Shown here in pieces: positions 1 through 64,000 of a stretch of 64,000 nucleotides of DNA. Where the stretch lies: contig OX637393.1 in the NCBI GenBank assembly GCA_951799425.1, positions 25,128,744 through 25,192,743 of the forward strand. The letters are read 5' to 3'. The DNA is from Ilex aquifolium (taxonomy: Eukaryota > Streptophyta > Magnoliopsida > Aquifoliales > Aquifoliaceae). A model generated the notes under the pieces. The model ran no database searches, was not told the DNA's origin, and saw nothing but the letters and a program-made list of their open reading frames with translations. The stretch's first letter is position 1. The number at the start of each line of letters is the position of its first letter. The translations under genes and the position numbers were made by a program.

Positions 1-84
1 CCAAGAACAGAGTTTTGGATAAACAAACTTGATATAAAGAACAAATACAGTTCACCATAATATCCAATAATTCACAGATAGAAA

Positions 85-2713
85 CTAAGCGACGGGTTCC
101 TTGGCCTCTTCAGTATGCTCATCAGTAGCTTCCTTAGGCTTCAATGTCTCAATCTCTAGCATGAAAGAGTCCAGGTGAAGGTCGGGATATGACCTCTCGA
201 CCTGATCTTGGAAGTTCATGAACCATTGCACAAAAGCAGAAGCATTCGCCTTGAGGAGCTCAACAATCTTCTCATCTCAAGACTTTAGCTCTACCACTTT
301 CCCCTTCAGCTCCTCATCCTTCGCTCTCAACTCGGTGTCTTTTCCCTTGACGAAGTCCCAAAAATTAGTGTCCAGATTTGCATAGGATCTCTTTATCTTC
401 GCCAACAGCTATAACTCTTTCCTCCTTGGAAGCATCAACAGCGTCTAGTGCCCCTCCTAGCTCACGCTCCTTTGTAGCCAGATCATCCCTTAGCTGCCAT
501 TTGACAAGTTTGATCTTCTCAAGTTCAGAACACAAGAGAGCTTGCTCGAAAGACTGGCCAGCTAGTTCACTCGAAACACGCCTATGATGAAACTCCATCA
601 TTTTGATACATGCCAAAGCCAAGCAATAGGGTCACATACTATAAAAGAGAAATGGGGAGAATTCAGAAATAATATTTTAAAGGGGTAGCAATAGATCACA
701 ATACCTCAGTCAGGCCTTGGATGACATGTCTGGTCTTTCTTCCGAAGTTGATCTTCATAGCCTCCTCGGGGTTTGAGGTGGGGACTAGTTCGGCCAATGC
801 ATCTGCAACTACGGCAGGATCGCGCAAAAACCCATTGCCTTGCGTACCGCCTTGGGGAGATCTTGCTTGACCTCTTTTCCCTCAGAGAATGTCACCTGAT
901 GAGAAGCTGGATCCGTCCTGATAAGCTCAGCTCCTTTAGCCTAGGGCTCACTCTTGGATGGCAGGTTGATGAGCTCGCCTCCTTCCACCAGTTTCGTCGA
1001 TTTTTTCATGGAAAGGAGCTTAGAAGTTTTCACTAGCTTCCTCCTTTTCCTCTTCCTCTTGCCAGTAAATGCTACCATAATGAGACCAAGATCCATCTGG
1101 TCGGGAGACTCCACATACAATGATTTAGCACTCTGAGTAGGCAATGTCTCAATATGGGGATCAGGCCCGAACTCCGCAAGCTTTTCCCTGGTGACCAAAG
1201 TATAAAAATACTTAAGTCTATAGGCTTCAGCTAAAGCCACTTTCCTAGCCTCCGAAGCCTCAAGGGAAGAGTGAAAACCTATGCATAAACTAAAAGTCAA
1301 GCTTAGAACCACGAAAAATTCACAGTTAGCGGGCAGGTATTTAATTATCATTCTTACACGTGTTCCTCGGGATCCCCCAGGACCGAGGAATGCGGGGAAT
1401 ATCACCAAGCTCTCCTGACAACTCCCAGGAATCACCTCGAACGAAGAAGAACTTTGGCTTCCACCCTTGGTTAAAAGAAGGAAGCCCAGATATCAAACTC
1501 TTTGCCTTAACCCGCTTGGCAAAATAGAAAAAGCCCAATGCTAGAGAAGATTTAAGCTGAAAAAGGTGGGCGAACACACGAATAGTAGGTGAAGAACAGG
1601 GGTGGCTCAAGGTAAATTGAGGCCTAAAGCGGTAATACTAAATGAGGCCTTTTTATTTTTAGTATTATTTTTTTTAAAAAATATTTTTAATTTTTTTTTA
1701 AGTTAGAGAGGAGGATGTGATACTTTATTTTTTGTTTTTTTAAGAGAGGGAGAGATTTTATTTATTTATTTTTTAAAATTTTGATTTTTGAGTTTCTAAT
1801 ATTATGGATTGAATTGTAAGCCCAAATTATTGAAATTACAATTTTTTGATTGGGCTTAAATTTTTTGGGGCCTTTTTATAAGGCCTAAAATTTTTATGAA
1901 TTTAATTTTTTTATGTGGACTAGTTATGTATCTGTAATTATGGGGCCTTCTAAAAATTTGGGGCCTAAAGCCCATGCTTTTTTTTTAACACTATAGGGCC
2001 GGCCCTGGTGAAGAAGTGTTCCCACTCTCGTGCCAGTGAACAAAAAAGCCAACCAGTATGCCCCAACCATTTCGGGAAACTTAAGCTAGACACACATTAT
2101 AGAAGGCAAAGACATCTCGAATGAAGGGATGAACGGGGAACCTAGGACTAACGGAACACTGAAGTGAAGTAACAGGTCATCTCAGGAATAAGTGAATTAC
2201 ATCTCTCGTTTTCCCTAGGAAAGTGGAGCAAAATAGTAGTCAGAAAAGAGTACTTTTCCCTCAAGGCCTCCAAGTCGTCCTCGTCAATACGACTCGAGGT
2301 CGACTCGACACAACAAGTAAGATCAGACAGGTCTCGTCGGGCATTTTTTTTTGGGGGGCAGAAGAAGATGGAGCACCTTTGGACCCTTTTTTTTTGGTAC
2401 TGCTCGAGGAAACAGGGGGCAATGCTAAGGGAGGCTCGGCTGAACGACCTAAAGTTGAAGCCTCAGGCATCGATCTCAGGCCCACTAGATCTAACACCTT
2501 GGGGTGAAACTTGAACTTCTCTGCTAAAGCTAATGAGAATTGGTCACCCTCGACCAGGACACTATCGTCAGCAGGGGGTTTCTTGCCACCAAGGGGAGAG
2601 GAGGCCTCCTTAGCACAATCGCTAGAATGGGAAGCTAAAACCTCCTCAACACTCTCACCACTCCCATCCCCGAATGCAGAATCAGAAGGGGTATATAGAA
2701 CCACTCTCCCCAT
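85..2713 (-). pseudogene. Decayed antisense accessory ORF of a Tat-like LTR retrotransposon
   Basis: Read on the minus strand from about 2713 down to a stop at 85-87. Pieces at 2713-2261, about 2100-1341, 1435-941 and 622-365 fall in different frames. They look like the plant 'putative transposase, gypsy type' family: a low-complexity Ser/Lys-rich part, a segment ending WKPKFFFV (near 1470-1440), and a coiled-coil-like Glu/Lys-rich C-terminal part. Such proteins are known as additional antisense ORFs lying between pol and the 3' LTR in Tat-lineage Ty3 elements; their role is unknown. The plus-strand polypurine tract and LTR just downstream (3389 on) fit that arrangement. It is broken by frameshifts and by a MITE at 1597-2007. 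A GT...AG intron-like gap lies at about 644-704 in minus sense. The family call rests on pattern recall and not on a search. Confidence 0.5.
1597..2007. mobile_element. hAT-like MITE (411 bp)
   Basis: The ends are CAGGGGTGGCTC and, read inward from the right end, CAGGGCCGGCCC (9 of 12 matching). It is flanked by an exact 8-bp duplication gtgaagaa (1589-1596 and 2008-2015). An 8-bp duplication with CAGGG ends is the hAT signature. The interior is AT-rich, with repeated GGCCT/AGGCC motifs and no ORF. It sits inside the antisense ORF. Removing the element and one duplication copy leaves that frame open across the site. Confidence 0.85.
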
Positions 2714-3388
2714 TGGGGGCTAAAATTGTAACCCAAAATACAAAGGAGGCAGATGCAAATCGCAATCCGTCAGAAATAAAGGGACTAAACTCCAGGATCT
2801 GACCAAGGATAACCTCAATAGGAGAGAGTAATTTACAAATTGTGAAAGAAAATCAAAACTACTAGAGTGATTTCAAATGTAGCTAAACCTCTAAATAATG
2901 AAATGGAACTTGTGGCCCCATCAGCGGGGGTTAAAGGGATCCAAAAATGAAGGAAGAAAAAAGGCGAGGACATACCTAATGAGGAGCTAAGTTCAACTTG
3001 TAGAAGAACGAAAGCCCAGAACTCTCAGAACCACCGACAATACGAAGCAGCCACCTTAGAGTCCAGAAGGAGAAGAAATGAGCGCGAAAAGCCTGAAATT
3101 CAAAATATCAGTAAAAAGGCAAGGCGATTACCCTTTTTATAATATTTATTACCATGATGAGACGTGGGAAAAAGACGTACAGGAGGAGCCATACAGGAGG
3201 AGCCCTCTCCAAGCGACACATGTCTTTTCCTAGCATGCCTCTCACATCAGAGCAAATATGGGAAAATTGAATAAGTCACTGGCACAGCGCCTATAATGAT
3301 GAGAAACCCTCATCCACAGAAGTAATCATTGTAATGAAAAAGATGATTTTAACCGCAGGGTAGAGTTAGAAGGTCATCCTCCTGACCT
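2714..3388 (+). other. Non-coding 3' region of the Tat-like element
   Basis: The stretch between the start of the antisense ORF and the polypurine tract has no ORF of note. It would act as the promoter or leader side of the antisense ORF, but no clear TATA box or other signal was identified. Confidence 0.4.
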
Positions 3389-3406
3389 GGGGCTGGGGAG
3401 GGGGGG
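3389..3406 (+). other. Polypurine tract of the Tat-like element
   Basis: An 18-base purine-rich run, ggggctggggagggggg, stands just before a candidate LTR start (TGATGATGG at 3414). This is the plus-strand priming site expected next to a 3' LTR and fixes the element's orientation as plus. Confidence 0.65.
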
Positions 3407-3413
3407 CAACTAA

Positions 3414-4144
3414 TGATGATGGATTTTAAGTCTGGACCCCTTTCGAAGCCCAAAACCCCTTTGGGCTCACACAAGACCACCCAAGTGCCTCATAAAAGAT
3501 AGCATTCACCGGGCCCAATTTGGACCATAGCCCAGCTCCATGGAAGCCCAAAATAATTCAGCTCAGAATAGATGTCAGCTTGGCATCAACAAGCTCGGTA
3601 CTAATATCCGCTTCGGAGTTGGGAGCACGACACCAAGCAATTCAAAAATGGTCGTATCACGATATGTGGATAGGAGACAAGGGGACAATACCTGAAAATC
3701 CAAACCAACAAATATTCACCGGCAGTGGAGATGGCCCACATATTCCGTTCAAGGCATAGTTGGCGCAGAAAAATGTCAGGGATGGTAGAATCAGCTATAG
3801 GGCAAACAAGGAGGGGACTACAGAATCAGCTAGGAAATGAACCACTGCGAAACCCTAATGATGGGATGTATAAATAGCAAACAATACCACTGTGTAAAGA
3901 TATATAAAAGAATATCACTTAGCAGTAACCTAGAAAAGGCTTCCAGCCAAATCTCTTGTAATAACAATTTTTTTCCCCAAGCAATACAACTCCCCAAGGA
4001 GCAAGAGTCTTCCTTACAGTGGATGTAGTCTTAGTCCTTTGGCTGGGGTGAACCACTCATATTTATGTCTTTGTATCACTTTCATCACTTAGTTCGTTTT
4101 CTGTCACATAGGTACATACTCATTCCTTCTGGGCCACACCCCCA
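3414..4144 (+). repeat. 3' LTR of the Tat-like element (ends approximate)
   Basis: Starts after the polypurine tract with TG. It holds a TATA-like tgtataaatag at about 3868 followed by an untranslated part typical of plant LTRs (splice/polyA-like segment with ggatgtagtc and ggctggggtgaacc near 4021-4051). A CA-ended limit near 4144 is a guess. The 5' LTR and the target duplication lie outside the window. Confidence 0.5.
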
Positions 4145-4590
4145 AATTGTTCTGTAATTGGGTTAGTTGATTTCAAGTACCATCATATACTACTATCTTT
4201 TAATTAGAAATCTGATCATTTTTTTGGATGTTGTAAATTTTTTCTTTCTCCTAGATTGTTCGTAATTTTGTTTCATTCTATTGTGCAAACAACACAGATG
4301 TAATGAAACCAAAAGCCCTAATCTTTTTGGATCATAATTCTTTGATTTGTTCATGTGGTGTTTCGGTTTTTACTTTCTTGGCAACGACTATGTTTTTTGA
4401 TGACTAATTGATTTTTTTATTGGGAGCATATGTATTAAATGATATGCACTTGATGTCTTCCTAATCATTAATGTTTAGTTTTGATGATGTATTAGTGAGG
4501 GTTTCTTGATGGTATACTTAATTGAATTCTAATTTAATTCCTGCCAGTGGATGATCAACAATGGATTACATGCTATTTATATGCTATCAA
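4145..4590. other. Unassigned AT-rich sequence before the LINE
   Basis: No ORF or element ends are visible. It is the left half of the locus entered by the LINE, and its continuation is at 8771. It may be intronic sequence of an old host gene (see the exon-like stretch in the duplication). Confidence 0.3.
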
Positions 4591-4681
4591 TAAAGCAGGC
4601 ATTTTCTTTCCAGCAAAAGGGATGATCAGCCCACTTGGGTGGTGACTATCAATTTGGATGGGGGCAAGATATTAGAATTTT
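4591..4681. repeat. Left copy of the 91-bp LINE target-site duplication
   Basis: Matches 8680-8770 at 89 of 91 bases (differences at 4596 and 4653). The match stops exactly where LINE sequence begins (4682) and, on the right, begins exactly after the LINE's A-rich tail. Confidence 0.9.
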
Positions 4682-4689
4682 GGGTTAAA

Positions 4690-6441
4690 CGAGCAAATTG
4701 AAAAAAGGTTATAGAGGAGGCATGGAGAATTAAAACCACATAAGGGGCTATAAGGATTGCTACAAAAATATTCAGAATTGTCGGATTGGGCTCCTTAAGT
4801 GGAAACAAGAAAAGTTGGGAAATGTACCTTGTAGATTGGAGGAACTAAGACTAAGATTGGTGGATTTAAAGGAGGGTATAAGAAATGAGGATACCCACAT
4901 ATTGGAACAAGAAATCAAATGTGAGCTGGACGAATTGCTAGATGCAGAGGAAGAACATTGGCGGCAAAGGTCTCGGATACAGTGGCTAAGGTAAAGGGAT
5001 TGTAACACTTCATTCTTTTATGCTTGGGCAACACAAAGACAACCAGCAAATAGCACAAGTACCTTGAAAGACGACCAGGGAAGATGGTGTGAAAGCCAGG
5101 AAGAGATTGAGCGAGTTGCAGAGGGTTACTTTAAATCACTGTTTTCATTAGTCCGACCTTGCAGACAGGACATTGAAGCTGTACTAAGAGCAGTAGACCA
5201 CAAGGTGACAGATGCTATGAATGCAAGTCGTATGTGGTGCTTCCAAGCTGATGAGGTAAAGCTCGCCCTTTCTCAGATGTATTCTACCAAATCTCCGGGC
5301 CCGATGGTGATGCCTGCTCTATTTTTTCCAAAAATACTGGAATATCGATGGCCCCGATGTCCTCCATTGTGTATTGTCTTTTTTGAATGAAGGTTTCCCT
5401 ATCAAATCGAACTACACTCATATCTTGTTGATCCCGAAGTGCCCTATTCTAGAAAACATGTCTCAATTTCGACCCATAAGCTTATGTAATGTTTTATACA
5501 AACTTATCTCAAAAGTTTTAGCCAATAGGTTGAAAGTGGGTTCTTTCCTACCAGGTCATCTTATTACAGGTAACGTCTTAGTTGCCTTCGAACCTAATCA
5601 TTTTCTCAAATGTAAAACTCGGGGGAAGCATGGTCATATTTCTTTAAAATTAGACGTGATCAAGGCTTATGATAGGGTTGAGTGGTTATTCATTGAGAAA
5701 ATGATGGAAAAATTGGGTTTTGACAGTAGATGGATCTGCCTAATAATGAAGTGTGTCACTTCGGTTTCATATTTCCTGATTTTGAATTCCAACCAATGTG
5801 GCTTTTTCCATCCAGAGAGAGGTCTCCGTTAAGGGGACCTTTTATCTTCTTATATTTTCCTCATTTGTGTAGAAAGGATGTCGACTTTGTTAAAAGTTGC
5901 TGAGCGTTATGGGCTTTTCACTGGGTTGTCTATTAGAAGGGGATGCCCAAGAATTATACATTCGTTCTTTGTTGACGACAGTATGTTATTTTTCAATGCT
6001 TCCATACTCGAAGCAGGAGAGGTTCAAAAAATCTTGAGGACCTATGAGCTGGCATCGGGGCAGAAAATTAATTTGGAGAAGTCTGCAATGGTATGTAGTA
6101 GAATTGTATCTATCGAGAGTGCGGTAGAATCACAAGCAATTTTGGGTGTGCAGCACGTCCCAGCACATGATAAATATTTAGGCTTGCCAACTATTTTGGG
6201 TAAAACCAAAAGAGAAGTCTTCAATGGAATAAGGGAGAGAGTGTGGAGGAGAATGCAAGGATGGAAGGAACAATTTTTATCGCAAGCCAACAAGGAAATA
6301 TTAATTAAAGTAGTCACTCAGGCCATACCAACATATGCGATGGGCTGTTTTAAATTTTCAGAGGCTTTGTGTGCTGAGTTGGAGTCTTTGATATCAAATT
6401 TTTGGTGGGGGCAGAAAAATGGAGAGAGGAAAGTGCATTGA
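4690..6441 (+). pseudogene. LINE ORF2, linker and reverse transcriptase domain (broken)
   Basis: The linker ends with a WLRxxDCNTSFFYAWA-like motif near 4980-5030 (one in-frame stop). Reverse transcriptase follows: a YTHILLIPKC..FRPISLCN block (5410-5490), KAYDRVEW (5661-5690), GLR followed by a TAA at 5830-5832 where QGD is usual, and a catalytic FVDD at about 5968-5980 in place of the common FADD/YADD. The region after the active site, with the GLPT block at about 6181, is intact to the stop at 6439. It would have reverse transcribed its own RNA at the nicked target. The stop at 5830 is one transition away from a glutamine codon. Confidence 0.88.
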
Positions 6442-7500
6442 GTGATCTGGCCAAATATGTGCAAGAGAAAATCAACAGGCGGTATGGGGTTCTGAGATCT
6501 TAGAGCCTTCAACTTAGCCCTTTTGGCAAAGCAAGCATGGAGAGTCTTTCATGAAACACATACCCTCCTCATTAAGTTGCTAAAAGCCAAATATTTTTCT
6601 TCGTCAAATTTTTTGGAAGCTAATCTTGGTAGTCAACCATCTTATACATGACGTAGCATCTTAGCTTCACGGAATTTAATCGAAGCAGGGTCAAGGTGGA
6701 AAATTGAAAATGGAGCCAGGGTGAGGATATGGAAGGGTAGATGGATTCCTACTCCAAACAACTTTATGCCCATAACACCTCCAAACATTCTTGAGTGAGG
6801 ACGCCACAGTTAACGAACTGATCGAAGTAGGGACAAGCCGGTGGGATGAGAAACTACTGGATATTATTTTCTTTCCTCACAAAGCCGCAACCATCAAAAG
6901 CACTTGTCTGATAGACCCCAGGGAGGATGACAAACTAATTTGGCACCACAACAAAAATGGGGGATTTACAGTGTGCAATGCCTACTATGTAGTAGTTGAG
7001 CAAAATCTGGCAACCACCGAACGATTATCGACTTCAAGCAGTGCCGAGTAGGAGAATTGGAGCTTTTTGTGGAACCAAAAATTCCTGAGTAAAGTCAAGA
7101 TTTTTATTTGGAGGTTTTGTTTAATGCTCTTCCGACCAAAGATAATCTCAAGCGAAGGAAAATTAGAATGGATGACCTGTGTTTTGTATGTCGAAGAGAT
7201 GTTGAAACAGGGATGCACATTTTGCAAGATTGCTACTGGGCAAAACTATCTTGGCTGGTGAGCTCTATTCACAGAATAGTTCACATACCCACCATAAGCC
7301 CTCTGCAATGGGTTAGAGGTATCTACCATTTACTAAAAGAACATGATTTTGCTTTATTTTTAGTACAATGTTGGATGATTTGGCGATATAGAAACGAGAG
7401 GGTTTTTCAAGGAACCACAACAAACCCAGTTGGAATATCTCAAGCAGCTGCAAAATATTTTGTACAAATACAAGCAGCTTTGGAGAAGAAGGCATAAGAG
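6442..7500 (+). pseudogene. LINE ORF2, C-terminal region with zf-RVT domain (broken)
   Basis: Continues from reverse transcriptase in changing frames (6791-7051, then 7108-7497). The part at about 7100-7260 shows the zf-RVT pattern typical of plant LINEs: a PTKDNLKRRKI-like stretch, a Cys-x2-Cys pair, and then a His and Cys in a HILQDCYWAKLSW segment. Several frameshifts and a TAG at about 7048 break it. Confidence 0.8.
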
Positions 7501-7539
7501 GAAATTCCATCCACCTCGCCACCCAGCATGCTCAGCTGG

Positions 7540-7985
7540 AATGTGCCTAAAACGGGGGTTTTTAAGGTTAACTTTAGTGCATTGCCAGTGGACATCAGCC
7601 AGACTCTTGGAGTGGGAGTGGTCATCAGGAATGAGATGGGAAGCTTTGTGGCTGGGCTTTCAAAAAAAAAAATTGGATAAGGCCACATCCAACCAAGCAG
7701 CCAGTTTTTATGGGTTAAAAGAAGCAATTCTTTTCGCACAGCAACAAGGAGTAGATGAATTAATTTTGGAAGGGGAGGATATTGAAGTTCTGAAGCAACT
7801 CATAGCAGGTAGAGAAGGATCTTCTTAGATGGGTCCGGGGGTAGCTGATATTGTGAATGAACTTCGAAAATTCAGATTTCATGAGGTGGCGATCGTTCGG
7901 CGACAAGGAAATCGGGTAGCAATTAGTTTAGCCAAACATGCAAATTTTATAGATAATATGGAAGTACTACTTGAAAGCACAGAGT
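7540..7985 (+). pseudogene. LINE ORF2, RNase H domain (broken)
   Basis: RVT_3-type RNase H follows zf-RVT as in many plant L1 elements. The motif normally containing the first catalytic Asp reads FKVNFSA, so that Asp appears replaced. The middle (GLKEAILFAQQQGVDELILEGED) keeps acidic residues, and the end reads RRQGNRVAISLAKHA in place of the usual R-x-x-N-x-x-AD-x-LA. A TAG at 7827 interrupts it. Confidence 0.75.
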
Positions 7986-8082
7986 AATAAAAAAAAAATG
8001 GTTAACATATTTGTATTCACACTCAAAATCAAATTACAAACATAGAGGAGATAAATAAATTTAAACACCGATTATAGTAGGG

Positions 8083-8345
8083 TGAACGGTGGTAGTGGTG
8101 GTGGACGACAGTGGTGATGATGTGAGACGGTGATGGTTGTGGTAGGCAAGACGACGACCATGGTGGTAGTAGTAGACGTGGGTGGCAATGGTGACAGTGG
8201 TGGTGGTGGTAAGGTGGTGGCAGCAGCGGTGGTGGGGGTGGTGGGTATGATAGGGTGGCGATAGTGATTGTGGTGGAGGTGGGGGTGGGGGGTGGTGATG
8301 GCGGGGGTGGCGGCAGTGGTGGTGGTGGTGAAGCGGTGGGGCGGT
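8083..8345 (+). repeat. Imperfect GGT/GTG trinucleotide repeat
   Basis: About 260 bases made almost wholly of ggtggt, gtggtg and variants, strongly G-rich on the plus strand and C/A-rich on the minus. Long apparent Pro/His/Thr ORFs on the minus strand are by-products of the repeat. It lies in the 3' part of the LINE or in a secondary insertion there. Confidence 0.85.
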
Positions 8346-8367
8346 TTCAAACACTATTTTTTTTTTT

Positions 8368-8403
8368 AAAGTACTTCTGAGAAATAATTTCTAGAAGTAC
8401 TTT
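8368..8403. repeat. Short inverted repeat, possible MITE end
   Basis: aaagtacttct and agaagtacttt form an 11-base stem around a 14-base AT-rich loop. It resembles the AAAGTGCTTCT ends seen in some plant hAT MITEs. A second element end was not found, so the assignment is weak. Confidence 0.35.
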
Positions 8404-8679
8404 GAAAAAGTCATTCCAAACACACCATTATGGGCATATTTTCCCTATTAAATTTAGGGTGTTAATATTAGCCGTTAGATTAATTTTAAAATAAAATTTA
8501 AAGCGATCTCAACCACGAATAGCAAAAATTATTTTGTTTATCTTTTGAGATTTGAATTATATTGTACTTTATTATATAGATGGTAGGAGCATCCACCAAA
8601 ATTTGTGATGCCGCTCCTTTTTTCCAACAAACGATTGTGAATAAAAACTACCGCTTCAATTAAAAAAAAAAAAAAGAAG

Positions 8680-8770
8680 TAAAGTAGGCATTTTCTTTCC
8701 AGCAAAAGGGATGATCAGCCCACTTGGGTGGTGACTATCAAGTTGGATGGGGGCAAGATATTAGAATTTT
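8680..8770. repeat. Right copy of the 91-bp LINE target-site duplication
   Basis: Pairs with 4591-4681. It begins directly after the LINE tail and includes a ttttctttccag acceptor-like sequence followed by an exon-like open stretch that ends in TAA where it meets the flank (8769-8771). Confidence 0.9.
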
Positions 8771-9369
8771 AAAAAATATAGTTGGAATTCGAATATTATA
8801 TTGAAACCTTTGTTTTCATTAATAAAAAAATTAGTAAATCTATTCCATTTCTAGATCATTGTACATAGTTGTTTAGCATGGATGAGTTTCATTTTTTTAT
8901 CCCTGATTTCTTTGTAAGTTTTCATTGTTTTGCTTTTTTATTGTATTTGGATTTTTCATGTTAATCCTTTTTGAGTGAATTTGATACCATGATTATGTTT
9001 CAACTGAAATTGGTGCATTTGGCCATTGTAGTAATTTTGTGCAAATTGGTACAGTTTGCCTTTGCAACTTTATTGGTCTTATTTATGTTTGTTTTTTTGC
9101 AGTTTTATGGTGTAGTTGTGAAATACAAAAATTGTGTATACAGGTTACAAAAAAAATTTGGGTACTATTCTTAGAGGTAATTTTGCCAAAAGTTTTAAAA
9201 CTTTATTAGACATAAAAAATTAAATATTTATCGAGTTAAAATTGGATATCGAATTCTATCAATATATGTCCCTTCTCTCAAAAGGGTATTTGTAGATGTT
9301 GGTTACTCTAATTGCTAATTTTATTTTATTTTTAATAGTGTCTTCAAGTATGGAAATTAGCTGGTGTAT
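8771..9369. other. Unassigned AT-rich sequence
   Basis: Right half of the LINE target locus. It holds only short chance ORFs, of which the 67-codon one at 8971 is very hydrophobic and AT-biased. No element ends recognised. Confidence 0.3.
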
Positions 9370-9948
9370 CTATATAACAAATAAATTAGAATGGGGAACG
9401 CATGAGAAGCCTTCCTTCCACACATCCTATTTTTCTAAAAGTTTATTTTTTCTTAATTATCATACTAAGTTTTCCTCCAATCACATTATATCATGTGTTT
9501 GTTGTAATCACTTCTCAATCCCCTATTAACTACCCACTATTTTTTTCAAGTTTATTTTTACTATTCAATAATTTAGTTTTTTTTTTTACCTTCTTAAGTG
9601 ACAAGATGAAACAAAAAAAAATAAATTAAAAATTAATAGAATATATATCCCATGCATCGCATGGGGCCATGATGTCATAAATTCCACATATGCAAGAAAA
9701 TATTGCCCAAGTAATCACACCACAAGAACATACCCGTGTGCTGTGTATTTTCAATGAATTACTACCAATTTATCAATTTGTGTGAGAATATTTTTAGACA
9801 GGCCAATTCATTAAATGAGCTGTGTTTGTTGCAAAGATTAGTGTTTGATGATTCGATACTGAATAACGAATATCTCTTCCAGATGAAAGAAAATTCTTTT
9901 TGAAAAGTAATTTTAAGTCGTCTGTTAGAACTTGAAAAATTCCCAAAG

Positions 9949-9986
<38 letters not shown>

Positions 9987-10555
9987 CAAATAAATTAGAA
10001 GGGAGAAGGCATGAGAAGTCTTCCCTCCACACTTCCAAATTTTTTAGAATTTTTATTTTTAGAATATATAACAAATAAGTCTTCCCTCCATACTAAGCTT
10101 TCCTCCAATCACATTATACGATGTGTCTTTTGTAACCACTTCTCAATCCCTATTAACTACCCACTATTTTTTCAAATTTATTTTTACTATTCAATAATTT
10201 AGTTTATTTTTTTTACCTTCCTAAGTGACAAGAAGAAACAAAAAAAAAAATTAATAGAATATATATCCCATGCATTGCACGGGGCCACATATTCAAGAAA
10301 ATATTGCCCTAGTAATCACACCACAAAGAACATACCCGAGTGCTATGTATTTTCAATGAGTTGCCACCAACTTATCAATTTGTTTGAGAATAATTTTAGA
10401 CAGGCCAATTCATTAAATGGGCTGAGTCTGTTGCAAAGGTTAGTGTTTGATGGTTCAAAAATGAATAACGAATATCTCTTTTAGATGAAAGAAGATTGTT
10501 TTTTAAAAGTAATTTTAGGTCATTTTGTAGAGCTTGAAGAATTCTAAAGTTCTAG
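9370..10555. repeat. Tandem duplication of about 609 bp with a (TA)n block between
   Basis: Copy 1 is about 9370-9950 and copy 2 about 9979-10555. Both hold acaaataaattagaa, the same 'atatatcccatgcat[c/t]gca' segment, 'caggccaattcattaaatg' and 'gaataacgaatatctctt' in the same order, with substitutions and small indels. A (TA)n microsatellite at 9952-9984 separates them. No coding function is apparent. Confidence 0.85.
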
Positions 10556-11013
10556 AGTATTTAAGTCTAATACATAATTATATCTCTATAGATATTTGTT
10601 TTTCTAACCAAACAATTATTAATACACCTATTTTAATTTGTGCCAAAATAACAGATGCTAAGAAAAACAAAAGGCCATGGACTTGGAATGGACCTTGGAA
10701 GTGACAAGCACATCAAGAATTCAGACCGTAAATTTGTCATATCTTCTCAGCACAAATCACTTATTCATTTTTCACTTCTCTTCTGTATCGTCTACAAGGA
10801 CTTGTTTGTATTTCTATTTCTCTGTATCTGTTTATTTCACTTTTTATCTAGACCTCGTTTTTTGACTTTGCTCATCTCCAGGGAAGGATGTCTAGAAACT
10901 TGTAAGATATCTTCTTTAGCTAATTATGCTATTCTACTTTCTATATCTTCTATAATAATTTATAGATAATTTGAAATGGACACTTATGATATTTCAGAAT
11001 TTGGGGGCACACT
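10556..11013. other. Unassigned sequence before LTR A
   Basis: T-rich, with a 104-codon open frame at 10655-10969 of hydrophobic, low-information composition. Not called as a gene. Confidence 0.3.
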
Positions 11014-13491
11014 TGTAACATCTCTAGATTTTATAAAATTAGAGATATAATTGTAAAACTCAAAAAACTCAAAATCTTAATTAAAAGGGTAAAACAATAA
11101 TTAGCTATTAAAGCACAGGTCACAAAATGCGAATTTTATATAACACGGATGATGAAATAGACCTCACTGCTGGATTCGTCTCGCGAAATGTAGTTATCCA
11201 GTCAATTTTCATTTGATTCTGAGATAGTTGGATTTTTTACGTGTTACGAAGCAATTGGATACCGCGCGACTAAAATTATTGCGATTAGACTTTTTTGCAG
11301 GACCCAAAAAATAATTTAAAATTAGTTAAATAAAAATATTCTAAACTTAATACGAGGCGAGATTTAATTGATTTGGAATAAAATTGAACCCGTTAAAATT
11401 AAATGTGTGGCTCGATGTAGGCCAAGAATTCAAAAGTATATAAAGTGGAAGACTTTTGATCTTCCACTCATTCTTGACTCGGAGGGCTCGGCTAGAAGAG
11501 AGAGAGAGAGAGAGAGAGAGAAATAAAAGGAAACAAAGAAAAGAGAAAATGAAACTTTCCATCTTCTCTCTTCGATCTAGTGAAATCTGGGCGACGACTC
11601 AACTCGAATCCAGTATTAAAGTTGCTCACAATGGCGAGGGCTACGCGTGGATACCAACCTCGTCTAATTATGATATTTTTCAAAAATCAAATTTTTGGTT
11701 CGGGATTAAATCAAGACTTGGGGAAGCTAGATTCAGGTTTTCTTGGGAGTTCTACTACGTGGGCTCACACTACAAGAGGTAGAGTTTTCCCTAGTTAGAT
11801 GTAATTTCTAAACGATGACATATGAAATTGGTAGATTATGAGTGTGTATCACATAGTAGCTCTTGACTAGTGTAATTAGTGGGTCAAATATAAGATTTAT
11901 AGTTAATCTTTTAATTATTGAAATCCTATTATGATTAACTTGGTGTATATTAATGTTAGTGGTTTAAAACATGTTAGTTGTACATTAGCATGACTTTATG
12001 TTTTAATGGCATATCAAGTTTAATAGAATTATTAGCTTATTATGTGATTATGAGATAATATGTATGTTAAATGATCATTTAGCATATGATTAGTGTGGTG
12101 AAATTGTGTTTATGTTTATAGAATTAATAAAAATGTTACCATGTTGGAAGTAACAAATATGCTAATTGTGTAAATTGATGTATTCTCTAGGTGTTTGCTT
12201 AAATGCCTAAGTGAAAATAAGTGTGTTAGTTGAGTTGATTATCTTCTATAACATGTTTGAGATGATGTTGAAAATGTCATTATATTGCACTCGTTATATA
12301 ATTGACATTATGAATGGTATTAAATGCAATTACACATTGCATTGCATATGCACGGGTTACATTAAATTCGTGGGTATTGACATGAGTGTGAGTGTGTGTG
12401 CATGAGTTTGGGTCAATCACCACTTAGGTGAGTTGATGGGTGGGCTCGCGAAAGTTGGGCTTAGGTCCAACTGAGTCGTACTAAATTTTGCATAAATAAA
12501 TATGTCGGGGTATAGCAAGAAAGACTAGATTCTCCCTTAGGTGCAAGACCCGCAAACCTTTGGATATGCACATTCTCGTAGTGTAACAAGCCCACAAAAT
12601 TGTGAGATGGCAAGGATAGAGTCACATGTTAAATGTCCTAAAAATCTATCTGAGGTGTGGTGTCTCTTTCGTGAAATACCACAAATCATCGCCCTACAAA
12701 GACACGAAAAATGAATTAGTTAGTCACTGAGTATACATAACACCAATGGCGGGGACTTGGAATGCCTGAATACATACGAATGCCATTGCATGTGTTGTGG
12801 GAGAATGGGATGGGGCTCGGTGTTGGTATTGCATGCGTGATTCTCATCTCATAGCATGACATGATTTATGACATTTGCTCATGATAAATATATTTGAATG
12901 AATGTATGAAATGATTGTTGCGTGTGACATTTCATATGCATTTGATTGAGAGGTATTCTCCATAGGAGTTACCCTATTGATCGTTGGTTCATCCTTTATG
13001 GAAATATTTTTCAGATATCGCACAGGCTTCTGCTGAAGACCCACCTACGGGCCTGCTTTGATGACAGAGTCGCACAGTGACTCTTATTTTGATGTTGTAG
13101 TCCCTTGTATATGTTTACTTTTGGCCTAATATAATTTTTGTAAATAAAAACTTGTTTTATATTAAAAAGGCATGTATATGTGACTCTTTTGGAACATTTA
13201 TTCTTTTATGAATGAATGTACATAGAGATGATGATTATGGTAGTATTCGATACTATGCGACTGAGTATAGATGAATGGACTCGGTGTGGTTAATCTTATA
13301 TGATTGCACAGGTTATGTTTTGCATAGAGCTCCCCATACAAATGAGAGTCTAGCCTGATTTTGTTAAGTTATGGATCCCAGTAAATAGGACGTAACGACG
13401 TGGTATCGAGTTACATGACATCTACGGGTATTCCGCGGGTTGATGGGTGATCAACCGGTTAAACGGGACCCACGAGAAATGGGGCGTCACA
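11014..13491 (+). mobile_element. LTR copy A of a chromovirus-type family (2.48 kb)
   Basis: Starts TGTAACATCTC and ends GGGGCGTCACA. Its internal order matches LTRs B and C: the 'ggatgatg..aga.ctcactg.tggat' block near 11140-11180, a tgtggc/'gccaag.att'/tataaa promoter-like segment near 11400-11445, and 'tgatgggtgatcaacc' near the end. A (GA)n run is at 11496-11520. No PBS follows and the flanks (acact / agaat) do not form a clean duplication, so it may be a solo LTR or a leftover of a deleted element. Confidence 0.75.
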
Positions 13492-13718
13492 AGAATTGAG
13501 GATGAAACACTTAGGATTTTATGTGACCTGGAGAGTTCAAATAAATAAATAGATCTCAAAAATGAATTCCTTGTATGAAAAGGAGCCCAATGACTATAAT
13601 ATTGAATATGTTTTATTGAAAAAAAAATACCATACTAGATACTCGAAGTATCCGAGCTGTCCATATAAGTATAGAATCTGTGAATTGACTTATCAATTAA
13701 CGCATCAAGAAAATCGGG
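13492..13718 (+). repeat. LTR-end remnant
   Basis: Ends atcggggcgttata, like the terminal GGGGCGTTACA of nearby LTRs. The rest has no recognised structure. Probably the tail of an older LTR that LTR A entered or replaced. Confidence 0.35.
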
Positions 13719-14154
13719 GCGTTATAGCACCTCTTTAGCTAAAAGACCCATTGGAATAATGGTGTCAAATTGAGAGAAACAAATGCTCAAATTGGTATGT
13801 GTGATTTTCACTTTGTACATTAAAGCATATTGTGAAAAATTGCTTCAATATTATGCTTTAACTATATTTTGCTTTTTGTTATTTTCAATATGTATAGATA
13901 TTATTAGCAATGCCAACAAATAAATAAAGTGATTGCACCTCATAAATTGTTAGTTGACAGAAATGATGATAAGCATTTAACATGTATAACACATGTTCTG
14001 TTTAATAAAGGTTTTAGCATCCGAAAGGTCATAAAAAATTTTCAAAAAAATAATGAAATTAATATGTGTGCATTCTTGTGTTTAGAATAGTGCTCTTTAA
14101 AGAATTTACAATGAAAAGTGAATAGAAAACAAACCGATAGATTAGACTCGTCGA
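13719..14154. other. Unassigned sequence upstream of Athila D
   Basis: AT-rich, no ORF above background, no element ends recognised. Confidence 0.3.
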
Positions 14155-15188
14155 ATGAATAATCAACCCTAAAAAGTTACATTTTCCATATGAGTTAAAG
14201 GGGTAATTGCATTAATTAAATAGTTAAAGCGTTAAAAGTAAATTAATATTATTACTAATGGGTGGAAAAATAATATTTTGAAAATATAGGGCCCCAAAAG
14301 TAAATTTGGAAAGCTAAGGGACTAAGGAGCAAAAAGGAGAAATTGGAGGAAGCATACCAGTGTTCGGACGCCCCTACACTGTAACGCCCCAATCCATTTA
14401 GCAATATTAAGAGTGAAAATTATACAAATAACAAATAAATTGAATTTCTATTTAATATTAGAATCACTAAACTCCTAAAAAATGAATAAACAACCTCTCG
14501 ATAACATTTTAAATTACAACCACTCGAAAATCTTTCATTCGTTGATCAACCCGATTCTCCACCAAATTTTACTCCAAATTCAACCAACAACTGAGACGTA
14601 AATGGGGGGTAAATTGAGGAAAGCTCAGTAAATAATTTAAAATATAATATACGAAGTCAAAGGGCGAGACGATAATTTATCAACTAACTGATAATCAATC
14701 GATGACACATGGATTAATACGATAATTTATAGAGCACAAAAATATTGAACATGTCAACGAACTTGAATGCTCGAACAATTAAATCAATCATGGTTGAACA
14801 CTCGATCAATCCCGACAACAAGCTAGGCATCACTCGGTGTATTTTAATACAGTAATGTTAACCCCTCGGGGCCATGAACACAATCCATAATCATAACCAC
14901 CCCACCGAGTGTACCTCACGCACGAGTCAAAAAACTCAAGTATTCCACCAATATCAACATCACAACGATTAACGATAAGTCAAACGAAATATCAATAATT
15001 GAACGAAAAATCATTTTAGAACTCGAAACTGAAACAATACTACAATTCAAATACGAATATGACAATTTCAATAAAATATTCTTTGCAAAGAGATTAAAGG
15101 AATGCATACCATGTATAAATGACTTACCCAATTCTCAGTAAAAATCAATATCTAATACTCGAGAATATTATACTTGAATTTCAATTTG

Positions 15189-17766
15189 TGTGACGCCCCT
15201 AAAATCGGGGATCTTTTGTCAACCCGTTGATCATCCATCAACCCGCAAAAATACTCATGAATGTCGCATAACCCGACACTACGACACAACATCCCCATTA
15301 TCGGGATCACAATAACACAAAATTTGGATAGAGTCTCCCTTGTACCGGACACTCCCAAACGCATAACCTGTATACCATTCAACCACATAACCCATCCAAG
15401 GTCCAATATACATCAATTACTCTTAATGTAACACTATTTACCCCCTTGAAGTGTGAGGACTCAAGTCCCGGAAGCATAGCAAAATATTTGAAATTTTGAA
15501 GTTTGAAGAAAACCTACCGGTAGAAGATATGCAAGTTCTACTGGTAGAAAAAGGCTACTGGAAATGTTCTACCGCAGAAACTTGACGTTCTACCGGTAGG
15601 AAATGCCTACTAGAAAAGTTCTACCGGTAGTAGAGCTCATCGTTCTACCGGTAGGTCTTCCCAGTTTTCTCCCGATTCCATCATTTTTCAATTTCAATCC
15701 ATTCCAACCCTTTACAACACCAACCCAAACTCATATAACATCAATTTTAAGTAAAATACAGTTCATATGAGTTCACTTTACAATCATTTACATACAATTT
15801 CATATCCAAAACTAAATAACATAATAGTTTTTAAAAAACATGATTCAAAAGCCACATCTCGACTTTTCTTCAACAATAAGGGCCCGAATGAGAGCCGATT
15901 ACTGGCGCATGTCCCGCACCTGAAATGTTGTCCCCATAAAGGGTGAGCCACGCTCAATAGGGTATCTCCTAAAGAGATTACTCCCCAACCTAGATGCATA
16001 TGAAATGTTCACATGCAAATCACAAGCAACATTACTCCATTCAAGAATATACAATTCAATAATGGAATCCTCTATGTCATGCCATGTTATGAGATGAGAC
16101 TCACACATGCAACTCAACCCGAGCCTTTACTGGCTCCCTCAACACATGCAACGCTATGCGTATGAATTCGGGCATTCCAAGCCACCGCCATTGATGTTGC
16201 ACATCCAATGACCATTATAAATCTCGGGTCTTTCTTGGGGTGGGTATCTATGGACTCACACCAACGGGCACCCAACCGACACGACATTAATGGACTTTCA
16301 CCAGCGACTTCGCGTACACCGACACACTTTATGGACTCTACACCAATGGAGTGCGTATCCAATAACCGGGTCTTGCATCCGAGGGACAATCTAGCCCTTC
16401 TTGCTAACCTCGACCCTATTTTCAATGCAAACCGTGCGACTCAGTCGAACCATTGACCCAACTATCCCGAGGCCACGCATTATCCACCAAGAATGGTGTT
16501 TGATCAAACCATGCACACACACCCACACTCATGTCAATGCTCACAAATGCGATGTTTCTCGTGCATATTCAATGTAAATGTACAATTACATTTCATATCC
16601 TTATGCAACTAAGATCTTAATTGCAATTTCATATCATGTTCCATATGTCATGTGAACATAATGAAAAACATTCTATCTCATTCAACATTCCCAATTGACA
16701 ATTATATCATAAGCATATAATTACAATTTACAACATCATCCAAACATGTTATTCCAATTTCATCAAACCAACATACTTCAATCATTCAAGGCATTTTATC
16801 AAACATCCACATACATCATTCAAGGCAATTTATTAACACCCACATATATCATTCAAGGCATTTTATTAAACAACCATATGTATCACATTTCTCAAGAAAT
16901 CACATCAAGTAATTTCTACATACTCAATTCAAGTTAGAATTGATTTTACCCATTTCTATACCGACTTTTCACATTTCAACTATCATAGGTAAGTGTCACA
17001 CAAGAGATTACACCTCTAACACCCTACACATTCCATATAACAACCCTAGATTGGAAATAAACATAGTTAGGAAAGAATCATACATCTTGAAGTGTAAAAA
17101 CAAGTTGTAGAAACCTTCAAGAACACAAACCAAGCTCAAACCTTGATTTTTCCCAAAATTCTGTTTTTGAATCTTTGGTGAAATCCAAAATTTTTTTTAC
17201 GTAGTTTCTAGCCCTCGTCGAGTAGAGAGACTTTAATTCTTGGCCCAAGTCGATTCGACCAAAGGAATGTCGTAGATCGTAGAGAGAAGTTGAAACTCTC
17301 TCTTTTTCCCTCTCTTCCCTCTCCAACGTAAAAACCCAGCTGAAATGGGAATGAAATCTGATTTTATCCCCATTTATACCCCTTGAAATGCTTGACCCTC
17401 GTCGCGCCACACGTCCTCCTTTCTCGGGTCTGGTTTTGTCCCGAAACGATTAAATCTCGTCCTGGTTCAAGATCAAATTTTTTTTATTTGAACTAGATTT
17501 AAATTATTTTTTAATTTTCAAAATTTAATTTCATGTCTCTTTTTAGGTCATGCGACACTCGATCGCCCCGTAAAACGCGAAAAATCAGACTGTCTCAGAA
17601 TTCGACGAAAATTGACTAAGTAACTAGATTTCGCGAGACGAATCCAACAGTGAGATCCGTTTCGTCATCCGAGTTCTAGAAAAATTTGGATTTTTAACCC
17701 GTACCGTAGTGAAAAATTACCGTATTGCCCTTCTTCACAAAAAATCAATTTTACCCGAATTTTACA
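15189..17766 (-). mobile_element. Solo LTR B, same family as LTRs A and C (2.58 kb)
   Basis: In minus sense it begins TGTAAAATTCGGG and ends GGGGCGTCACA, with the same block order as LTR A and the 5' LTR of C. The flanks atttg (15184-15188) and atccg (17767-17771) match at 3 of 5 bases, so the duplication is decayed or doubtful. Sequence of LTR I resumes on both sides. It contains a palindromic ACCGGT array (15511-15656). Confidence 0.75.
15511..15656. repeat. Palindromic ctaccggtag array in LTR B
   Basis: Exact or near copies of ctaccggtag at about 15513, 15536, 15590, 15620 and 15645, spaced by 20-50 bases, with ttctaccggtag as the recurring core. Each copy is self-complementary. Confidence 0.85.
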
Positions 17767-18533
17767 ATCCGAATGAATCGAAAACCACAGTTCAATTCTC
17801 TTGTAAAACTCTTCGTTTACATCTCTTTTTCCTTTTCTTTATTACGGGTAGATAGCTCCTTGATAATATTTGTAAGGAAGAGAATGTAGCAAATCATCCT
17901 TTATAGCTAATGACTCATGAGCGAAGTGAGTGACACGTGGTGCTAAACATGACTCAGCTGTATGTTTTTTAGAGCAATGTCCACCAAGCTTAACAATCCA
18001 TCACTTATCCATATTTTCTTTTCATTTTATTATTACAGCACATGCTTTTTACTATTTTATTCTTTCCTTCTCTTTTTCTTTCAAAGTCTTTCACGTGAAA
18101 GACTAGCCTACCTATACTTTCTCATGTATTTATACTTTATTTCCTTTTATTTTATATATTATAGATTAGCTAAAAAATTTCAATATTTCTTAAGCTTTCT
18201 CCACAAAACTCATCATATTTTCATACTTACATTCAATACTTGCCCACCTCTTGTCAAATTATTACTTTAATTTTAGTTTTTCCTTTACTCGATAAATTTT
18301 GGTCTCAATAAATTTTATAATATCCAACTCTTTCATAATTAAATCCTAATGCGTAGTTTGACCTCAAATTAACGTTCGTATAATTTTCAACAATATCATA
18401 AGATCAATTTTTTTTAATTATTTAATCATTTTCGAGTCGAGGATCGGTCTTCACATACACCATGCGAATGGTGAAGCCCTGCATCAGCTCAAAGCCCAAG
18501 GAGAAAACAACTAGAGTTCCAGAGAAAAAACAC

Positions 18534-18571
18534 TGTCCGAACGGTGGAGGCTGGCGTCCGGCCGGTGGTTA
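18534..18571. repeat. CCGGCCGG-type palindrome cluster in D's LTR
   Basis: Holds gtccgaacggtgg and gtccggccggtgg, two related self-complementary or near-palindromic words in the U3 part of D's LTR. It is shorter than the arrays in B, C, F and H. Confidence 0.5.
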
Positions 18572-19775
18572 AACTGAATTTGATGTCTTCTCTCCCATTG
18601 GTTTGCCTTGTGTCTTATTGGTCCATCGTGGAAGCTGCCGCCCAATGAACCTTATATAAATACCCCCTCCCTCCATTTTTAAAAGGGATCTTTCAAATTT
18701 AAAAAAAAGGCTTTCATAGCCAACTCTCTATTCTACATTTTTTGAAGACCTCCTCCTACTTGGAGTGTTGAACCTCTCTCAATTTTCCTAGCCTTGCCTT
18801 AGCCAAGAAAGAGTGGTGGTGTTTAAATCCAACCTTTGGGAAAAGTTAGGAGCTTTTGTTTACATTTATTATTTTGTATTGTAATTCTAATCTTGCTTGG
18901 ATTAATGAAGATTACCTACTTTTCTAAGTTGTCTATGACTATGAAGTGTGGGTAGTTTTTCATTAGCGCTTTAGTGAGGGGAAATGGCTTATATAATATT
19001 GATTGAGTATATGTTGTATTGTTAGTCTATACTTTATTGTTATATACCTCCCTTAAATGATGGATGATACTTTCCTTTAATATTTTGTACTTTGTATTCC
19101 TAATGTATAACTTAAGTTATGCTTATGGTTTATGCAAGTATCGAGCTAGGTTTATCCTTTACATTATGTACTTCATGTATGATTCAATGAATCATTAAGC
19201 TGGAATTTATGTAAAAATCGGGAGATTGGTTATAGACGATTTAAGTCTCGGCATATCCATTACTTTTGGTTCAATGCATAATCCGGAGCTATATTTTTCA
19301 TTAAATCATAAACCTTCTGATCAACTATCAGAGTGAACTTTTGAATGGTTATTACACCTTCAGGTTTACTAGGGTAATTAGGTTGTGGTATGGAGTATAA
19401 ACCTTTCGGTGACCCTAACGGTTGCTGTGTTATGGTTTTATATTAAATACTTTTTGATTAACTTACCATTGATGTGGGGGTTAATTGTAGTATTGTAGCA
19501 GTATCATAAACTCAAGCAATGACATACATGTCTCGGTCCCCGAACTAACGAGCGTCCTTTTAATTTATTGCAAACTCATTTTTTTAAGCACTTTATTTTT
19601 ATGCACTAAGCTCACACCACAATCCATTGTTTCACAATCTTTCTCTAGGTTTCATTCACCTTTTTTCTGTTTAATTTTCCCATATATAACTCCCTGAGAA
19701 ATCGACCTTGGACTTCACCGATAAATATTACAACTTGACCACTTATATTTGGGTGTGTATGATAAATCAAGTTTT

Positions 19776-19793
19776 TGGCGTCATTATTGGGGA
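19776..19793 (+). other. Degenerate primer binding site of D
   Basis: tggcgtcattattgggga, following the LTR after agttt-type spacer bases, matches E's PBS (complement of the tRNA-Asp 3' end) with several changes. The site is decayed. Confidence 0.75.
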
Positions 19794-19899
19794 GTTACGG
19801 TAGTTTGAAAGAAAAGAGAAAGGAAAGTTGCTTATATTGTGGTATATGTATTTATTGTTTCATTTATCTTGTTGTCATTTTTGTTTATGTTTGTCAAGT

Positions 19900-21509
19900 T
19901 AGTAGGGTCTGTAAATCAGTCTAGTTCATCATAATCATCATCATCACAATCATCTACAAACTCTTTTACAACGGCCATGTTGAAAGATTTTGAGGAAGTA
20001 TATGGTGCATTGCAAGGTAATTCTAAAACGGTCATGTTGAAATTTTTTCCTTTTTCTTTGAAGGATAAAACTAAACAATGGTTAAATTCTTTGAAAGCTT
20101 AGTCCATTCGAAGTTAGCAAGTCTTACAATCTGAATTTTTAAAGAAATTTTTCCCTGTACACCAAACCAATACATTAACATGTCAAATCATGAATTTTTC
20201 TTTAAAAGTGGGAGAAACTTTTTATCAATGTTGGGAGATATTTAAAGATCTTCTCCAAGATTACCCACATCATGCATTCAAGAGTTGGACCCTAGTTGGT
20301 TTCTTTTATGATTCCTTTCCCTTTGCATTACTTCAATTTGTGAAAATGATGGCCCAAAAAAAGTTCATGGGAAAGAATCTTGATAAGGCATTCAAATTTT
20401 TTGACACCATTTTTGAGAGTTCTCAAATGTAGGACTCGGACTCACCAAATATTGTTGGAACTAGACCATCTACATTCCAGGGAAGGAAATATGTGTTGAA
20501 AGAGGATGATGACCTAAGGTTCAGATTGACTACTTTGTCTCGAAACCTAGATGCTCTAGAAATGAAAGAGGTCAATGAAGTTTTTGTTGTGTCTCATACT
20601 GACCAGTTGTGTGGAATTTGTACTTTGTCAGGACATCCTACAAGAAAGTGTCCCACAATCCCAGCATTTAAGGAAGTCTTGATAGAAAAGTCCAATGCCA
20701 TTTTCAACTTTAACAAGCCTTATTCTAACCTATATTCTAAGACTTATAATCCAGGGTGGCAGAACCACCATAACTTCAGCCGAAGAAACACACAACCTAT
20801 GAATCAGCAATAAAGTCCACCTCCACCACAAGCTTAGGCACAACAACCATATCCACCTTACCAACCACCACACAAAAGAAGCCTAGAAGATACCTTGAAT
20901 CAGTCCATTCAAAGTTAGATGAGTTTCAATACTCAATCTACTCATGCATTCAATAATTTCAAAGCCCAAGCATCACAGACCATTGATGATGTGAAAAGTC
21001 ACATAGCTAAGTTGACCTAGTCTTTGAGCACAACGGAGAAGGAAAAATTCTCATCTCAACCTAAACCTCCATAGGGTCAAACCTATGCTAATGTTTCATC
21101 ATCTGAATCTTCTCAGGGCCAAGTCCAAGTAGTTACCACATTGAGAAGTGGTAAAGTGATTGACAAGACCATCAAAACCAAAATCCTTGAACCACTAGTT
21201 AAGTCAATTCCTTTAAATGAACCTACTGTTCAAAAGGAAACAAAGTTGCCTGACGAGAAAGAGAAATCAAATCCTATTCCTTTACCTTTTCCTCAACAAG
21301 TCAAGAAACTTCAACCATTAAACAATCATGCTGAAATTTTTGAGTTGTTTCAGCAAGTGAAGATTTATATCTCCTTGTTGGATGCAACTAAACAAGTCCC
21401 ATAATATGCTAAGTTTTTTGAAAGATCTTTACACAGTGAAAAGAAGGTTCACTGTACAAAAAAGGCATTTTTGACTAAACAGGCTAGTGCTATCATTCAG
21501 CACAAGGCC
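19900..21509 (+). pseudogene. Athila D gag (decayed)
   Basis: Capsid-like blocks in order: FEEVYG..LQGN (19990), KDKTKQWLNSL (20066), MNFSLKVGETFYQCWEIFKDLL (20190) and VGFFYDSFP (20300). A nucleocapsid zinc knuckle of the form Cx2Cx4Hx4C follows at about 20614-20660 (CGIC..GH..KC). The Gln/Pro-rich linker and the block VVTTLRSGKVIDK (21130) follow as in E. Several stops and missing N-terminal sequence show it is dead. It is interrupted at 21509 by element C, and the next D codons are at 28244. Confidence 0.85.
21505..21509. repeat. 5-bp target duplication of C, left
   Basis: aggcc, repeated exactly at 28239-28243 after C's terminal CA. Confidence 0.9.
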
Positions 21510-23850
21510 TGTAAAGCCCAAAAAAATTAAAATTTTATTAAAGAGAGCAAAACGGTAATTAGCGGTTATGGTGCGGGTTGAAAACTCAAATTTTTTTATA
21601 ACTCGGATGATGGAACAGACCTCATTATTGGATTTATCTCACAAAATCTAGCTACTCAGTCAATTTTCATTAAATTCTGAGATAGTTAGATTTTTTCCAT
21701 CTTACGAGGCGATCAGGTATCATGTGATTAAAATAAATGCGATCAAGTTTTATTTGCGAAAAATGAGAAATAATTTAAATTTATTTCAAATAAAATATAC
21801 CAAACTTAACACGAAACGAGATTTAATTGATTCAGGATAAAATCGGATAAAAAAAAAACAGGACGTGTGGCACATTGTGAGCCAAGCATTAGAGAGTATA
21901 AAAAGGGGGACAAATCATATTTTCCCCATTGTGTTGCTGGGTTTTCCGGAAAAAGAGAAAAGAGAGAGAAAATAGAAAAACCAAACTTCTCCAACCTTTT
22001 TTTTCCGATCCAGGGCAATCCAATCGTCGAATCTCTTTGGGCAAGAATAAAGGTTGTTCTACGCGATGAGAGCTACGCGTACGTACCAAAGATCGCGAGT
22101 TTCGTCAAAATCAAAAAGACGGGATTGTTGGGATCAAATCTTTGAAGCTTGATTCGATTTTTGAGGTTTTTCCACGTATATTATGCTTTAAGAAGTATAG
22201 TTTCTTTCCTAACTAGGTTTATTTCCAACCTACGGTTGAAATATGAAATTGGTAGGGTGTTAGAGATGAAATTTCATGTATAACACATGCCTCAGGTGTT
22301 AGAAAATGGAAATGAGTATAAGAGAATGTTTAAACCAAGTCTTGTATGATTGGGTGTTGATGAAATTGCTTGTTTGAGAATTTCATGAGAAATGTTTTAA
22401 TTTGGGCATGCTATGTGTTTACATAATCTATGTGCCTTATGGATGTTTGATAAAATGCCTATGGTTAATAAAGTGTGTTATGTGTATATAATATGCTATG
22501 ACATGATTTGGTGGTGTTGTGGAATGTCATTATATGCTTTATGATATAATGTACACTGAGAAATTGGAATATGTTCATATTATGCTCATAGTATGATGAA
22601 TATGCTATTGCAATTGCAAATTGAGAACTTGATTGCATAGTGATATGGAATGCAATTGTTCATTACATTTGCATATGCACGGGTAACATCGCATTCGTGG
22701 ACAATTGACATGAGTGTGAGTGTGTATGCATGGATTTGATCAAACACCATCCTTGGTGGTTGATACTTGAGCTCGGGAAAGTTGGACCCAGGTTCGGCTG
22801 AGTTGCAATGAAAACAAGGGTTAGGGTTAGCAAGAAGGGCTAGATTCTCCCTTGGGTGAAAGACCCTGTAACTTCAGATACGCACTCTCGTTGGTATTGA
22901 GTCTATAAAGTGTGTCAGCGTACGCGGAGCCGTTGGTGGAAGTCCATAAATACTCACTCCAAAAAAGACTCAGAATTTTTAGAAAATGGTTATTTGATGT
23001 TCAACAACAATGGCGGAGGCTTGGAATGTCCGGATGCATACACATGGTATTGCATGTGTTATGGGAGCCAGTGGAGGGCTTGGGTTGCATTGTATATGTG
23101 GCTTTCATCTCATGACATGGCATAACATTGTGGTATTCATTTATGAATTGTATATTCTCAAATGAATGCTTGTTTGTTGAATTGCATGTGAACATTTCAT
23201 ATGCATCTAGATTGGGGAGTAGCCTCCTTAGGAGATATCTATTGAGCGTGGCTCACCCTTTCTAAGGAATACATTTCAGGTGCGGAACAAACGCTGATGG
23301 ACTGCCCTCACTTGGGTCCTTGTTGATGAAGAAGCCAGATTGTGGCTTTTTGGGAAATCAGATTTTTGTAATCAAATATGTGATTTGCGTTGGACTTGTA
23401 AAATTGTATAAAGGGGACATGTAATGAATTCTTTTGGACAATATTTTCCATGTAAATGAATGAATGGATGATTATGGTATCAGTTTGAATGATTTAGAGT
23501 TAGAAATGGAAAGATTTGGGGAAAATCTGGGCTCAGATACTGGTACCTAAATGATTAAGTATCGGTACCACGTTGTCAGATGACCCAGGTACCGGTACCT
23601 AGACTTACGGGTACCAGTACCTGGATTCTAGTGGGCTCAGGTACCGATACCAAGGCTTTAGGTACTGGTATCCCGATGGACAGTGGGCTCAAGTATCGGT
23701 ATCACGACAAATAGGTACTGGTACGTAAAAAATAATGGGCTTAGGTACTGATACCAGTGTATATAGGTATCGCTACCTGGAAAATAGAAGGCCCAAGTAC
23801 CAGTACCACGTATTAGAGATACTGGTACCTTGTCCCAGAATTTGAAAATT
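21510..23850 (+). repeat. 5' LTR of C (3' end deleted)
   Basis: Shares block order with LTRs A and B. It has agtataaaaaggggg (21894-21908) as a TATA-like promoter. The GGTACC palindrome array lies at 23530-23832. The terminal 'tgatgggtgatcaac...gtgtcaca' part that ends the 3' LTR is missing here, and the leader of gag follows without a PBS. Confidence 0.8.
23530..23832. repeat. GGTACCGGTACC-type palindrome array, 5' LTR of C
   Basis: Repeats of ggta[c/t]cggtacc-like words every 40-50 bases, alternating with spacer text such as 'gtgggctcaggtaccgatac'. Units diverge mainly by transitions. The same array, shortened, is in the 3' LTR at 27758-27988. Confidence 0.85.
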
Positions 23851-23992
23851 TTAAAATATAACACTAATGGGCATTCAATCTTTGAACGACCCCTACTAGT
23901 GAGACAAAGGGAAAAAATTCTCAATGTTTTGACTTTGATCCCTACTTTAGGATACTAAGTTAGTGCTCTATTGTTATCTTACGTGTGTGTAG

Positions 23993-26480
23993 ATGGAAAG
24001 TAGAGGAAAAAGACACCGGAACGACCGAGGGAGTGGACGGAACAACAACCAATCACTATCGGCCTTTGATCAACAAGCCTTCATGGAGGCTATAGGCACA
24101 ATGACGGCTACTTTTGCACAAGCTAGCGCCAACGTGGACCAAGGAGGCTGGAACTGTTGGAACGAAAATTCTAAGAATCATTGATAGCGCGTATGCATCG
24201 AATACAAAAAATAATTTCGTTAAAATCCTACAAACTGGAACTAGGGTTTACCTTCGAGATCGCTATGGATTGATCTCGTCTTAGCACGAACACAGAATCT
24301 AACAACAAACGTGGAAGACAGCTCGATGAACCTCATGGTCTTCTGTCGTATGTCCTCCAACGTCAAAATCCGGATGCAGTGTGGGCTGTAAAGGCCTCTG
24401 AATTTCTGCTCTCTCAGCCTCTCTTAAAATGTGAGTAATGAATTGATGCTCAATTAGAGAGCCTAGACCTCTATATATATGCTACGACAGAAACCCTAAG
24501 GAGAAATAAGGGACGGGCTTCCAATTGGCCTAGGATTCCTATGTCTATCCTAGAACAAACATCCTACAGTCCATTAATAATAAGTCAGTCCACTAAAAAT
24601 TTATTATCGATCTCCTAAGTCTTATCTCAAAATTATGTTTCGAGCTCCTTATTATTATATGCTTAATAATATTTCCACGTTTAAGATTACAGATGTCCAT
24701 CAATTAAATAAATTGATGATAATTATATTTAATTGACTTTTTTTTTATTCCTTGAGACCTTGCCACTTAACTTATTTGTCATGACGGATAATTAAATCCA
24801 CCTGCAGGGTTTGACATGTACAAAACTTATGAGCTTCCTCAATAGGAAACCATCAACCCATTTAAATACCAGAATATGGTTTCCTTAGTAATTAATTTCT
24901 ATCATACAAATAATATCATTTCCCAATTCACCGAGCTTATTGACTCAATATGAATCTCACCCTTTGATGAATTAAAGTGACAAACATTATATGTCAGTGA
25001 CAATTAAATATCTCAGAATTAAGAGCATAAACAATCAAAATAATCATGATTAAATCAGTAAAAGGTAATAACTTCAACATGGGTCTGTTCAATATACAAA
25101 GTGTATTAGTGCAAAATTTGAGACATCAAACAGTCTCTTACAGTCAAGACAGATTATGTCAGAATATTACACTACAATTATACTGATGGTGTGTCCAATT
25201 CCATCTAGGATTGTAAACCAATATTCATATTATACAAGGATCCGATAATTTGGTCTTCTGTACATAAGCCGAACTCTACACATCAGATTATCTACAATGT
25301 AAAATATAAGACACACATGCATACCATATATCAAATATAATACAAACATTTTGCCCACATTGATTCTCAATAAAATAGAAAAACAAACAAAATCTTATTA
25401 ATTAATAAAATGAGTTTCACTGTAAAAAATAAGTTTTTAGTATATAATTCTATCAGGAACAACTTCCAGTAGTTCAAGGCACACAAACCACCAAACTTTA
25501 TGGGAGGGGCGAATCCGATAGTCGTCGACCATTGGTTCCAACAAATAGAAAAGATCTTAGAGGCTATGGAAATCACATCTGATGCCACTAAGATAAGATT
25601 AACGACCTTTCAACTTGAGGGAGAAGCCCATCTATGGTGGAATTGGGTAAAGGCCTCGAAAAATCTTGAGGCAATGACATGGGAAGAGTTCCGTAAGCTC
25701 TTCATGAACAAGTATGTCCTGTTGGCTGTTTGGCAAGTTAAAGTGCAAAAATTTCTAGACTTGAAGTAAGGGGCAATGACGGTGATGGAATGCGTGGCTA
25801 AGTTCACTGAGCTAGTACGTTTCGCTGAGGATTACGTCACTACAGACTTGGCCAAGGTGAGGAAGTTTGAGGATGGATTGAAGTTGCCCATCTAGGGCAA
25901 GATTGTGGGCCATTGCCTACAAGACTTAGACTCAATGGTCAAGACGGCCAAGGCCATTGAGGGGAAGTGAAAGACACTAAGAGGATCTGGGAGGGCAGTG
26001 CTAAGGATAAGAAGAAGGAGGGCCAATCCTCTTCTTCTAGCTCGAGGAAGAAGCAAAAGAAATCTACCCCACAAGGGTATCAAGAGCAAGGCCGAGGATA
26101 TCAATGGCAAGGTCAAGGTCAATCCTCCCAAGGTGGGAGAGATTTCAGGGACACTTATCAGGCCGGCCAGAGGACTTGCTTGATATGCCACCAACATGGC
26201 CATTTGAAGCGGGATTGTCCTCAGAGACAGGGATCCCAGAGTTTCGGGACATATCAGTTTCAGTCATCGGTAGGGCATCCACGAACATTTTTCACACCAC
26301 CCTATCCCACCATGGGCCAGGGAAGCCAATTCCAATTTCAGGGTGCTGCACAAGCCCCTACCACTTTATGAGAGGGGACTCTGCAATCAGGCTAGATGGG
26401 CCAAGGTTCGGGCCAAGGTCGAGGCCAAGGTTAGGGCTTTTAGGCAGGGACCCAGGGGTGATTCTACGTCATCACACCAT
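23993..26480 (+). pseudogene. Element C gag (decayed, split by J)
   Basis: Starts at ATG 23993. The N-terminal part (MESRGKRHRN...) runs to 24154, and gag resumes at 25461. The capsid block KPPNFMGGANPIVVDHWFQQIEKI..LEGEAHLWWN (25488-25640) is typical of Ty3 chromoviruses. A CCHC zinc knuckle, CLICHQHGHLKRDC, lies at about 26178-26220. Stops at 25767 (TAA) and 25893 (TAG) and a frameshift near 25960 break it. Gag would form the particle and bind RNA. Removing J and one ggaac joins the frame as ...GGWNNFQ. Confidence 0.85.
24155..25455 (-). mobile_element. Solo LTR J, Copia-like (1.30 kb)
   Basis: In plus text it begins TGTTGGAACG and ends AATTCTATCA. It is flanked by exact ggaac duplications (24150-24154 and 25456-25460). 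In minus sense a TATA-like tatatatagagg precedes a transcribed-looking segment that ends cgttccaaca, so it lies in minus orientation. No coding region. The Copia assignment is from overall LTR style and is tentative. Confidence 0.85.
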
Positions 26481-26534
26481 AGACTGAGCCAACAGATCAG
26501 TCAGTGATCTAGTGTACATTTTTACTCTCTCGAT

Positions 26535-26950
26535 TATGGGCAAAGGTATTATTTGATTTGAGTGCATCTCACTCATTTATTCCTACATCTTGTGTGAAAG
26601 ACTTGGGCTTAGAGTTTAAGACCTTAGAAGAGATATTGCATGTGAGTTCCCCCTAGGAGCTAGGGTTTGCATTGATCAGATATGTCAGGGGTGTGAGCTA
26701 GAGATTTCGGGAGTTCTACTAACTGTGGACTTAGGGTTATGAACATGTCAGAGTTTGATGTCATCATCGGGATGGATTGGTTGGCAGCACACCGAGTCGT
26801 CATTGACTGTGATCGAAAAAGGGTTATCGCTTATACACCAGAGGGTGTTTGTTTCAAGTTTCAGAGAGAAAAGCACGATGCTTTACCCAAGTAGTATACA
26901 ACTCCCATTGGCATGGGTAGTTGATGGGTTGGCTTGCGAGCCTTACACTT
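26535..26950 (+). pseudogene. Element C aspartic protease (decayed)
   Basis: The active-site region reads LFDLSASHSFI (about 26547-26580) where LFDSGASHSFI is usual, so the Asp is kept but the next two residues are changed. A later block, SEFDVIIGMDWLAAHRVVIDC (26750-26810), is the usual second half. Frames change and stops occur between the blocks. Confidence 0.8.
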
Positions 26951-26969
26951 GAGGACGATGCGAGACAGG

Positions 26970-27509
26970 AATTGGGTCTACCTCGGGTAGTGTGTGAATA
27001 TGCAAATGATTTCCCAGATGAGTTGCTAGGATTACCTCCACATCGAGATGTAGACTTCACCATTGAGTTATAACCCGGTGCATCCCCTATTTCTATGACA
27101 CCACATAGGATGACACCTGCAGAGTTACAAGAGCTCAAGGTCTAATTACAAGAATTGTTGGATAAGGGATTCATTAGATCGAGTACCTTACCTTAGGACA
27201 CTATGGTATTATTTTTCAAGAAGAAATACAAGGCCCTTAGACTTTGTATAGACTACCAGCTATTGAATCGGGTCACTATCAAGAAAAGGAATTCACTGTC
27301 GATGATTGATGATCTCTTTGATTAATTGAGAGGGGCACGGGTCTACTCCAAGATAGACTTGCGCATGGGATACCATCAGTTGAGGATTAAGGAGGCCAAT
27401 ATCCCTAAGACGACGTTCAGAACACGATATAGGCATTTCAAGTTTACTATTATGCCCTTTGGTTTGAAGAATGCTCTGGCGGCATTCATGGAGCCGAATT
27501 GTACATTTC
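26970..27509 (+). pseudogene. Element C reverse transcriptase, N-terminal part
   Basis: Recognisable blocks: an ELPGLPP-like segment (27021), MTPAELQELK (27110), [11 protein letters not shown] (27238), [14 protein letters not shown] (27349) and [18 protein letters not shown] (27437). It ends before the catalytic YxDD region because the sequence jumps into the 3' LTR near 27502-27512. In-frame stops at 27071, 27143, 27194 and 27323. Confidence 0.88.
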
Positions 27510-28238
27510 AGGTGCGAGACAAGCGCTAGTGGATGACCCTCACTTGGGTCCTTGTTGATGAAGGATCCGGATTGTGACTTTTTGGGAAATTGCATTTTTG
27601 TAATCAAATATGTGATTAACTTATAAAATGTTATAAATGGGACATGTAATGAACTCTTTTGGACAATATTTTTCATGTAAATGAATGAATGGATGATTAT
27701 GGTACGAGTTTGAATGGTTTAAAGTTTAAAATGGAAATATTTGGAAAAAATTTGGGCTTAGGTACCTGTATCTAAGTGATTAAGTACCGGTACTACACTA
27801 TCAGATGACTCAGGTACCGGTACCTAGACTTACGGGTACCAGTACCTAGATTCTAGTTAGCTTAGGTACTGGTACCAATGCTTCAGGTACAGGTACCCCG
27901 ATGGACAGTGGGCTCAGGTACTGATACCAGTGTATATAGGTACCAGTACATGAGAAACAAAAGGCGTAGGTACCGGTACCACGTATCAGAGATCCAAGGA
28001 GTCCAATACAAAGGAGCCCGAATTATTGGGGTTTGGACCTTGGAATGGTCTTGTGATGGATATGTGTACAGGTTATGCGTTAGGTAGTGCTCCAGTACAA
28101 AGGAGACTCTGTCCAAGGTTTGTTTTGGTTATGATCCCGGTGAATGAGGGATAACGATGTGCTACTTACAGGTATACTTCTGCGGGTTGATGGGTGATCA
28201 ACTGGTTGAGAAAGGACCCCCGAACTTGGGGTGTCACA
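27503..28238 (+). repeat. 3' LTR of C (5' part deleted)
   Basis: From acatttcaggtgcg onward it matches the 5' LTR from about 23269. It holds a shortened GGTACC palindrome array (27758-27988) and the intact LTR terminus ending gtgtcaca at 28238. Confidence 0.88.
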
Positions 28239-28352
28239 AGGCCCTTTTGAAGTACAAAGATCCAAGGAGTCCCACTGTCTCATGCATAATTGAAAACTTA
28301 TTGAGCAAGCTTTGCTTGAGCTTGGAGCAAGTGTCAATTTACTCCCGTATAG

Positions 28353-29960
28353 TGATTAACCCTAATTAATGCATAATTTAATTAAGTTAATAGGTCAATT
28401 GTGTTAGTTAAACAAAGTTAAACTAGTCAAAGTAAGTCAAATTAGGGTTAATGTGTGAATTAGGAATAATGCATTAATTATTGTTCTTTTCAGGGTTTTG
28501 TGCGTCAAAATTACTGGGGAGCCAATTGTGTCAAAGCTACAAATTATTGGAGAGCCAATTATCAAAGCTACAAACTATATGGTGCCAATTATTAAAGCAA
28601 AACAAAGGGGGATCAAAGTGAAATTAAAGAGCATCTTCTTGGGGCTTGTAAAGAGCATCTTCTTGGGGCTTGTAAAGGGCATCTTTTGGGACTTGTAAAT
28701 GACATCTTTTGGTTGCCTATAAATACCACCCCTTGGGACTTGTAAGAGAGAGATCTCTTTGGTTGTGGAAAACCCTCCAAAAGTAATTACTTTCTTGTAT
28801 TATTGCTTTTTTTTAATTGCTTTCTTCTAATTTAAGTATTGCCTTCTTTTATTGTAATTTATCTCTTTTAATTTCATGTCTAGCAGAAAGATAGATTACT
28901 TTTGGTTGTGGATCACCCTCCAAAAGTGGCTACTTTTCTTCTATTTTTAATATGTGTTTCATTCACTTCCGATGCTTGAGCTTATTTCTTCCCTTAGAAG
29001 AGTGAAACTCTTCCACTTTTCTAGCGCTTCGCCAAAGCTGTGAAAGGTGGAACGTGATTCACTCATTCTTTGTCGAAGATCGGCTCCTTGTTTATTGTAC
29101 CTTATCTTGTAACTTCTATACTTTGAGGAATGAGTATCACTCACTTTTCTAGCTTTACCAAAGCCATGAAGAGTGAGTAGTTTCTTATTCACTCTTCAGT
29201 GAGAGGTGATGGACATGTAGAAATTATCCGGAAGTTATATCTGTGCATTTTCGATTATGTTTAATGCTTTATATTCCCCTTGCTTATTGAATGATTGATT
29301 GCATCTAGCAAAGCTAGGGTACTTTGTATAATCAGGAGTTCTATCTATAACATAGATAACTCTTGCATAGAAAGACTCATCGATTCAAGGCAAGTACCCC
29401 GGCTAGATCTTCATGACTACCCTTAAATCTTCACCATTATTGTGCTTCAATTAAAGAATGGACTAGGAGCATTAATTTCATGATTGGAGGTCTTGTAGAA
29501 ACACTTGCTTGTTTGTAGATGGGTTAAGTCTCGGCACAGGCAATTCTTGTAAACTTCTAGGAAGACATCGGAATCATGTTCTTAATTCTCACAATCCACC
29601 TTTATCTTTCGATTAACCTGTCGTTGACATGGGGGTTAATTGAGTTATCAAACACAATTATAATAAATCGGATAATTAACTACACGTCCAAAGCTTTGAA
29701 CTAAAGAATGACTCTTTTATATTAAAGCTTATCTCACATTTTGTTTAGAAAACTCTCCTGGAAAAAATCTTATATTCTGTCCAGAAAGAATCCTGAACAC
29801 CACAATTTCAAATCTCAAAGGATACAATCAACTGGTCTCCACCACTGCTTACTTTGAAACACTAACAACAGCTCCCTGTGGATTCGACTCCGCACTCAAA
29901 CCGGATTATTACTACAGCTTGACCGCTTGCACTTGGGTGTACACATTTCGGATCAAGTCA
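28353..29960 (+). repeat. 5' LTR of E (1608 bp)
   Basis: Begins TGATTAACCC and ends GATCAAGTCA. Nearly the same as the 3' LTR by eye, except for scattered substitutions and one extra ~26-base unit (gcatcttcttggggcttgta doubled at about 28630-28685). cctataaataccacc at 28716 is a TATA-like box. Confidence 0.93.
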
Positions 29961-29966
29961 AGTTTT

Positions 29967-29984
29967 TGGCGCCGTTGCCGGGGA
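29967..29984 (+). other. Primer binding site of E (tRNA-Asp type)
   Basis: tggcgccgttgccgggga, six bases after the LTR, is the complement of the plant tRNA-Asp 3' end, the usual primer of Athila elements. It appears intact. Confidence 0.9.
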
Positions 29985-30087
29985 GCCATAAAAAGTGTTT
30001 GAAGGTAAAAGGTAAAAAGACATTTTTTTATGTATATTCTTTGGTTTACTGTGAATAATTTTGTTTTGTTTTATTTTCTTTATTTTT

Positions 30088-32078
30088 ATGTCTGAGGGCA
30101 CTCCTCACTATCAGAATTTGCCAGCAAAATCATTTGAGTCTGTGAATCAGCCTAAACCAAATTCACCTAAATCAGTAGCAGACTCCTGTGAGGGAAATAT
30201 GGTAAATAATGAAAGAAACGGAGAAGTCCCTATGAGAGAGAGGGAAGTACCTAACACTCGAACTTTGCGGGATTACCTAAATCCCACAAGAAATAGTGTC
30301 CCCTCTTATTTTTGTATTCCTTGAAAATGCTCCCCTCTTTACTGTAAAGTCGGGGATAGTGCAGCTGTTACCTGTTTTTCATGGATTGGATACAGAAAAT
30401 TCATATCTGCATATAAAAGATTTTGAGGAAGTATGTGGAACATTTCAAGGCAATTCTGAAATGGCCAAGATGAAACTTTTTTCATTCTCTTTAAGGGACA
30501 AAGCTAAACAATGGCTAAGTTTTTTAAAAGCTCTTTCAATACCTGACTGACAGGCATTACAGAATGAATTTTTCAGAAATTTTTTTCATCTACACCGCAC
30601 TAATGCACTAAAAAGACAGATCATGAATTTTTCGGTCGACGAAGGAGAAACATTTTACCAAAGTTGGGAGAGATTCAAAGATCTTCTCCAATCCTGCCCA
30701 CACCATGCTTTTGAGAATTGGACTTTGGTAGGATTTTTCTATGACTCCTTGCCCTCTAGACTACGCCAGTTCGTCGAAATGATGACTCAAGGAGAATTTA
30801 TGGAAAAAAGTCAGGAAGAGGCATTCGATTTTTTTGACACCATATCTGATAGTTCTTAGATGTGGGACTCAGCCTCCTCTACCACTGTTGAAGCCATACC
30901 ATCTCCTTCCCAAGGAGGTAAGTATGTCTTGAGAGATGATGATGACCTAAGAGCGAAAATGTCTACGTTGTCTCGAAAGCTTGAAGCATTAGAGATGAAG
31001 AAGGTCCATCAAGTTGAGGTTAGCTCTTCCACAGAACAAGTGTGTGAAATCTGTGCGCTGTGCGGTAACAGGACACCTTACTGGGGAGTGTCCCACCATC
31101 CCAGCATTCAAAGAGGTCTTGTTGGAACAAACAAATGCAGTTTCCAACTTCAACAAGCCTTACTCCAACCCATACTCTGAAACATATAATCCAGGGTGGC
31201 GGAACCACCCGAACTTCAGTTGGATGAACACACAATCAACGCCCATGAACCAACAACAAGGTTCATACCCACCAGCTCAAGGACCTCCCGCATATCAACC
31301 ATACCAATCACCACAAAAGAGGAGCCTTGAGGATACACTGAATCAGTTCATGCAAACCCAAATGAACTACAACACTCATTCCACACAGGCTTTGACAGAT
31401 TTCAAAACACAGACCACTCAATCTTTCGAGGATCTTAAAAGCCACATCCAAAAGTTGACCCAATCCATGGCCACACACGAAAAGGGCAAGTTCCCTGCCC
31501 AACCAAAGCAACCACAAGGCCAATTCCATGTGGGGAACCCTTCAACCACAGGAAACCCACAAGACCAAGCCCAAGTTGTCACTACACTAAGAAGTGGCAA
31601 GGTGATTGACAAGATCATCAGAGACATGCTCATTCCAAAGCCAAAACCTGTGTCAATCCCAGTCAACTCATCATTTGAGCCTAAACCAATTGAGACTGAA
31701 CTTGAAGCAGAACCTGAGCCTATGATTGAGCAAGAGCTAGAACCTTCTGAGGAAAGAGAACCTTCATGTTCCATTCCTGCTCCTTTTCCTCATAGACTCA
31801 AAACCAAACAGAAGTTGAAAAATCAACCTGAAATTTACGAGCTTTTTAAGCAAGTAAACATCAACATCCCACTTCTGGATACAATCAAACAAGTTCCGTC
31901 TTATGCCAAGCTTCTAAAAGACTTGTGCATAGTCAAGAGAAGCCAGAATGTCCAAAAAAGAGTCTTCCTAACAGAACAAGCCAGTGCCCTTCTTCAACAC
32001 AAAACCCTTCCAAAATACAAAGACCTAGGGTGTTCGACTGTGTCATGTGTCATGTGTCATTGGAAACTTCAGAATTGA
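30088..32078 (+). pseudogene. Athila E gag and linker (decayed)
   Basis: The likely start is ATG 30088 (MSEGTPHYQN), after a short leader. Blocks: TLRDYLNPTRNSVPS (30260), ENAPLFTVKSGIVQLLPVFHGL (30322), MNFSVDEGETFYQSWERFKDLLQ (30623), and a nucleocapsid knuckle CEIC..GHLTGEC around 31042-31090. A Gln/Pro-rich segment and an acidic PEPMIEQELEP region follow. Lesions: frameshift near 30310, stops at 30548 and 30857, frameshift near 31060, and a frameshift from a gtgtcat triplication near 32040-32062. The last part is a 354-codon open stretch, 31014-32078. Confidence 0.88.
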
Positions 32079-32520
32079 ACAAGCACTGTTAGAGCTTGGA
32101 GCCAGTGTTAATTTGCTACCTTATTCTGTCTACCAACAGTTGAGTTTGGGTGAACTCAAACCCACTTGTGTCACAATTCAGTTGGCCGATAGATCTGTCA
32201 AAACCCCTAGAGGCATTGTTGAAGATGTACTTGTCCAAGTTGACAACTTTGTCTTCCCTATTAACTTCATTGTTCTGGATACTCAGCCAGCAATACATTC
32301 GTAAAACCAAATTCCCATCATTCTTGGTAGACCTTTCTTAGAAACTTCCAATGCACTAATCAATTGCAGGAATGGAGTCATGAAATTAACTTTTGGGAAT
32401 ATGACTCTCGAACTAAATATTTTCAATATTGCTAAGCATCCAGAAGAAGACAAGGAAGAAGGGGAAATAAACTCCATTGAATCTTTGATACATGAACATC
32501 TGAATGACACATTCTATGAG
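32063..32520 (+). pseudogene. Athila E aspartic protease (decayed)
   Basis: IEQALLELGASVNLLPYSVYQQL places the active site as ELGAS where DLGAS is usual. Element D has the same ELGAS, so the change may be ancestral to this family. Then PIILGRPFLETSNALINC as the second half. A TAA at 32302-32304 and the upstream 7-base triplication separate it from gag. Confidence 0.85.
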
Positions 32521-33771
32521 AACCCTAGTGAATCTTCTCTGCTAGAGTTCATCTCATCTGGAACAACAAATGATGGCCCAAATCCACAAAGTTGCCCTAC
32601 TCATGCTGTTGAGACATGGGCCCCCAAATTCGAAGAGATTTCACCAAGTGGCACAAAGCCACTCTCATCAAGTATCAGGCCACCAAAGCCTGAATTGAAA
32701 CCTTTCCCATCTGACCTCAAATATGCATTCTTAGGAGATGATGAGTCATACCCAGTGGTAATTTCATCTAAGCTCACAGACTTACAAGAGTCTAAATTGA
32801 TCGAATTTGTTCAAAGTCATAAAAGCACCATTGGGTGGACCATCGCTGACTTGAAAGGTATAAGCCCGTTAATATGCAATCATGCTATATACCTTGAAGA
32901 AGGTTCAAAACCCTCTCGTCAAATACAACGACTAAACCCTCACATGAAGGAAGTTGTGAGAACTGAGGTACTCAAGCTCTTAGATGCAGGGATAATCTTC
33001 CCCATCTCTGATAGCAAGTGGGTTAGTCCAACCCAAGTTGTGCCCAAAAAGTCTGGGGTCACAGTGGTAAAAAATGATGCAAATGAACTAGTACCAACTC
33101 GAGTCATCATAGGATGGTGAATGTGTATTGACTATCAAAAACTCAATTTGGTCACTAGAAAATATCATTTTCCTCTTCCATTTCTTGACCAAGTCCTATA
33201 GAGAATTGCAAGCCACGCATTCTACTGTTTCCTAGATGGGTATTCTGGATACAATCAAATTGAGATAGAATTAGATGATCAGGAGAAAACAACCTTCACA
33301 TGCCCCTTTGACACTTTTGTATTCAAAAGGATGCCATTTGGACTTTGTAACGCTCCTGCAACATTCTAAAGGTGTATGCTAAGCTTGTTCAGTGACATGG
33401 TTGAAATTTTTTTGGAAGTATTCATGGATGACTTCTCTGTTTATGGTGACTTATTTGATTTGTGTCTGGCCAACCTAGAAAAGGTGCTAATCAGATGTAA
33501 GGAAGCCAATCTAGTGCTAAATTGGAAAAAATGCCATTTCATGGTAACGCAAGGCATTGTCCTTGGTCACATTGTGTCGTCTGAGGGTATAAAAGTTGAC
33601 AAGGCAAAAATAGATCTGATTGAAAATTTGCCTGCCCCTAAGACTGTAAAGGATGTCCGATCATTCCTAGGACATGCAGGTTTTTACAAGAGATTCATAA
33701 AAGACTTTAGTACCATAGCAAAACTCATGTGTCATCTTCTAAGTCAGGACATAATATTTGATTGGAAATAA
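32521..33771 (+). pseudogene. Athila E reverse transcriptase (decayed)
   Basis: The linker PPKPELKPFPSDLKYAFLG (32680) leads to LKGISPLICNHAIYLEEG (32850). RT blocks follow: LLDAGIIFPISDSKWVSPTQVVPKKSG (32980), CIDYQKLN (33124), FLDGYSGYNQI (33232), MPFGLCNAPATF (33331) and the catalytic VFMDDFSVYG at 33420-33449. Stops at 33118 (TGA, where Trp or Arg is expected), 33200, 33367 and 33769. Confidence 0.9.
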
Positions 33772-34230
33772 GCATGCCAGAAAGCCTTTGACAAGCTGAA
33801 AGACATGTTAATTTCTGCTCCAATAATGCAACCCCCTGACTGGACTCTTCCATTTGAATTGATGTGTGATGCAAGTGATTATGTTGTAGGTGCTGTGTTG
33901 GGACAAAGAAAAGATAAGAAACCTCATGTGATTTACTATGTAAACAAAACTTTGAATGATGCTCAAATGAATTATTCAACAACTGAAAAAGAATTGCTTG
34001 TTGTAGTTTTTGCTCTGGAAAAATTCCGTTCTTATCTTGTTGGTTCTTCTGTTACTGTATTCACTGACCATGCAGCCCTAAAATTCTTGCTCACAAAGAA
34101 GGACGTCAAGCCAAGAATCTTGAGATGGATACTCTATATCCAAGAGTTTGATCTTGTCATCAAAGACAAGAAAGGTGTCGAGAATGTGGTGGCAGATCAT
34201 CTGTCTAGATTAACATATGAATTTCGTGAA
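33772..34230 (+). pseudogene. Athila E RNase H
   Basis: Open from about 33772 to the integrase. ELMCDASDYVVGAVLGQ (33856) carries the first Asp, YYSTTEKELL-like text (33970) the Glu, and FTDHAALKFLL (34062) the third acidic residue. This stretch is uninterrupted and shares the 370-codon open frame 33805-34917. Confidence 0.9.
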
Positions 34231-34239
34231 GATGGACTG

Positions 34240-35620
34240 CCAATCAATGAGAAATTCCCCGATGAACAACTGTTCATGATTGATAAGACACCATGGTACG
34301 CGGTTATTGCTAACTTCCTTACTACTGGTATGTTCCCACCGTCCTTTACCATGATGGACAAAAAAAAAATTCTGAGGGAGGTTCGTAACTTCTTTTGGGA
34401 AAATCCCTACATATTCAAGTACTGTAAGGATCAAATCATAAGGCGTTGCATCCCCGCTCATGAAAGCAGCCAGGTAATAACATTTTGTCATTCTGAAGCA
34501 TGCGGTGACCATTTTTCATCAAGGAAAACCGCTGCAAAAATCCTGCAGCGTGGATTTTATTGGCCCACACTTTTCAAAGATGTCCATACCTTTTGTTTAA
34601 CTTGCGATAGATACCAAATGTTGGGAAGCATTTCTAAAAGAAACATGATGCCCTTAAACCCCATTCTGGTGATTGAAATTTTTGATTGTTGGGGCATCGA
34701 TTTTATGGGACCATTTCCCCCTTCCTTTGGCTATCTATACATTTTAGTGGCCGTAGACTATGTATCTAAATGGGTTGAAACATTTCCATGCCGAAACAAT
34801 GATCACCGCACAATGATCAAATTTTTAAAAGAAATTTTTTTATCCCGGTTTGGAATTTCGAGATCAATCATAAGTGATGGGGTGCTCATTTTTGCAATCG
34901 TCCATTCTGGAATTTAATGAGAAAATACTTGATTTTTCACAAAATTGTAACCCCTTATCACCCACAGACTAGTGGACAGGCTGAATTAGCTAATTGAGAG
35001 ATCAAATTAATTTTAGAAAAAATGGTAAATCCAGACCGCAAAGATTGGTCATTAAGACTAACTGATGCACTCTGGGCATATCGCACTACTTTCAAAACAA
35101 TTTTGGGCATGTCTCCTTATCGATTAGTCTATGGAAAACAATGTCACCTACATGTGGAATTGGAACATAGGGCATACTGGGCCATTAAAACAATGAATTT
35201 TGACCTGGACAAGGCCGGACTAGCAAGGAAACTTCAGATAAATGAATTAGAGGAATTGAGAAATAAAGCATATGAGAATGCTAAGATTGCGAAAACCAGG
35301 ATGAAAATTTTTCATGACAAGAACATTGTACGGAAGTCTTTTGAACCTTCTCAAAAAGTCCTATTGTTCAATTCAAGACTCCACCTCTTTCCTGGTAAGT
35401 TGAAGTCAAGATGGACTATGCCTTACATTGTCAAAAAGGTGTTTGGCCATGGAACAGTTGAAGTAGAAAACCCATCGAATGGTAATATCTTTACTGTTAA
35501 TGGTCAGCGGTTGAAACCATTTGTGGAGGACTTTGTTAAAAATGTGGACACCATTCTTTTGATGGAACCAGAATATCCCTCCGAGATTCGCGCCTGCCGA
35601 CACTCAAATGGATCGGGTCA
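34240..35620 (+). pseudogene. Athila E integrase (decayed)
   Basis: Zinc-binding region: His at 34459-34500 (HESSQVITFCHSEACGDHF) and the Cys pair CLTCDR near 34594. Core: D in FDCWGIDFMGP (34681), D in IISDG (34870) and E in SGQAELAN (34970). The region after ISDG is divergent, with a stop at 34915 and another at 34996. The C-terminal part (35022-35663) is open and has the [13 protein letters not shown] block at 35107. It would insert the DNA copy into chromatin. Confidence 0.88.
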
Positions 35621-35663
35621 GGAAAAATACATCCTGACCCGACCCGAGAGAACGCCTTTATGA

Positions 35664-36081
35664 GGCCCTCACCTTTTGTCTCCCTCTCATTCACCGTTGT
35701 TGGCCCCCCTTTCCTTTTTCTTTTTCTCTTTTCTTCTTCTTCTTCTTCTTCGTTGTTCTCTGTTCTCTGTAAAAAGAACCCACCCCCTGCAAATCCATGA
35801 CCATATACCCCGAAGACCCAGTCCTTTGTTTAATGATTTTCTTTATATGTTTGTATTTGTACATGGGTCTTCTTCTGCTATATGCACTTACGGGGACGGG
35901 TTTCCAGCCTAGCCGAAACCCTTATTTCGAAGAATGATTATTAATTTGGGTATTTTCTTTGTAGGCTTTGGCAGATGAACGAATCTCTACTTCTCCAACC
36001 CTAACTCCATTTTGCGGTTACTAGTAAATTCGAAACATTTGGGACAATGTTCAGTTTAGGTTGGGGGGGGTGTTGTGATCT
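35664..36081 (+). other. Start of the E pol-to-LTR interval
   Basis: No ORF with recognisable content. A (TTC)n run is at 35730-35750. The stretch 36050-36070, caatgttcagtttaggttgggg, looks like an internal polypurine-like site common in Athila elements after pol. LTR H interrupts at 36082. Confidence 0.6.
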
Positions 36082-36724
36082 TGGACGGCATTACATTCTA
36101 AAACATTCATATCATGAGAGCACTAATATAATTCCTTAAGAAATGAGACTCCATTTGTCATCCACAATATTTACAAAGTGATCCAAAAGAATAAGCCCAA
36201 ATTATGGCTATTACATCTCAAAAATTAATTAAAGTAGCACAGCGGAATAAACAAAGAAACTAGACGACACAATGTTCCAAAAGAATGTCCTAGTCTAGTA
36301 TAAAAGGAAAGGAGGTCGCTCTATGCGTCCACCTCGGGATCCACACTCCCGTCAAGTGGAGTCTCCCAAGTAGCGGGCTCCTCGACCCTTACGTCCTCCT
36401 CAAGCGGGTAATCTAAAAAATGTTAGCGGTAGGGGGTGAGCACGAAGCTCTGTAGAAAAATTCTCTCAAACCCAAACAAGGTTTAGAAAAGTATTTAAAA
36501 CGGTCGGTCTCATTTTTAACATAACATAGATACATAATTTCAAATAAAGCAGTGACATTTAAAAAGGATCTCAAGTTTATGTAAAAACATTACTTAAATG
36601 AATAAACGAACACCACATACAAATAATCACCATTAATTGCCATAAACAATCCCCAACAATTCTTTCGGTAGGTGGCATACTTTGTGGTAATCTCCACCCT
36701 CCTTTAGGTCTCCTTTGATTCTCA

Positions 36725-36945
36725 AGCATCCTTACCGGGAACCTCTTGAGAATGGATGAGCATCCTTACATGGAACCTCTCACCCATCACTACATTGTTT
36801 TCCAAGCATCCTTACTGGGAACCTCTTGGGTAGGGGTGAGCATCCTTACAAGGAACCTCTCACCAATCACTACATTGTTTCCCAAGCATCCTTAACGGGA
36901 ACCTCTTGGGAAGGGGTGAGCATCCTTACAAGGAACCTCTCACTC
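36725..36945. repeat. Tandem repeat in LTR H
   Basis: About two and a half copies of a unit of about 85 bases built from 'caagcatccttac.gggaacctcttg' followed by 'gagcatccttacaaggaacctctcac'. The two halves are themselves related. Confidence 0.85.
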
Positions 36946-37740
36946 ATGTGCATCACAAACAACCCAACCAAGCATACAATTCCAACATTTATCTCAATTT
37001 ACAATCATCTATCCAAAATCTCCAAAATATAACATGTAACAATTCCACAACCAACTAAGAAAAATACACGAGATCACAATAACATCATTTTTCTAACCAA
37101 CACAAAGCACTACGGTTTCGAGATCCATAATAAAGAAAGCATTTAGGAAAGAATTACATCACTCTCCAAAAATTAGGGTTTTAAAACTAGAAAAGAGATT
37201 TCATGGGTATTAAACCCTAACTTTGTTCAAAACATGTAATATTTGAAAAAAGCCTAAGAGATGATGATTCCATAGCATATATATACCATTGATAGCCAAA
37301 ACACACACACATATATATATATACACTAGCCTCAATGTAAGTGAATGAGAGAAAACCCCTACCTTGGTGTTCTTGAAATCTAGGGTTTGATCTTGAATCA
37401 CTCTTAAATCCTTTGTTTTTCCCTTTTGATCTTGTGTTTTCTCCTTCTTTATTCTTTTCTAAGACTCTCTCTAAGATTCCAAGAGGTGTGGGTAAGGGTG
37501 TAGTGAAAGTGTAGAAGAAGAGAGTAGAAGAATGGTGTTCTTGAGGAATTTCGGTTTTGATCTCTATAAGGGTAACTCTCTCAAGATTTTTGTGTTTTTC
37601 TCTCATTTTCTCTTCTCTTAGGGCTCTAAGATGTTTGGAGTGAGAGTGGGATGGAAGAATGGGGCAAATGAGGGCTTGAGGTGGTGTTTTAAACCCAAAA
37701 ATCCTGACTTTTTAACTGTTCAGGGAGTGTCAGAGAAAAT

Positions 37741-37801
37741 CGTACCGGTACCGTACCGTACCAGTACTCCAAAGCTACTGGAGTCGGGCGTACCGGTACG
37801 G
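37741..37801. repeat. cgtaccggtacg palindrome array in LTR H
   Basis: cgtaccggtaccgtaccgta, then a spacer, then gcgtaccggtacgg. The words are self-complementary around ACCGGT. Confidence 0.8.
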
Positions 37802-38454
37802 TTTGACAGATTTTTGCTCCTACTTCCAGGGCAGTTTTGACCCATTTAGAGGTCGAATTGGAAAATTTTCATGAGATACACTTTTGTAGACCTAGATGTC
37901 TAATATATACTTTACAAATTTCAGATCAATTGGATATAAGGATAAAAAGTTATGGCCAAAATACTAAGAAGTGTCCAAGATTTCTTTTTACCCAAATTCT
38001 TTCTAAGTGTGTTTTCACTCCGGAATACTTCCTAGCTTCCAATACGCCCCATATTACCTCTCCCAATGTTTTTCGACTTTCCGGATTCAATGGAGAACTT
38101 ATTTTGACCTAAAAATATTTAGAAACTTCCATAATCCCTCTTCTCAAATTTACACACCTTCGAAACTTAACTCCCCAATCAATTTGTATCTCTAGTTTTT
38201 GTTTTTATTCCTACCGTCACTACACATATCCCCATTTTTACCTCAATTATCTACTATATATCTATATACGTATATAAAAGAAAATGCGGGGTGTTACAGA
38301 TCTACAATTCCAGTTTGTTTTAGTTTCATATTTGCAATTCTATTTTTGCAGTATTTTTGCTTATATTTCATGATCATATCGAATGCAGCTTCAATCGTTT
38401 TTGTGACTGACAGACGTTAAAGAACCAAATAGTGAGCCTTAAAACTTAGAAAGC

Positions 38455-38865
38455 ATGGATGTTAAACTTTTTTGGTTTAGTCTAGGAGTTCTACGCACTT
38501 TTCCATCTGATGTGCATACTGTGATCATGAGAAAAGCAAGACTGGTAAGGAAGGCCGAAATCCAAGAAAAACAAGCGAAACCCCTCTGTAGCAGAAACAC
38601 CTTTGCCAAACGCCGTCGTGCCAAAAGGCTGGGTGCTTGTAAACAATGTAGCAAAGTCTTTCACGAGAAAAGATATAACCAGTATTCTGAACCAATTTTC
38701 GGTCGCGCACTCGATCGATTAGACTGGATAGTGAATGGGCTGAGTAAGGATTACCCTGGTACGCCATGTTGTTCCGGTATTTTGCTTAACCGGTTTGTGA
38801 GAGAGGAAATTGGAAGAGTCACTGGTTATTTGAATGACATAGACACAAGCGATGACTCAGATTAG
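38455..38865 (+). CDS. Betaflexivirus NABP-like ORF captured in Athila E (136 aa)
   Basis: Open from ATG 38455 to TAG 38863-38865. A hydrophobic N-terminus (residues 1-15) includes FPSDV at 16-20. It is Lys/Arg-rich from 26. A basic stretch KRRRAKR at 52-58 is followed by C62, C65 and H70 (CxxC-x4-H). A Cys pair is at 105-106 and the acidic Asp/Ser tail is at 128-136. This order is what is known of the small cysteine-rich nucleic-acid-binding proteins of betaflexiviruses (Pfam viral NABP type), RNA-binding proteins often linked to silencing suppression. It is not a standard Athila protein, which here would be env-like with membrane segments. It sits between integrase and the 3' polypurine tract, and is open although gag-pol is broken. 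An inner Met at 25 is an alternative start. Homology is recalled, not searched; a host gene or chance ORF remains possible. Confidence 0.5.
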   Translation: MDVKLFWFSLGVLRTFPSDVHTVIMRKARLVRKAEIQEKQAKPLCSRNTFAKRRRAKRLGACKQCSKVFHEKRYNQYSEPIFGRALDRLDWIVNGLSKDYPGTPCCSGILLNRFVREEIGRVTGYLNDIDTSDDSD

Positions 38866-40543
38866 ATTTTGATTAATAAATGACAAAGCTGTGGAAAAAT
38901 GTGTTTTGGGGATGAAGGTTAATGGTCCGAACGTTTTTTTTTTAAAAAGTGTAAATATTTTTTTTTTTTAGATGTACAAAGTCTTTTTGTTGAAATAAAG
39001 ATGTGGGCCGAGTAAGGAATGTCCTAAAATGTCAACCTATAGCGTGGGTAGGGACTTATCTTGAGACGCCATAGTTTTCCAAGTTCAATGGTATTTTCTT
39101 TATGCTTAAATGTCAAATGTACATTGGTATTTGTTATTCTTAAGGTACAGAATGACCAGACTCGAAAATAGAATTGATATATAATCGAAATTCTTTGAAA
39201 ACCTGACATAACCAGTGGAGATAACGAAGAATACCATGATAAGTTTTCGAGCCTTGCGATGCTTTTGAGAGAAAATCAACATTTACTCAAGTAAGGTTTT
39301 TCACTATCTATCTTTGAATAATCTCATTAAATTTGCTTTGATTGATGCAACTAAAGCAATCTATTGTCATATATGTTCATACGACACATACATATGCACA
39401 TACTTGAGAAAGGATTTTAGGCCATCTTTTGATTTAACTTCGAACCTTAACAATTTCTTTTACAAAATTATATCCCTAGTTAACCATGCTTGAGCCTTCA
39501 ATGAATGATTTATTTTTCGAAAAACTCATATGATAACCGAGCCACACGAAAATATACTTGACATACCTTGCTATCTAATTTTCTTGCACCCTATTATAAA
39601 TCAATATGACACAGAAATGCAAGAAAAATAGAAAATGGTGGCTACTGTTCAATAAAAGAAAAGATTGATGGAAACAACTGAAAGAGGAAAGAGACAGAAA
39701 AACAGGGAATTGCCAAGAAAGTGAAAAATGAGAAAAATGAAAGAAAGAAATACCATTTCTAGGCAAAAGATCGGAAGAGGTGTGCTACACTACATAAACA
39801 GATGATAGCTTTTTGAATACAATTGGCGTCATTTCGTTAACCACTGACCTTTGGCCACATTACAATCTATACAAAGCCCTAATTGATCTCAAGTCTGATG
39901 CATATGTGTGTTGTCAAACAAAAGTTGGGGTATGTTAAAAAGTATTTCTTTAATTGCATCAATATTCTTCCATGAGATTATGTCAAACATGATTAGTTTG
40001 TTTCCTTGGTTTTCACTCCCGTAATTATTGAGCATGTAAATTTACAATTATCCTTCTTCTAATTGCATGCTTTTGAGAGAAAAGTCACTATAATCGGAGA
40101 GAATTTTTGCTGAGAGATTTCTAAGAGAGGATTGTGAAATCAAAGCTATCCATGGAAGGTTGAAAAGAAGAGTTTTTGTTATATAATAACTCTTGTCGCT
40201 AGAATGATTATTCTTACTACATAGGAAATTTCAAATACCAATATAACAAGTATTTATTTTTGCATATAGTACGTACCAATGACAAAGAAGTGTTTTAAAA
40301 AAAAATAAAAAAATAACTAAAGGATGGGGTGTCTCAACGATCATGGTGCTAACTCATATACACATCTTTTTAACTGGAGTTTGTAGGTAGCTTCATTGGA
40401 AACCTTCACGAGACAAAACTCGTCCACTAGGGATCACCTAGGGGTTTAACGGCTTGTTGCATACGCTAAATGCAATCGTGTTATCTACGAAAATGATTTT
40501 ATTTTGTTCTGTTGTTATTTATTACTAGGGACTAGTAATGTTT
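38866..40543 (+). other. Remainder of the E pol-to-LTR interval
   Basis: No ORF above background and no env-like membrane protein. Text near 40420-40480 (ctagggatcacctaggggtttaacggc) is of the kind seen just before Athila 3' LTRs. A- and T-rich runs occur at 38940 and 40300. Confidence 0.6.
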
Positions 40544-40556
40544 AGGTTGGGGGGTG
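40544..40556 (+). other. Polypurine tract of E
   Basis: aggttggggggtg, directly before the 3' LTR start TGATTAACC at 40557. Confidence 0.8.
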
Positions 40557-42139
40557 TGATTAACCATAATTAATGCATAATTTAATTAAGTTAATAGGTC
40601 AATTGTGTTAGTAAAACAAAATTAAACTAGTCAAAATAAATCAAATTAGGGTTAGTGTGTAAATTAGGAATAATGCATTAATTATTATTTTTTTCAGGAT
40701 TTTTGTGTCAAAATTACTGGGGAGCCAATTGTGTCAAAGCTACAAATTACTGGGGAGCCAATTATCAAAGCTACAAACTATATGATGCCAATTATTAAAG
40801 CAAAACAAATGGGGATCAAAGTGGAATTAAAGATCATCTTCTTGGGGCTTGTAAATGGCATCTTTTGGGACTTGTAAATGACATCTTTTGGTTGCCTATA
40901 AATACCACCTCTTGGGACTTGTAAGAGGGAGATCTCTTTGGTTGTGGAAAACCCTCCAAAAATAATTGCTTTCTTGTATTATTGCTTTCTTTTAATTGAT
41001 TTCTTCTAATTTAAGTATTGCCTTCTTTTATTGTAATTTGTCTCTTTTAATTTCATGTCTAGCAGAAAGATAGATTACTTTTGGTTGTGGATCACCCTCC
41101 AAAAGTGACTACTTTTCTTCTATTTTTAATATGTGTTTCATTCATTTCCAATGTTTGAGCTTCTTTCTTCCCTTAGAAGAGTGAAACTCTTCCACTTTTC
41201 TAGCACTTCGCCAAAGCTGTGAAGGGTGTAACGTGATTCACTCATTCTTTGTCGAAGATCGGCTCCTTGTTTATTGTACCTTATCTTGTAACTTCTCTAC
41301 TTTGAGGAATGAGCATCACTCACTTTTCTAGTTTTACCAAAGCCATGAAGAGTGAGTAGTTTCTCATTCATTCTTCAGTGAGAGGTGATGGACGTGTAGA
41401 AATTATCCGGAAGTTATATCTGTGCATTTTCGATTATGCTGAATGCTTTATATTCCCCTTGCTTATTGAATGATTGATTGCATCTAGCAAAGTTAGGATA
41501 CTTTGTATAATCAGGAGTTCTTTCTATAACATAGATAACTCTTGCATAGAAAGACTCATCGATTCAAGGCAAGTACCCCGGCTAGATCTTCATGACTACC
41601 CTTCAATCTTCACCATTATTGTGCTTCAATTAAAGAATGGACTAGGAGCATTAATGTCATGATTGGAAGTCTTGTAGAAACACTTGCTTGTTTGTAGACG
41701 GGTTAAGTCTCGGCACAGGCAATTCATGTAAACTTCTAGGAAGACATCGGAATTATATTCTTAATTCTCACAATCCACCTTTATCTTCCGATTAACTTGC
41801 CGTTGACACGGGGGTTAATTGAGTTATCAAGCACAATTATAATAAATCGGATAATTAACTACACGTCTAAAGCCTTGAACTAAAGAGTGACTCTTTTATA
41901 TTAAAGCTTATCTCACATTTTGTTTAGAAAACTCTCCTGAAAAGAATCTTATATTCTGTCCAGAAAGAATCCTGAACACCAAAATTTTTAATCTCAAAGG
42001 ATAAAACCAACTGGTCTCCACCACTGCTTACTTTGAAACACTAATAACAGCTCCCTGTGGATTCGACTCCGGACTCAAACCGGATTATTACTACAGCTTG
42101 ACCGCCTGCACTTGGGTGTACACATTTCGGATCAAGTCA
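40557..42139 (+). repeat. 3' LTR of E (1583 bp)
   Basis: Same termini and order as the 5' LTR. Shorter by about 25 bases because the gcatcttcttggggcttgta unit is single. Ends GATCAAGTCA at 42139, followed by tatac and D's protease. Confidence 0.93.
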
Positions 42140-43258
42140 TATACAGTCAATGAGCAGTTAGGGTTGGGTGAGTTGAAACCCACAAATAACACATTGTAGT
42201 TAGCATACCGATTTGTGAAAATTCCACCGGGAGTTTTTGAGGATATTCTTGTTCAAGTTGATAAATTTTATTTTCTTGTAGATTATATTATTTTGGATAC
42301 ACAACTAGTTTTACATGTCACTACACAAAGTTCTGTCATTTTGGGTCGTTCGTTCCTTTCTACATCTAATGCTTTGATTAATTGTAGGAATGAAATCAGA
42401 AAACTTTCATTTGGTAACATGAAATTGGAATTGAATATGTTTGATATTGCTAAGCAGCCCATAGAAGAGGAAGATTTGCAAGAAATGAATTGCATTGAGT
42501 CATTGACTTAGAGTTTTTTTGAAAACGCATTCAATAAGAAAGAAAGAGAGTCACATGCATTGTTTGAGTCTATAAATATGAATGATTATGTAAATAATTT
42601 TGAGTCTGTTGTAGATATGTCCATTGCTGGAACATGAGTTCCAAAATTTGAAGAGTTATCACTTGATTTAACAAAACTTGTTGAATCTAGTGTCATGACT
42701 CCCAAGCTAGAGTTGAAATCTGTTGACTTAAAATATGTCTTCTTGGGGGAGGATGAAACTTACACAGTGGTGATATCTTTAAAGTTGTAAGAGTCACAAG
42801 AAAGTCAATTGATAAGAGTCATAAAAAATCATCAATGTGCAATTAGTTGGACAGTAGTCGATATTAAGGGAATAAGTCTTCCTCTCAATAATCATTGTAT
42901 ATACTTGGAAGAAGACTCTAAACCTTCCCGACAATCATAACATAGATTAAACCTACATCTTACAGAAGTTGTCAGGATTGACGTACTTAAACTGTTAGAT
43001 GCAGGCATCATATATCTCATCTCTGATAGTATATGGGTAAGTCCTATACAAGTAGTACCCAAAAAATCTGGTGTTACGGTAGTAAGAAACCAAGAAAATG
43101 AATTAGTTTCTACACATACAGTCACATGTTGACATATGTGTATTGACTATCAAAAGTTAAATTCTCTTACCAGAAAATGCCATTTTCCTCTACCCTTTCT
43201 TGACCAAGTTCTTGAAAGGATAGCTAGACATGCTTTTTATTATTTTTTGGATGGGTAC
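42140..43258 (+). pseudogene. Athila D protease C-terminus and reverse transcriptase N-terminus
   Basis: Resumes D's frame after E. Blocks: protease second half SSVILGRSFLSTSNALINC (42325), the linker PKLELKSVDLKYVFLGE (42705), LDAGIIYLISDS-like text (43000), CIDYQKLNSLTRKCHFPLP (43141) and HAFYYFLDGY (43228) where LTR F cuts in. Stops at 42196, 42788 and 42938 and frameshifts show decay. Closely related to the same parts of E. Confidence 0.88.
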
Positions 43259-43789
43259 TGTCACACCCCATCTTGAGAGACCTATTTGGTATTCCAGAGA
43301 TTGAAGTATAACTCGACACGTGGTAATACCTACGCATGTAATACAAGGAATCATTTAAAACCAATAATACCAACCACTAATCTCATAAAAGAGATAAATC
43401 ATACAACTCTATAACAGAGTACACAACTCTGTAACTCAATACAACACAAAGAATTAGGGAATTCATCTGTTACATCAACAAGAAAACGAACACTCTGGTA
43501 CAATATGTACATAACCAGTTTCCTTAACCTCTCATCTTGACTATACTAGTGTTGTAGTGGACTCACTCTAAACGTTAGATTCCTGAAGCCAAATATTTTC
43601 TTGAGTGTAATGCGTATCATAATAAATGAAAATATTAAAAAATATAAATCAAATATTATTCCATCAAAATATGTTCACAATCTGAGGAGAATGTCAAAAT
43701 CAAAGTGTTTTCAACTCACTTTGAAATCTCATAATGACTGCCAATATAGCAACATAATAAATAGTCCACATGTGCTATGAGTCAACAAC

Positions 43790-43932
43790 AACATTTAAGC
43801 AATGTCAGGGTATCAACAACATTTAAGCAATGTCAAGCTATCTACAACATTTAAGCAATGTCAAGCTGTCCCACGACAACTGCGCAGTGTCCAAATCAAC
43901 ATGTAAGACATGTCAAGCTATCAACAACTCTA
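43790..43932. repeat. Short tandem repeats in LTR F
   Basis: Five or so units of about 28 bases related to 'aacatttaagcaatgtcaag'. The first three are near-identical and the later ones diverged. A 97-codon minor ORF here reflects the repeat. Confidence 0.85.
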
Positions 43933-44660
43933 GCACAGTGGATACTATTCAAATCACAAGCTTTTTAACAAACCACAAGCTTTTCAATAAATTACAAGTT
44001 TTTCAACAAAACATATTTGATCCATCATTTGCTCAACTCAACATAAATCAAGTCATCAAAACTTCATTGCACTTAGTGAAACAACTCATAGTAGTCATAT
44101 CTTTTTATTTCCAATTATTGTGAAGCACTACATTTCACCTGTCACTGCCAACCAACACACCACTTAGCTTTATGCTCGATCCCTAGGTGGAACCGATGTA
44201 GTAGCCTCCGACCCTAACAATTTGCATATGCACAAATGCAAATAAGTATCGACTAAAAAATAACTTAATTTATGCAATTAAATGCATATGAATATGCTTC
44301 CTGACGTTTCGTATTCACCAAAATTTTACTTCAATATCCATGTCTGAAGACCAACTAGCCACTCAATGCTGAAGTGTGTCCTTCATTTTCATCCATGGCG
44401 GTCCTCTAGCATGTGTGACAGACTTCCCATCCATAGGAGGCTGAGTTGATGGCTTGGGCAGGCAAGGACAAGCCTAGCCTGCAACTTCTCAGGCTTCCCT
44501 TTTCTCTCTTTTCCTCATAAATGCTTGAGTCTCCAAAGTCCAACCTTAGGTGTGGGGAGGTATGTATGTGTATAAGAGATGTCAGGAGACAAGTGGGAGA
44601 ATCATATGTGGGACTCCCAAGTGACAGAACTTGAGTTGCAGGCTTCAAACATTTTTCAGC

Positions 44661-44802
44661 AAAACCTACCGGTAGGTCGATGGCCAAACCTACCGGTAGG
44701 TTTTACTCCAGTAGCCAAAACCTTCTGGAAGGTTTCCGGTAGAACCAACTCTAGTAGACAAAACCTACCGGTAGTTTTATGAACAAACCTACTAGTAGGT
44801 TT
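44661..44802. repeat. aacctaccggtaggtt palindrome array in LTR F
   Basis: Copies at about 44662, 44686, 44764 and 44788 (the last with actagt in the centre), plus degenerate copies between. Each is a perfect or near-perfect 14-16-base palindrome. Confidence 0.85.
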
Positions 44803-44994
44803 TTACTTGTTTTGCTCAAATCTTGGTCTTTTCACCTTCCATGCCATCGTCAAGCCTCCCCTTCATCTCCATTGACTTTAAGCACTACGATGGGGGCTTA
44901 ACTCACCCCATTTTCAACTATTTGCCTGGAAACATTCCGAAACCTCATTAACTATAGAAATAATGCAATTCCTCCCATATTCACCACAAAAACA

Positions 44995-45591
44995 AGTCTT
45001 AAAAAGGGTGCAAATAAGTAAATTATTTGCAATATTTTATGCTAATCATATACACGATCAACATATAGTAAAGTGATAAGTAGAGTATCTTTCCCACATA
45101 GAATTATTACTAATAATTTTCAAGTACTAATTTTATATCAATTCAATTTTATTTAAACAGTTGAAATTAAACTATGAAACTACTAATTTAAAATTAAATC
45201 TAAAATTACTAAACAAGGACTGATTTCACCAGATAAAAGAACTTAAGATTACAACTTCCCCTAATACTTTGTATAAATCTTTTCACCATCTTTTCAGTTA
45301 ATTAATCAAAACAAGTTGCCGCTAATAAGTTTACAACTTCCTTTTTTCATATCATGAAATTCGTGATTGTCCTTTGCCGCTAATAAGTTTGAAACCCTAA
45401 TTTGTGACTCGACTTTGAATATGTTTATCTCTAAGGCCTAAACTCTATTTATAGAAAATAATATGTTGTCGGGAAGCTGAAAATAGTACTTTCTATTTAG
45501 TCATTAAAATTTTGTAGTATAAAAAAAATTATTGGTCAAGAATTTGACTGCAAATAAACTCTAACATAAATCCAAAACTAGGGACTTTTGT
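44995..45591. other. Unassigned transposon-like remnant
   Basis: AT-rich, no ORF. It includes a local direct repeat 'ttgccgctaataagttt' at about 45317 and 45376. Style resembles LTR or leader sequence of a retroelement, but ends were not found. Confidence 0.3.
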
Positions 45592-47122
45592 TGTTCCGGG
45601 AGAGGGAACCCAATGTGGATCTTCTCTCAGGATTATACATGTGGAGCTATAAACACTTACCCAGAAGGGGGTGAATAATTTTTTCAATTTAAAGCTCAAT
45701 TGGTTGCCAATAAAAACCTAAAAGACCACAATTATCTCTTCTCACACAAATTCAACAATGAATAGTGAGAACTCAATTTAATCACCACAACTCAACTTAA
45801 CAATGACGATTGATTTAATTAATATTGAATTAATTCACTCAACAATCAATCTCACGGTGATCCCAAATTGCACAACTATGGATGGATATATAATTAATCA
45901 ATCATTTCAACGAACACATAGTGCGTCTGCGTGCTCATAATCACAAGTATATATGTAAATAATCAATATTAACACAAGTGATTTGTTGACGCAGAAAACC
46001 CTCAATGGGAAAAAAACTACGGAGAACCACTCGGGGTTCACTAAAACCTAATCCATTACTTACAAAGTCAACATACAAGTACTCAAGTCTTATACCTCAA
46101 CCAATATAATGGCTAAATACTTATTTCCTTACTATCTCTTTGCCAAAGGCCTGGTTTCAACGGCTTGCATAGCTTCACTTGGAGACCTCGCCGCACAGTT
46201 CGTCTAGACCTCAAGCAATAATGGGGACTCTAATGATTCCCTGTATGCACACACCAATGGGTTTGTCAAACCATCATGATTTTCAACTCCAATTTGTGAA
46301 GTTAGGTAGAATCTCTAGTGATAGCCTTGGAGCTTAGGGATCTAGTTTAGTGGTAGAAGCTCTCCAGGTAGAAGATGTATTTTCTCTCTTAAAAATCTCA
46401 CAAGAGGTTTAACCTAGCTATGAGAAAGACTCTTCCAATTTATAGTTCTAGAATAAGGGCAGTCTTGGTCAATAAGAAAACTCAGATTCCCGAATAACTG
46501 CTCAATCGGTTGGAGGGCGACTGTCGCTGGAATGAAAACGAGGTTCCAATCTTGACTAAGGGAGCAGACCGCTCAAGTGAGTTCAAGGGACAGCTCGAGT
46601 GAGCTCATAGAGCAAGCCCTAATTCCCCTCCGTGGCATTTTCCCATTTCCTTTCCTAAGTCATGAAAAGACCGCTTTAGCAAAGGCTAGTAAGCATAGGG
46701 CAGTCCCTACTAATTTTTTAAGCATAAAACCAAGCAAAAAACTTGATATCTTGAACATTAAAGAGTGTTACTCAAGAGGGGTCCGCCAATGACTCAATCT
46801 ATATTTTAAAAACACAAAATGATATAGAAAATCTTTTTCATTTCAAAACACCTAGGAGTCATACATAGATTACTTCTAATTTCATTTAATCATAATCATC
46901 ATAAGTTAAAATAAATAAGGTTTCATCTTAAGTTTCTAAATCATTACCTTTGTCTTAAGCATAAAGGTGCATATAGAGTTTGAATAATATTGTTTTGGCC
47001 CTTGATCTCCTTCCTTCAATGACGCTTTTAGATCTTTAACTTGAAAGTATCATGACTGTAAAAAAAGTTGAGATTTACAATGGACTCTACGAAATTAGTT
47101 AATTACAAAATGTAATCTAACA
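45592..47122 (-). repeat. LTR G (3' LTR of a minus-strand element)
   Basis: In minus sense it begins TGTTAGATTACATT directly after a purine run (47123-47135), and ends near ccggaaca at 45592. The PPT on the right means the element body is to the right and this is its 3' LTR. The outer flank duplication could not be paired because the 5' LTR is not in the window. A Copia origin is likely from style. Confidence 0.6.
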
Positions 47123-47135
47123 ATATCCCCCTTTG
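47123..47135 (-). other. Polypurine tract of element G
   Basis: In minus sense caaagggggatat, adjacent to the LTR start TGTTAG. Confidence 0.6.
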
Positions 47136-48200
47136 ACAATTTCGTGATAAATTACACAAGTAAAAAATTAATATTACAACTCATAAACCATTGAACAAAA
47201 CGAATTGTAAATCTAATTTCAACTCTTATGTACACGTCCTAAATCTCTATCTAAGTACAAGATCTACTTCTTTAGATGAAGCTTGAAGATTGTATTCATG
47301 CACATCACCACTCAAACCAAAACCTCATGAAAGGCGTCATATGTTAGAGAAATACATAACATAATTACAAGTTTGAAAATCACCAAGTTAAGCATAGAAT
47401 ATATTCATGTATATATCATACAAGTGTAAATATGTAACATATTAAGAACTAATTCGCCCATTATGTTTGAGAACGTATTGATCTATCAAGTTGAATCACT
47501 TCAAGTTCTCCCCTTAGTTGGTGTTCACAATTAAAGTAACAAGTGTAAAATAAAAAAATGTAAAATAGGTGACTTCATACCAAATTTGTAAACTTACTCC
47601 CCCTAAGTATTACAATAAACTCCCCATTTCTATTTTCACATGCAACATATCTAGCCTAGTCAAGAGTAAATCTCACCGATTCCTCTTATATATACCTAAA
47701 TATTCTCTCCCTTTTTGTTAGAAATGTCAATCTAATGACATCATGCAATAAACACGGTACAAAATCAAGTTACCGAACATATTCTTTCCTTATTTTCCAC
47801 AAACAAAATTCCAACTCCGTTAAACTTCGACTTTGACTTTGACAGAAGCAGAGTCGAAACTTTGGATACTTGCACACCCCTAACTAGGGGAGAGTGATGG
47901 ATTCTAACTCTTTGTGACCTCCAATTCATGTGGACGCGTAAATTTATCACGAGGCCTAATACAAATCATGCAATAGGCTAAAATAATTGTCTGGCAAACT
48001 TCAGAATCTCAGTCTTGTGACAATGCATGGACCCTTTGCAGTATTGATTTAGAGAAAAAGAGTTTAGCTTGTGGAAGAAATTGCAGTTCTCTAGATAAAC
48101 TTCTGCTTCAAGTAATAGGCCAAGTTGGATTAAAGGACTCAACCAATTTACATAACCTAAATATGGTTCAAACTTTGAATTCAATTTGAATTGTGTTATT
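47136..48200 (-). other. Internal 3' region of element G (non-coding)
   Basis: AT-rich with a 'gtaatacttagggggagtaa'-type segment in minus sense near 47598-47617, of a kind found before the polypurine tract of plant Copia elements. No reverse transcriptase or integrase coding is present. The right limit is arbitrary. Confidence 0.35.
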
Positions 48201-49015
48201 CGAATTCAACTTTAGTTAAACACTATAAATATTGGTAGTATTTAAGTTTAGTCTTGATTGAAGGTTGAGTTTGGATTAAGCTTTAACTTAAGAAATTTAT
48301 AATTAGATTCAACCTGAATTACTAATTGAACTCATATGAAGTGCAGTCTTATATTTGGCCCAAACCCTAACCCGTAAGGTTTGGAGCTTCAATTACCGGG
48401 CTGCCTCTGTATTGCCAAATATGGTGACATGATGTGTCGATTAAAACTTTTACCAAATTTGTGGATTCCAAATAATGTGTTAAATTGATACTCATTGAAG
48501 AGTTGGTGTCAGTTTGTGAAAAAAATTTATTGTAATGACGTTACCATGTTAGTATTGATGACATAGTATCACCAATCAATAATATGTAAACAAATAGAAA
48601 AACATACTCTACACAAGTTAATAACTATTTTTCCATGTAAGCCAATAATTACCAACTATTTTTCTATGTAAGCCAATAACTATCAAAATGAAGTTCATTT
48701 CGCCTATTTGAAGTTTTATTATTGGTTAGTAATACCATCTCATCAATTTATGCATTAAATATTTTGGAGAATATTTTTGATTATATTATTTTTGGTCTAA
48801 GTATAATATTTTAAATTTGAGCGGTCTAATTATTATACGCTTACAAACTTCAGGGGGTCTAGATGTAATTTACTAATGAATATATTAAGGGTCTAAGTGT
48901 TATGCTTGTACAAACTTTAGGGGTCTGTGTGTAATATTTCAAATATAAGTAAATTTGAGTGATTAAGTGATAAACCTCAAAATGTCTAAGTATAATTCTC
49001 CATAAATAATTTGAG
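48201..49015. other. Unassigned, with MULE-type TIR remnants
   Basis: Direct local repeat 'ccatgtaagccaataa' near 48634 and 48674. The part 48850-49015 holds 'cagggggtctagatgtaattta'-like text that also ends the element at 50316-51495, so it is probably the remnant end of a related element. Confidence 0.4.
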
Positions 49016-49017
49016 AT

Positions 49018-49796
49018 ATAAAATTAAAGGCTAATCTCATCTTGTACCCTGAAAGATCACTTGATTCTTAATTTGTATCCTCAAAATTTAAAAATATCAA
49101 TTTACACTTAAAAGACATAAATTTGTATTAATATGCACCTGAGATTAACTGCCATCCTTTTTGCCATTAAAAATGTTTGGACTAATTATTAATTATACCC
49201 TTAAAGTTTAAATATTTCATATTTATGATCCAAAAATAATTTCTTCTATTAATACTCGTTAAATAGCTCTCAATTGTATTGTGTCATGTTTGAGTCAAGA
49301 AAAAAATATTTTTAAAAATTTAAAAAATATAAAATACCTATTATTTGCTTCCAATACTTGTTAAATATCTATTTTCTGCATACAGTTAGACACAAATGTT
49401 TTGACTGTTCGATCAAATTAAAGTTCGATATGAATAACACAACTATAAATAGAAAATAGCTATTTAATGAGTATTGTAGGCAAAAATAGGTATTTTTATA
49501 ATTTTTTAAAAATATTAGTAGTATTATATAAATTGTCATAAATATAAAATATACGATACAACGTAATTGACTTGACATAAAAATATTTTGTGTTAAAATT
49601 TTTTCTTTATCGACTCGAACATAACACGGAAATGATACGACATGACACAAAATAACACGATATAACACAATTGAGAAGTATTTAACAAGTATTAATTGAT
49701 AATTTTTTTTTTTAATCATAAATATAAAATATTTAAATTTTGGAAGTATAATTTGTAATTATCCTAAACAATTTTAACGGCAAAATGGATGGCAGC
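49018..49796. mobile_element. Fold-back element with long imperfect inverted repeats
   Basis: The left arm, about 49130-49400, is the reverse complement of about 49420-49796 with moderate divergence. For example 'gccatcctttttgccatta' (49151) pairs with 49780-49797, 'atatttcatatttatgat' (49211) with about 49710, and 'tcaattgtattgtgtcatg' (49270) with about 49650. The turn is near 49410. The right arm continues past a MITE (49797-50306) to about 50345. No ORF. Confidence 0.7.
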
Positions 49797-50306
49797 CTAT
49801 GAAGCACGGATACTTCGAAATGGTCAAAGTATCAGTATCGGATACGTTTTGGATACCGATACGCCTCCGATACGGCCGGATACGTATCAGATACGGCTAA
49901 GACGTATCCGAAAATTAAAAAAATAAATTTGATTTTCGGATACGGCTGGATACGCCTCCGATACGGCAGGATACGCCTCCGATACTTTTCGAATACGGCG
50001 GGGTATTACTTTAATTTTTTAAAAAATATAGGGGCACAAGAGCAAATATGTTTGAGCCCTTATTTGCAAATATGTATGATTTATAAATGATAGAATGGTT
50101 AGTTATTATTATATATCTTTGGTAGATGTGTGATTCACTTTATAAATCATAATTATTACATTAAATATAATAATAAAATTTAAAAAAATATATATTTTAT
50201 GGACGTATCCTAGCCGTATCCGTATCCTATTTTTTTAAGTTTTGCCGTATCGCCGTATCCGTATCGCCGTATCCCGTATCGCCGTATCCGTATCCGTGCT
50301 TCATAG
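49797..50306. mobile_element. MITE with GGATACG subterminal repeats (510 bp)
   Basis: Perfect 17-base terminal inverted repeats, ctatgaagcacggatac and its complement. Flanked by atggcagc (49789-49796 and 50307-50314), or 9 bp gatggcagc if the last base is counted as target. This fits a hAT (8) or Mutator-like (9) origin. Inside both ends are many gtatcc/ggatac words (49840-50010 and 50205-50298). No ORF. Confidence 0.88.
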
Positions 50307-50315
50307 ATGGCAGCT

Positions 50316-51495
50316 AACCTCGGTGTACATTATATCTAGATCCCCTGATATTTGTCAATAACTCACACGACCCCTCAGGTATGAAAAATAACATTATCAC
50401 CCCTCGAACTATGGGTACATGTAACACAAACATCATTTGTCGTCAAAATTGAATGAATTCAACATATTATTTTAAATAAAATTCTCTAAAATTCAAGAGA
50501 AAACCCAATAATTATCCATGTCCTCAAAACACACCCGATCCATCTTCAACCCCTAAATGTATCTGGCACAAAATCAACCCCCATCCTTCCCCTCACCCGT
50601 CCAATCCTTCCACCCCCTAACCCCGTGTACCTATTGCTGTAAAAAAACCACCAAGAAGTGTTTGTGGGGGGGGGGGGGGAGGAAGGAGGAAAGAGATGCA
50701 CGGTAGACTTACTCCATCCCAATGCACCACCACCGAAACACCATCCACCCATATTTGCCACCATCTAGAACACCCCAACCCCAAAATCTGCTACTAAAAA
50801 CACCCAAGCCATCACTGAACCCAACACAGACAATTAACCAAGCCACAACAATCCAAACCCACTACATACATTCTAGTCCTTTTGTCACCACTGATTCTAC
50901 ACCCACCAAATCTGTCACCATGAAGTAGACCCCCACCCCCAAATTCTCTACCACAAAACACCAAAACTACCATCGTACCACGCCCATGCAACAGTTACAA
51001 CTGCCTCCACCGAAATCACACCCTCAAAATTGACGCTGTCGAGACCACCTCCACCCCCAAGAACCTTAGCCACCATCGGATCCCACCCAAGTAATCATAG
51101 CAGCCACCACATCACCAAGCCAAGAGAGACAGAGGGGAGAGGAAGAGTCCTTGTTCACTGTTATGGGAGAGAGGGTTGCAGTAGGGTAGAGTGCGATGGA
51201 GGAGCAATCGGTGCCTTCGGTGGTGATGATTGCGTAGAAGCAGGGACGAAGATGGGACAGAGGGAAAAAATTGGATATTTTACGAGTTTTGTGTTCAGGT
51301 CGGGTTGGTGAGTTTTGAATTTGAGTTTTTGTTTTATCTGAATTTTATCAAGGATAAAACAGACATTTAGCAACTTCTGTTAGGTCCGTTAGCTAACTGT
51401 TACTGACAGGGGGTTTCAGTGTAATTTATCAAATGTGAGGGGGTCAATCTGTTCAAGTGACAAATCTGAGGGGGTCTAGATGTAATTTACCCTAC
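50316..51495. mobile_element. Non-autonomous TIR element, Mutator-like (about 1.18 kb)
   Basis: The first ~100 bases (gtacattatatctagatcccctgatatttg...) are the imperfect reverse complement of the last ~100 (...cagatttg, gggggtctagatgtaattta). Long, diverged terminal repeats suggest a MULE-type element. A clear target duplication was not found. The interior is C/A-rich with a G run at 50668-50680 and short Pro-rich chance ORFs. Its right end is 142 bases before the start codon of the ribosomal protein gene. Confidence 0.6.
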
Positions 51496-51636
51496 CGTTT
51501 ATCTTCTCCTCCGTTGTCACCCGTGAATGTAATCAGTCTGTATTCCAATGGAGTGAAGGGGTGGTTCTAGGATTCTACTCCTAGGGTTAAATCTCTCTCG
51601 ACAGTATCTTAAATCATTTTATCTAAGAGGAGAAAG
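51496..51636 (+). promoter_or_regulatory. Leader and upstream region of the ribosomal protein gene
   Basis: Only 141 bases separate the TIR element from the ATG. It includes CT-rich text and agaaagATGa around the start. No TATA box is obvious, so the promoter may lie within or be replaced by the adjacent transposon sequence. Confidence 0.4.
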
Positions 51637-54600
51637 ATGAAGCCGATGGTGGGGATGGTAGTGTCGAACAAGATGCAGAAGTCAGTGGTGGTGGCGGTGG
51701 ATAGGCTCTTCCACCACAAGATCTACAATCGCTATGTCAAGCGTACCTCCAAGTTCATGGCCCACGATGAACACGACCAATGCAACATCGGCGACCGTGT
51801 CAGTACCTTTCCTTACAATTTATATGCATCTTTCTGTGTTTCTCTGCATCTATATGTGTTTGTGCAATAGGATGGTTTTTCAGAAATTGATGGTATGTTT
51901 TTCGGTTTTTTCATATAAATGATGATTTCTTGGAGTTTTCGTGTAAGTAGATGGTATTGGTCGATACTCTGTTGGGGAAATTTATTGTCTTGACTTCCTC
52001 CTGCTTCACAAGGATTTTCAATTGCGGTTGTATGGCGTACTTTCCAATTCTTTATTTTTTTTTTTTTTTTGGGAGGGAAGGGGGACTTGAACCCTTGACC
52101 TCAAGAAAGTAAAACCTTCATAAGGTAAGGCTTACCATTAGACCACAGGCCCATTGGTACTTTCTAATTCCTCGTTTGGTTTTTTGCCCAGGTTAGTTGG
52201 AAACTGAATCTGGCTCTAGTATACTCCGCATACCCATGAATTCATTCCCCTTTCGGAACTTTTGGTGGATTTTGTTTATTGGGTGCTAAGAAAATAAGTT
52301 AGAAACAAAAGTAGATGTTTAACTCGATTAAATTTTGAAAAAAGGACTCAAAATTCAGTACGTTAGCAGTAAATACACATTTTCAGGGTTGAAATGATGA
52401 ATAGAATGTTTACTTTCTCTTAATGTGGAGGAAGAATCAGAGAAAACGTTATATAACGTCATAGAAATCAAGAGAGAATGCTCAATTGGCAATCAAATGT
52501 GGTAATAAATGACAAATGGATTTTTCCTAAGGAGGGAAGAGAGACTTGAAGAGACAAATGAGGACTAGTTGGGCATTATTCTTGTAGCAATTTTGTTTGG
52601 TGGCACTGTGGACTTGATAATTTATGCTTTATCCATGTTAAATGACATTTATAAAAAATGCCATATGACCAGGTTTTTAGATTGGTGTATTTAGAACAGG
52701 CAATTTTTACAAAACTTACTTGGTTGCTGGGGTAGCCTTCTTAGTTGCAGCTCCACCTGAGTTATCCACTAAAAAGTGCCCGAGGAATATCCATCTGTTT
52801 ATACTTAAAAAGATTTTGCTCAAGCACTCTTCCCCAGTCGTGTATGTTCAATTGTTTCCTCCTTTATAGTTATTAGGATATTTATTTTTATATGTTTCAA
52901 TAGCTTTTGTGTTCGATATTGGAACTTGGATTTCTTTGACAATTCTCCTTTATGATCACTTGTGGCAGTTTTTGTCAATTTTTTGCGTGATTGTGGGAAT
53001 GAGCCCTTGGGTTTGAGGCTCATGTGGCTGCGAGTGATATGACCGTTAATTCACGTGATATTGATTCCTACTTTTTTTCATCTTTTAGTTATGTCTATTG
53101 AGAACTATGGTCACATTTAGAATTTACTAGTTGGTACACACATGCGTTGCGCGTAGACTATCTTAAATTATATTTCATGTATGTAATAAGTTCATATATA
53201 TTATTAATGTAACATAAAAAATAATATAAAAGCCCGTCTCAAAATAGGAAAAAAATAGAAAAATATAATTAAAAAAATAAACATATAATATCAAGAAAGC
53301 TTAAAAAATTCCTTAAGAATTAATCAATCCAGTTACAAGATCCACATTCGCATTTGTTCAATCCACATTACATAAGAGGAAAAAGATAGAATGATAAAAA
53401 ATGAAGAACTCATAACATAGTGACGCATTAAAAATGCGCAATAACAATTCTCAGTCCAAATGTCTCTAACCATTAAACTATCAATTACTAATCCAAATAT
53501 CCAACCTTACGTTCCAGAAAAAAAAGAAAAAAGTATCCAACCTCAATCATCTCACAACCTATAGTAATATTCGACAAAACAAACAAAATTTCAAGAAAAA
53601 CACAAGCTCATGTTGGATTCAATTGAACATGGCAATAACATATAGCAAATGGAAGTAAACATAGAGAAACTAATAGGCACCAAATCCATTACCTATAACC
53701 AAATTACAAAAGGGGGGATTGGTAAGATAAATGTCCATGAAGTATTTTATTCAATTCCATCATTGACGGAGTTGTAACTACAACATGAAGCTACTATGGT
53801 GGTGCCCACATTGAAGGCATTCACCATAATAATCCACAACTGATCCTTCCAAGTGGAGATGAAGAAGGTGTAACATATAGTCAAATATAGCTCCGTAGAA
53901 AAAGTCCAACCAAGAATCTACAATGCCAATCTTTGATGTCGGCCAGATCCTGAACAAACTTGCCAAGATTTTAAATACATCACAAAACATGAAAGAGTAC
54001 ACAAACTTTGAGACCTTAACTTTGTGAGGTAATAGCTGAAAATGCAAGACATATATGCAGATGTGTGACAGAGAACAGAGTCACAAAAGGAGTTCCAGTC
54101 TTTTTACATGTTGTTGAACAATGAACAACAGTTTTTTGGTAGGCAATAATTGAGTTAATGTCTACCGCCAATTTTCCAATTCCAAAACTAAGACATTATG
54201 AGAGCAAAGAAAAAGCCCCATAAACAATTCTATTTCATTCCACAACCAAACAACAGATAGAGCTAAGTTTAAGAACACCTTAGTTTTTCCACGTCACTAC
54301 CCGCAAATAATCTGAGGCAACACTCAACATATAAGTCAGTCTTTTACCACTCTAAAAATTCAACCTTCCATTTTAATAACAAGTTTACACCAAAACTCAT
54401 CTTCCACTGATCCTAAAATCATATAATCTATGGGAAGGCATACCTTAGATCCCAAAAAATGTGGTAACAATATACACATTTTTTTGGGTGGGGGACGTAA
54501 TGAGTCTTACCTTTTAAATGCATTCTATGGTACATCACTTCAAAAATATAATTTTTAAAAAAAACCAAAATGCATACAACTCATAAAATAAGAAAATTAA

Positions 54601-57486
54601 ATAATAATAATAAAAAAAATCCAAGCATCTTTTTGAGGTCCTTGTGAACAACCCAACTGGAGTTGAATTATTATTCAATTGGGAAGTTCATATTACCAAC
54701 TTTTGAGAATATCCCTTAGATGGATTTATGCATGTCTCCACAACTAACGAAATCTTGGAGAAGTTGTTGACCTGTGAAAAAATCTACCACTGTGTTCCCT
54801 TCTCGATAAATATTTGTCATCATAGAATTTAAAACATTAAGGAGTCTTTGAAACCTAACCCATATATACCATATCTTCTAGCTAGGCTTGTATCATATCA
54901 ACCAAAATTTTAGAATCAGATTCCACAATAAAATTCCCCTTATCCACATTTTAATTTGAGCCAGCCCACCGGTGGAGGAGACCATCTAATCCATTTTATG
55001 TTCTATTGCACTCTTTGGATATTAAGACTCCTCATCAATAGTTCCTCTTGGAAATCACCTTTTATGTCGGCCTTACTATTTGTTGCTTGCAAATGTAAGG
55101 AATTCTTAATCCTTAAGAAAACAATATTAGGCAACAACTTTTTATTCTCAAGCATTTTCCTCCATCTCTCTTTACATCTCTCTTTCCAAACTTCCCAAAA
55201 GAAAAACAGAGGAAAACTTCTCCGCCACTTGGTTGATAAAAATTTCTTCTTATGTGCCCTTGTTATTCTCATAAACCTTAGCATAGGACCTTCATTGGGA
55301 ATCAAATTGAAGCCCAAAAGAGAGGCCACTCTTCTCCAAATCCGGGCCACATAATTGCAATCCACAAATAGATGTTGAACTGACTCTGCCTCTTTTTTAC
55401 ACAACACAATAACTGGAAGTAGAAATCACAACAGATATCAATCTATCATCAATAGCTAAAGCTCTTTTATAGAGTTTCCATGCGTGCAATTTCAAAGCAG
55501 GAGAAGATTCTTGCTTCCAAATGAACTTAACTACTTCATCATCCTCTTTCTTTGATCTTATAAACTCCCAACCTGATTTAATTGAAAACAACCCCAATGG
55601 AGATAATGACCAAATAAGCCTGTCATCCCGAAAACAATATAATAACTTTATTGAACCAACGTAAGAAATCTCTACACTTTTGTGCTTTAGCTTATAAAAC
55701 TTCTCAGAATATGATCCTCCTTTAAGAATTTGGCAGAAAAAAACTTCAGTCCAAAGATGTTGATCATTAAAAATATTCCATACTTGCTTCATACAAAATG
55801 CATAAGAAACAGAGTACCGCTGGTTTGGCACTGGGAACAGCCACAGTGTAGAGCAACACTGCTGGGTCATAATTATTTAGCTGCCCATTCATAACTGATG
55901 TAACCATTGCTGTGATTAATGTGTGGAATCTGTACGGCTGAAAGAGGAGAGATGAAGGAGGAGAACTTCAGGCGAAAGAGAGGGAGATGAAGGGTGCAGT
56001 GTGCTTTACCTTCTGATGTCAAAGAGAGAGATGAAGGGCCGCCTGTCCGTGAGATTAAGGCACAGGAGTTAATGAAAGAGATGAAGGGTACCAGTGTGTG
56101 AGATTTAGGCGGAGGAGTTAACATTAGGTTTACTGACCAATTAACGCAGTTAGATTTAGGAGGAATTAATTATATTCTTAAGGGTAAAAATGGAATTCAA
56201 AAATTTTGAAATTAGCTGATATTTTAGATTAGTATATATATAGTATAGATGGATAGACAGATATGCAATTAATTCATTAATGATCAATATTAAATAATGA
56301 CCTGGACTTAAAAGGATAAAATTGACTTTATAATATTAATTGAGAAAAAAATAGAATTTTTTTTTTAAGTTGCCTTTTATTATTAGTATAGATATAGATA
56401 TGTGTGTGTAACATGTTGAATAGACGAGGAGGGCATAGATGAACAACTGTATAGATAACATTTTGGTTATTAGAATACAAAAGAGTAAGAAGTCATGATT
56501 AATAATTAACTATTTTCTTGTTCTCTAATTAGTATATATTGAAAGTGTAATGGATGGTGACTGTTGAGTAGAAAAAGAGGAGATGAAAGTTTATTGCACC
56601 TGCTCAATAAATAGATGAACTTTTATGATGAACAACATTTATAATATATTTATTCATGGTAGTTTAGATAATTAAGAAATTTTAGAGGATAAAAGAGGAA
56701 AATAAAAGTTTTTCCATGATACTTATTTTTTAAAGAAGTATAGATTATGAAATCACCATTTGCTTCTCTTTTTTATCCATCATAATAATTTTGTAATGAT
56801 TGTCTAAACACAATTTGCATTGTTTGAATTCTCGAACCTCTTGTTCTGGTTCATCTCTCTCGCTTTTTTTTTTTTCTCCAGAGAATTTAATATTCTGATT
56901 ATTCTTCTCTTTTTAAAGGGAAAGAAAAGCTTGCCTTTGTTACATCATCATATTAATGCTCATTTTCTTTTGATGTGTTAAATTTGTTTATTTAAACTTG
57001 ATGGAAAGATATCATATCTTTCATTGGTTCCAAGAGAAGAAGAAAGACAAGTTAAAATATTTGTAGTTGTACTCCGAAAAGCTAATAATACTGCTTAGCA
57101 AAATCAGAGACTGATATAGATGTCCACTTTACTCTTTACTTTCTATTGCCGTTATGTACGACAGAAACAGAAAAATGGAATGTATGCAACAGATATAACA
57201 TAAAAAAAAAAAAAAAAAAAAAAAAGGGAAGTGATGGATATGTATTTTGATTCACATATAAATACTCTAATTCAGTTATGGACTTTGTTGATATTTAAAA
57301 AGTTCGGGTTTGTTGTTTGAGACTGTATTGCAGGTTAGATTGGATCCTTCGAGGCCATTGAGCAAGCACAAGCACTGGGTGGTAGCTGAGATTCTGAAGA
57401 AAGCACGAATCTACACACCCCCATCGGTGGTAGCTAAAACTGATTCAAGCAGCAAGACAGAAGTACCGGCTTCTTCTCCCGCCTAA
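51637..57486 (+). CDS. RPS17: Ribosomal protein uS17, mitochondrial type (two exons)
   Basis: Join 51637-51798 and 57334-57486, giving 104 residues. Exon 1 encodes [20 protein letters not shown] onward to IGDR (54 residues). The donor is gtcagt at 51799. Exon 2 starts after ttgcag at 57333 and encodes [17 protein letters not shown]...PASSPA. The S17 fold signature is clear: a GxVVSxKMxKSVVV first strand, then the GDRVRLxPSRPLSK loop made across the splice. It binds 16S-type rRNA in the small subunit. The short N-terminus with no long transit peptide, plus the C-terminal KARIY..PP tail, fits the plant nuclear-encoded mitochondrial form. Both exons are clean, so this is probably functional. The splice lies exactly between Arg54 and Val55. 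Confidence 0.93.
52051..52156 (-). mobile_element. tRNA-derived SINE (106 bp)
   Basis: Minus sense begins at about 52156 and includes box A-like tggtctaatgg, box B-like gggttcaagtcc, then an A-rich tail (T run at 52054-52070 on plus). Flanked by gtactttccaattc (52037-52050) and gtactttctaattc (52157-52170), 13 of 14 matching. The spacing of the boxes fits a short plant SINE and not a functional tRNA, since no acceptor stem closes. Confidence 0.82.
52171..54619. other. Unassigned intronic sequence
   Basis: AT-rich. 53130-53160 holds acacatgcgttgcgcgtag, a motif that recurs at element ends in plant genomes, and tattattagtatagatatag at 56376-56396 may be a partner, but the pair was not established. 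No convincing ORF. Confidence 0.3.
54620..55860 (-). pseudogene. LINE 3' fragment (zf-RVT and RNase H)
   Basis: Minus strand. 55870-55397 and 55407-55003 make one zf-RVT region: [20 protein letters not shown], then [22 protein letters not shown], then CxxC (about 55410-55397) and [13 protein letters not shown] with the His and Cys. After 55003 the RNase H part is present with loss around its first motif: VGWLKLN, then [12 protein letters not shown], then REGNTVVDF near 54790. It is a dead 3' piece of a plant L1-type element, unrelated in detail to the one at 4682. Confidence 0.82.
55861..57333. other. Unassigned intronic sequence, second half
   Basis: AT-rich with (A)n at 57203-57225 and a pyrimidine run at 56860-56880. 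55900-56130 has 'gagatgaaggg' repeated several times. No ORF. Confidence 0.3.
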
Positions 57487-57933
57487 GGTCTAACAAACAT
57501 TTTGTGGATTCTTGTTATATTGCTGACTAGTGACCTGCATATTGGTGGTGGGTTCTGGCCGAAAGAAACCTTGATAATAGCATTTTACAAAATGTGATAT
57601 TTTTTTTAAGTTCTTGTGTAATGGACTTCATGCTAGGATTGTTACAAGAACTTTCTTGCAAGGAAAACAATGTCAGACTTAATACCCACCCATTCATATA
57701 ATGTGTTTTTTGGGACTTGCACTTACACTTGTATTACGTATTACTTACACATACTGCAATTTCACAACAAAATCCACGTGATACTCATATTTGTAACAAG
57801 TGCTTAAAACTTCAAAGAATTTCAGAGTATATGATTCATAGCTCTATTGTTTTATGCCTTGCTGCAATTTTCATGAGAACAGAGAGTCATGTGATACAGA
57901 GATTTGTAACAAGTGCTTAAAATTAAGAAAAGC
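57487..57933 (+). other. 3' flank of the ribosomal protein gene
   Basis: Probable 3' untranslated region and terminator area. No canonical aataaa was singled out. A 67-codon minor ORF at 57717 is not supported. Confidence 0.4.
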
Positions 57934-58404
57934 TTAATGCTTCATTTGGTAGGGTGGATGGAAAGTGTACGTGTTTTACTTTCAATCTTTCAATGGAGGA
58001 ATTTTTATTTTCCTCCTTTGTGTTTGGAAAGAGGGATGGAAAGTAAGAAAAATTAATATATATATTTGTGTTTGATAAGATGGAAAAAAATATTTATTAT
58101 TTTTTTATTGAAAAAAGTATAAATACATATTTTACCATTATATTTATATTTGAAATTTATGTATGAACATGATATATGTATATATTAAAAGATATAGAGA
58201 CAAATAACATTTTAACACAAATAATTAATTTTTCATCTATTTTTCTTCCTAATTTTGGAGGGATTGATTTTGATAAATTGGAAGGGAAGTTAATTTATTC
58301 ATTTTTGCATCATTTATATTTTTTTTTCTTATAAAATATGATATTTTATTTATACCGATAACTTTCCATGTTTTCATTTTTTTATCGTACCAGACGAAGC
58401 ATAA
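57934..58404. mobile_element. MITE-like element with ATGCTTC.T.TGGTA ends
   Basis: Left end atgcttcatttggta (57938) and right end taccagacgaagcat (58389-58403) are inverted copies with two mismatches. tggaaag near the left and ctttcca near the right extend the match. About 465 bases, AT-rich, no ORF. The target duplication is unclear. Confidence 0.65.
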
Positions 58405-58512
58405 GAGTAGATGATTTGAGACACATCATAACTTTTTTTTTTTTAAACGCCCAATGGGACTAAATAGTAACCTTAAGACTTTATTTTTATTTTATTTTAT
58501 GTCTTTTGTTGT

Positions 58513-59019
58513 GTGTCGATGGGTTTTTATCCCCACCAGCCGGGTGGTTTTTTCTTTTGTTGGGGGAGGGGAGGCAAATCTCGTGGTTTTAGGATTGATG
58601 TGAAGATTAATATTGTTTTCCTTTTTGTTCTTCTCCTGGCAGGTGAATTCACACTCAAGTTGGGCGTGATAGGAAATCCAAATACCTGCCTGAACCTGTC
58701 AAGGAGTGATGAGAAAATATATGTTTGTTTGGCTAGTACATTTAGAATATACGTCTTTTTTTCCCCTCATTTTTCTCTTTTGTATACAGCAAATTTTGGA
58801 ACAATTTCTTCAAGGTGCATTTTGTCAATTTCTTCAGAATCCATATTTTATACTAAATTGATACAAATTAAGTGGTTATTTCAATGTTTTATTTTTTGTA
58901 TGGTAAGACTTGATTCGAAGGCAACAAGTGTGGCCTTAGACTCCTTTGAGGCTGACCATCCTCTCCAGCCTCAGAGGAGGCTAAAACTCCTAACCCCTCT
59001 CGGAAAGCCATTTGGATAA
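58513..59019 (+). other. Open frame of 168 codons, doubtful
   Basis: Open from ATG 58513. The content is Phe/Ile/Ser-rich and AT-biased in the first 130 codons and shows no family I recognise. The last 35 codons (VALDSFEADHPLQPQRRLKLL...) are more protein-like but lack support. Kept only as an open frame. Confidence 0.15.
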
Positions 59020-59324
59020 GGCCGCTTGTATAATTTATAAGTTTTTAGAAATGAATTATATAGATAAGGAATGAAATGTCTCCAAAATAAATATATTTTT
59101 TTAATTAAAGTATAGAATCATATTGATTAAGAAATATCACTATATTGCCTTGTAATTGATGTCAGTTTCACCCACTTCCATGTGTGGGCATCGTCTCCGA
59201 CATGCCAATAAAGTGACTAGGCGCTGTTATTGTTTGGAATTGTGCATTGTTTGTCATCATTTGCGATGATTTGATTAGAAAGAAATGTAAAAATTTTTGA
59301 GAATAAATGTTGGGGTTGTTCCAT

Positions 59325-59560
59325 TATTTTAATGCTTTCTATGTGATGATCAATTGGTCATTGTATATTTATATATTAGAGGTAATTCGTGCATGAAGAC
59401 ACAGTAAAAATTTAAGAGGGATGTTGGTGACCGTTAGATGAACTTATTGAAACTTGTCTTGTTTTATATTATAGATTTAATGCTTCCCATGTGAAGATCA
59501 ATTGGTCATTGTATATTTATATGCTAGTCATAACCCATGCCTGAAGGCACGATAGAACAA
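59325..59560. repeat. Direct repeat of about 80 bp
   Basis: 'gatcaattggtcattgtatatttatat' occurs at about 59348 and 59497 with matching flanks ('taatgctt.c.atgtga.gatc' before, 'catgaaggcac'-like after), spaced by about 149 bases. A local duplication. Confidence 0.8.
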
Positions 59561-59906
59561 AAAATTCGAGTTCTAAAAAATCGATATCACTATATTAAAT
59601 AATAATTTTTCTTTCCTTCATTTATTTGATTAAATCATTCAAAATTTATTTTTACCCATTATTTTCTTAAAGATATTGACAAAATTTTCTCGAAATATGT
59701 AACTCGATAAATTTTTTTAACAGATCTATACTATCGTGTATGGATAATATCTGAAATAAAAATTATGTTAAATTATAAATTAATCAAATATTAAATGGTT
59801 GAGTATGTGATAAAAATGAGTGATGTGATGGTTTTGGGGGGAGGGAAATGTATAGGGAATAAAATTCAACTTTCTATGTATTTTATTATATATATTTGTA
59901 TAGATG

Positions 59907-61214
59907 TAAGAGAAATTTCATCCAGATCTCTTGTAGTTAGGTCTAAATTCAATGACATCTCCTTTCGATTTTGAAATTTTATTGTCTCTCTCTGTTAGTG
60001 ATTGTCGGGTTACACCGTTAACGATAATGGTTGATTTATAGAAATATCCCCGAGTATTTTATAGGGTAAATTTTATCCACACCCCTTATAAATAAACCTA
60101 ACTTTAACAACACCCCCTGTAAATAGACCTAACTTTAACAACACCCTCTCTTGATTCTGAAATTTCAATGCACTCCCTTTTAATTCTATTATATTAGCCT
60201 TTATTTTGATCAATTTAATATTCAATTTTATCAAATTAATTTTCTTTATTTAATTTAAACTAAATTAACATTTCATCTCATCAAATCAAATCAACGCAAA
60301 AATGATATTTAATTTTATCAAATTAGTATTTAGTTATATTAATTTAATATTTCATTTCATCAAATTAATATTATTTCTTTAATTTATATTAAGTTATTAT
60401 TTTTTTTATCAAATCAACATCAAATTGACATTCAATTTTATTAAATTAAACTATTTAATTTATTAAATAGAATATTAAATTCCATTAATTTAAAATTTAA
60501 CCTTATCAAATTAATGACATTTCTTTAATTTAACATCAAATGAACATTCAATTTTATTAAAACAATATTCAAATTTATTCAATTAACATTAAATTCAATC
60601 AAATTAATACTAAATTAATATTTAATTTAATCAAATTAAAACTAAATTAATATTTAAATTTATCAAAATTAAGATCAAATTTATTCAATTAATATTAAAT
60701 TTTATCAAATAATTTTAAATTTTATATATGAAGTATGATGTGTGAGGAGCAGTCAGACGATGTTGTGGAGGACATATGATACCAGAGGAATTAGAAATTG
60801 ATGAGATTTGGACATTGATTTTATCAATTGTAATTTTTATTACAGAAAAATTATTTTTAACTATAACAATTATTATGATAAAAAATATAAAAACTTGATT
60901 ATGTAACCAAATGAGTGATAATATGATGACTAATATTAGAACAAAGTTATAATACAACGTTTTAAAATAAAAAATTCATTGGGATAATATAATGATTGAA
61001 ATTATGTTTGGTGACTGGCTAGCGCATATATAATAGAGAAAGAATTGATGACATTTTAGTCTATTTACATAATAAAAGATAATTTTAGTATTTTTACAAA
61101 ATATTTAGTTAAATAATTATTTTATCTACTGATAGAGACAAAAATTATTGTCATAGGGGTCGTCATTGAATTTAGACTCAACTACATGGTGTTTAGATGA
61201 AACTTTCCCTAGAT
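59907..61214. mobile_element. Non-autonomous TIR element with AT-rich core (about 1.3 kb)
   Basis: The left end (agagaaatttcatccagatctcttgtagttaggtctaaattcaatgaca from 59909; positions only to about 59957) is mirrored by 61157-61214, where the complement reads aaagtttcatctaaacacc, gttgagtctaaattcaatgacga. Terminal repeats of about 80 bases with ~75-80% match suggest a Mutator-like MITE. The interior is dominated by the G-poor block 60180-60720. Confidence 0.65.
60180..60720. repeat. G-poor AT-rich repeat block
   Basis: Made of loosely repeated 'atcaaattaat', 'attcaattttat' and 'aatatttaat' words. G is almost absent on the plus strand through about 540 bases, while C is scattered. No ORF. Confidence 0.8.
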
Positions 61215-61254
61215 ATGATATACTATGTCTTCGATCTTTGTACTATATATACGT

Positions 61255-64000
61255 GGGTAATGCTATTGGGACCTAATTTTTAGACCTAAATAGGTGACCT
61301 GATGATGTGGCAGCTGAGGTGTCCTTACCAACTCAGCAAATTAAGCCACTTAATTTCTTAAAAAAAAAAAACTTAAAAAATCAACAACTTAAAAAAATTT
61401 GATTTCATCAAAAAAATCAGCCCTCTTTTCACATTCTCTCTCCCCGAACCAAGCACACTTTCTTCCCCAAAGCCCTAAAATTTCTCCTCCTCTTGAACCG
61501 CATGAACAACGAGCTTCTTCACCGGAAAAACCCACCTGAACGACGAGCCACAAGCAGTAAACCGATTCATTCTTCATATTTCTTCATAGCCACAAGTAGT
61601 AAACGACGAGCCACGAGCCACAAGCCACAAGCAGTAAACATCTTACGACGAGCCGTTCTCTTCCTTCTTCATCTCATTGTCCCGAACATCTGTCGAAATT
61701 GACTCCACCATAGTCGGCTCTACAGTACGTGAATTTCATTTTATTTATTTTCTTGATAGTAATTGGAGGTTGATTCAATTTGTTTTTTATTGTTTTATTT
61801 CTAATTATTTATTTTGATTTATATATATATACACAAACAAATGTTTGATTTATAGATTTGTCAACCGTCATTATAAATTTTTCACATCAGCTGGTTTTTC
61901 GAATTCATTAAATCAGCAGCAGCAGCTAGCTCAGTATTTTGTTCGACCATGGACTACTACTGTTCACGTAACTATTTAGTCAGTCTGCTACCCACCAAAT
62001 CTTGCTTTGTTCCGCAGACTTACATGGGTTGGCATCATTGATGCTCTTTGAATGGTTTAAAGAGAAGTTGCAAGCAAGATTTCTTTGGAAAAGCTACCCA
62101 TCACTTTATTTTTAAAGTACCCTCTTAAAGTTCTTTTATTATATAAGGAGCAATGTTTATGTCCTCCCCTACTCTCTTTATAATTTTGTTTTTTAATAAA
62201 ATTTGCCCTATATGGGTTTAACTTAATATAGTTTTGTTCTTTTATTATATATGTCAACCGCAAAAAAAAAAATCATTTCCTTTTGCTGGTTATTTTGGAG
62301 CTTAAATAAATTTCTTTTGTTATGGTGTTCAGGCATATTTTGCGTTAGACAAAATTCTGGTTAATCAACAAAGCACGTGTTGCAGTAAAATTTTATTACA
62401 ATGGAAGGTGAATCTTCAAGTAGTTGATAGAAGAAAATGTTGTGACTGAAATGATGAATGTAGTTGATGTAGACGAGCCTAAGGTTGGGATGATGTTCGA
62501 AAGTTATAAACAGTTGCTTGAGTATTACACGGGTTATGGTAAGCGGTTAGGGTTCCCAGTGAAGATAAGATCATCAACAAAAGGGGATGATGGTGAGTTG
62601 AAATACGTGACTATTGCTTGTTCTCGATCAGGCAAGTCAAAGTCCACTTCCAAAAATCCATTGAAGCCGCAACCAAGCATAAAAGTAGGTTGTAAGGCTA
62701 AGGTCCTAGCAATTTTGTGTGCAGATGGAAAGTGGCGACTGAACACTGTCATGCTTGATCATAACCATGAGTTGAGTCCAAGCAAAGCCCGATTTTTTCG
62801 ATGCAATCGAGTGATGAGACCACATGTGAAAAGGAAGCTTGAATTGAACGATCGAGCGGGAATTAGACTAAATAAAAATTTCACCTCGTTTGTAGTTGAA
62901 GCTGGGGGGCATGAAAATATCTCCTTTTTAGAGAAGGATTGTAGAAACTATATTGAGAAAATAAGGCGGTTACGGCTCGGAGAAGGAGATGCCTCTGCAA
63001 TACAAAAGTATTTCTTAAAGATGCAAGCTGAAAATGCAAATTTCTTTTATACAATGGATTTGGATGATGAGGGTTGGTTAAGGAATTTGTTTTGGGCTGA
63101 TGCGAGGAGTAGGGCAGCATATCAAGAATTTGGTGATGTTATTACATTTGATACTACATATTTGACAAATAAGTATGACATGCCCTTTGCTCCATTTGTA
63201 GGTGTTAATCATCACGGGCAATCGACTTTGCTTGGATGTGGTTTGATCTCCAGTGAAGACATAGAAACATTTACTTGGTTGTTTCAATCGTGGCTTGCAT
63301 GTATGTCTTGGAAAGCTTCACATGCCATAATTACCGATCAAGACAAAGCCATGCAAAAAGCAGTTGAGATTGTTTTTCCTAATGCTAAACATCGATGGTG
63401 CTTATGGCACATCATGAAGAAATTGCCTGAAAAGTGAGAGGTTATGAGCAGTATGAATCCATCAAATATTTCTTGCAAAGGGCCGTTTATGATTCATTAA
63501 GTTGTACTGAATTTGAAGAAAGTTGGAATGGAATGATTGAAAAGTATATGCTACATAATAATGATTGGCTGAGTGGGTTGTACAATGAGAGGCGTCGTTG
63601 GGTGCCGATCTTTGTGAAAAACATTTTTTGGGCGGGAATGTCTACCACACAACGAAGTGAGAGTATGAACTCATTCTTTGATGGCTATGTCAACTCTAAG
63701 ACTACCTTGAAACAATTTGTCGAACAATATGAAAATGCATTGAAAAGTAAGGTGGAAAAGGAGAGCCAGGAAGAATGTAAGTCTGTATCTTCGCAAGTCC
63801 CTTGTGTAACCCATTATAACATGGAGAAACAAGTTCAAAGAGTCTACACTATCTCAAAATTTAAGGAGTTCCAAAGCGAATTGACAGGGAAGATGTATTG
63901 TGATTTGACTGCAGTCAAAGTGGAAGGTTTGATTTCTGAATACGACGTATCTGAGGATATCATGATTGAGGAGAAAAGAAAGAGTGCAAATTTCAAGGTT
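61255..64000 (+). mobile_element. Mutator-like element with FAR1-type transposase (5' part)
   Basis: Starts gggtaatgctattgggac (61255), a wording typical of the ends of plant MULEs that carry FAR1-like transposases, followed by 'gatgatgtggcagctgaggtg'. The transposase reading frame begins at 62401 and runs past the window end. The right end and the target duplication are outside. 61255-62400 is non-coding leader, possibly with an intron. Confidence 0.6.
62401..64000 (+). pseudogene. FAR1/MULE transposase-like gene with two frameshifts, partial
   Basis: Likely start ATG 62401 (MEGESSS), then one base appears missing near 62421-62424 before LIEENVV. FAR1 DNA-binding domain: FESYKQLLEYYTGYGKRLGF (62499) to DHNHELSPSKARFF (62758), with the Cys and His of its zinc site (VGCKAK, HNHEL). 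MULE transposase domain: ITFDTTYLTNKYDMPFAPFV (63140), IITDQDKAM (63329), RWCLWHIMKKLPEK (63393). A missing base at about 63434-63436 makes a TGA stop; the other frame then continues RGYEQYESIKYFL to the window end. DDE residues D (FDTTY) and D (TDQD) are present. The C-terminal SWIM zinc finger would lie beyond 64000. A sequencing error at either site is possible. Confidence 0.8.

What the first reader, a model, noticed from the sequence alone, without database searches (positions are those of the whole stretch)
38455..38865. Betaflexivirus-like nucleic-acid-binding protein ORF inside an Athila retrotransposon
Seen: a 136-codon ORF with a KRRRAKR basic stretch, CxxC-x4-H right after it, and an acidic Asp/Ser tail, in the pol-to-3'-LTR interval of element E, where Athila elements normally carry an env-like gene or nothing. 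Known: small cysteine-rich nucleic-acid-binding proteins of carla-, viti- and trichoviruses have this order and often act against RNA silencing. Inference: a viral gene was captured by the retrotransposon, or integrated into it. If other copies of this Athila family keep the ORF, it would be a cargo gene that could help the element against host silencing. The frame is open although gag-pol has over ten lesions.
Basis: partly seen in the sequence, partly recalled or inferred. Interest (0 to 1): 0.88.

Follow-up and report, generated by a model that had tools for sequence, protein, structure and literature searches.

The report
Viral RNA-binding gene in holly retrotransposons
A large family of jumping genes in holly carries, in every copy checked, a small RNA-binding protein gene related to those of plant RNA viruses, and the gene has been kept intact by selection while the family multiplied.

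Summary
The 136-codon ORF at 38455-38865 is real and homologous to betaflexivirus nucleic-acid-binding proteins (Pfam Viral_NABP 25.4 bits, cut-off 23). It is not a lone insert. The window lies in an 800 Mb genome whose chromosome lengths match English holly, Ilex aquifolium. In 20 of 20 NABP copies fetched with flanks, the gene follows integrase of a Ty3/gypsy (Athila-type) element; 17 of 20 stretches reach LTR-like sequence downstream. In 20 of 20 copies picked by integrase alone the gene also lies downstream, 13 of 20 with an open frame of at least 131 codons; pN/pS there is 0.31 (0.21-0.46; 14 copies usable), off-frames 0.78 and 0.94. Among 25 copies dN/dS falls from 0.47 to 0.11 with rising dS. 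So it behaves as a conserved accessory gene of the retrotransposon. Some elements carry two diverged NABP genes in tandem, and the cassette also sits on a second pol lineage. The window copy has lost one zinc-finger cysteine (C77Y). Capture from a betaflexivirus is the best reading; silencing suppression is plausible but untested.

The parts
38455..38865 (+). NABP ORF, 136 codons; basic stretch and zinc finger in the middle, acidic tail
38683..38685 (+). codon 77, TAT (Tyr) where 11 of 11 relatives have Cys
   Evidence: shared by 1 of 24 sibling copies, L004
38400..38454 (+). conserved leader before the ATG with candidate 3' splice site ending at 38413
   Evidence: last 66 alignment columns 91.6% pairwise identity against 79.3% for the 124 before (21 rows); CAG in 18 of 21 rows. 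Splicing itself inferred
28352..29960 (+). 5' LTR of element E; flank TATAG just before TGATTAACC
30061..32078 (+). gag region remnants
   Evidence: ORFs; sibling L026 gag ORF matches Retrotrans_gag
32047..35663 (+). broken pol: protease-like, RT, RNase H, integrase
36055..36069 (+). polypurine tract-like motif TTTAGGTTGGGG after pol
36082..38298 (-). nested solo LTR of another element, flanked by GATCT; not part of the NABP cassette
38866..40555 (+). 3' internal region, shared with siblings, ending in a second polypurine tract at 40541
40556..42139 (+). 3' LTR of element E; flank TATAC after it

Best explanation
[quoted passage not shown] Shown: homology to viral NABPs, the same place after integrase in all copies examined, purifying selection, tandem duplication into two diverged genes, presence on two pol lineages. 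Inferred: viral RNA was copied into the element by template switching of reverse transcriptase; the gene is read from a spliced mRNA; the basic stretch plus zinc finger binds RNA and dampens RNA silencing of the element, as reported for the potato virus M cysteine-rich protein. The window copy is a decaying relic. Odds: accessory gene under selection 0.92; viral origin in that direction 0.8; anti-silencing function 0.42.
For: PF05515 in 12 of 12 family members. 150 of 150 scored genome places match at 82-100% identity, from 4,090 unverified first-look candidates. 20 of 20 flanked copies follow integrase; 20 of 20 integrase-chosen copies carry the gene, pN/pS 0.313 (0.211-0.460), off-frames 0.777 and 0.939. 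25 copies: 0.241 (0.175-0.337), off-frames 0.849 and 0.793; integrase itself 0.315. Blind 5' paralogues: 0.411 (0.274-0.604). Viral cysteine-rich protein as suppressor: PMC10219291 passages.
Against: No expression or function data. 7 of 20 integrase-chosen copies and 5 of 18 blind 5' paralogues have a broken or partial frame, as expected of dead insertions but also of no need. The integrase sample is from the best 150 of 14,675 candidates, so more distant lineages may lack the gene. Among recent pairs the ratio is near 0.4-0.6. Similarity to named viruses is modest (57% over 39% of the protein at best) and the tree is midpoint-rooted with long branches.
Confidence: 0.75

Rival explanations
1. 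Viral in origin and kept by selection, but not anti-silencing: an RNA chaperone, packaging, nuclear-import or export factor for the element's own RNA (nucleocapsid- or Rev-like).
For: Basic stretch and zinc finger; weak non-significant likeness to ribosomal zinc proteins eL37/eL43 (best E 0.02). A review suggests such roles for additional ORFs of plant LTR elements (PMC7264820, parts 1-2 of 3).
Against: The viral relatives best studied are described as silencing suppressors. Sequence cannot separate the two.
Confidence: 0.4
2. Reverse transfer: betaflexiviruses took the gene from retrotransposons or from a shared cellular source.
For: The tree has no sure root; the holly group is large and diverse.
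Against: The gene occurs in several betaflexivirus genera (names; wider spread recalled) and I found it only in this element family among retrotransposons; no hit bore a plant name.
Confidence: 0.12
3. Passive passenger: a viral fragment amplified by hitch-hiking, the low dN/dS being an artefact of choosing copies by protein similarity.
For: The first 25 copies were chosen that way, which lowers dN; ratio among recent copies is 0.47.
Against: Even the lowest 150 of 4,090 neutral copies would give 0.72, with 25 nonsynonymous changes against 12.5 seen. Samples not chosen by the tested gene give 0.31 and 0.41 with off-frames 0.78-1.17. Paralogues at dS 0.53 and 1.03 give 0.33 and 0.17.
Confidence: 0.05
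4. One-off endogenous viral element inserted into element E.
For: The window alone would fit.
Against: Same gene at the same place in 20 of 20 and 20 of 20 copies.
Confidence: 0.01

Closest known systems
Betaflexivirus nucleic-acid-binding / cysteine-rich proteins (PF05515, PF01623); nearest named hit apricot vein clearing associated virus (Prunevirus)
   Same: Size, basic stretch followed by C-x2-C-x4-H finger; Pfam match above cut-off
   Different: Sits in a retrotransposon after integrase, not behind a coat protein gene; only 57% identity over 39% of the protein
Additional ORFs and env-like genes of plant LTR retrotransposons (PMC7264820, parts 1-2 of 3 read)
   Same: Sense ORF between pol and 3' LTR, kept in most copies
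   Different: That review says the antisense ORFs lack likeness to viruses; here a viral RNA-binding family is recognisable
AlkB-type demethylase ORF in Phalaenopsis Ty3/gypsy elements (PMC9289625, abstract and one section)
   Same: Extra RNA-acting gene fixed in a plant gypsy lineage, suggested to act in host-element conflict
   Different: Cellular-type enzyme, homologous to plant demethylases by the paper's headings
Tobamovirus-like helicase in insect R1 LINEs (PMC4686597, abstract)
   Same: Retroelement with a plant-virus-like domain, anti-silencing role discussed there
   Different: Non-LTR element, insect, helicase domain
Nodavirus-like element captured by a retrotransposon in Bursaphelenchus (PMC5177903, abstract)
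   Same: RNA-virus sequence inside a retrotransposon
   Different: Nematode, different virus family; I did not read its copy-number section
Betaflexivirus replicase-like sequence CsFRLS1 in cucumber (PMC3136472, passages)
   Same: Betaflexivirus sequence in a plant genome
   Different: A replicase piece with a retrotransposon-like sequence nearby, not a gene carried by an element family

Membership tests
Betaflexivirus NABP protein family (PF05515/PF01623) | Profile match above curated cut-off | tested here: met
   PF05515 25.4 against 23; PF01623 20.8 against 20.9, just missed by the window copy; all 12 members of A1 match both at E up to 0.01
Betaflexivirus NABP protein family (PF05515/PF01623) | Basic stretch followed by cysteine finger | tested here: met
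   R55, C62, C65 invariant in 34 element and virus proteins; window copy lacks the later cysteine
Betaflexivirus NABP protein family (PF05515/PF01623) | Gene lies 3' of a coat protein gene in an RNA virus genome | tested here: not met
   Gene follows integrase in 20 of 20 copies; two ORFs beside it scanned had no Pfam match at 0.1 (38196-38420, 39269-39493). So it is a protein-family member, not a virus
Betaflexivirus NABP protein family (PF05515/PF01623) | Nucleic-acid binding and silencing suppression | not testable with these tools
   Needs bench work
LTR retrotransposon additional ORF (sense, between pol and 3' LTR) | Same place in most copies | tested here: met
LTR retrotransposon additional ORF (sense, between pol and 3' LTR) | Coding constraint across copies | tested here: met
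Env-like gene of plant LTR elements | Transmembrane domains | not tested
   No transmembrane prediction was run
Ty3/gypsy element | Gag, then RT-RNase H-integrase order | tested here: met
Athila lineage of Ty3/gypsy | RT placed in the Athila clade | not tested
Single endogenous viral element | Isolated insertion unrelated to the host element's copies | tested here: not met

The most novel reading that the evidence does not exclude
A plant LTR retrotransposon lineage captured an RNA-virus silencing suppressor, duplicated and diversified it, passed it to another pol lineage, and used it as a counter-defence gene while multiplying to hundreds or thousands of copies: a retrotransposon armed with a viral suppressor.
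Probability: 0.42. Interest if true: 0.94.

Novelty: new variant of a known kind. Interest (0 to 1): 0.88.

Why it matters
Plant retrotransposons are held down by small RNAs, and how some families still multiply is an open question. A family that has kept a relative of viral anti-silencing proteins under selection makes one answer directly testable. It also shows an RNA-virus gene working as a lasting part of an LTR retrotransposon, not merely as a fossil in host DNA.

Tried and rejected
Ribosomal-protein identity (eL37/eL43): best E 0.02 by profile and 0.33 by sequence, not significant. PHROGs: no match. Viral contig scans with the window protein and with A1: pattern matches but no relative. 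Two AlphaFold runs were too poor (mean pLDDT 56 and 65, pTM 0.37 and 0.36), so no fold search was made. The first dN/dS run kept only 6 NABP copies because of paired alignment gaps; I replaced it by ungapped extraction. Rfam and tRNA scans of the window: nothing. One-off viral insert: rejected. LTR dating of copies other than the window's was not done.

A methylation-decay argument was weakened on checking: of 7 departures of the window from conserved columns of A1, 6 are C-to-T/G-to-A type, but S48N is shared by 7 and S82F by 11 of 24 sibling copies; of 5 residues private to the window, by my reading of the codons 3 are of that type.

Rows dropped before counts: 9 of 25 copies from the integrase ratio for gaps, truncation or a cut stretch; codons after 120 left out of all NABP ratios because the tail varies; 3 of 18 and 6 of 20 copies dropped from ratios for gaps or truncation but counted for presence; P0015, P0021 and P0025 left out of the second tree.

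Full report
OBSERVATION. The ORF is as described: 38455-38865, 136 codons, open. Pfam gives Viral_NABP PF05515 at E 1.6e-5, 25.4 bits, above its cut-off of 23, and Carla_C4 PF01623 at 20.8 against 20.9. The protein search gave 11 unnamed relatives at 64-82% identity on short public contigs. A profile search gave 27 hits, among them NABPs of apricot vein clearing associated virus, grapevine virus H and peach mosaic virus at much lower similarity; no hit bore a plant organism's name.

THE GENOME. The genome search answered at the eighth try and placed the window at C3:25128744-25192743 of a genome of 800,232,872 bases in 103 contigs. Contig lengths equal the chromosome table of the Ilex aquifolium assembly drIleAqui2.1 as far as I saw it (62.2, 59.41, 56.97, 53.23, 43.44 Mb and so on; PMC11109700, passages). 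I take the host to be English holly.

COPY NUMBER. The NABP query gave 4,090 first-look candidates, of which 150 were scored; 150 of 150 matched at 82-100% identity over at least 127 of 136 residues, and by my own count 128 of 150 have no internal stop. A query with relative P0006 gave 150 scored places at 85-93% from 4,089 candidates. I did not cross-check the two lists. At least 150 copies are therefore confirmed; thousands are candidates.

POSITION. I fetched 20 copies from the first list as 9.9-kb stretches. In 20 of 20 the gene follows integrase of a Ty3/gypsy element, and 17 of 20 stretches reach LTR-like sequence downstream. Three arrangements (my grouping): A, 6 copies, like the window; B, 3 copies (L013, L014, L027), where RT and integrase are only 67-72% identical to the window element while the NABP is 92-93% and its non-coding neighbours 84-93% (the stretch just after pol 78-82%), which points to exchange of the cassette between pol lineages; C, 11 copies, with 1.6-4.3 kb extra after the gene. 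Of the 11 type-C loci four were scanned there: three hold PF20167 Transposase_32 above its cut-off, one below.

TWO GENES IN ONE ELEMENT. L031 and L033 (2 of 5 subfamily-2 stretches) hold two NABP ORFs 1.6-1.8 kb apart, the 5' one of the window/P0005 type, the 3' one of the P0006/P0007 type. Of 20 further copies chosen by the 3' gene only, 18 have a 5' gene upstream, 13 of the 18 as a full 136-codon frame. The two genes differ at dS 0.53 (L031) and 1.03 (L033) with dN/dS 0.33 and 0.17. Proteins P0005 and P0014 each come from one 2,941-base JGI contig; that this is the same contig with the same arrangement is my inference.

SELECTION. For 25 copies (window, L004-L006, L008, L009-L028), codons 1-120: mean dN 0.036, mean dS 0.165; dN/dS falls from 0.466 (dS under 0.1) to 0.114 (dS 0.3-0.4), as expected if elements are constrained while active and drift after insertion. 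Pooled pN/pS is 0.241 (codon bootstrap 0.175-0.337), off-frame controls 0.849 and 0.793; the integrase C-terminus of 16 copies gives 0.315. These copies were chosen by NABP similarity, which lowers dN. Three checks follow. A binomial bound: even the lowest 150 of 4,090 neutral copies would give 0.72. The 5' paralogues, chosen blind: 0.411 (0.274-0.604), off-frames 0.858 and 1.173, 15 copies. And 20 places picked from the integrase list with only 1.3 kb downstream fetched: 20 of 20 carry the gene (L062 only its 5' third, then an interruption), 13 of 20 with an open frame of at least 131 codons, pN/pS 0.313 (0.211-0.460), off-frames 0.777 and 0.939, 14 copies usable. The integrase list is the best 150 of 14,675 candidates, so lineages far from the window's pol were not sampled and may lack the gene. 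The bootstrap ignores relatedness of copies.

THE WINDOW COPY. It departs from 7 of 77 conserved columns of A1; 6 of the 7 are C-to-T/G-to-A type. Against 24 holly siblings the picture is weaker: two of these residues are common (7 and 11 of 24), C77Y and R67K each recur once, and three (G46S, G66S, Y106C) are private. The LTRs differ by K2P 0.045, about 3.2 My at 7e-9 or 1.7 My at 1.3e-8 per site per year (rates recalled).

EXPRESSION SIGNAL. The last 66 alignment columns before the ATG show 91.6% pairwise identity against 79.3% for the 124 columns above (21 rows). A segment ending CAG lies 41 nt before the window's ATG; CAG is kept in 18 of 21 rows (not L015, L018, L021) and an AG in 5 of 5 subfamily-2 copies. 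A spliced message, as for env-like genes, is inference.

ORIGIN. In the 52-row tree the holly genes with P0001-P0011 and P0014 form one group (92/90), joined by P0012/P0013 (95/88); next comes a group with apricot vein clearing associated virus and P0016-P0018 (97/87); peach mosaic virus and grapevine virus H lie outside (bootstrap not settled, midpoint root, long branches). The hosts of P0001-P0018 are unknown to me. Virus-to-element transfer is the simpler reading; template switching is the likely route, not shown.

FUNCTION. The potato virus M cysteine-rich protein is described as suppressing intracellular silencing and its spread (PMC10219291, passages). A silencing suppressor of grapevine virus A was seen only as a reference title. 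By analogy the element protein may bind RNA and shield the element. An RNA-chaperone or export role is about as likely and would look the same in sequence.

NOVELTY. In the open library, the names PF05515, Viral_NABP, PF01623 and Carla_C4 gave two unrelated papers; combinations of Athila, betaflexivirus, capture and silencing terms listed no report, by title and abstract start, of an NABP in a retrotransposon. Subscription journals and preprints are not in that library. The results section on extra domains in LTR elements of 121 angiosperm genomes (PMC9289625, section read) does not name it; its supplement was not seen. I file it as a new variant of a known kind: a retrotransposon accessory ORF of unusual, viral origin.

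Noticed in passing
36082-38298: A 2.2-kb solo LTR in antisense (TGTAACACCCC... read on the minus strand) with 5-bp flanks GATCT, nested between pol and NABP in this copy.
   Followed up: partly
G000 C5:20385361, 20397527, 20409691; C13:22162720, 22174934; C8:28147124, 28159328: NABP copies spaced about 12.2 kb apart, as in tandem elements sharing LTRs.
   Followed up: no
L009, L023, L024 (type C): A second accessory ORF with PF20167 Transposase_32 lies after the NABP in these elements.
   Followed up: partly
L013, L014, L027: Pol about 70% identical to the window element but NABP and its neighbours 84-93%: a sign of recombination between element lineages.
   Followed up: partly
62424-63437: FAR1 DNA-binding plus MULE transposase domains in a 337-codon ORF: a FAR1-like gene or Mutator-type transposase.
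   Followed up: partly
P0012 and P0013: Two more distant NABPs from public assemblies, sister to the holly group in the tree; host and context unknown.
   Followed up: no
36055 and 40541: The same polypurine motif TTTAGGTTGGGG occurs twice, after pol and before the 3' LTR, so the NABP cassette lies between two such tracts.
   Followed up: no
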